Source: a virus. From it: 26,009 nucleotides of DNA. A program made the position numbers and the translations under genes. The stretch's first letter is position 1; each line of letters begins with the position of its first letter. The stretch covers positions 1 to 26,009 of the IMG/VR virus record IMGVR_UViG_3300035670_001127, one strand, 5' to 3'. Under the pieces are notes generated by a model. It searched no databases. It saw only the letters and a program-made list of their open reading frames with translations, and was not told the DNA's origin. This document shows positions 1 through 26,009 of this stretch, piece by piece.

Positions 1-1
1 G

Positions 2-1225
2 GGCCTCTACCAACAACTTGATCCCAAAGTTCGTTGGAAAGACAAAGACGGGTACTTCCAATTCTCCTCTGGAGCCCGTATCTACCTTCGCCACTTCGAA
101 ACACTATCTGCCAAAGACAACTTCCAAGGTAGTGAAGTGAACTTGTTCCTTGTGGACGAAGGCCAACAATATGAAGAGGCAATGGTAACATACCTAATGT
201 CTCGTATGCGTAACCCGAAGTGCCCTGAAGTAATGCCGCATATGAAGATTACGTGTAACCCTGATTATGATAGCTTCCTGCGTAAATGGCTTGAATGGTA
301 TCTTGACCCTGAAACTGGAATTCCACTTCCTGAGCGAGACGGCGCTGTACGCTGGTTCGTAGTTGCAGACGGTAAGATGCTGTGGGCTGACAGCAGAGAA
401 GAAGCTATTGCGAAGTACGGTAAAGCTGATCTTCCAGCAGACCATGCACGCCAAGTAAAACCCCTGTCCTTCAAATTCATCAGTGCCAACGTCTACGACA
501 ACCCGGTTCTGATGAAGCACAACCCCGAGTACGTTGCTTGGTTGGAAGGTCTGGGACGTGTTGAGAAGGCTCGCCTTCTGCATGGCTCTTGGCTGGCTCG
601 TGAAGAGAGCAGCGGGTACTTCAAGAAGGAATGGGTAGAGGAGGTCGCACTGGCCCCTATAAACGCCATCCAGCGCGTTAGAGCGTGGGACATCAGTGGA
701 ACCCTACCTTCCGATACAAACCCTAATCCTGACTGGACTGCAGGCGTTCTAATGTCCAAGGACAAACACTCCCTCTACTACGTAGAAGACGTTGTGCGTG
801 ATAGACGCAGACATGGCGGGGTGGAAGACCTGATCCTTGAGACGGCCCGCAGAGACGGTGTAGAGACGACAATCCTGATCCCATGTGACCCCGGAGCCGC
901 TGGTAAGGCATACGCTGCCCAGCTTGTACGTGTCCTAGCGGAGCATGGATATGTTGCCCGCATCAAACAGACCAACAAGAGCAAGGTGACTCGTTTCGCC
1001 CCATTCGCTGCTGTTGCTGAGTCTGGAGGTGTACGTCTGGTCAGAGGTCCGTGGAATGAAGATTACATTGCGGAACTTGAACGCTTCGATGGAAGCCGAA
1101 ATGTCAAAGACGACCAAGTTGACGCAACTGGTGACGCATTCACACACCTCGCATCTAATATCCATATCCCTGACTTCCTACCACCGGATATGACTCGTGA
1201 AAACCCATTCGCTATTTATAGATAA
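2..1225 (+). CDS. terL: Terminase large subunit (C-terminal part, 5' end outside window)
   Basis: This is the DNA-packaging motor: an ATPase that pumps DNA into the prohead, and a nuclease that cuts the concatemer. The frame is open from the first bases of the window, so the start codon and Walker A motif lie upstream; 407 residues are visible. A Walker B-like stretch, NLFLVDEGQQY, is at visible residues 47-57, with the Asp-Glu pair at 52-53. It is followed by a TCNP coupling-type motif near residue 84. The C-terminal half looks like the RNase H-fold nuclease: acidic clusters RAWDISG (Asp about 230), IPCDPGAAG (Asp about 296) and KDDQVDATGDAF near the end supply the expected metal ligands. 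An internal GTG at 137 could be mistaken for a start but lies inside the ATPase motif. The stop is followed at once by the ribosome site of the portal gene, which fits the usual terminase-portal order. The family call is firm; the packaging type (headful or cos) cannot be read here. Confidence 0.93.
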   Translation, partial: GLYQQLDPKVRWKDKDGYFQFSSGARIYLRHFETLSAKDNFQGSEVNLFLVDEGQQYEEAMVTYLMSRMRNPKCPEVMPHMKITCNPDYDSFLRKWLEWYLDPETGIPLPERDGAVRWFVVADGKMLWADSREEAIAKYGKADLPADHARQVKPLSFKFISANVYDNPVLMKHNPEYVAWLEGLGRVEKARLLHGSWLAREESSGYFKKEWVEEVALAPINAIQRVRAWDISGTLPSDTNPNPDWTAGVLMSKDKHSLYYVEDVVRDRRRHGGVEDLILETARRDGVETTILIPCDPGAAGKAYAAQLVRVLAEHGYVARIKQTNKSKVTRFAPFAAVAESGGVRLVRGPWNEDYIAELERFDGSRNVKDDQVDATGDAFTHLASNIHIPDFLPPDMTRENPFAIYR

Positions 1226-1236
1226 GGAGAGTAGCT

Positions 1237-2697
1237 GTGCCAGAGACAGTTGAGAAAGCAGAAGCCACTATCCCACGTCTGAGACTTGGTGAAATTGGTT
1301 CTCTCGGCTTGAAACAAGTTAATGGCGTGATCTACGAGGAAAGCCGAAAGGAACTTCGTTATCCGCAAGCTACAAAAACTTTCCGCTTGATGGCACAAGA
1401 TGCCACAATCTCTTCTGCTCTATCCCTCTTTGAAATGATGGTTAGTCAAGTTGAGTGGGGAGTTGATGTAGGTACAGAGCCTGATGAGGCTATGAAGCAG
1501 AAGGGCAAGTTCCTTCTTGAGTGCATCGGAGACATGGAGCACACCTTCCGTGAGTTTATCAAGGAAGTAACTTCTGAGTTCACATACGGCTACTCTGTAC
1601 ACGAAAAAGTTTATCGCCGTCGCCTGCATGCCAATGGTAGCAAGTACAATGACGGAAAGATCGGAATCTGGAAACTTCCAATCCGCTCTCAAGACACTCT
1701 AGTCGAATGGCTGTACTCTGACGATGGTAGAACATTGCTCGGAGTTAAGCAAGACCTGAGTGCTGTAGAGAACGGTGTCCGGTACTCTAATCTTGTTGCA
1801 AGACTTCAGAGCACCGAGATTAACATCCCTCGCAAGAAATTCCTTCTGTTCCGTGTTGACCCTAAGCGCGATAACCCAGAAGGCCAATCTCCTCTTCGCA
1901 ACTGCTACTTCGCTTGGAAGTACCGCACAATGATCGAAGAGCAAGAAGCTGTTGGTGTTACCCGTGACATGAACGGTATGCCAACTCTCTACATCCCGCC
2001 ACGCTACATGAGCGCAGACGCAAGCGATGCAGAGAAAGAGATTTACGAATACTACAAGCGAATCATTCGTAACATCCAGAACAACGAACAAAGCGGTATG
2101 ATCCTGCCACAAGCATTTGATCCTGAGTCCCGCCAACCTCTGTTCAAGTTCGAGCTGACCTCTACACAAGGTAGCAAGATGTACGACACTGACGCAATCA
2201 TTCGTCGTTGGGACAACAAAATCCTGATGACCTTGTTTGCGGATATGCTGAAGATGGGCCAAGACCAAGTTGGTAGCTACTCTCTCGCAGGGGCTAAAAC
2301 CAACATCATGTCTCTCGCCATTGAAAGCCGCTTGAAAGAAATCGAAGACGTTCTGAACAATGACCTAGTTCCTCAGCTGTTTGCTCTGAATGGGTATGCT
2401 CCAGATGAAGAGCTGCCTAAGCTGAAATATGGTGAACTGGATCGCATCGACCTCGAAGAATACTCCAAAGCTGTTCAGCGTGTGTTCTCTGTTGGTGGTA
2501 TTGAGTTTGATCGTCAGATTGCTAACCGTATCCGTAAGGCTATGGGTGTTGACGAGAAACCTGCTGACCAAGAAGTTGACAAAGACCTGATCCCTAACTC
2601 TGAATCTCGTGCTGGAGACGGCATGAAGACAGCTGGAGAAGGCACTTCCAAATCACCAGCAACTCGTGACAGTTCTAGCGCTAACCAAGAGAACTAA
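1237..2697 (+). CDS. Portal protein (DUF935/Mu gp29-like)
   Basis: This 486-residue protein is the likely portal, the dodecameric ring at one capsid vertex through which DNA enters and to which the neck binds. The start is GTG at 1237, supported by AAGGAGA ending seven bases upstream. The sequence has the mixed alpha/beta character and length of portal proteins (about 450-550 residues). Segments such as ATISSALSLFEMMVSQVEW and SGMILPQAF resemble the DUF935-type portal family. The last 45 residues or so are Lys/Asp/Ser-rich and low in complexity, as is common for portal tails. Its place between the terminase and the protease/scaffold genes supports the call more strongly than any single motif. 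It reads in the same direction as its neighbours, with a 12-bp gap before the next gene. Confidence 0.88.
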   Translation: MPETVEKAEATIPRLRLGEIGSLGLKQVNGVIYEESRKELRYPQATKTFRLMAQDATISSALSLFEMMVSQVEWGVDVGTEPDEAMKQKGKFLLECIGDMEHTFREFIKEVTSEFTYGYSVHEKVYRRRLHANGSKYNDGKIGIWKLPIRSQDTLVEWLYSDDGRTLLGVKQDLSAVENGVRYSNLVARLQSTEINIPRKKFLLFRVDPKRDNPEGQSPLRNCYFAWKYRTMIEEQEAVGVTRDMNGMPTLYIPPRYMSADASDAEKEIYEYYKRIIRNIQNNEQSGMILPQAFDPESRQPLFKFELTSTQGSKMYDTDAIIRRWDNKILMTLFADMLKMGQDQVGSYSLAGAKTNIMSLAIESRLKEIEDVLNNDLVPQLFALNGYAPDEELPKLKYGELDRIDLEEYSKAVQRVFSVGGIEFDRQIANRIRKAMGVDEKPADQEVDKDLIPNSESRAGDGMKTAGEGTSKSPATRDSSSANQEN

Positions 2698-2708
2698 TAG
2701 GAGAAGCA

Positions 2709-3170
2709 ATGAGTAGCACTTTTGCAGAAGCTCTTGCAGAAGTTATCGACAAGTTCTTTGGTGGAAGTAAGCAAAATACTGGGCCTGAAGTAGAAGTTAC
2801 CAAGGCCCTTGACGATGAACAACGCATGGCTCTCTTTGTTGTACTGGAGCCAGATGTAGTTGATCTTCATGGAGATACTTACTCTGCTGAAGAAGTTGAG
2901 AAAGCCTGCAACAACTTCAACACATATTGCAATAAGGCCAACCTGTTCCACGCTGTGGAGACAGAAGAGGCCAAGATTGTGCAATCGTTTATTACACCGG
3001 CCGAGTTCCAACTCGACACTGGCGTGACTATCACCAAAGGCACATGGCTGCAGTGGTGGTACTTCCCAGAAACAGAGTCTGGAAATTTGATCTGGAAGGG
3101 CGTTAAGTCTGGAGAGATTAACGGTGTGTCCATTGGCGCAAAAGCTATGGTGGAGAAACTAGATGACTGA
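2709..3170 (+). CDS. Prohead maturation protease, XkdF-type (Peptidase_S78_2-like)
   Basis: This 153-residue protein is a probable serine protease that removes scaffold during capsid maturation. The pattern is that of the XkdF/S78_2 domain: DVVDLHGDTYSAEEVEKA near residue 46, a candidate catalytic His in ANLFHAVE (about residue 80), IVQSFITPAEF, the strand KGTWLQWWYFP, and LIWKGVKSGEINGVSIGA, whose Ser is the likely nucleophile. The domain stops shortly after this Ser, so the gene encodes little beyond the protease core. The start at 2709 has AGGAGA just upstream. Its 3' end overlaps the next gene by 8 bases, and that gene begins with sequence that resembles the natural continuation of XkdF proteins. 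Family evidence is good; the catalytic residues are inferred from conservation remembered for the family. Confidence 0.82.
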   Translation: MSSTFAEALAEVIDKFFGGSKQNTGPEVEVTKALDDEQRMALFVVLEPDVVDLHGDTYSAEEVEKACNNFNTYCNKANLFHAVETEEAKIVQSFITPAEFQLDTGVTITKGTWLQWWYFPETESGNLIWKGVKSGEINGVSIGAKAMVEKLDD

Positions 3171-4080
3171 TGCCAAACGCCGTCTGACAGATATCAAATT
3201 TGAGCACGAAGGTGCTCACGTAGCTCTTGTAGGTAAGCACCAAGGTGGACCTGCCAATGGAGTTACAACCCTCGTATACAAAGCTCTCGACGTTGATGAA
3301 GAGATTATGAAAGAAGCAGCAGAGGTCACGGTATCTCTAAGCTTCCACGAATTCCTTCGTAAGTTCTTTGGCATGTATTGGGAAGATGCTGAAATCCTCG
3401 CAGTCGCTCTCGGATTCGAAAGCAGCTACGACGATGATAGCTTCCCACACTACAAAGAATACATTGACGAGAAAGTTTCCGCAATTTCCATTCTGAAGAA
3501 TGTCTACAAGGCGCAGGATATTGACTCTGCACTTCGTGATCTTTCTCCAGAGGATACTCTAGCTATCTTGAAAGCTCAAGAACAACTAGAGAAAGCTATG
3601 TCCTCGGCTTTGCCAGAGGGCGACCTTAAAATCACCTCTAATCAACCCGAGGAAAGTATGGACAAGATTGAAAAAGCTCTTCACGAGGAACTTCTTGCCA
3701 AGGCCGTTGCCGACGCTGAAGCAATCCTGAAAGCACAAATCGAAGAAAAAGAGACTGTTCTGAAAGCTCTTCAAGACGAAGTTGAAGCCTTCCGTGTAGA
3801 GAAAGCTGCTGCTGTAGCTGCTGCTCGCAAAGATGCACTGAAAGCTGCAAAACTTGCTGACGACGAGATTGAAGAAGTCTTCAAAGCTGTTGGCGAACTT
3901 CCTCAAGAAGCTTTCGACACAGTTGTTAAGCAACTAGCTGCTAAAGCCGCTCTGGCCGAAGAAAGCGATTTGTTCAAAGAGACTGGCGTTGCCGGTGCTG
4001 GTGAACAAGACCAAAAAGAGGTTGACGGTACTGCCGCTATCCTCAAAGCCAAATATGCCAGCGTGAAAGCTGGTAAGTAA
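3163..4080 (+). CDS. Scaffold-type capsid assembly protein with XkdF C-terminal-like start
   Basis: This 305-residue protein probably acts as the internal scaffold on which the capsid shell assembles. The first 40 residues, including RRLTDIKFEHEGAHVALVG, look like the region that follows the catalytic Ser in fused XkdF-like proteins. A middle section of acidic and hydrophobic residues follows. Residues about 140-280 are a long Ala/Glu/Lys-rich helix with strong coiled-coil character (KALHEELLAKAVADAEAI and similar), typical of phage scaffolds. The start codon overlaps the end of the protease gene (ATGACTGA) but has its own ribosome site, GGAGA at 3152-3156, six bases upstream. Position just before the decoration and major capsid genes fits. 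Internal ATG at 3658 (reading MDKIEKALHEE) could give a shorter scaffold form, as in lambda Nu3, but its upstream ribosome site is only moderate (GAGGAAAG at 3649-3656). Confidence 0.72.
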   Translation: MTDAKRRLTDIKFEHEGAHVALVGKHQGGPANGVTTLVYKALDVDEEIMKEAAEVTVSLSFHEFLRKFFGMYWEDAEILAVALGFESSYDDDSFPHYKEYIDEKVSAISILKNVYKAQDIDSALRDLSPEDTLAILKAQEQLEKAMSSALPEGDLKITSNQPEESMDKIEKALHEELLAKAVADAEAILKAQIEEKETVLKALQDEVEAFRVEKAAAVAAARKDALKAAKLADDEIEEVFKAVGELPQEAFDTVVKQLAAKAALAEESDLFKETGVAGAGEQDQKEVDGTAAILKAKYASVKAGK

Positions 4081-4094
4081 TCTGGAGAAAAGTA

Positions 4095-4469
4095 ATGCCT
4101 ACTATCGCAACCGATACACAACGCCTAAGCGACTGGCTGAAGCACGAGTACGAGCCTTCTAGCAGCGTTTGCCGTGAAGTAGCAGCTAAGTCTGCTGTCA
4201 CTGGTGCCACTGTCACTGGTTCTGTACTGGACAGCAACTACGACCTAGTTGTAACCGCTACTGCAGCTGACGCTAAGTACATTCTGATGACCGACCTGAC
4301 TTCTGCTGCTAACGGCACTGGCCAGTTCACCCAAGTTCTTCTGCTGGCTCGTGGCCCTGCCAAAGTTAACGCAGACAAGCTGGTCTTCGGAACAATTGAC
4401 GCTGGTGGTAAGACTACTGCCCTAGCAGCACTGAAAGCCCTTGGCATCCACGCCGACGAAGGCTTCTAA
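4095..4469 (+). CDS. Head decoration protein (lambda gpD-like)
   Basis: This 124-residue protein probably trimerises on the mature capsid surface and stabilises it. It is Ala/Thr/Val-rich. The second half has the order YDLVVTATAADAKYILMTDL, then VLLLARGPAKVNADKLVFG, then an Ala-rich helix, as in the lambda D family (PF02924). The lambda-like gene order scaffold, D, E is kept here, since the next gene is an E-type major capsid protein. The start at 4095 is supported by GGAG at 4084-4087, seven bases before the ATG. No signal peptide or membrane segment is visible. The call rests on size, composition, partial pattern and position. Confidence 0.75.
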   Translation: MPTIATDTQRLSDWLKHEYEPSSSVCREVAAKSAVTGATVTGSVLDSNYDLVVTATAADAKYILMTDLTSAANGTGQFTQVLLLARGPAKVNADKLVFGTIDAGGKTTALAALKALGIHADEGF

Positions 4470-4497
4470 TCCTTACCATCCACAGGAGTAATTTTTA

Positions 4498-5538
4498 ATG
4501 GCAATTATCCGTAGCTATGTCAACGGTTTCGAACTAACCGACCTGACAGAAAACCTGATGCTGGTTCCCAACGTATGGGGTCTGAGCCAGCAACTGGGTG
4601 TCTTCGCCACTGAAGGCATCTCTCAAGAGACAGTTACTCTTGAAGTAATCAACAAGTCTTACGGCCTGTTGGAAGACCGTGTACGTGGCCAACGTGCCAT
4701 GCTGAACGGAGCTGACGGTCGCAAGCTGATGAGCTTCGCTGTTCCGCACTTCCCAGGTGATGACTACATCACTCCGCGTGATCTGATCGGTAAGCGTGCT
4801 TACGGTTCTCAGAACGCCGAGACTCTGGATGCTGTACGTGCCCGTAAGCTTGAGCGTATCCGTATGACTCACGCTGCTACTCTGGAAACAGCTCGTATGC
4901 ACACCATCACAACTGGTACTGCTTACGCTCCGCAAGGAACTGTTGCCTACAACTGGTACAGCGAATTCGGTGTAACTCGTAAAGAGCTGAGCTTCGAGCT
5001 GGACGTTGGTACAACTGATATCATCGCCAAGATTGAAGAAGTTATCGCTCACATCCAAGACAACGCTTTCACTGGAAGCATTGTTGGTGACATCTTCGCT
5101 ATGTGCTCTCCAGAGTTCTTCTCTGCGCTGATCGCACACCCAAGCATGAAAGAAGCGTACAAATACTACGCCTCTCAGCCGCAAATCCTGCGTGACCGTC
5201 TGCAAGCCAACGGCTTCGATGCTCGCTACCGTGAGTTCTACTTCGGTGGCGTTCTGTTCATCGAATACCGTGGTGGATTCAGCGGTGTTCCGGGTGCTGC
5301 AGTAACTCGTTACATCCCGTCCGGCGAAGCATACTTCATGCCTCGTGCAACTGGCGAGGAGTTCGTAACTTACTTCGGCCCAGCTGACAAGTTCGACCTT
5401 GTTGGTACTATCGGCCAAGAAGCTTACGCTTTCGAGTACGCTGATCCGAAGGGTGAGAAGATCACCATCGAAACCGAAACCAACTTCCTGAACGTCCTGC
5501 GTCGTCCGCAGCTGATTGTCAAAGCTACTTTGACCTAA
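4498..5538 (+). CDS. Major capsid protein (lambda gpE-like, Phage_cap_E family)
   Basis: This 346-residue protein is the main HK97-fold capsid subunit. It has the hallmarks of the Phage_cap_E family (PF03864): an early strand ending VPNVWGLSQQLG, TVTLEVINKSYGLLEDRVRG, the segment SFAVPHFPGDDYITPRDLIG, a long helix of Arg-rich repeats around residues 115-140, and a C-terminal part with GGFSGVPGAAVTRYIPSG and ETNFLNVLRRPQL. Length matches lambda E (about 341). The start has AGGAG at 4483-4487, ten bases before the ATG. Codon use is strikingly uniform and biased (Leu CTG, Arg CGT, Gly GGT), more so than in neighbouring genes, as expected for a highly expressed phage protein. A strong terminator hairpin follows the stop. 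Confidence 0.94.
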   Translation: MAIIRSYVNGFELTDLTENLMLVPNVWGLSQQLGVFATEGISQETVTLEVINKSYGLLEDRVRGQRAMLNGADGRKLMSFAVPHFPGDDYITPRDLIGKRAYGSQNAETLDAVRARKLERIRMTHAATLETARMHTITTGTAYAPQGTVAYNWYSEFGVTRKELSFELDVGTTDIIAKIEEVIAHIQDNAFTGSIVGDIFAMCSPEFFSALIAHPSMKEAYKYYASQPQILRDRLQANGFDARYREFYFGGVLFIEYRGGFSGVPGAAVTRYIPSGEAYFMPRATGEEFVTYFGPADKFDLVGTIGQEAYAFEYADPKGEKITIETETNFLNVLRRPQLIVKATLT

Positions 5539-5550
5539 GTTGGGCCAACT

Positions 5551-5581
5551 GAAGGGGGCCTCGTGCCCCCTTCTTTTGTTT
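5551..5581 (+). terminator. Intrinsic terminator after the major capsid gene
   Basis: A perfect 9-bp GC-rich stem (GAAGGGGGC with GCCCCCTTC) encloses the 5-base loop CTCGT and is followed by TTTTGTTT. It begins 13 bases after the capsid stop. The T-tract runs straight into the ribosome site (AAGGAGGG) of the next gene, so the downstream genes need read-through or an unseen promoter. Confidence 0.9.
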
Positions 5582-5595
5582 AAGGAGGGTTGAAG

Positions 5596-6057
5596 ATGCC
5601 TTACACAGGTAATCCTGCTACCAACCCGATTGACCGTGTTCGCCTAATGGTGGGTGACATCTGGGATGACATGGAAATGCTCACAGATGCTGACTACCAG
5701 TATTTCCTCGACAAGTTCAACAACAACGAGAACCGAGCTGCACTAGATGCTGCACGAGCTATCCTGTTCAAACTTGCAAGACTTACACGCGAGCGCACGG
5801 GTGATATCGAAGTGTACGGAAGCGAGTGGTTCAAGAACTACCGCCAAGCACTTCAGGATATGGTCAAAAACCCAGAGTTGTCTATTTCTATTGCAGTTCC
5901 GTATGCGGGTGGTATTTCCAAGTCCGATATGCTGAACAATGATCTAAACAACGATAACGCTGTACGCGAGATTTTCATTGGCTTCAACGCTAACAAGAAA
6001 TTGTATGACCAGTTGAATCCAACCTACCGTAACCCAGAAGACGTATTCTCTGCATGA
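5596..6057 (+). CDS. Head-tail connector / neck adaptor protein (Ad1-like)
   Basis: This 153-residue protein probably forms the first ring below the portal. It is mainly helical with a conserved opening, NPIDRVRLMVGDIWDDMEML, which is characteristic of phage head-tail adaptors that begin with a conserved RxxxGD pattern followed by a helix (LTDADYQYFLDKF). A TTG at 5590 is also in frame, but it touches the ribosome site AAGGAGGG (5582-5589). The ATG at 5596 leaves six bases of spacing and is the better start. It is the first gene of a four-gene neck block between capsid and sheath. The adaptor call is supported by position, size and the N-terminal pattern; no catalytic residues are expected. 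Confidence 0.72.
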   Translation: MPYTGNPATNPIDRVRLMVGDIWDDMEMLTDADYQYFLDKFNNNENRAALDAARAILFKLARLTRERTGDIEVYGSEWFKNYRQALQDMVKNPELSISIAVPYAGGISKSDMLNNDLNNDNAVREIFIGFNANKKLYDQLNPTYRNPEDVFSA

Positions 6058-6065
6058 GGTGAGCT

Positions 6066-6530
6066 GTGGCTAGATCGTATGATAAGCGTAGTCTCACCTC
6101 TCTGATCAAACGACTGGATGACCTGAATGGCACAGAAGTTTGGGCAGGCTTTTTCGAAGAGGATAAGTATGGACCTGAGAATGACAACCTATCTGTCGCA
6201 CAGGTAGCTTGGTACAACGAGCGTGGACTCGGCAACCTAGTTCCAGATCGTCCATTCATGGAGAAGACCTTCCGCGATGCCACAGACGTGAGGTTCTACG
6301 CAAAAGGTATGCAGTCTGTATTTGAGGATGTTCTCGACAAGGGACGCCTGACGAAGCAGCGTATCAACCTTCTCGGCCAACACGTTGTTGGCGTGATGCA
6401 GATGAACATTGCAGACTGGACAACGCCAGCCAACAGCGAACGCTGGGCTGCAATCAAAGGTTTCAACGACCCACTTGTCTTCACTGGCAAGATGCTTGAA
6501 TCCGTCAAGTTCAAAGTGGAGAGAACGTAA
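6066..6530 (+). CDS. Neck / tail completion protein (HK97 gp10-like)
   Basis: This 154-residue protein probably takes part in head-tail joining or tail completion. The recognisable part is the central motif YNERGLGNLVPDRPFMEKTF, which corresponds to the Asn-Glu-x-Gly ... Pro-x-Arg-Pro-Phe signature of HK97 gp10-type proteins. A helical second half follows. The start is GTG at 6066 with GAGGTGAG immediately upstream; no ATG in frame is better placed. The stop overlaps the next start by one base (TAATG), which suggests translational coupling within the neck block. The exact ring position (stopper, completion or terminator) cannot be decided from sequence alone. Confidence 0.68.
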   Translation: MARSYDKRSLTSLIKRLDDLNGTEVWAGFFEEDKYGPENDNLSVAQVAWYNERGLGNLVPDRPFMEKTFRDATDVRFYAKGMQSVFEDVLDKGRLTKQRINLLGQHVVGVMQMNIADWTTPANSERWAAIKGFNDPLVFTGKMLESVKFKVERT

Positions 6531-6898
6531 TGTTGAACCCTCCTCTACTTCTAGTTGGTAACGTCACTATCGATGTTACCCGCCAAGAATCTTCGCAGTA
6601 TGTTGATGGCCGTGTTGTGCCGGGAACTACTACGACAGTGCAAGTTGTATGCAACGTACAGCCTGTACTCAAATCTACTGACACACTTCTGCTGCCTGAA
6701 GTGGATCGATCTAAGGCCGTGCTCAAGGTTTACACCAGAGGGCAACCACTACGCCAACTCAAAGAAGGTGCCAATGGTTGGGCTGCTGATCGTTTCATGT
6801 GGGATGGTGATATGTATGAGGTGATGAAAGTTATCGACTACAAAATGGGTGTCATGAATCACTACAAAGCCCTTTGTTCTAGAGTGGAGTTGACGTGA
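6530..6898 (+). CDS. Head closure / stopper-type neck protein
   Basis: This 122-residue, beta-rich protein sits in the position of the head-closure (stopper) component. The C-terminal segment MYEVMKVIDYKMGVMNHYKA resembles the ending of phage head-closure proteins, in which a strand describing the ring interface is followed by HYKxLxxR. The start overlaps the stop of the preceding gene by one base, and the upstream GGAGAGAACG acts as ribosome site. One base separates its stop from the next ATG. There is no signal peptide or membrane segment. The specific role is inferred from order (adaptor, gp10-like, this protein, tail terminator), with moderate confidence. Confidence 0.6.
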   Translation: MLNPPLLLVGNVTIDVTRQESSQYVDGRVVPGTTTTVQVVCNVQPVLKSTDTLLLPEVDRSKAVLKVYTRGQPLRQLKEGANGWAADRFMWDGDMYEVMKVIDYKMGVMNHYKALCSRVELT

Positions 6899-6899
6899 T

Positions 6900-7460
6900 A
6901 TGAACATCTACAAGGATTTGGAAGACAGCCTATTCAGGTTCGTCAGCCTTCTATTCCCCGATTGGCGAATTATTTTCCCATATCAAAACGGGCCTGAGCC
7001 TCAAACTCCATACCTCGTCGTTGACGTGAAACGTCTTGACGCAGTTGGTAGAGAGCAACGCTCTGGTCTAGTCAGCCTCGATGCACTTGAGGAGAGCGGT
7101 ACAACTACCGTAATCCAAAACTACCAAGTCAAGGTTCGCTTCGAGTTGGTCGGCAAGAACGACACAAATACAACAGCTGGAGATATGATCCACGATCTGG
7201 AGATTAATCTTCGAACGCCAAAATCGTTTGAACTTCAGCACGTAAACAACTTGTCCCTCATGAAATACAATCCTATCGAAAGACTTCCTCTGAGAAGAGA
7301 GACGGATGTGTATATGTTCTATCAACTGGATACTGAATTCGCCTACGCAGTTCAACTGGTGGAAGAAGCCGAGTGGATTGTTGGTGTTGGAATTACTGGC
7401 GTTTACAACGACGCCGGTAGAGAACCAGATTACAAGATCACTTCAACTATCGAAATTTAA
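6900..7460 (+). CDS. Tail terminator / neck gp12-like protein (LIC_12616-type)
   Basis: This 186-residue protein probably caps the tail tube and links it to the neck. It has the pattern of a phage neck terminator family: an N-terminal helix (LEDSLFRFVSLLFP), then IFPYQNGPEPQTPYLVVDV with its conserved Pro-rich turn, central strands (YQVKVRFELVG), a helix with AGDMIHDLEINLRT, and a late strand DVYMFYQLDTEFAYAV. The start ATG overlaps the region right after the previous stop; GGAG lies within the preceding coding end (6886-6889). Position just before the sheath gene is typical for the tail terminator. No odd features were seen. Confidence 0.68.
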   Translation: MNIYKDLEDSLFRFVSLLFPDWRIIFPYQNGPEPQTPYLVVDVKRLDAVGREQRSGLVSLDALEESGTTTVIQNYQVKVRFELVGKNDTNTTAGDMIHDLEINLRTPKSFELQHVNNLSLMKYNPIERLPLRRETDVYMFYQLDTEFAYAVQLVEEAEWIVGVGITGVYNDAGREPDYKITSTIEI

Positions 7461-7473
7461 TTAGGAGCCGATA

Positions 7474-8760
7474 ATGACTCGTCTAACCGACATTATTACG
7501 ATCAACATCACCCGCGAAACAGCGGCTGTGTCCCAAACAAACTTTAACGTGCCCCTGTTCATCGCTGCTCACACAGCATGGAAAGAGCGTGCTCGTGAAT
7601 ACACCTCTCTTGAGGCTGTAGCCGATGATTTCGCAACATCTTCTAGCGTCTATGTTGCTGCAACTAAGCTCTTTGGACAGCAAATCCGTCCTACTAAGAT
7701 CGTAGTTGGTCGTCGTCAAATCCCTTCTGCAACTGTGACAGTTTCGACTGTAACTGATGCAACTTCGTATGTTCTGACAATCAACGATGTTGATTTCACT
7801 TTCACCAGCGGTGTTGCAACTACTGCAATCCTGATTGCTGAAGGTCTGAAAGATACTTACGATGTATCTCCTATCACAGGCATCACTGTGACCGACAACC
7901 TTGACGGAACTCTGACAGTAGCTTCGACTATTGACTGGTCTATCAAAGTTGGTGCAGGAATGACCCTGACTACAACAGCACCTACCGAGTCTTGGACCGA
8001 CAGCCTAGAAGCTGTTCAAAGCGCCAACGATACTTGGTATGCTCTGACTGTAGAAGACCACACTGAAGCGACTATTCTGGCACTTGCTGGAGCAATCGAA
8101 GCTAAGAAGAAAATCTACGGAACTTCTAGCTCTGACGTTACTATCAAGAGCGGAAGCACTACTGACACATTCAGCAAACTCCAAGACCTTGGATATCAGC
8201 GTACCTTCGGTATCTGGTCTGCCAATGCCAACACTGAGTTCCCTGAGTGTGCTCTGATCGGATACCAGCTGCAAGAGCGTCCGGGTTCTAACACATGGGC
8301 CTACAAGTCTCTGAGCGGTGTCACTGTAAGCACCCTGTCTGACACAGAAGCTAGCAACATCAAACTGAAAAACGGAACTACCTACGAGAATGTTGGTGGC
8401 CTGAACGTAACTGTCGGAGCCAAGATGTTCGGTGGAGAGTGGATTGACGTTATGGTCTTCGTTGACTGGCTGGAAGCTCGCCTACGTGAGCGTATCTGGT
8501 TCCGTCTGGCTAACAGCAAGAAGATTCCTTACACCCAAGCCGGTGCAACTATTCTGGAAACAGAAGTACGTGCTCAGCTGCGTGAAGGTATCCGTGTTGG
8601 TGGTCTGGCTGACAGCCCAGCTCCTATCGTCAACGTCCCTGACGTTACAACGATTGCTCCGAACCTACGTGCTCAACGTATCTTCGACGGCATCGAGTTT
8701 GAAGCCCGCCTAGCCGGTGCTATTCACTTCGTGTCTATCGCTGGTCGCGTTACCGTCTAA
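7474..8760 (+). CDS. Contractile tail sheath protein (DUF3383 type)
   Basis: This 428-residue protein forms the contractile outer tail. The C-terminal half is diagnostic of DUF3383 sheaths: KMFGGEWIDVMVFVDWLEAR, RERIWFRLANSKKIPYTQAG, a conserved helix ILETEVRAQLREGIRVGGL, and an ending that returns to the core fold. The middle part (residues about 85-165) is a Thr-rich immunoglobulin-like insertion with TYVL/TLTVAST strands, common as a surface domain in this family. The ribosome site TTAGGAG lies seven bases upstream of the ATG. Codon bias is strong, like that of the capsid gene. A terminator hairpin follows the stop directly. This gene fixes the phage as contractile-tailed. Confidence 0.92.
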   Translation: MTRLTDIITINITRETAAVSQTNFNVPLFIAAHTAWKERAREYTSLEAVADDFATSSSVYVAATKLFGQQIRPTKIVVGRRQIPSATVTVSTVTDATSYVLTINDVDFTFTSGVATTAILIAEGLKDTYDVSPITGITVTDNLDGTLTVASTIDWSIKVGAGMTLTTTAPTESWTDSLEAVQSANDTWYALTVEDHTEATILALAGAIEAKKKIYGTSSSDVTIKSGSTTDTFSKLQDLGYQRTFGIWSANANTEFPECALIGYQLQERPGSNTWAYKSLSGVTVSTLSDTEASNIKLKNGTTYENVGGLNVTVGAKMFGGEWIDVMVFVDWLEARLRERIWFRLANSKKIPYTQAGATILETEVRAQLREGIRVGGLADSPAPIVNVPDVTTIAPNLRAQRIFDGIEFEARLAGAIHFVSIAGRVTV

Positions 8761-8764
8761 TCAT

Positions 8765-8785
8765 GGGGGCGTAAGCCCCCTTTCT
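8765..8785 (+). terminator. Intrinsic terminator after the sheath gene
   Basis: A perfect 6-bp stem GGGGGC/GCCCCC is closed by the tetraloop GTAA (GNRA class) and followed by TTTCT. The hairpin begins five bases after the sheath stop and lies just before the ribosome site AGAGGAA of the first tube gene. The short T-tract predicts partial rather than full termination. Confidence 0.78.
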
Positions 8786-8800
8786 AAGAGGAATCTTTAA

Positions 8801-9322
8801 ATGGCTTCTACAACTCGTCTAGCCACTTACGCTCCGAACGATGTAACCATTGTTGTTACTCAAGAGAGCACAGGTATGTCCCACATTATCGGTGGGTTTA
8901 GCGAAGATGCGATTGTAACGATTGATCGTAACGCAGATACATTCACACTGTATACTGGTGCAGACAACACTAACACTCGTATCTACAACGCAAACACTTC
9001 TGGCACAATCACTCTGTCTCTGCAGCAAACATCGGCATCTAACGATATCCTGATGGGACTGTACGAGCAAGACCGCACAAGCCGTAATGGCCTGTTCTCT
9101 ATCCGTGTGGTAGACAACAGCGGACGTTCTGGTTACTTCTCTGAAGAAGCCTACATCGGTGTTGTTCCGGGCTCTGCGTTTGCAAACTCTATGCAGACAC
9201 GCGATTGGGTTATCCACGCGCCGCTGCTTGACACATCCATTGGTGGAAACACTATTCTGTCTCCTGAAGACGCAGCGGCCCTTGGTCAGCTGGGTGTTCA
9301 AGTCGCAGATCGTTGGCTGTAA
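8801..9322 (+). CDS. Tail tube protein, copy 1 (DUF3277-like)
   Basis: This 173-residue protein is the best candidate for the main inner tail tube. It carries the DUF3277-type pattern: YAPNDVTIVV at the N-terminus, then DAIVTIDRNADTFTLYTGAD, TLSLQQTSASNDIL, an Asp-x-Ser-Gly turn, and FANSMQTRDWVIHA near the C-terminus. It directly follows the sheath, as is usual, and is itself followed by a terminator. Two further genes downstream share the same motifs at the same spacing, so the tube gene has been duplicated at least twice. Strong codon bias supports this copy being the most highly expressed of the three. The ribosome site is AGAGGAA, nine bases upstream. Confidence 0.88.
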   Translation: MASTTRLATYAPNDVTIVVTQESTGMSHIIGGFSEDAIVTIDRNADTFTLYTGADNTNTRIYNANTSGTITLSLQQTSASNDILMGLYEQDRTSRNGLFSIRVVDNSGRSGYFSEEAYIGVVPGSAFANSMQTRDWVIHAPLLDTSIGGNTILSPEDAAALGQLGVQVADRWL

Positions 9323-9326
9323 TTCG

Positions 9327-9358
9327 AAAAGGGGCGTATTCATTTACGCCCCTTTTTT
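9327..9358 (+). terminator. Intrinsic terminator after tube copy 1
   Basis: An 8-bp perfect stem GGGGCGTA/TACGCCCC (9331-9338 with 9345-9352) has loop TTCATT. It is extended outward by AAAA pairing with TTTT, and the run of six T forms both the outer stem and the T-tract. It starts about five bases after the tube stop. The A-run on the left arm would also give a T-tract on the opposite strand. Confidence 0.9.
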
Positions 9359-9375
9359 CGTATGGAGGATTTTAA

Positions 9376-9882
9376 ATGGCACTATACACATATTCACCAA
9401 CTGACGTAATCGTCTCCTTGTCTGGGCTGCACACAGTTACTGGATATGTGGACGGTACATTCGTTAAAATCGTCAAGAACATGCGTCCCTTTGAACAGCA
9501 AAGAGCTATGGACGGGACTCGTGAAAGACTCTATCACGATGACGATGGATACAGAGTTGAACTGACGTTGGCTCAAAGTAGCCCAACAAACAACATTCTC
9601 TCTGTATTGCACAACATCGACGTTGTGACTCGCATGATGAAGTTCCCGATGATGATCAAAGATACTCGCGGACAAACAAGCTTCTTCAGTGCGACAACAT
9701 GGATTGAAGGCATTCCAGATGTTACCTTCTCTAATGGCATGGAAACCCGTACTTGGGTGTTCGGATGTGCCGAGGCTGCCCTGACTATCGGTGGCAACGG
9801 AGAGACTTCTGGTGTCGAGGATGCGCTGCTGCTTGGCTCTAGCGTACTTCCTACACTGAAACAATTCGGCTTGCTGGGGTGA
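9376..9882 (+). CDS. Tail tube-like protein, paralogue 2
   Basis: This 168-residue protein shares the tube motif set with the gene before it: YSPTDVIVSL near the start, LAQSSPTNNIL in the middle, DTRGQTSFF and FSNGMETRTWVF near the end. Identity outside these motifs is low, so the duplication is old. The role could be a tube-initiator ring, a tail-tip adaptor or a tube variant used near the neck or baseplate; sequence alone does not decide. The start ATG has GGAGG at 9364-9368, seven bases upstream. It lies after a strong terminator, so its transcript level should be lower than that of copy 1, which fits a low-copy ring rather than a main tube. Three bases separate its stop from the next ATG. 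Confidence 0.72.
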   Translation: MALYTYSPTDVIVSLSGLHTVTGYVDGTFVKIVKNMRPFEQQRAMDGTRERLYHDDDGYRVELTLAQSSPTNNILSVLHNIDVVTRMMKFPMMIKDTRGQTSFFSATTWIEGIPDVTFSNGMETRTWVFGCAEAALTIGGNGETSGVEDALLLGSSVLPTLKQFGLLG

Positions 9883-9885
9883 TCT

Positions 9886-10440
9886 ATGGCAGTATTGACA
9901 TATTCGCCTTCTGATGTTAAAATCGTTATCTCTGGTTATACACTGACCGGAGTAAACTCTGTCACCCTTTCGTGGAACACAGCCACCTTCACAATTCGAA
10001 GAGGCATCCGTGGAAACCACACTCGCGTATTCAACCGCGACCTCAGCGCAACGCTGAACATCGAGGTTCTACAAACCTCTGTAACGAATGATGTTCTGTT
10101 CCAGATTCTCGCACAAGACCGTACAAAGAAAACAGCTCGTATCGACCTTGTGTTCGCAGACGTATCTGGGCGTAGCTTGCTGCAGAGCCAAGAAGCTTAC
10201 GTATCTACTCTCCCTGAAATTGCCTACTCTAACGGGTTCAACACTCGTATGTGGACTATCGAAATCCTCAACGTAACTGATGGGGCTATCACAGGGGCTG
10301 GTGCTCAATCTTCTGATCTGCTGTCTAGCACATTCGGAACTGACCTTCTCAACAACATTACTGGTCTTGCAACAGATGCTGTCGATGCAGTTGGAGGCTT
10401 GGCTTCTGACGCAGCTGACGCTGTTGGCGGACTATTCTAA
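9886..10440 (+). CDS. Tail tube-like protein, paralogue 3, with Gly-Ala repeat tail
   Basis: This 184-residue protein is a third member of the local tube family: YSPSDVKIVI, LQTSVTNDVLFQIL, DVSGRSLLQSQEAYV and YSNGFNTRMWTIE occur in the same order as in copies 1 and 2. It is closer to copy 1 in the middle segment (LxQDRT follows the QTS motif in both) than to copy 2. The C-terminal 35 residues are unusual. They contain an 11-residue direct repeat, ATDAVDAVGGL then ASDAADAVGGL, ending in Phe, a small amphipathic or glycine-zipper-like tail absent from the other two. The gene follows copy 2 after three bases and is likely co-translated. Function as a minor ring or tube-tip component is inference. 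Confidence 0.7.
   Translation: MAVLTYSPSDVKIVISGYTLTGVNSVTLSWNTATFTIRRGIRGNHTRVFNRDLSATLNIEVLQTSVTNDVLFQILAQDRTKKTARIDLVFADVSGRSLLQSQEAYVSTLPEIAYSNGFNTRMWTIEILNVTDGAITGAGAQSSDLLSSTFGTDLLNNITGLATDAVDAVGGLASDAADAVGGLF
10369..10437 (+). repeat. Two-copy 11-residue repeat in tube paralogue 3
   Basis: The C-terminus encodes two adjacent copies of A-[TS]-D-A-[VA]-D-A-V-G-G-L (33 bp each) and a final Phe. The two DNA copies have diverged at many third positions (GATGCTGTCGATGC against GACGCAGCTGACGC), so the repeat is maintained at the protein level. Confidence 0.75.
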
Positions 10441-10450
10441 GGAGTGAAAT

Positions 10451-10813
10451 ATGATTTCTCAAAAAACAGTAACAATCAAAGATGACGTGTACATGATCAC
10501 TCAGCTTCCGGCTAGCAAAGGTATTCGCGTACTGAAGCAGCTTGGTAAGCTGATCGGTCCAGCACTTCCGTCTTACCGTGAAGCAGGACTGAGCGGTGCT
10601 ATCGGCGCTCTGTTCGATAACATCGACTCTGTTGATGTTGAATCGCTAATCCGTGAACTGGCGACTAGCGCCACCAAGGGAAGCGTAGCGATCAACTACG
10701 ATATGGAGTTCGCTGGCGAATATGACAAGCTCTTCATGCTTGTGCAGGAAGTTGTTGAATTCAACTTCGGATCGGTTTTTACGATGCTCGGTTCCGAAGA
10801 GACTCTGCCGTAA
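10451..10813 (+). CDS. Tail assembly chaperone, short form (gpG-like)
   Basis: This 120-residue protein lies directly before the tape measure gene, where phages encode the chaperone that coats the tape measure during tail assembly. It opens with the pattern of small phage tail chaperones (KTVTIKDDVYMITQLPASKG) and continues as a helical domain, with no catalytic or membrane features. The ribosome site AAGGAG is four bases or so before the ATG. The zero-frame product ends at TAA 10811-10813. The sequence just before that stop contains a slippery GGTTTTT run, after which the -1 frame is open for 257 more bases, giving a longer G-T-type fusion. The short form is expected to be in excess. Confidence 0.78.
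   Translation: MISQKTVTIKDDVYMITQLPASKGIRVLKQLGKLIGPALPSYREAGLSGAIGALFDNIDSVDVESLIRELATSATKGSVAINYDMEFAGEYDKLFMLVQEVVEFNFGSVFTMLGSEETLP
10774..10780 (+). promoter_or_regulatory. Probable -1 ribosomal frameshift site
   Basis: Zero-frame codons read TCG GTT TTT ACG. The TTT codon at 10778-10780 can slip back by one base onto TTT, after which the -1 frame reads TAC GAT GCT. The -1 frame is closed by TGA at 10756-10758 and the zero frame by TAA at 10811-10813, so the shift must fall in a 50-base window, and this T-run is the only good slippery tract in it. The heptamer G GTT TTT is not the canonical XXXYYYZ, which lowers certainty. Confidence 0.6.
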
Positions 10814-11070
10814 GTCAACCAGCCTCGGGATCGGGCTCTATTGTAGCGCCGGTTGACCCAAAGACTCAACGCCTGCAAAAAGAGTTCTCGCAAGACTTCG
10901 ACTTGTTTCTGGTAGTCACCAGCGAGTTGAAGCTTGCAACTCTTCACGAACTTCAGACTATCTACAACACACAAGATTTCTACGATCTGCTAGAGATTAT
11001 CGAAGTTGACCGAGAACTTCGTGCGATTGCAGAAGCTAGAGCTAAAATGGAACAGGCCAATAACCACTGA
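10780..11070 (+). CDS. Frameshifted extension of tail assembly chaperone (gpGT-like T domain)
   Basis: This -1 frame encodes about 96 residues to TGA at 11068-11070. It starts with a Pro/Ser/Gly-rich linker (SQPASGSGSIVAPVDP) and then a helical acidic domain, EFSQDFDLFLVVTSELKLAT through EIIEVDRELRAIAEARAKME. No ATG, GTG or TTG with a ribosome site precedes the domain, so it is most likely made only as the C-terminal part of a roughly 206-residue fusion with the chaperone at 10451. This matches the lambda G/GT arrangement, in which the T domain bridges the tape measure and tube protein. The stop lies eight bases before the tape measure ATG. It fills what would otherwise be an unexplained 260-base gap. 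Confidence 0.72.
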   Translation, partial: YDARFRRDSAVSQPASGSGSIVAPVDPKTQRLQKEFSQDFDLFLVVTSELKLATLHELQTIYNTQDFYDLLEIIEVDRELRAIAEARAKMEQANNH

Positions 11071-11078
11071 GGTATGTG

Positions 11079-13385
11079 ATGGCAGGTGAAAAAACTATTG
11101 CTACGTTGGTCGGTAAACTTCGCTTTGAAGCTGATAACCGCCCACTAAAAACTTTCGAAGCAAACCTCGACAGAGTGTTTAAGAAAGTTGACAGCCTAAG
11201 TCAACTTGCCGGAAAGAAAATCATGCTGAAGGTTGGGCTTGATACCAAGTCTCTGGCTGACAATCTGCAAGTTGCAAGAAATGCAAAGCTGGTATTGAAG
11301 AATGTTGGGGTTTCGAATGAAGCCCTGACAGCCACAGTGAATAAAATCTCTGAGAAGCTTTCGACTGCCAGAATCAAAATTGAAGATGTGAAAATTCCAA
11401 TCGCATCTCTCAATGCCCAAAAGAAACTAATGCGTAGCCTGCTTGAGTCTACCACTATCGACCTACCAGTTGATGTGAAGTTGAAAAAAGCTGACGCCGC
11501 TCTGCGTGCTTGGAAAAAGCGCACAGAAGAGAAATTCAAGTTGTACTTGTCTGCGGACATCTCGAAGCACAAGTTCTACCAGAACGTCAAAGCTTCCGTG
11601 GAGTACGTGACAGGCAAGATCGGTACAATGCGCTTTGAGCCTAAGATTCAACTGAAGGTTGACCGTGCAGCTCTCCGCACAGAAATCAACACCGTACTGA
11701 AAGAGATTGAGCGACAAGCCAAGATCAAAATCCAGCTGACAGGAAACCTTGGAGGCGGTGGTGGCGGTGAAGGTGGCGCAGGAGGCCGCGTAGGAATGCG
11801 TCAGCACGCCCTTACTGGTGGGGTCGCTGGGGCAGCAGCCTCGTGGGGTAGAGGCTTCGTGCCGGGCCTTGGAGGGGCCTTTGCGGTGTCTCAACTGAAC
11901 CGCATCAACCAAGAGCTTCAAGCTCAGCAGTTGGCTATGACAGCTGTAATGGGAAGCCCGGAGGCTGGCAAGGAACAACAAGCTTGGTTCAGCAACCTAG
12001 CACAACAACTTGGTCTGCATGAACGTGCGACTATGCCGTCTTACACCAAGATGCTTGCATCTGGTCTGACCTCTGGATTCCAGACAGAAGAAGTTCAAAA
12101 CATCTTCACTGGTATCTCCTCTTATGGCCGTACAATGGGTCTTGACTCTGAAGCGATGAAGGGCACCATGCGTGCTGTCGAGCAGATGATGAACAAAGGC
12201 CAGATCATGTCCGAAGAACTTAAAGGCCAGTTGGCCGAACGTGCTCCGGGTGTAATCTCTGCTATGGCTGAAGCTGCCGGATTTGGTACAGACTCTGACG
12301 CTGCTGCCAAACTCTTCAAAGCGATGGAGAATGGTGAAGTAAAATCCAAGGATGTTCTGGAGAAGTTCTCTGCCATCTTGCTCGAAAGAGCTAAGCAGGG
12401 CGGTGCTCTTGAGAAGGCGATGAAGTCTACTGCTGCCGAGCAACAGAGATTCAACACAGCCTTCGACAAGACAGTTGTTGCATTCTCTGAGGGTGGCTTC
12501 GATAAAGCCATTGCTCGCTTCTTCAGAGAGATGACTGAGAACATGATGAAGAGCACAGGGGCTGCCAAGGGGTTGGGAGAAGCTTTCAACATCCTGATGC
12601 AACCTGTGTATGCCGTTATTCGTTTGTTCGGTGATCTTGGAAAGGCGACAGGTATTGTTGCTGAGAGATTGGGAGTTTCCCAAGGTAAGATCATGGCGTT
12701 TGGTGCTGCGGCACTATTCAACCTGACTCCACTCGGACGAATGGTAACGCTAATCTCCAGTCTAGCACTGGCGGTTGAAGACTTCGTAACCTACCTAGAA
12801 GGTGGTGAGAGCAAGTTCGGTAAGTGGTTTGAGTCGCTATCTCCTGATAAGCAAGAAAGACTCGAAGCTTTCGGAAGTGCTATGGCCAAATTGGCTGAGA
12901 ACGTCTTCAAGTTGGCTGACCTATCTCTTGAAGGTCTGAAGGGTTTGATCGATCTGATGGATAGTTCTGGTTTCGGTTGGGACGCTGTTGATCGTATTAC
13001 CAAGCTGGCCGAGGCATTCAACAAACTGGCTGACGCTATCTTCAAGCTGCGTAATGGTGATGCGTCCGGTATGAAGGACATTGCATCTCCTAACAACATG
13101 CTGGAGACACTTGGTACAGTTAACCCACTGGCTGGCGCCATCAACTTCTTCAAAGATGATTTTGCAGAAAGGTTGAACAAACCAACTACGCCGGAAGCTA
13201 TTGCACAAGACAAGGCACTTGCTGGTAAATCCATGATCCCAATGACCAATCAACAAACTATTCAACGAGTAGAGATTAGTGTCGATGGGTCTAAGAGCCC
13301 AGAGGAGACTGCTGGAGTTATCAAGAAAGCTCTGGATGATCTTATGCAGAAAACGAAAACCAACCTTGTAGAGGTTCGCAAATGA
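11079..13385 (+). CDS. Tail tape measure protein
   Basis: This 768-residue protein sets tail length and is ejected with the DNA. A GTG at 11076 precedes the ATG at 11079; GAGG at 11069-11072 is spaced for the ATG. Residues 1-210 are Lys-rich and partly repetitive. Residues about 222-238 form a Gly-rich hinge (GGGGGGEGGAGG). Residues about 245-450 resemble the tape_meas_nterm domain, with helices such as QLNRINQELQAQQLAMTAVM, MGLDSEAMKGTMRAVEQMMN and IMSEELKGQLAERAPGVISA. A hydrophobic stretch lies near residues 543-568 (LTPLGRMVTLISSLALAV) and could insert into a membrane. Length is short for a myovirus; at the usual 1.5 angstroms per residue it implies a tail of roughly 115 nm. Its 3' end overlaps the next gene by four bases (ATGA). 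Confidence 0.9.
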   Translation: MAGEKTIATLVGKLRFEADNRPLKTFEANLDRVFKKVDSLSQLAGKKIMLKVGLDTKSLADNLQVARNAKLVLKNVGVSNEALTATVNKISEKLSTARIKIEDVKIPIASLNAQKKLMRSLLESTTIDLPVDVKLKKADAALRAWKKRTEEKFKLYLSADISKHKFYQNVKASVEYVTGKIGTMRFEPKIQLKVDRAALRTEINTVLKEIERQAKIKIQLTGNLGGGGGGEGGAGGRVGMRQHALTGGVAGAAASWGRGFVPGLGGAFAVSQLNRINQELQAQQLAMTAVMGSPEAGKEQQAWFSNLAQQLGLHERATMPSYTKMLASGLTSGFQTEEVQNIFTGISSYGRTMGLDSEAMKGTMRAVEQMMNKGQIMSEELKGQLAERAPGVISAMAEAAGFGTDSDAAAKLFKAMENGEVKSKDVLEKFSAILLERAKQGGALEKAMKSTAAEQQRFNTAFDKTVVAFSEGGFDKAIARFFREMTENMMKSTGAAKGLGEAFNILMQPVYAVIRLFGDLGKATGIVAERLGVSQGKIMAFGAAALFNLTPLGRMVTLISSLALAVEDFVTYLEGGESKFGKWFESLSPDKQERLEAFGSAMAKLAENVFKLADLSLEGLKGLIDLMDSSGFGWDAVDRITKLAEAFNKLADAIFKLRNGDASGMKDIASPNNMLETLGTVNPLAGAINFFKDDFAERLNKPTTPEAIAQDKALAGKSMIPMTNQQTIQRVEISVDGSKSPEETAGVIKKALDDLMQKTKTNLVEVRK

Positions 13386-14182
13386 CAATCGCTATCAAAA
13401 GAGATAATGGAGATTTGCTGTGGTTTGATGCCGTCCTATCTATTGGACGGCAGTTCTCCGGTACAGTCTCTAAGCACCCTCTTGAGACTGGTGCTGTCGT
13501 AACCGACCACACTACAATCGACAACGAAGTGATCAACATGAGCGGCGTCCTTTCGGATGCCGACTTCAACCTTCGCCGTCCACTGATTGATGCACAACAA
13601 GCAACTGAGTTCGGACTGACAAATAAGCAGTTCGTGAACAACACTCCAGTAACTTACGATGACGCATCTGGTGACTCTGTATACCAGAACATCATGATCA
13701 CAGACAACGCTGGGATCACTTCCTTCCTTCCAGAATCTATCGGGCAGTTCTTCGGAACACAAGCTCCGACAGTCGAAGTTGGAGAGAGATTCCTAGCGAA
13801 GCCTGCACTAGCTGTTCAGGCAGACCTGATTGCAATGTTCAACAACCGAGAGCAGTTCACTTTGCTGGACTTCATCGGAGAGACGATCAGTGCAGCTTAC
13901 ACAAACTGTGTCATGACTTCGCTAAGCTTCTCGGAAGATGCAGACAGCGGTGATGCTGTGTATCCGGTTATGACTATTGAGAGAGTCAAGTATGCCACTT
14001 CTACTTCGGTGCGTATCAAGACTCGTGTTGCTGAATCTGTGTCTAAGAAGGCTGCAACACAGCAGAACAAAGGTAAGCAAGCTGCAGCCGGAGGTACAAC
14101 TTCTGATGCAACTCTTAACCAAGATGAACCACAAAAGAACTCTGAAAAAACTAGAGTAAGTGTTCTAGCTGGAGGTCTGTAA
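13382..14182 (+). CDS. Dit-like / distal baseplate protein
   Basis: This 266-residue protein probably forms the ring joining tube and baseplate. The N-terminal domain has the Dit-like pattern found after tape measures in contractile phages: LLWFDAVLSIGRQFSGTVSK, then HPLETGAVVTDHTTIDNEVI and INMSGVLSDADFNL. The middle holds a second beta-rich part (QFTLLDFIGETISAAYTNCV, SLSFSEDADSGDAVYPVMTI). The last 50 residues are Lys/Ala/Gln-rich and probably disordered. The start overlaps the tape measure stop (ATGA) with GAGG at 13371-13374 upstream, and the stop overlaps the next start (TAATG). The family call is good from order and pattern. Confidence 0.78.
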   Translation: MTIAIKRDNGDLLWFDAVLSIGRQFSGTVSKHPLETGAVVTDHTTIDNEVINMSGVLSDADFNLRRPLIDAQQATEFGLTNKQFVNNTPVTYDDASGDSVYQNIMITDNAGITSFLPESIGQFFGTQAPTVEVGERFLAKPALAVQADLIAMFNNREQFTLLDFIGETISAAYTNCVMTSLSFSEDADSGDAVYPVMTIERVKYATSTSVRIKTRVAESVSKKAATQQNKGKQAAAGGTTSDATLNQDEPQKNSEKTRVSVLAGGL

Positions 14183-14523
14183 TGGCAACTTATTCTGTAA
14201 CAGAAGTTCCACTATATCAGGATACTTACTACAGATACACGCTTAACTTGGAGGGTATTCAACGTACCCTCAACTTTTACTGGAATGAAAGAGATGGTGG
14301 CTGGCACTTCGATTTGAAAAATATCGATGGCACTCCAGTTATCCTCGGACAGAAGTTGGTAGCACAGTACCCAATTCTCGTTGATTATAGATTGACGAGT
14401 AAGAGTTTGTCCGGGTACATGATGCTAGTTCCAAACAACATTGAAACCCGAGTTGATCCGCTAGACTCCTCTGTCATTCCTCAATTCTTCAAACTCTACT
14501 ACATTTACGAGGTAATTGAGTAA
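14182..14523 (+). CDS. Baseplate plug protein (cyanophage Pam3 gp18-like)
   Basis: This 113-residue beta-rich protein matches the small plug of simple contractile baseplates. The pattern is MATYSVTEVPLYQDTYYRYT, then a strand-turn-strand NFYWNERDGGWHFDLKN with its conserved Trp and Asn-Glu-Arg, GTPVILGQKLV, and a closing strand FFKLYYIYEV. In Pam3-type tails this protein lies between Dit and hub genes, as here. The start overlaps the previous stop by one base, with GGAGG at 14172-14176 upstream. The next gene follows with at most one base of gap or a short overlap, depending on its start. Confidence 0.72.
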   Translation: MATYSVTEVPLYQDTYYRYTLNLEGIQRTLNFYWNERDGGWHFDLKNIDGTPVILGQKLVAQYPILVDYRLTSKSLSGYMMLVPNNIETRVDPLDSSVIPQFFKLYYIYEVIE

Positions 14524-14524
14524 T

Positions 14525-15421
14525 ATGGTTGTTCTCCAGAGAGACAGACTTTACGAACTTATTATCGGTGACTACCAGACTGGAGACGGTTTGAAAATCA
14601 CTGATCTGCAAGTTCGATTCGATGTAGAGAAATCTTCCGACAACAAGAGAACTGGAAACCGTGCTCTTGTGGAAGTAACAAACCTGTCTCGGGAGACTCT
14701 AGGGAAACTTGAGACTGAGTTTCTGACATGCACCCTGTCTGTCGGATACCGAGATACTGGTATTCAAACTATTCTGACAGGTAACGTAGTCGAAACCCGC
14801 ACAGTTAAAAATGGACCTGATCAAGTTACTCAGTTCATCCTCGGAGAGGGTTATTCCCAACTCAACCATTCTCGTGTCAAATCTATCGTCGCTCCGGGTA
14901 AAACCAACGAGGACGTTATTGAAGAGATTCGCAAGCAGATGCCGGGCATTGCCAAGGGCGGTTATGTATCTGACTCGCTACGTAAGCTGGTGATGTTTGG
15001 ATACCCGTTGAACGGAAGCCCACGAGAGATGCTTGACCGCTTCTGCCGCGAGAACAAGCTAGAGTGGCGTTGTGATAACGGAGCCCTGTACATCAGTGAC
15101 GAAAACGGACTGATCAGTAAGGACTCTTCGGAAGCCCCTCTAATCTCGAATGAGACGGGTCTGATCGACATCCCTTACTACGTGTCGGGTGACACTGCAA
15201 AACTCAACACAGACGCTCGCAGACGCACTGGCGTGCAATTCAAAGCGCTGCTTAACCCTAGCATCATGCCGGGCAAGCTAATCCGTCTCGAATCCAGCGT
15301 ACTACCGCAGTTGAACGGATTCTACCGAGTCAACGATCTACGTTACTTCGGAGACTACCGTGGAAACGACTGGTACGTTGAATGCGTCTGCTCTCAGGTA
15401 TTCGATGTGGAGTTGGCATAA
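14525..15421 (+). CDS. Baseplate hub protein (gp44/gp27-like)
   Basis: This 298-residue protein is the likely baseplate hub on which the spike sits. Residues about 1-100 form a first beta domain (KITDLQVRFDVEKSSDNK, RALVEVTNLS) of the type shared by hub proteins. A helix-rich segment with NEDVIEEIRKQMPG and GSPREMLDRFCRENKLEWR follows, then the signature DNGALYISDENG and a final beta part (MPGKLIRLESSVLPQLNG, FYRVNDLRYFGDYRG). The start is uncertain. ATG 14525 lies one base after the previous stop, with GAGG twelve bases away; TTG 14516 would overlap that gene and sit only three bases from GAGG. ATG is preferred. The stop overlaps the next ATG by one base. Confidence 0.8.
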   Translation: MVVLQRDRLYELIIGDYQTGDGLKITDLQVRFDVEKSSDNKRTGNRALVEVTNLSRETLGKLETEFLTCTLSVGYRDTGIQTILTGNVVETRTVKNGPDQVTQFILGEGYSQLNHSRVKSIVAPGKTNEDVIEEIRKQMPGIAKGGYVSDSLRKLVMFGYPLNGSPREMLDRFCRENKLEWRCDNGALYISDENGLISKDSSEAPLISNETGLIDIPYYVSGDTAKLNTDARRRTGVQFKALLNPSIMPGKLIRLESSVLPQLNGFYRVNDLRYFGDYRGNDWYVECVCSQVFDVELA

Positions 15422-16227
15422 TGAATTCTGCAACACTTGAAGAACTACTGAAGCTGAGTTTCTATCGTGAAGCCAGTGGAATGTACACGGCAATCCCTTG
15501 CCGAATTACGAACATCCCAAACTCCTTGTCCGATTTGCGTGTGGATGTTGAGCCTGTCATCCAGCAGCAATATGCTGACGGAAGCTTTGAAGAGCATACG
15601 CAGATTCTGGGAGTGCCTGTTGTCTTCCCGACAGGAAGAACATCGATGCTCAGCTTCCCGCTATTTGTTGGTGATACGGTTTTGTGCGTGTTCTCTCAGA
15701 GCAGCATGGACAACTTCAAACAAGGGTCTGGAACTCCTCAGCGAGCTAGTGATGCACGCAGAATGGACTCCAGAGATGCGATTGCAATCCCCGGCCTCTA
15801 CCCTTTCGGTAAGTCGCTAAACCGTGCTGCTGTACGCTCTTGGCCGCACTCTACTGCCGACATGGTAGTTGCTCACAACATTGCAACTGGCACTGAAGTT
15901 GAACTGAGAATGAAACCTAATGGTGACATCATCATCAACACAAATCAGGATGCCTTTGTCAACAGTAAGAACGCCACCGTTACCGTGCAAGAGAAGGTGG
16001 AGGTTGTGTGTACGGACTTCGTTCTGAACGCCAGCAACTCCATCTCTATCACTGCAGGAAGCAGTATGACAATCTCTTCTCCAGTGACTAACTGGACTGG
16101 AAATATCCTGCAAACTGGAGACTACACACAAACTGGTACTTACACTCTCGACGGTATCAACATCAACCTGCACAAACACAAAGATGTTACTCCGGGTACT
16201 GGTACTTCTGGTGTGTCTACCAACTAA
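15421..16227 (+). CDS. Baseplate central spike protein (gp138/gpV-like) with HxH tip
   Basis: This 268-residue protein is the membrane-piercing spike. Residues about 15-110 match the Gp138_N-type OB domain: YTAIPCRITNIPNSLSDLRV, VEPVIQQQYADGS, VPVVFPTGRTSMLSFPLFVG and DTVLCVFSQSSMDNFKQGS. A beta-helix-like stretch of short repeating strands follows (residues about 160-245). The C-terminus ends INLHKHKDVTPGTGTSGVST, an HxH motif followed by Gly/Thr-rich residues, as at the iron-binding apex of Mu gp45, P2 gpV and phi92 gp138 spikes. An in-frame upstream GTG-less extension from 15382 is possible but overlaps the hub; ATG 15421 has GGAG eight bases upstream and shares a base with the hub stop (TAATG). 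The function call is strong. Confidence 0.85.
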   Translation: MNSATLEELLKLSFYREASGMYTAIPCRITNIPNSLSDLRVDVEPVIQQQYADGSFEEHTQILGVPVVFPTGRTSMLSFPLFVGDTVLCVFSQSSMDNFKQGSGTPQRASDARRMDSRDAIAIPGLYPFGKSLNRAAVRSWPHSTADMVVAHNIATGTEVELRMKPNGDIIINTNQDAFVNSKNATVTVQEKVEVVCTDFVLNASNSISITAGSSMTISSPVTNWTGNILQTGDYTQTGTYTLDGININLHKHKDVTPGTGTSGVSTN

Positions 16228-16236
16228 GAGGTTCAC

Positions 16237-16611
16237 ATGGATATCTTGCTTAATCCGAAGACACATGATGTTGTCTTTGTAAACGGGGCTTCGCTAGTAA
16301 CGAAGTCCCAGCAAGACGTTGTAGCTCAGCGTCTTAAAATCACACTTCAAACATTCCTCGGAGAATGGTTTCTCGACTTGGATACTGGAATTCCATACTT
16401 CCAGCAAATCCTGAACAAGGTCCGTAGCAAGACTACAGTTGATGCCATCTTCCAAACTGCAATCATCAATGATCCCGGTGTTATCGAGTTGCTATCTTAC
16501 GAGAGTGAGTTGGACTCTGCCAGACGTGGATTTTCCCTTTCTTTCGTGGTCCGTGTTGCCAATGGTGCAACAGTTCCAATTGATTTCACACTATTCGTAG
16601 GAGAACAATAA
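16237..16611 (+). CDS. Baseplate wedge protein (T4 gp25/gpW-like)
   Basis: This 124-residue protein has the gp25-like lysozyme-fold wedge pattern: MDILLNPKTHDVVFVNG, a helix with SQQDVVAQRLKITLQTFLGE, the conserved motif GEWFLDLDTGIPYFQQIL, a second helix DAIFQTAIINDPGVIELLSY and a final strand. Members of this family help start sheath assembly on the baseplate; they lack lysozyme activity despite the fold relation. The ATG at 16237 has GAGG at 16229-16232. The stop overlaps the next gene by one base (TAATG). Its position between spike and gpJ-like genes is the usual one. Confidence 0.85.
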   Translation: MDILLNPKTHDVVFVNGASLVTKSQQDVVAQRLKITLQTFLGEWFLDLDTGIPYFQQILNKVRSKTTVDAIFQTAIINDPGVIELLSYESELDSARRGFSLSFVVRVANGATVPIDFTLFVGEQ

Positions 16612-18062
16612 TGGCTGGTCTTTCTAATGAAGGTCTAGAAATTCTTCGTCTGCCAGACGTACTGGAAACACGCAGAGCTTTGGCACAAGATATCTTCTCT
16701 GACCAAGTTGAGCCGGGCGACATTGTAGACGTAGGCCCTAACACAGCTCTTGGCCGTATGATCGGTATTGTTGCTCCTGCGGAAGCTGATCTGTGGGAAG
16801 CGCTGCAACAAATCTACAACAGCTTCAACCCAACCACAGCTACAGGGTTTGCTCTGGATAACCTAGTGGCTCTGTCTGGTATCAGTCGTTTCGGTGAGAG
16901 TGCAACTACTGCTCAAGTCTTGCTTCGCGGTATCGTAAACACTACGATCACCTCTGCTGCCAAGATTAGCTCTTCGACAACACAGCGTCTATTCTCTGTA
17001 CTATCTTCTGTGGCTCTTACTCCAAACCAATGTTCTGGTGTTAGTGTTGGAGTTGTAGTAGCAGAAGACTCTGCTGTATACCGTGTAAGCTACTCGGTAG
17101 ACAACGTATCGTTCATTGATATCGAGATTACCAGCGGTATTGGCGCAACTGAGGCATCTATTCTATCTGCACTGAAAGTTGCATTCGACTCTTCTGTTGG
17201 TGGAACATTCACTACAACAATCGTAGATAATCTTCTGCAGATTGATAGAACAGACCCATTCCAGCAAGTGTATTTCACAACATCGGAGAACCTAAGCATC
17301 CTCAAGGTTGCCAAACTTGGTGTAGCTGTGAGCGATACTATCGGAACTCTGGGACAAGCTGCTAACACAATCGACACCATCGCAATCCCTGTTCCGGGTT
17401 GGGAGGGGGTAACTAACCCTCTGCCAGCTGTTCCGGGCAGATTCATGGAGACTGACGAGGAGTTGAGAGAGCGTTTCCGTAACTCGAAGTTCGTACAGGC
17501 TGCTAACATCATCGAGAGCTTGGTTGACGCCCTGAAGAACGTGGACGGTGTGACCGACGTTATCGTATACGAGAATGATACATCTGCCGTAGACATGCTC
17601 GGTATCCCGGCACACAGCTTCATGCCTATTGTTCTTGGAGGCTTGAACACAGCTGTTGCACAAGCTATCTGGCAAAACAAGCCTACGGGTATCTTGTCGT
17701 TTGGTGACACATCTGTTGCCATTCTGGATAGCCAAGGAATCACGCACAACATTGCATTCCGCAGACCAACTCAGGTGCCTATCTATGTAAGCATCGAAGT
17801 AACAGATACGGGTGGAATGCCGGGTGACGTTCAAGCCCAGATCAAACAGGCGGTGCAGACCTACGGTGAAGATACATACTTCATCGGAGATGACGTGATC
17901 TATTCTCGTTTCTACACTCCGGTCAACAGTATTCCCGGCTTCGCTGTTAACAGCTTGACTATTGGAACATCTCCAAGCCCAGTGGGCACAACAAACCTTG
18001 TGATCGATTTTGACGAAGTTGCAACATTTGACCTTGACAATATCGTAGTAACTGTAGTATAA
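16611..18062 (+). CDS. Baseplate wedge protein, gpJ-like
   Basis: This 483-residue protein is the baseplate J homologue, the arm-forming wedge subunit. Diagnostic parts are the N-terminal helix with LWEALQQIYNSFNPTTATGF and ALDNLVALSGISR, a Thr/Ser-rich beta insertion (residues about 100-230), the motif VPGRFMETDEELRERFRNSK typical of Baseplate_J, the strand VDGVTDVIVYENDT, and a C-terminal domain with PTQVPIYVSIEVTDTGGM. The start overlaps the gp25-like stop by one base, with GTAGGAG upstream. The stop TAA 18060-18062 touches the first ATG of the next gene. Family assignment is firm. Confidence 0.9.
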   Translation: MAGLSNEGLEILRLPDVLETRRALAQDIFSDQVEPGDIVDVGPNTALGRMIGIVAPAEADLWEALQQIYNSFNPTTATGFALDNLVALSGISRFGESATTAQVLLRGIVNTTITSAAKISSSTTQRLFSVLSSVALTPNQCSGVSVGVVVAEDSAVYRVSYSVDNVSFIDIEITSGIGATEASILSALKVAFDSSVGGTFTTTIVDNLLQIDRTDPFQQVYFTTSENLSILKVAKLGVAVSDTIGTLGQAANTIDTIAIPVPGWEGVTNPLPAVPGRFMETDEELRERFRNSKFVQAANIIESLVDALKNVDGVTDVIVYENDTSAVDMLGIPAHSFMPIVLGGLNTAVAQAIWQNKPTGILSFGDTSVAILDSQGITHNIAFRRPTQVPIYVSIEVTDTGGMPGDVQAQIKQAVQTYGEDTYFIGDDVIYSRFYTPVNSIPGFAVNSLTIGTSPSPVGTTNLVIDFDEVATFDLDNIVVTVV

Positions 18063-18073
18063 TGGAGGGCATT

Positions 18074-18805
18074 ATGGCTGTAAACCAATTCCAAATCGAA
18101 GATTATCTGGCAACAGCCCGAACTCGTTATACAGAACAGTTCAAAAACAAGCCGATCTTCGACAAATACATCCAGCTCCTTCTATCCGGTTTTGCCGAGA
18201 TTCAGGAAGTGGCACGTCAACTACAGCAAGAGCGTAGCATCGACACTGCTGTTGGAGTGCAGCTGGATATCATCGGTGAGATTGTAGGCCGCCCACGCGG
18301 CCTCGTCTCTGCTGAACTATTCAAATACTTTGGTTTCCAGTCTGAGCCTTTGGCCGGAAGTTTTGGTAGCTTGACAGACCCTGCGGCAGGTAGCCCTTGG
18401 TACAGTCTCGGTGCCCCAACTGGAATCTCCAGAGTCCCATCTGACGAAGAATACCGTCTAATCCTTAAAGCCAAGATCATCAAGAACAGAACTCTCTCGC
18501 GTCCAGAAGACGTGATCGAAGCATACAAGTTCTTGTTCGGTACGTCTACTGTTGTCATTGATGAACAAGAGACGGGTAAGGCTCGAATTGGTATCGGTAA
18601 GATTCTCTCTGCTGTTGAAAGAGGATTGCTCTTCGACCTGCAGGGTGTTGGAACACTACTCCCTAAGACTATCGGAGTGGAGTACACATATTCTGAATTC
18701 AACGCTGGTCGTGTATTCGCCACTGAAGGCTTCCCCGGAAGCATGGGTGTTGGTGATTTGGACAACCCAGAAGTTGGCGGATTTTTGACAAACCTAATCA
18801 CATAA
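18074..18805 (+). CDS. Baseplate protein of the DUF2612 type (wedge / fibre-connecting)
   Basis: This 243-residue protein is the likely second wedge subunit that connects the baseplate to the fibres, equivalent in position to P2 gpI. The first half has a helical segment (SGFAEIQEVARQLQQERSI) followed by DTAVGVQLDIIGEIVGRPRG, a signature of DUF2612. The central part, VPSDEEYRLILKAKIIKNRT and DVIEAYKFLFG, is also typical. An ATG at 18062 is in frame and overlaps the previous stop, but has no ribosome site. The ATG at 18074 follows GGAGGG at 18064-18069 with four bases spacing and is preferred. The C-terminal 40 residues are Gly-rich and loop-like. The next gene is a tail fibre. Confidence 0.78.
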   Translation: MAVNQFQIEDYLATARTRYTEQFKNKPIFDKYIQLLLSGFAEIQEVARQLQQERSIDTAVGVQLDIIGEIVGRPRGLVSAELFKYFGFQSEPLAGSFGSLTDPAAGSPWYSLGAPTGISRVPSDEEYRLILKAKIIKNRTLSRPEDVIEAYKFLFGTSTVVIDEQETGKARIGIGKILSAVERGLLFDLQGVGTLLPKTIGVEYTYSEFNAGRVFATEGFPGSMGVGDLDNPEVGGFLTNLIT

Positions 18806-18819
18806 GCTAAGAGGACATT

Positions 18820-20880
18820 ATGGTCGATCTAGTTAAGCAGTCTATGGCCTACATCTGGGCCACATCTGGTGACATTGTAGCACCAGATATTGCTAAAATT
18901 GAATCTGGTTGGGCAGTAGAAACTGTGCCTCGCCAGTGGTGGAACTGGATGCAGAACCGTGTTGACAACAACATCGCGTACCTCCTGCAGAAAGGTTTCC
19001 CAGAGTGGGATGCGGAAACTGAGTACATCATCAACAAGTCTTACGTTCAATACCAGAACGTGGTGTACAAGTGCATCCAAACACACTCCAACCAAGAGCC
19101 TAACCTAGCTCCACTGTACTGGGTAAAAGCTTTCGTAAACTCTACAGCATCTGGAGAGGCTCTTGCGGGTGTTACTCCTGCTACTGACGCTCTACCTTAC
19201 TTCACAGGAAGCTCTTCTGCTAGCACAACTACGCTGACAAGCTTTGCCAGAACTCTCCTAGACGATGTTGATGCTCTTGCAGCCCGCACAACTTTGTCGG
19301 CTCAAGCTGCCAACATCGCACTGACTGCTCTGTCTGGTGTAACCCCAGCTGCCAACCAACTGCCATACTTTACTGGTGCCTCTACGGCTGCTCTGACAAC
19401 ACTGAGTGCATTCGGTCGAAGCCTGATGGATGATGCTGATGCCACAGCTGCCCGTGCCACTATGGGCCTTGGCTCTATGGCGGTGCAGAACTCCAACAGT
19501 GTTTCGATCACCGGAGGAAGCATCTCTGGCATCACTGATCTGGCAATTGCCGATGGTGGTACTGGAGCTTCGGATGCTGCCGGGGCACGTACAAACCTCG
19601 GACTCGGTAACGCAGCTGTTGCAACAACTCAGGCAAACGCCTACGATACGGTTGCTGGCCGTCTAGCACTGAACAACTTCATGGGCTGGGGCTCTTCTGG
19701 TAACATGCAAGAGCTGCTGACTGCAGATTCTATTACCAACCTGAACGTAACTGCCCTGTACCGTGTGTCTGAGGCTAACGCTTTGGCCGCTGGCGCTCCT
19801 GTCGCAGCTGATGGTATCATTGCCCACTACGACTTCGGACCAAACAACAAGTCTCAAGTCTTCCACGCTGTATCTGGAACTGAGAACGGATTGTACACAC
19901 GTCGCTATGCGACAACGTGGTCTGCTTGGGTACAAGGATGGCACAGCGGAAACCAGCTGGCTCTGGGAACTACTGCAGCCTCTGGAAGAACTGCTCTTGG
20001 TCTTGCAAACTCTGCAACGATTGTAGCCTCTGTGACTTCGGTAGCTAACCAGATCGTTCAGCGTAACGCAGCTGGGGGGCTGTTCGCAAATAGCGGTAAC
20101 TTCATCGACAATTTGGCAATTGGTCGTACTGACAACGTAGCCTCTTACCCATACATTGACTTCAACGCTGGCGCAACAACTGTTGACTACGACGCTCGAA
20201 TCGTATGTGAGACTGGTAATGGGAGTGTTGGTGGGGGGTTGCTAAGAGCGCTGAGCGATAACGTAATCTTCAGCACAACAAACGGGCTGGAAGTATTTAC
20301 TGGTGCCACAAGCCGTCTTCGTGTGACAACATCTGGTGTTGCAGTTACCGGAACCTTGAACGTATCTGGAACTGTTACGGCTCCTACATTCGTAGGTAAC
20401 TTGAACGGTACTGCTACTTCGGCTGTAACTGTAGGAACAGCTGATAAGCTGACAACTCCTCGAACAATCGCAGTATCTGGTGCTGTAAACGGTTCTGCAT
20501 CTTTCGATGGAAGCGCCAACGTAACTATTGCGACAACACCAACAGACAGTGGGTTCTTGAGCCCAACACTGGTCAACTCGTACTATGACGCCAACGCTCT
20601 GCGTTACCGTAAAGTTGGTAATGTTGTGACGATCACCGGAACGATTGGTAGAACAGCTCCTCCAAGTACTCTGCAAGTCATGTTCACACTCCCTGTAGGT
20701 TTCCGACCATCTTCGATTGTTGGTCACACGATGATCTGGGGTCTAGAGACGCTCGGAAGTCTCGCATTGCAAATCAGGGTTGACACAAATGGTCAAGTTT
20801 CTACTGGATTCACACCAGCACTTGGTGGGACTATTTCGGGTAACGGTAACGGCGTGTTCGGCATTTCGTTCACAGTATAA
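18820..20880 (+). CDS. Tail fibre protein 1
   Basis: This 686-residue protein is a receptor-binding fibre. Residues 1-105 form an attachment domain shared with fibre 2: YIWATSGDIVAPDIAKIESG, VPRQWWNWMQNRVDNN, then FPEWDAETEYI and VVYKCIQTHSNQEP...LYWVKAF, the last part resembling a small carbohydrate-binding-like fold. Residues about 115-216 hold two copies of a 46-residue repeat. Next come fibre-type turns such as GGTGASDAAGARTNLGLGN, then a beta-rich shaft with Asn/Thr/Gly-rich strands (residues about 400-590). The C-terminal 100 residues, including NVVTITGTIGRTAPPSTLQV, look like the receptor-binding tip. Three or four GGGG-type runs interrupt otherwise AC-rich DNA near 20070-20240. The start has AGAGGA seven bases upstream. 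Confidence 0.85.
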   Translation: MVDLVKQSMAYIWATSGDIVAPDIAKIESGWAVETVPRQWWNWMQNRVDNNIAYLLQKGFPEWDAETEYIINKSYVQYQNVVYKCIQTHSNQEPNLAPLYWVKAFVNSTASGEALAGVTPATDALPYFTGSSSASTTTLTSFARTLLDDVDALAARTTLSAQAANIALTALSGVTPAANQLPYFTGASTAALTTLSAFGRSLMDDADATAARATMGLGSMAVQNSNSVSITGGSISGITDLAIADGGTGASDAAGARTNLGLGNAAVATTQANAYDTVAGRLALNNFMGWGSSGNMQELLTADSITNLNVTALYRVSEANALAAGAPVAADGIIAHYDFGPNNKSQVFHAVSGTENGLYTRRYATTWSAWVQGWHSGNQLALGTTAASGRTALGLANSATIVASVTSVANQIVQRNAAGGLFANSGNFIDNLAIGRTDNVASYPYIDFNAGATTVDYDARIVCETGNGSVGGGLLRALSDNVIFSTTNGLEVFTGATSRLRVTTSGVAVTGTLNVSGTVTAPTFVGNLNGTATSAVTVGTADKLTTPRTIAVSGAVNGSASFDGSANVTIATTPTDSGFLSPTLVNSYYDANALRYRKVGNVVTITGTIGRTAPPSTLQVMFTLPVGFRPSSIVGHTMIWGLETLGSLALQIRVDTNGQVSTGFTPALGGTISGNGNGVFGISFTV
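19162..19467 (+). repeat. Two-copy 46-residue repeat in tail fibre 1
   Basis: Copies at 19162-19299 and 19330-19467 are each 138 bp and offset by 168 bp. Both encode L-[AS]-G-V-T-P-A-x-x-x-L-P-Y-F-T-G, followed by Ala/Thr-rich residues, LT-[SA]-F-[AG]-R-[TS]-L-[LM]-D-D and AAR-[TA]-T. The DNA copies have diverged, so this is an old protein-level repeat in the fibre shaft. Confidence 0.85.
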
Positions 20881-20890
20881 GGAGACTTGA

Positions 20891-21079
20891 ATGTTCTATG
20901 AACTAGATGAAAATGGCAAGTTTGTTTGTGACGCATTCGAAACAAAAGGCTTGCAAAACTGGACAAAGCTTGCACCTCCTCAACCATGCGTAGCTCCTTT
21001 CCTTGTTGGTAAAAGAAACAAGAAGACTGGAGAGTGGGTTGGTGAGTGGCAAGATGTTGAGCCAGAAATTATTGAATAA
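20891..21079 (+). CDS. Small fibre-associated protein (possible fibre chaperone)
   Basis: This 62-residue protein is hydrophilic and Trp/Pro-rich: ELDENGKFVCDAFETKGLQN, TKLAPPQPCVAPFLVGKR, then TGEWVGEWQDVEPEI. It lies between two fibre genes and has a good ribosome site (AAGGAG at 20879-20884, six bases from the ATG). The ending (Asn-Lys-Lys-Thr-Gly-Glu-Trp ... Gly-Glu-Trp) resembles short sequences near fibre-assembly proteins in other phages, where a residue or fibre segment is bound by a chaperone. It could be an assembly chaperone for fibre 1 or a small fibre tip component. No family can be named with confidence. A terminator hairpin overlaps its stop codon. Confidence 0.7.
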   Translation: MFYELDENGKFVCDAFETKGLQNWTKLAPPQPCVAPFLVGKRNKKTGEWVGEWQDVEPEIIE

Positions 21080-21104
21080 GGGGCGCAAGCCCCTTCTTGT
21101 TTTG
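21078..21104 (+). terminator. Intrinsic terminator between the two fibre genes
   Basis: A perfect 7-bp stem AAGGGGC/GCCCCTT (21078-21084 with 21089-21095) has the GNRA tetraloop GCAA and is followed by CTTGTTTTG. The left arm overlaps the stop codon of the 62-residue gene. Its design matches the hairpins after the capsid, sheath and tube genes. Confidence 0.8.
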
Positions 21105-21114
21105 AGGAATCAAA

Positions 21115-22584
21115 ATGCCAAACATCACTAAGCCAACAGGTATGTCCACTATTTGGGCGACCTCTGGTATTAAAACACCTCCTGCAAACTCTAAGATTGC
21201 ACAGGGTTGGGTGGTTGAGCTTCCCCCATACCAAACTGCAAACTACATTGAGAACAAGCAGGATCAGTTTAACGCTCACGTAAACCAGCACGGTGTTCCT
21301 GTCTGGGATAGTGATACGGAGTATCAGGGTGGAATTTCCTACACCAAAGGGAGTGACGGTAAGATTTACAAGTGCATTAGCACTCACAAAAACTTTGACC
21401 CAGTTAACCCGCTGAACTCTTTGTACTGGACAGAAGCTTTCGAGCCTTTCGGAAGTGTAGCCATTGTTCAAAACCAATTGAACGCACTGCTAACTAACTA
21501 CGCCACACTTAGTGGAATTGCTAACGTAGCAGCTGCCCGTGCCAACCTGTCGGTTTACTCTAAGCTTGAGAGCGACCTTCGCTTTGCAGCCCTGAACGGG
21601 TCTGAGTCTCAAGTGTTCAGTGTTGCTCCTGCAACTCTAGGCTCGCACGCTGTTCGTCTCGATCAAATCAACAGTCTGATCACACAGGCCACAGAGTCTA
21701 CTCCGGGTGTGGCTAAGATTGCGTCCAGCTTGGATATGTCCGCAGGGACAAACGATACAAACATCGTTACTCCTCTGAAGGGCCATGCAACTTACCTGAA
21801 GCGTGCATTCAACCTGTCTGATCTGACAAACGTAGTTCAAGCTCGAATCAACCTTGGGCTTGGTTCTATTGCAACAGAAGACGCATCCAACTTCCTCCGC
21901 GCATCCAACAACCTAAGTGAATTGGTTGACAAGGCTGTATCCCGTACAAACCTTGGACTTGGAAGTGCTGCGGTACAGAGTGAACTATACTTCCTGCGCT
22001 CTGGGCAGAACTTGGCAGACTTGCTGAACATTCCTGCAGCTCGTGCTAACCTCGGCCTTGGAACTGCAGCTACTGCAAACATTGGAACTGCAGCTGGAAC
22101 AGTCGCTGCCGGTGATGATCCACGTATTGTCAACGCTGTACCTAACACACGCACAGTGACAGCCGGAAACGGTCTGACTGGTGGTGGTGCGTTGATCAAC
22201 AACGTGACCCTGAACATGGGTACACCTAGCACACTATCCATCTTCTCGACTAACACTGCTGGCGGTGGTACACACAACCACGCAATCAACATGGCTAGCT
22301 TCTTCCCTACAGCTCTGGCTGGAACGGGCGAAGTGACGTTCTTCAACGGCCTACGTTTTGCTTGGGGTACACACAACATGGGTGGCGGACCTGATGAACA
22401 ACGTGTCAACTTCCGTATCCCATTTACGGGCGCTGTTCTGAACATTCAACTAACCAACATCGAGAACTTCCCTAACGAGGGTAACATTGGCCGCGTCAGA
22501 AACATTGACCTAGCCGGGTTCACCCTATCGAACAGAGGCGGTAACACGTCCACTGGGTGGTTCTGGTTTGCCATCGGAGTCTAA
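21115..22584 (+). CDS. Tail fibre protein 2 with gp53-like C-terminal domain
   Basis: This 489-residue fibre shares its N-terminal attachment domain with fibre 1: TIWATSG at residues 12-18, KIAQGWVVELPPYQTANYIE, GVPVWDSDTEY, then GKIYKCISTHKN and LYWTEAF. The middle (residues about 222-317) contains nearly three copies of a 33-residue repeat with LGLGS and FLR. The C-terminus, from about residue 380, contains GGGTHNHAINMASFFPTAL, a THN/HNM His-rich stretch and the ending TGWFWFAIGV, which matches the phage fibre tip of the gp53-like C-terminal family. The different tips on one shared base suggest two receptor specificities. The ribosome site is TTTGAGGA, about eight bases upstream. Confidence 0.85.
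   Translation: MPNITKPTGMSTIWATSGIKTPPANSKIAQGWVVELPPYQTANYIENKQDQFNAHVNQHGVPVWDSDTEYQGGISYTKGSDGKIYKCISTHKNFDPVNPLNSLYWTEAFEPFGSVAIVQNQLNALLTNYATLSGIANVAAARANLSVYSKLESDLRFAALNGSESQVFSVAPATLGSHAVRLDQINSLITQATESTPGVAKIASSLDMSAGTNDTNIVTPLKGHATYLKRAFNLSDLTNVVQARINLGLGSIATEDASNFLRASNNLSELVDKAVSRTNLGLGSAAVQSELYFLRSGQNLADLLNIPAARANLGLGTAATANIGTAAGTVAAGDDPRIVNAVPNTRTVTAGNGLTGGGALINNVTLNMGTPSTLSIFSTNTAGGGTHNHAINMASFFPTALAGTGEVTFFNGLRFAWGTHNMGGGPDEQRVNFRIPFTGAVLNIQLTNIENFPNEGNIGRVRNIDLAGFTLSNRGGNTSTGWFWFAIGV
21778..22065 (+). repeat. 33-residue tandem repeat in tail fibre 2
   Basis: LGLG[ST] recurs at 21853, 21952 and 22051, exactly 99 bp apart. Between them, each unit carries FLR-[AS]-x-x-N-L-[SA]-[ED]-L and ends in [SA]-R-[TA]-N. 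The 75 bases before 21853 encode a partial upstream unit (YLKRAFNLSDLTNVVQARIN). Codons differ between copies. Confidence 0.88.
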
Positions 22585-22585
22585 T

Positions 22586-23149
22586 ATGCTCACAGACAAG
22601 GATTACAATAGGGCCGCTAAGGCCCTTGGCTGCCCCGTAGCAGCGATTTTGGCCGTGGTTAAGGTGGAGAGTAGGGGTAAGGGCTTTCTGGCCTCTGGAG
22701 AGCCTGTAATCCTGTTTGAACGCCATGTGTTCAATCGTCGTCTTCGTGACAAAGGTATCATCGTTCGTGACCGTCCAGAGATTGTGAATACATCTCCGGG
22801 CGGATACATTGGTGGTGCTGGAGAACATGGACGGCTCGCTGAGGCTGTGAAGATCGACAGAGACGCAGCCCTAGAAAGCTGCTCTTGGGGATTGTTCCAG
22901 ATCATGGGATACCACTGGAAAGCACTTGGCTACAAAACTCTGCAAGCCTTCATCAACGACGCTTACAAGAGCGAAGCAAAGCATCTGGACATGTTTGTCA
23001 AGTTCATTCTTGCAAACCCTAGAATTCATGCTTCGTTGAAAGCATTGGATTGGGAGTCTTTTGCACGAGGCTATAATGGCCCCGCTTACAAAAGAAACAG
23101 GTACGATACTCGACTCATGGAAGAGTATGCAAAAGCCCTGATGCAATAA
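22586..23149 (+). CDS. Endolysin, N-acetylmuramidase (DUF3380 family)
   Basis: This 187-residue enzyme cleaves peptidoglycan. The N-terminal part has the family signature: AILAVVKVESRGKGFLASGE, with the likely catalytic Glu in VES, then PVILFERHVFNRRL. The second half has CSWGLFQIMGYHWKALGYKT and WESFARGYNGPAYKRN, both typical of N-acetylmuramidase (PF11860). There is no signal-anchor sequence and no separate cell-wall-binding domain, so export depends on the holin. Length is that of the bare catalytic domain. The ATG at 22586 starts one base after the fibre stop, with GGAG five or six bases upstream; an in-frame TTG at 22568 inside the fibre gene is unlikely. Family call is strong. Confidence 0.92.
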   Translation: MLTDKDYNRAAKALGCPVAAILAVVKVESRGKGFLASGEPVILFERHVFNRRLRDKGIIVRDRPEIVNTSPGGYIGGAGEHGRLAEAVKIDRDAALESCSWGLFQIMGYHWKALGYKTLQAFINDAYKSEAKHLDMFVKFILANPRIHASLKALDWESFARGYNGPAYKRNRYDTRLMEEYAKALMQ

Positions 23150-23190
23150 GGAAGATAATTGGCAGGGACGCCTTCACTTTGGAGTATTTT

Positions 23191-23433
23191 ATGAAAGTTG
23201 CAGAAAATAGTAAGAGCCTGCACAAGACAAGTACGGTAGTTCTGAGTGTATTCCTCGTACTACTTTCTGTACTTGAGATTGTACAACCATACCTAGAAGT
23301 ATTGGCTCCAGTTATTGCTCCGGGGTTGTTCCCTTGGATTAGTGCTGGACTCGGTATTGCAATTGGTGTCGGGCGCTATATCAAGCAAGACTTGTCGGAT
23401 GGGAAACTAGACGGGAAGGTTGCTGATGCTGAA
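23191..23433 (+). CDS. Holin-like membrane protein
   Basis: This 81-residue protein probably forms the membrane lesions that release the endolysin. Two hydrophobic segments, about residues 15-36 (STVVLSVFLVLLSVLEIV) and 46-67 (GLFPWISAGLGIAIGVG), are joined by a short turn containing PYLEVLAP. The C-terminal tail is short, charged and Asp/Lys-rich after RYIKQ, an ending seen in some small two-span holins. The ATG at 23191 has GGAG at 23181-23184 with six bases spacing; TTG 23179 overlaps that site and is not preferred. It lies between endolysin and spanin genes and its last bases overlap the i-spanin start. The stop codon is TAA at 23434-23436. Confidence 0.72.
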
Positions 23434-23845
23434 TAAGGTTTACTACTTCATTATTGCAGGACTGCTGAGCATTGCATTGTTCACTGGGTATCTCTCTTAC
23501 AGCTTCTACGGACAGAAGCAAGTATTAGATGCTCGCTTAGAACAACAGATGTTCATCATCAAAGAGAAAGATAGACAACTATCTCTTCTCAGAGATGCAA
23601 CAGCAATCACTGCAAACACAACAGCCGAAGCTGCAAAACAAACTGAGGAGTTGCACGAAACTCTCGGGAGTCTTGTACAGGCTATCGATGACTTAGAACG
23701 AAACAAGAAGGAACCTCACAATGAGAAGCCTGCTGTTAATGTGCCTAGTGCTGATGACCTTCAGCTTCAGCGGTTGCTCGACGCAGCCTATTGCACAGCA
23801 AACCCAGCTGATAGTGCTTGTCCCGCCAGCGGAACTAAGAACTGA
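23426..23845 (+). CDS. Rz: i-spanin (Rz-like)
   Basis: This 139-residue inner-membrane spanin subunit has an N-terminal membrane anchor (YYFIIAGLLSIALFTGYLSY, residues 4-25), followed by a long periplasmic helix with coiled-coil character (residues about 30-90: QQMFIIKEKDRQLSLLRDAT, TAEAAKQTEELHETLGSLV) and a Pro-containing C-terminal part. Two Cys occur near the end, in AAYCTANPADSAC. Together with the o-spanin it would fuse the inner and outer membranes at the end of lysis. The ATG at 23426 follows GGGAAGG at 23413-23419; TTG 23420 is also in frame but overlaps that site. Its 5' end overlaps the holin gene and its 3' part contains the o-spanin start in another frame, as in many Rz/Rz1 pairs. 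Confidence 0.85.
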   Translation: MLNKVYYFIIAGLLSIALFTGYLSYSFYGQKQVLDARLEQQMFIIKEKDRQLSLLRDATAITANTTAEAAKQTEELHETLGSLVQAIDDLERNKKEPHNEKPAVNVPSADDLQLQRLLDAAYCTANPADSACPASGTKN

Positions 23846-24011
23846 GATTCCAGTTGCTCGTGTCAAAGATACAAGCAAAGAGGAAATCAGCAAAGGGTAT
23901 GTGAAGAACACCATCTCGCTCGGAAGGGCAAACAACAATACTCGCCTACTGAATGAGTGGATCGATAAACAACTAAAACTACATGGAGCTGCCAATGTCC
24001 CAACAAAATGA
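23721..24011 (+). CDS. Rz1: o-spanin lipoprotein (Rz1-like), start embedded in the i-spanin gene
   Basis: This 96-residue protein has a lipoprotein signal peptide: Met-Arg, a hydrophobic core (SLLLMCLVLMTFSFS) and a lipobox-like SFSGC-S, with Cys19 as the predicted lipidated residue. The Phe at -3 is less common than Leu but acceptable. The mature part (about 78 residues) has a Val-Pro-Pro segment and a helical C-terminal region, to contact the i-spanin. It starts inside the i-spanin gene in a different frame and runs 166 bases past its stop, an overlapping, not nested, arrangement. AAGGA at 23708-23712 serves as ribosome site. The 3' end overlaps the next gene by a few codons. Confidence 0.85.
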   Translation: MRSLLLMCLVLMTFSFSGCSTQPIAQQTQLIVLVPPAELRTEIPVARVKDTSKEEISKGYVKNTISLGRANNNTRLLNEWIDKQLKLHGAANVPTK

Positions 24012-24291
24012 TGCACAAGGCGGTTTCATTCTTTTCTTAGACTTTGCTTCTAAGTTTCTACTGCCGTTCGTACTAGCGTTTGTTGCTTGGCAACAGACAG
24101 AGTTCAACAAACTTGAAGATCGTGTATACACGCTCCAAAGAGATGCTGTAACAGAGCAGAAGTTGTCTGACGTTGAAAAGCGACTAACAACTTACATGGA
24201 TGTTCGAATCAGTGATGTGGCTATGAAGCAAGACATGACGAACAAGTATTTGGAAATGCTTCTTCAGTCTGTCAAAGACCAAAGGAAATAA
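23995..24291 (+). CDS. Small single-pass membrane protein with coiled coil (unknown)
   Basis: This 98-residue protein is not recognised. After a polar N-terminus (SQQNDAQGG), one hydrophobic segment spans about residues 10-31 (FILFLDFASKFLLPFVLAFV), followed by a charged helix with heptad-like spacing (KLEDRVYTLQRDAVTEQKLS, DVEKRLTTYMDV). An earlier ATG at 23983 overlaps the ribosome site GGAG (23985-23988); ATG 23995 has six bases spacing and is preferred. It overlaps the end of the o-spanin gene in another frame. It may be an antiholin, a second holin-type regulator or a superinfection-exclusion factor. Context (lysis cassette) is the only hint of function. Confidence 0.72.
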   Translation: MSQQNDAQGGFILFLDFASKFLLPFVLAFVAWQQTEFNKLEDRVYTLQRDAVTEQKLSDVEKRLTTYMDVRISDVAMKQDMTNKYLEMLLQSVKDQRK

Positions 24292-24297
24292 CTTAAA

Positions 24298-24585
24298 ATG
24301 GCAAGAACACATGAACTAACCCTCATCGGGCTTGTTTCCGCTATGTTCTTGACAAATCTGGTACTGATTGGACTTCTAGTCTCATACGCCGCAAGGGTAA
24401 CTAACAACGACTACAAGTATGAAATCCTGAAGGAAGACTACACCCGTCTTATTCAACAGGTGGAAAGGGATCAGGAGATGCGTCTAGGCCGAGTGCAAGA
24501 ACAAATCTCCAACATCCAATTCACGATGGACAGACGTTTTGGCTTGATAGAGGATAGGGAATTCTTGGAGCGGAATGCAAAATAA
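24298..24585 (+). CDS. Second small single-pass membrane protein with coiled coil (unknown)
   Basis: This 95-residue protein is not recognised. One hydrophobic segment covers about residues 8-32 (LIGLVSAMFLTNLVLIGLLV), followed by a basic residue and then a charged helix with coiled-coil character (YEILKEDYTRLIQQVERDQE, RLGRVQEQISNIQFTMDRRF). The layout copies that of the gene before it, but the sequences are not clearly alike. The ATG at 24298 follows AAGGA at 24282-24286 with eleven bases spacing, a rather weak site. It is the last gene of the late unit; a strong terminator begins at its stop codon. A paired role with the preceding protein in lysis control or in membrane-level exclusion is possible, without direct evidence. 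Confidence 0.7.
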   Translation: MARTHELTLIGLVSAMFLTNLVLIGLLVSYAARVTNNDYKYEILKEDYTRLIQQVERDQEMRLGRVQEQISNIQFTMDRRFGLIEDREFLERNAK

Positions 24586-24619
24586 AACCCCGGAGCACAG
24601 GAAGTGCCTCGGGGTTTTT
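24584..24619. terminator. Bidirectional intrinsic terminator between convergent units
   Basis: The arms AAAACCCCGGAGCAC (24584-24598) and GTGCCTCGGGGTTTT (24604-24618) pair with one mismatch and one wobble around the 5-base loop AGGAA. T5 follows on the plus strand, and the A4 of the left arm gives T4 on the minus strand. It lies between the late unit ending at 24585 and the RNA ligase gene ending at 24633, and can stop transcription from both. Confidence 0.92.
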
Positions 24620-24632
24620 GTTTGTCTGCGAT

Positions 24633-25559
24633 TTATGCCACGAGCGGCAGGAACACAGCACGCACTACGGAAGTAGCTTGCTTGGCCAGCAGCTTGTTCA
24701 GCCAGCCAGTAGAGGCTTGCAGCTCCTTGCCTACGTGACGCTCAGTGTCCTTCTCGAAGTCTTCGATGGCGTCTTCCACAGTGAGCTTCAGCACTTTACC
24801 GAAATCGGCCTTACCAACCTCCCCCAGCTTCGAGATGACGTTCTTCACGCGGTTCTCGGTGAGGTATGCAGACACCTCAGTGAACAGCTCTTGGACGTTC
24901 TCTGGCACCTCCACAGGGGCAGGAGCTTTGTTCTTTGCCTTACGCTCGGAGAAGGATTCGGTCTTCTTCTTCAGGTAGACACGCTTGCCGTTGGTGAAGA
25001 AGCTTGGCTCAACCGGCTCGATCACGATACCTTCAGCTTCGTTCTCCTCGTCGAAGTCCTCCGGGGTAAGGTAGCTCTGGAAGGTTTCCTTGACAGCCAG
25101 AGCATTCTCGAAGTCGCCCACGTAGATGACTTCTGGATGGGACAGGCCAGCATGGTAGAAGAGATTGAAAGCACTAGCTTTGCTTTGAACCTCACCATCG
25201 ATCACCAGCTCGAAAGCGTAGAAGTTTTTGGCACCGTACTGCACTTCTTGCTGGATGCCATCACCAGCCAGCTCACCATAGACAACCATCAGTTGGCCCG
25301 GAGCACACGACAGCTTGTACAGGGCTTTGATCTTCAGTTCGCAGGCGGCTACAACCTGAGCACAGGCAAAGAAGGTGGTGTCCACGAATTGGTTACGAGA
25401 AGCGATTTGCAAATTCTCGCCATCGTAGTAGAATGCGAAGTTGGCACCATGAATCTTCTCAGTGACGATGAACAGCTTGTCACCGAATTGGTCACGGACC
25501 ATGTTGATCAGCTTGGCGTTGTAGGTGTTCTCCAGCGAAGAGAATTTAGTGAATTCCAT
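24633..25559 (-). CDS. rnlB: RNA ligase 2 (T4 Rnl2 family)
   Basis: This 308-residue enzyme seals 3'-OH/5'-phosphate nicks in RNA using ATP. All nucleotidyltransferase motifs are visible: motif I TEKIHGANF with the lysine at residue 35, the same position as Lys35 of T4 Rnl2; motif III VVYGELAGDGIQ; motif IIIa NFYAFEL; motif IV AEGIVIEP; motif V RVYLKKKTE. The C-terminal domain specific to Rnl2 is also kept (ENRVKNVISKLGEVGKADFG), so the protein is full-length (T4: 334). It is the only minus-strand gene here. The ribosome site AGGAGG lies about five bases before the ATG, and a sigma-70-like promoter is visible. In the cell, Rnl2 enzymes are thought to repair broken RNA; tRNA repair against host nucleases is a possible but unproved role. 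Confidence 0.95.
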   Translation of the reverse strand: MEFTKFSSLENTYNAKLINMVRDQFGDKLFIVTEKIHGANFAFYYDGENLQIASRNQFVDTTFFACAQVVAACELKIKALYKLSCAPGQLMVVYGELAGDGIQQEVQYGAKNFYAFELVIDGEVQSKASAFNLFYHAGLSHPEVIYVGDFENALAVKETFQSYLTPEDFDEENEAEGIVIEPVEPSFFTNGKRVYLKKKTESFSERKAKNKAPAPVEVPENVQELFTEVSAYLTENRVKNVISKLGEVGKADFGKVLKLTVEDAIEDFEKDTERHVGKELQASTGWLNKLLAKQATSVVRAVFLPLVA

Positions 25560-25592
25560 GTGTTCCTCCTAGTGTTGTGTTTGGTGTGGCAC

Positions 25593-25620
25593 ATGATACA
25601 CGAGTAGGAAGAGATGTCAA
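25593..25620 (-). promoter_or_regulatory. Sigma-70-like promoter of the RNA ligase gene
   Basis: On the minus strand, TTGACA (25620-25615, perfect -35) is followed after 16 bases by TATCAT (25598-25593, five of six -10 matches). Transcription would start near 25586, giving a leader of about 26 bases that carries the ribosome site AGGAGG before the ATG at 25559. Confidence 0.78.
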
Positions 25621-25639
25621 GCAGTGTTCACACGTAAAA

Positions 25640-25661
25640 TACATGATGTATACATCATGTA
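25640..25661. promoter_or_regulatory. Perfect 22-bp palindrome, candidate operator
   Basis: The half-site TACATGATGTA is followed directly by its exact reverse complement TACATCATGTA, with no spacer. It lies in an AT-rich stretch about 20 bp upstream of the RNA ligase -35 box and about 95 bp upstream of the -35 of the rightward gene. Such a site suits a dimeric DNA-binding protein; no candidate regulator is encoded in the window. Confidence 0.6.
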
Positions 25662-25755
25662 GTAATATATACTCTCTAAGTATTATAAGCTCTTACCCTC
25701 GCTTTGCTCGGGCGGACAACCTATCCTACCATGCACAACTTCGATCTGTCAAGAC

Positions 25756-25783
25756 TTGACGAAAAATATTTCTGTGGTACTAT
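25756..25783 (+). promoter_or_regulatory. Sigma-70-like promoter of the rightward small gene
   Basis: TTGACG (25756-25761) and TACTAT (25778-25783) are separated by 16 bases containing an A/T-rich tract. Transcription would start near 25790, about 22 bases before the ATG at 25812, with AGGAGG at 25802-25807 in the leader. The -35 matches five of six consensus bases and the -10 four of six. Confidence 0.65.
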
Positions 25784-25811
25784 GGCCACTCCCTAGACAA
25801 CAGGAGGTGCT

Positions 25812-26006
25812 ATGAACAAGAAGTCTTCCCTAGTACACGATGTACTGCAGCTCAACAAGAGCAGCTTCAGTCGTCTTCAGCAGGAAGTGGGTGTAACCTT
25901 CTCGCAAGGCCACCACGAGAGCACCGAGGATTTTCGAATCAGGGTGTTGACAGAGGTGGAGAAGGCGGGTAAGATGCGCCTCATCGAAGAAATCATCAAC
26001 GATTGA
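25812..26006 (+). CDS. Small hypothetical protein (early-region candidate)
   Basis: This 64-residue protein is not recognised. It is hydrophilic and mostly helical by composition, with a polar N-terminus (MNKKSSLVHDVLQLNKSSFS), a possible helix-turn region (RLQQEVGVTF) and an acidic-basic helix at the end (IRVLTEVEKAGKMRLIEEI). No signal peptide, membrane segment, metal site or catalytic motif is visible. It has an almost ideal ribosome site (AGGAGG, four bases before the ATG) and its own promoter, and it ends three bases before the window edge. It reads away from the late module, so it may be the first gene of an early operon that continues outside the window. Many phages carry small host-takeover proteins in such positions, but that role is only a guess. 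Confidence 0.75.
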   Translation: MNKKSSLVHDVLQLNKSSFSRLQQEVGVTFSQGHHESTEDFRIRVLTEVEKAGKMRLIEEIIND

Positions 26007-26009
26007 AGG

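What the first reader, a model, noticed from the sequence alone, without database searches (positions are those of the whole stretch)
8801..10440. Three tandem tail-tube paralogues in one contractile phage
Seen directly: three consecutive genes share the same ordered motifs (Tyr-x-Pro-x-Asp-Val at the N-terminus; Ser-x-x-Asn-[DN]-[IV]-Leu in the middle; a late Asn-x-[MF]-x-Thr-Arg-x-Trp) with low identity elsewhere. Known: contractile phages usually need one main tube protein plus smaller ring proteins that share its fold. Inference: copies 2 and 3 are tube-like rings specialised for the neck or tail tip, or the tube is built of more than one subunit. A strong terminator after copy 1 would lower expression of copies 2 and 3, which fits a high-copy tube plus low-copy rings.
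Basis: partly seen in the sequence, partly recalled or inferred. Interest (0 to 1): 0.62.

Follow-up and report, generated by a model that had tools for sequence, protein, structure and literature searches.

The report
One phage tube, two tail-tip rings
This phage carries three related tail-tube genes side by side: one builds the long inner tube of the contractile tail and the other two most likely build one six-copy ring each where the tube meets the tail tip, an arrangement already reported for the whole virus family and largely visible in deposited structures.

Summary
ORFs 8801-9322, 9376-9882 and 9886-10440 are paralogues (27-36% identity, E 1e-18 to 1e-25; all hit PHROG 280), and the three motifs are present in order. 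Evidence: (i) close orthologues of copies 2 and 3 (gp78, gp79; E 3e-65, 1.5e-44) are 12 chains each over PDB entries 9zd7/9zd8, together with the baseplate proteins gp83, gp84, gp85 and gp88, while no PDB chain is an orthologue of copy 1; (ii) published virion proteomics of the relative PhiPsa374 gives 7.57e8, 4.56e6 and 1.56e7 for copies 1, 2 and 3; (iii) a terminator hairpin follows copy 1 in 57 of 69 three-copy loci and follows copies 2 and 3 in none; (iv) AlphaFold models of copies 2 and 3 match solved tail tubes. It is not new: Dec 2025 work on phage Adele reports the triplicated locus in all Vandenendeviridae analysed, and a GenBank record already labels 'tail tube protein I/II/III'. What seems unstated in the papers found is the assignment of copies 2 and 3 to the baseplate and the conserved terminator step.

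The parts
8801..9322 (+). Copy 1 (C1): main tail-tube protein, PHROG 280 / PF11681 KPP10_Orf10
   Evidence: orthologue of KPP10 ORF10 and of PhiPsa374 gp068, the third most abundant virion protein
9326..9357 (+). Intrinsic terminator hairpin after C1 (13 pairs, T run inside and after the 3' arm)
   Evidence: fold -21.2 kcal/mol, z -5.6; position conserved in 57 of 69 loci; annotated from RNA-Seq in PAK_P3
9376..9882 (+). Copy 2 (C2): low-copy tube-fold ring protein of the tail tip, orthologue of gp78 of PDB 9zd7/9zd8
   Evidence: phmmer E 3e-65; AlphaFold model matched to tail tubes
9886..10440 (+). Copy 3 (C3): low-copy tube-fold ring protein of the tail tip, orthologue of gp79 of PDB 9zd7/9zd8, with a C-terminal helical tail
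   Evidence: phmmer E 1.5e-44; AlphaFold model matched to tail tubes
7474..8760 (+). Tail sheath (DUF3383, PHROG 205), orthologue of gp76 in PDB 9zdk
13382..14182 (+). Dit-like baseplate protein, orthologue of gp83, in the same PDB entries as the C2 and C3 orthologues

Best explanation
The three genes are products of ancient tandem duplication of a tail-tube gene. C1 is the main tube protein and stacks as hexameric rings along the tail. C2 and C3 keep the tube fold, and each forms a single hexameric ring at the tube's baseplate end, between the Dit-like baseplate ring and the first C1 ring, where they act as an adaptor and starting platform for tube polymerisation, as gp48 and gp54 do in T4. 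A terminator directly after C1 lets most transcripts stop there, so that the high-copy sheath and tube are made in excess over the low-copy rings and baseplate genes downstream. Shown: the paralogy, the fold of C2 and C3 (predicted), presence of the C2 and C3 orthologues in solved baseplate entries, low abundance in virions of a relative, and the conserved terminator position. Inferred: that each ring is one hexamer, the position between tube and Dit-like ring, the role in starting the tube, and that the terminator sets the stoichiometry. The order of the two rings is not determined.
For: Orthologues of C2 and C3 have 12 chains each over two entries, 9zd7 and 9zd8, which also hold orthologues of the Dit-like protein (12 chains), plug/spacer (6 in each entry), hub (6 over two entries) and wedge of this window. 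The gp78 sequence is at least 99% identical to that of 122 phage records; those listed are P. aeruginosa phages of 78-92 kb. Neither window C1 nor the PAK_P1 C1 finds an orthologue in the PDB. PhiPsa374 virions: gp068 (C1) 7.57e8, gp069 (C2) 4.56e6, gp070 (C3) 1.56e7 by TOP3, with 30 tail disks. Three clades with fixed order in 69 distinct loci. Terminator after C1 in 57 of 69 loci, after C2 or C3 in 0 of 69, background 2.9%. Predicted folds match Pam3, Sf14, PhiTE and Bas63 tubes.
Against: The coordinates of 9zd7/9zd8 could not be read, so ring order and contacts are unknown and 'six per entry' is inferred from chain totals. The C1 orthologue is in no PDB entry, so its tube role rests on proteomics and position. 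TOP3 values for C2 and C3 rest on 4 and 5 peptides. Some three-copy loci lack a terminator-like hairpin after C1 (12 of 69), so it is not strictly required.
Confidence: 0.9

Rival explanations
1. C2 is the main tube (with one ring modelled in the baseplate map), C3 a single initiator ring and C1 a ring elsewhere, for example at the neck.
For: Single-tube relatives score best with the C2 profile; the baseplate entries hold C2 but no C1.
Against: PhiPsa374 proteomics makes the C1 orthologue about 166 times more abundant than C2; the terminator lies after C1; the neck entry 9zbs holds the tail terminator but no C1 orthologue; in the tree C2 is one of three sister clades, not the ancestor.
Confidence: 0.04
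2. The tube is a heteropolymer of all three proteins along its length.
For: C2 and C3 share the tube fold and all three genes are adjacent on one strand.
Against: Abundance ratios of about 1:1/166:1/49 in virions of a relative, and both minor proteins lie in baseplate entries.
Confidence: 0.02
3. One of C2 and C3 sits in the baseplate and the other also caps or lines the neck end of the tube.
For: Tube-fold proteins also serve as tube-terminating caps in other systems (matches to the AFP and PVC caps).
Against: Both orthologues are in the same two baseplate entries and not in the neck entry that holds the tail terminator.
Confidence: 0.04

Closest known systems
Triplicated tail-tube locus TTP1-TTP3 of Vandenendeviridae (phage Adele, PMC12846349)
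   Same: Three adjacent tube paralogues of 24-29% identity in Adele, near-identical predicted folds, three separate clades, all family genomes analysed
   Different: No difference in kind; the paper calls the three putatively specialised and positioned differently but does not assign positions
Baseplate structures 9zd7/9zd8 (gp78, gp79, gp83, gp84, gp85, gp88), whose gp78 is at least 99% identical to 122 phage records, those listed being P. aeruginosa phages
   Same: Orthologues of C2, C3 and the window's baseplate genes
   Different: About 60% (C2, near full length) and 54% (C3, residues 3-137 only) identity to P. aeruginosa phage copies; the structure's publication was not found
T4 gp48 and gp54 (baseplate-tube junction) with gp19 (tube)
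   Same: Six copies each at the junction, platform for gp19 polymerisation
   Different: T4 proteins are 35-40 kDa against about 18 kDa; membership was not tested by sequence and T4 was not among the listed fold matches
Single-tube relatives PhiTE, Sf14/Sf17, phi92, Pam3
   Same: Same tube family and sheath family; phi92 and Sf17 share the gene order
   Different: One tube gene found in phi92 and Sf17; in PhiTE the ordinary tube protein is itself in the baseplate entry 9cuy

Membership tests
PHROG 280 / DUF3277 tail-tube family | Profile match over the whole domain | tested here: met
   PHROG 280 for all three at E 1e-35 to 2e-41; PF11681 above cutoff for copy 1 only
PHROG 280 / DUF3277 tail-tube family | Tail-tube fold | tested here: met
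   C2 and C3 models match Pam3, PhiTE, Sf14, Bas63 tubes, TM-score by target 0.74-0.87; C1 not modelled
Vandenendeviridae triplicated tube locus (TTP1-3) | Three adjacent paralogues between sheath and tail assembly chaperone, each in its own clade | tested here: met
T4 gp48/gp54-like baseplate tube rings (as a way of working) | Low-copy tube-fold rings located in the baseplate | tested here: met
   Orthologues in baseplate entries and low abundance in a relative's virions; not shown on this phage itself
T4 gp48/gp54 proteins (as a family) | Sequence homology to gp48 or gp54 | not tested
   No direct comparison was run; T4 chains do not appear among the top fold or sequence matches listed
T4 gp48/gp54-like baseplate tube rings (as a way of working) | Needed to start tube polymerisation | not testable with these tools
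   needs knockouts or assembly assays

The most novel reading that the evidence does not exclude
Vandenendeviridae and related Acinetobacter phages inserted two dedicated tube-fold rings at the tube-baseplate junction by duplicating their own tube gene, arriving independently at the T4 gp48/gp54 solution, while sister lineages with the same baseplate genes use the ordinary tube protein there; a terminator placed after the tube gene sets the ring-to-tube ratio.
Probability: 0.5. Interest if true: 0.4.

Novelty: new member of a known kind. Interest (0 to 1): 0.2.

Why it matters
It gives likely functions to two proteins left as 'virion structural' or 'hypothetical' in more than two hundred Pseudomonas phage records, and offers a clear case of a tube gene duplicated into junction rings, with close relatives that lack them for comparison. 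The locus itself is already described, so the gain is modest.

Tried and rejected
The multi-subunit tube and C2-as-main-tube readings were considered seriously, because single-tube relatives score best with the C2 profile and C1 is in no PDB entry; proteomics of PhiPsa374 and the tree went against both. The terminator scan tool missed the hairpin after C1, probably because the stem runs into the T run; folding and a custom scan found it. The promoter-like match at 9895-9923 (11 of 12) lies in the start of copy 3 and the region's count is no higher than in shuffles. Fold search did not show 9zd7 (library ends April 2026), and no paper naming 9zd7/9zd8/9zdk/9zbs was found. The quick tree has long branches for Acinetobacter phages, phi92 and Sf17, so their placement and the order of the duplications are unsure.

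Full report
Observation. The three ORFs are at 8801-9322, 9376-9882 and 9886-10440, after the sheath (7474-8760) and before the tail assembly chaperone (10451-10813). Pairwise identity is 27-36% with E-values of 2e-18 to 5e-25, and alignment scores are 2.7 to 3.4 times the best of 1000 shuffles. All three hit PHROG 280.

Which copy is which. Copy 1 (C1) is the orthologue of KPP10 ORF10 by position and Pfam name and of PhiPsa374 gp068. In PhiPsa374 virions, label-free TOP3 values are 1.89e9 for the sheath, 7.57e8 for gp068, 4.56e6 for gp069 and 1.56e7 for gp070 (PMC9796965); VCM locus tags tie gp067 and gp068 to the sheath and C1, and gp069 and gp070 follow in order. The authors proposed gp068 as the tube from abundance and a tail of 30 disks. 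C1 is thus about 166 and 49 times the level of C2 and C3; one ring in about 30 would predict about 30. The values for C2 and C3 rest on 4 and 5 peptides, but they fall among the other baseplate proteins (3e6 to 6e7).

Where C2 and C3 sit. C2 matches gp78 (E 3e-65) and C3 matches gp79 (E 1.5e-44) of PDB 9zd7 and 9zd8. Those entries also hold gp83 (Dit-like), gp84, gp85 (hub) and gp88 (wedge), all orthologous to the window's baseplate genes. The chain totals of 12 over two entries for gp78, gp79 and gp83 fit six each (inferred). The sheath orthologue is gp76 in 9zdk and the tail terminator's is in 9zbs. The C1 of PAK_P1, which should be nearly identical to that phage's gp77, finds no closer chain than gp78, so C1 is absent from these models. 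The gp78 sequence is at least 99% identical to 122 phage records; those listed are P. aeruginosa phages. I could not read entry titles or coordinates.

Fold. AlphaFold models from alignments of 34 and 33 sequences have mean pLDDT 81.7 (C2) and 79.1 (C3), with the uncertain part at the C-terminus. Best PDB matches of both are tail tubes of Bas63, PhiTE, Pam3 and Sf14. C1 was not modelled.

Conservation. In 69 distinct loci the three copies occur in the fixed order C1-C2-C3, and the tree gives one main clade per copy, with most single-tube proteins outside. Acinetobacter phages Herod, MD-2021a and Acibel004 also have a divergent third copy, and the Herod record already labels tail tube protein I, II and III. 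Single-tube relatives include phi92, Sf17, LIET2 and an Enterobacter phage.

Terminator. A hairpin with a T run follows C1 at 9326-9357 (-21.2 kcal/mol, z -5.6). A scan finds such a hairpin within 60 bases of the C1 stop in 57 of 69 loci, after C2 and C3 in 0 of 69, and in 2.9% of random windows (loci are related, so these are not independent). PAK_P3 carries an RNA-Seq-supported annotation there, and PAK_P4 and KIL2 an annotated terminator. Another hairpin lies in the window at 5551-5573, after the gene in the major capsid position, as in PAK_P4 and PAK_P3. Stepping expression down after the most abundant products is a reasonable inference; how much transcription reads through was not measured here.

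Verdict. The triplicated locus was published in December 2025 for all Vandenendeviridae analysed (PMC12846349). What I add is the placing of C2 and C3 at the baseplate rather than the neck, the link to virion abundance, and the conserved terminator.

Noticed in passing
window 10451-11070: Tail assembly chaperone with a GTTTTT slippery site in frame at 10775; the -1 frame from 10774 is open to 11070, as in the -1 frameshift reported for phage Adele. GTTTTT occurs within 480 bases after C3 in 47 of 68 loci.
   Followed up: partly
window 5551-5573: Terminator-like hairpin after the gene in the major capsid position (4498-5538), matching annotated terminators after the capsid gene in PAK_P3, PAK_P4 and KIL2.
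   Followed up: partly
L019 3311-5428: Acinetobacter phage MD-2021a has two adjacent genes matching the sheath family DUF3383 (E 1e-6, below Pfam's cutoff, and 2e-16) before its three tube genes.
   Followed up: no
L016 2401-5399 and L012 4604-5380: GIY-YIG endonuclease genes lie between sheath and C1 in KIL2 and PAK_P4; in KIL2 the sheath region is annotated as two ORFs, the second holding the DUF3383 match.
   Followed up: partly
L075 3552-4544: A 330-aa ORF of unknown kind is inserted between C2 and C3 in one metagenomic relative, possibly an endonuclease.
   Followed up: no
window 8801-10440, by comparison with PAK_P3 and PAK_P4: Relatives carry antisense RNAs annotated from RNA-Seq across the structural region, including C1-C3 in PAK_P4; in PAK_P3 they are mainly early transcripts. 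Not testable in the window.
   Followed up: no
window 9895-9923: Promoter-like match (TTGACA-17-TAAAAT, 11 of 12, TG before the second hexamer) inside the start of copy 3; probably a by-product of the conserved protein motif.
   Followed up: no
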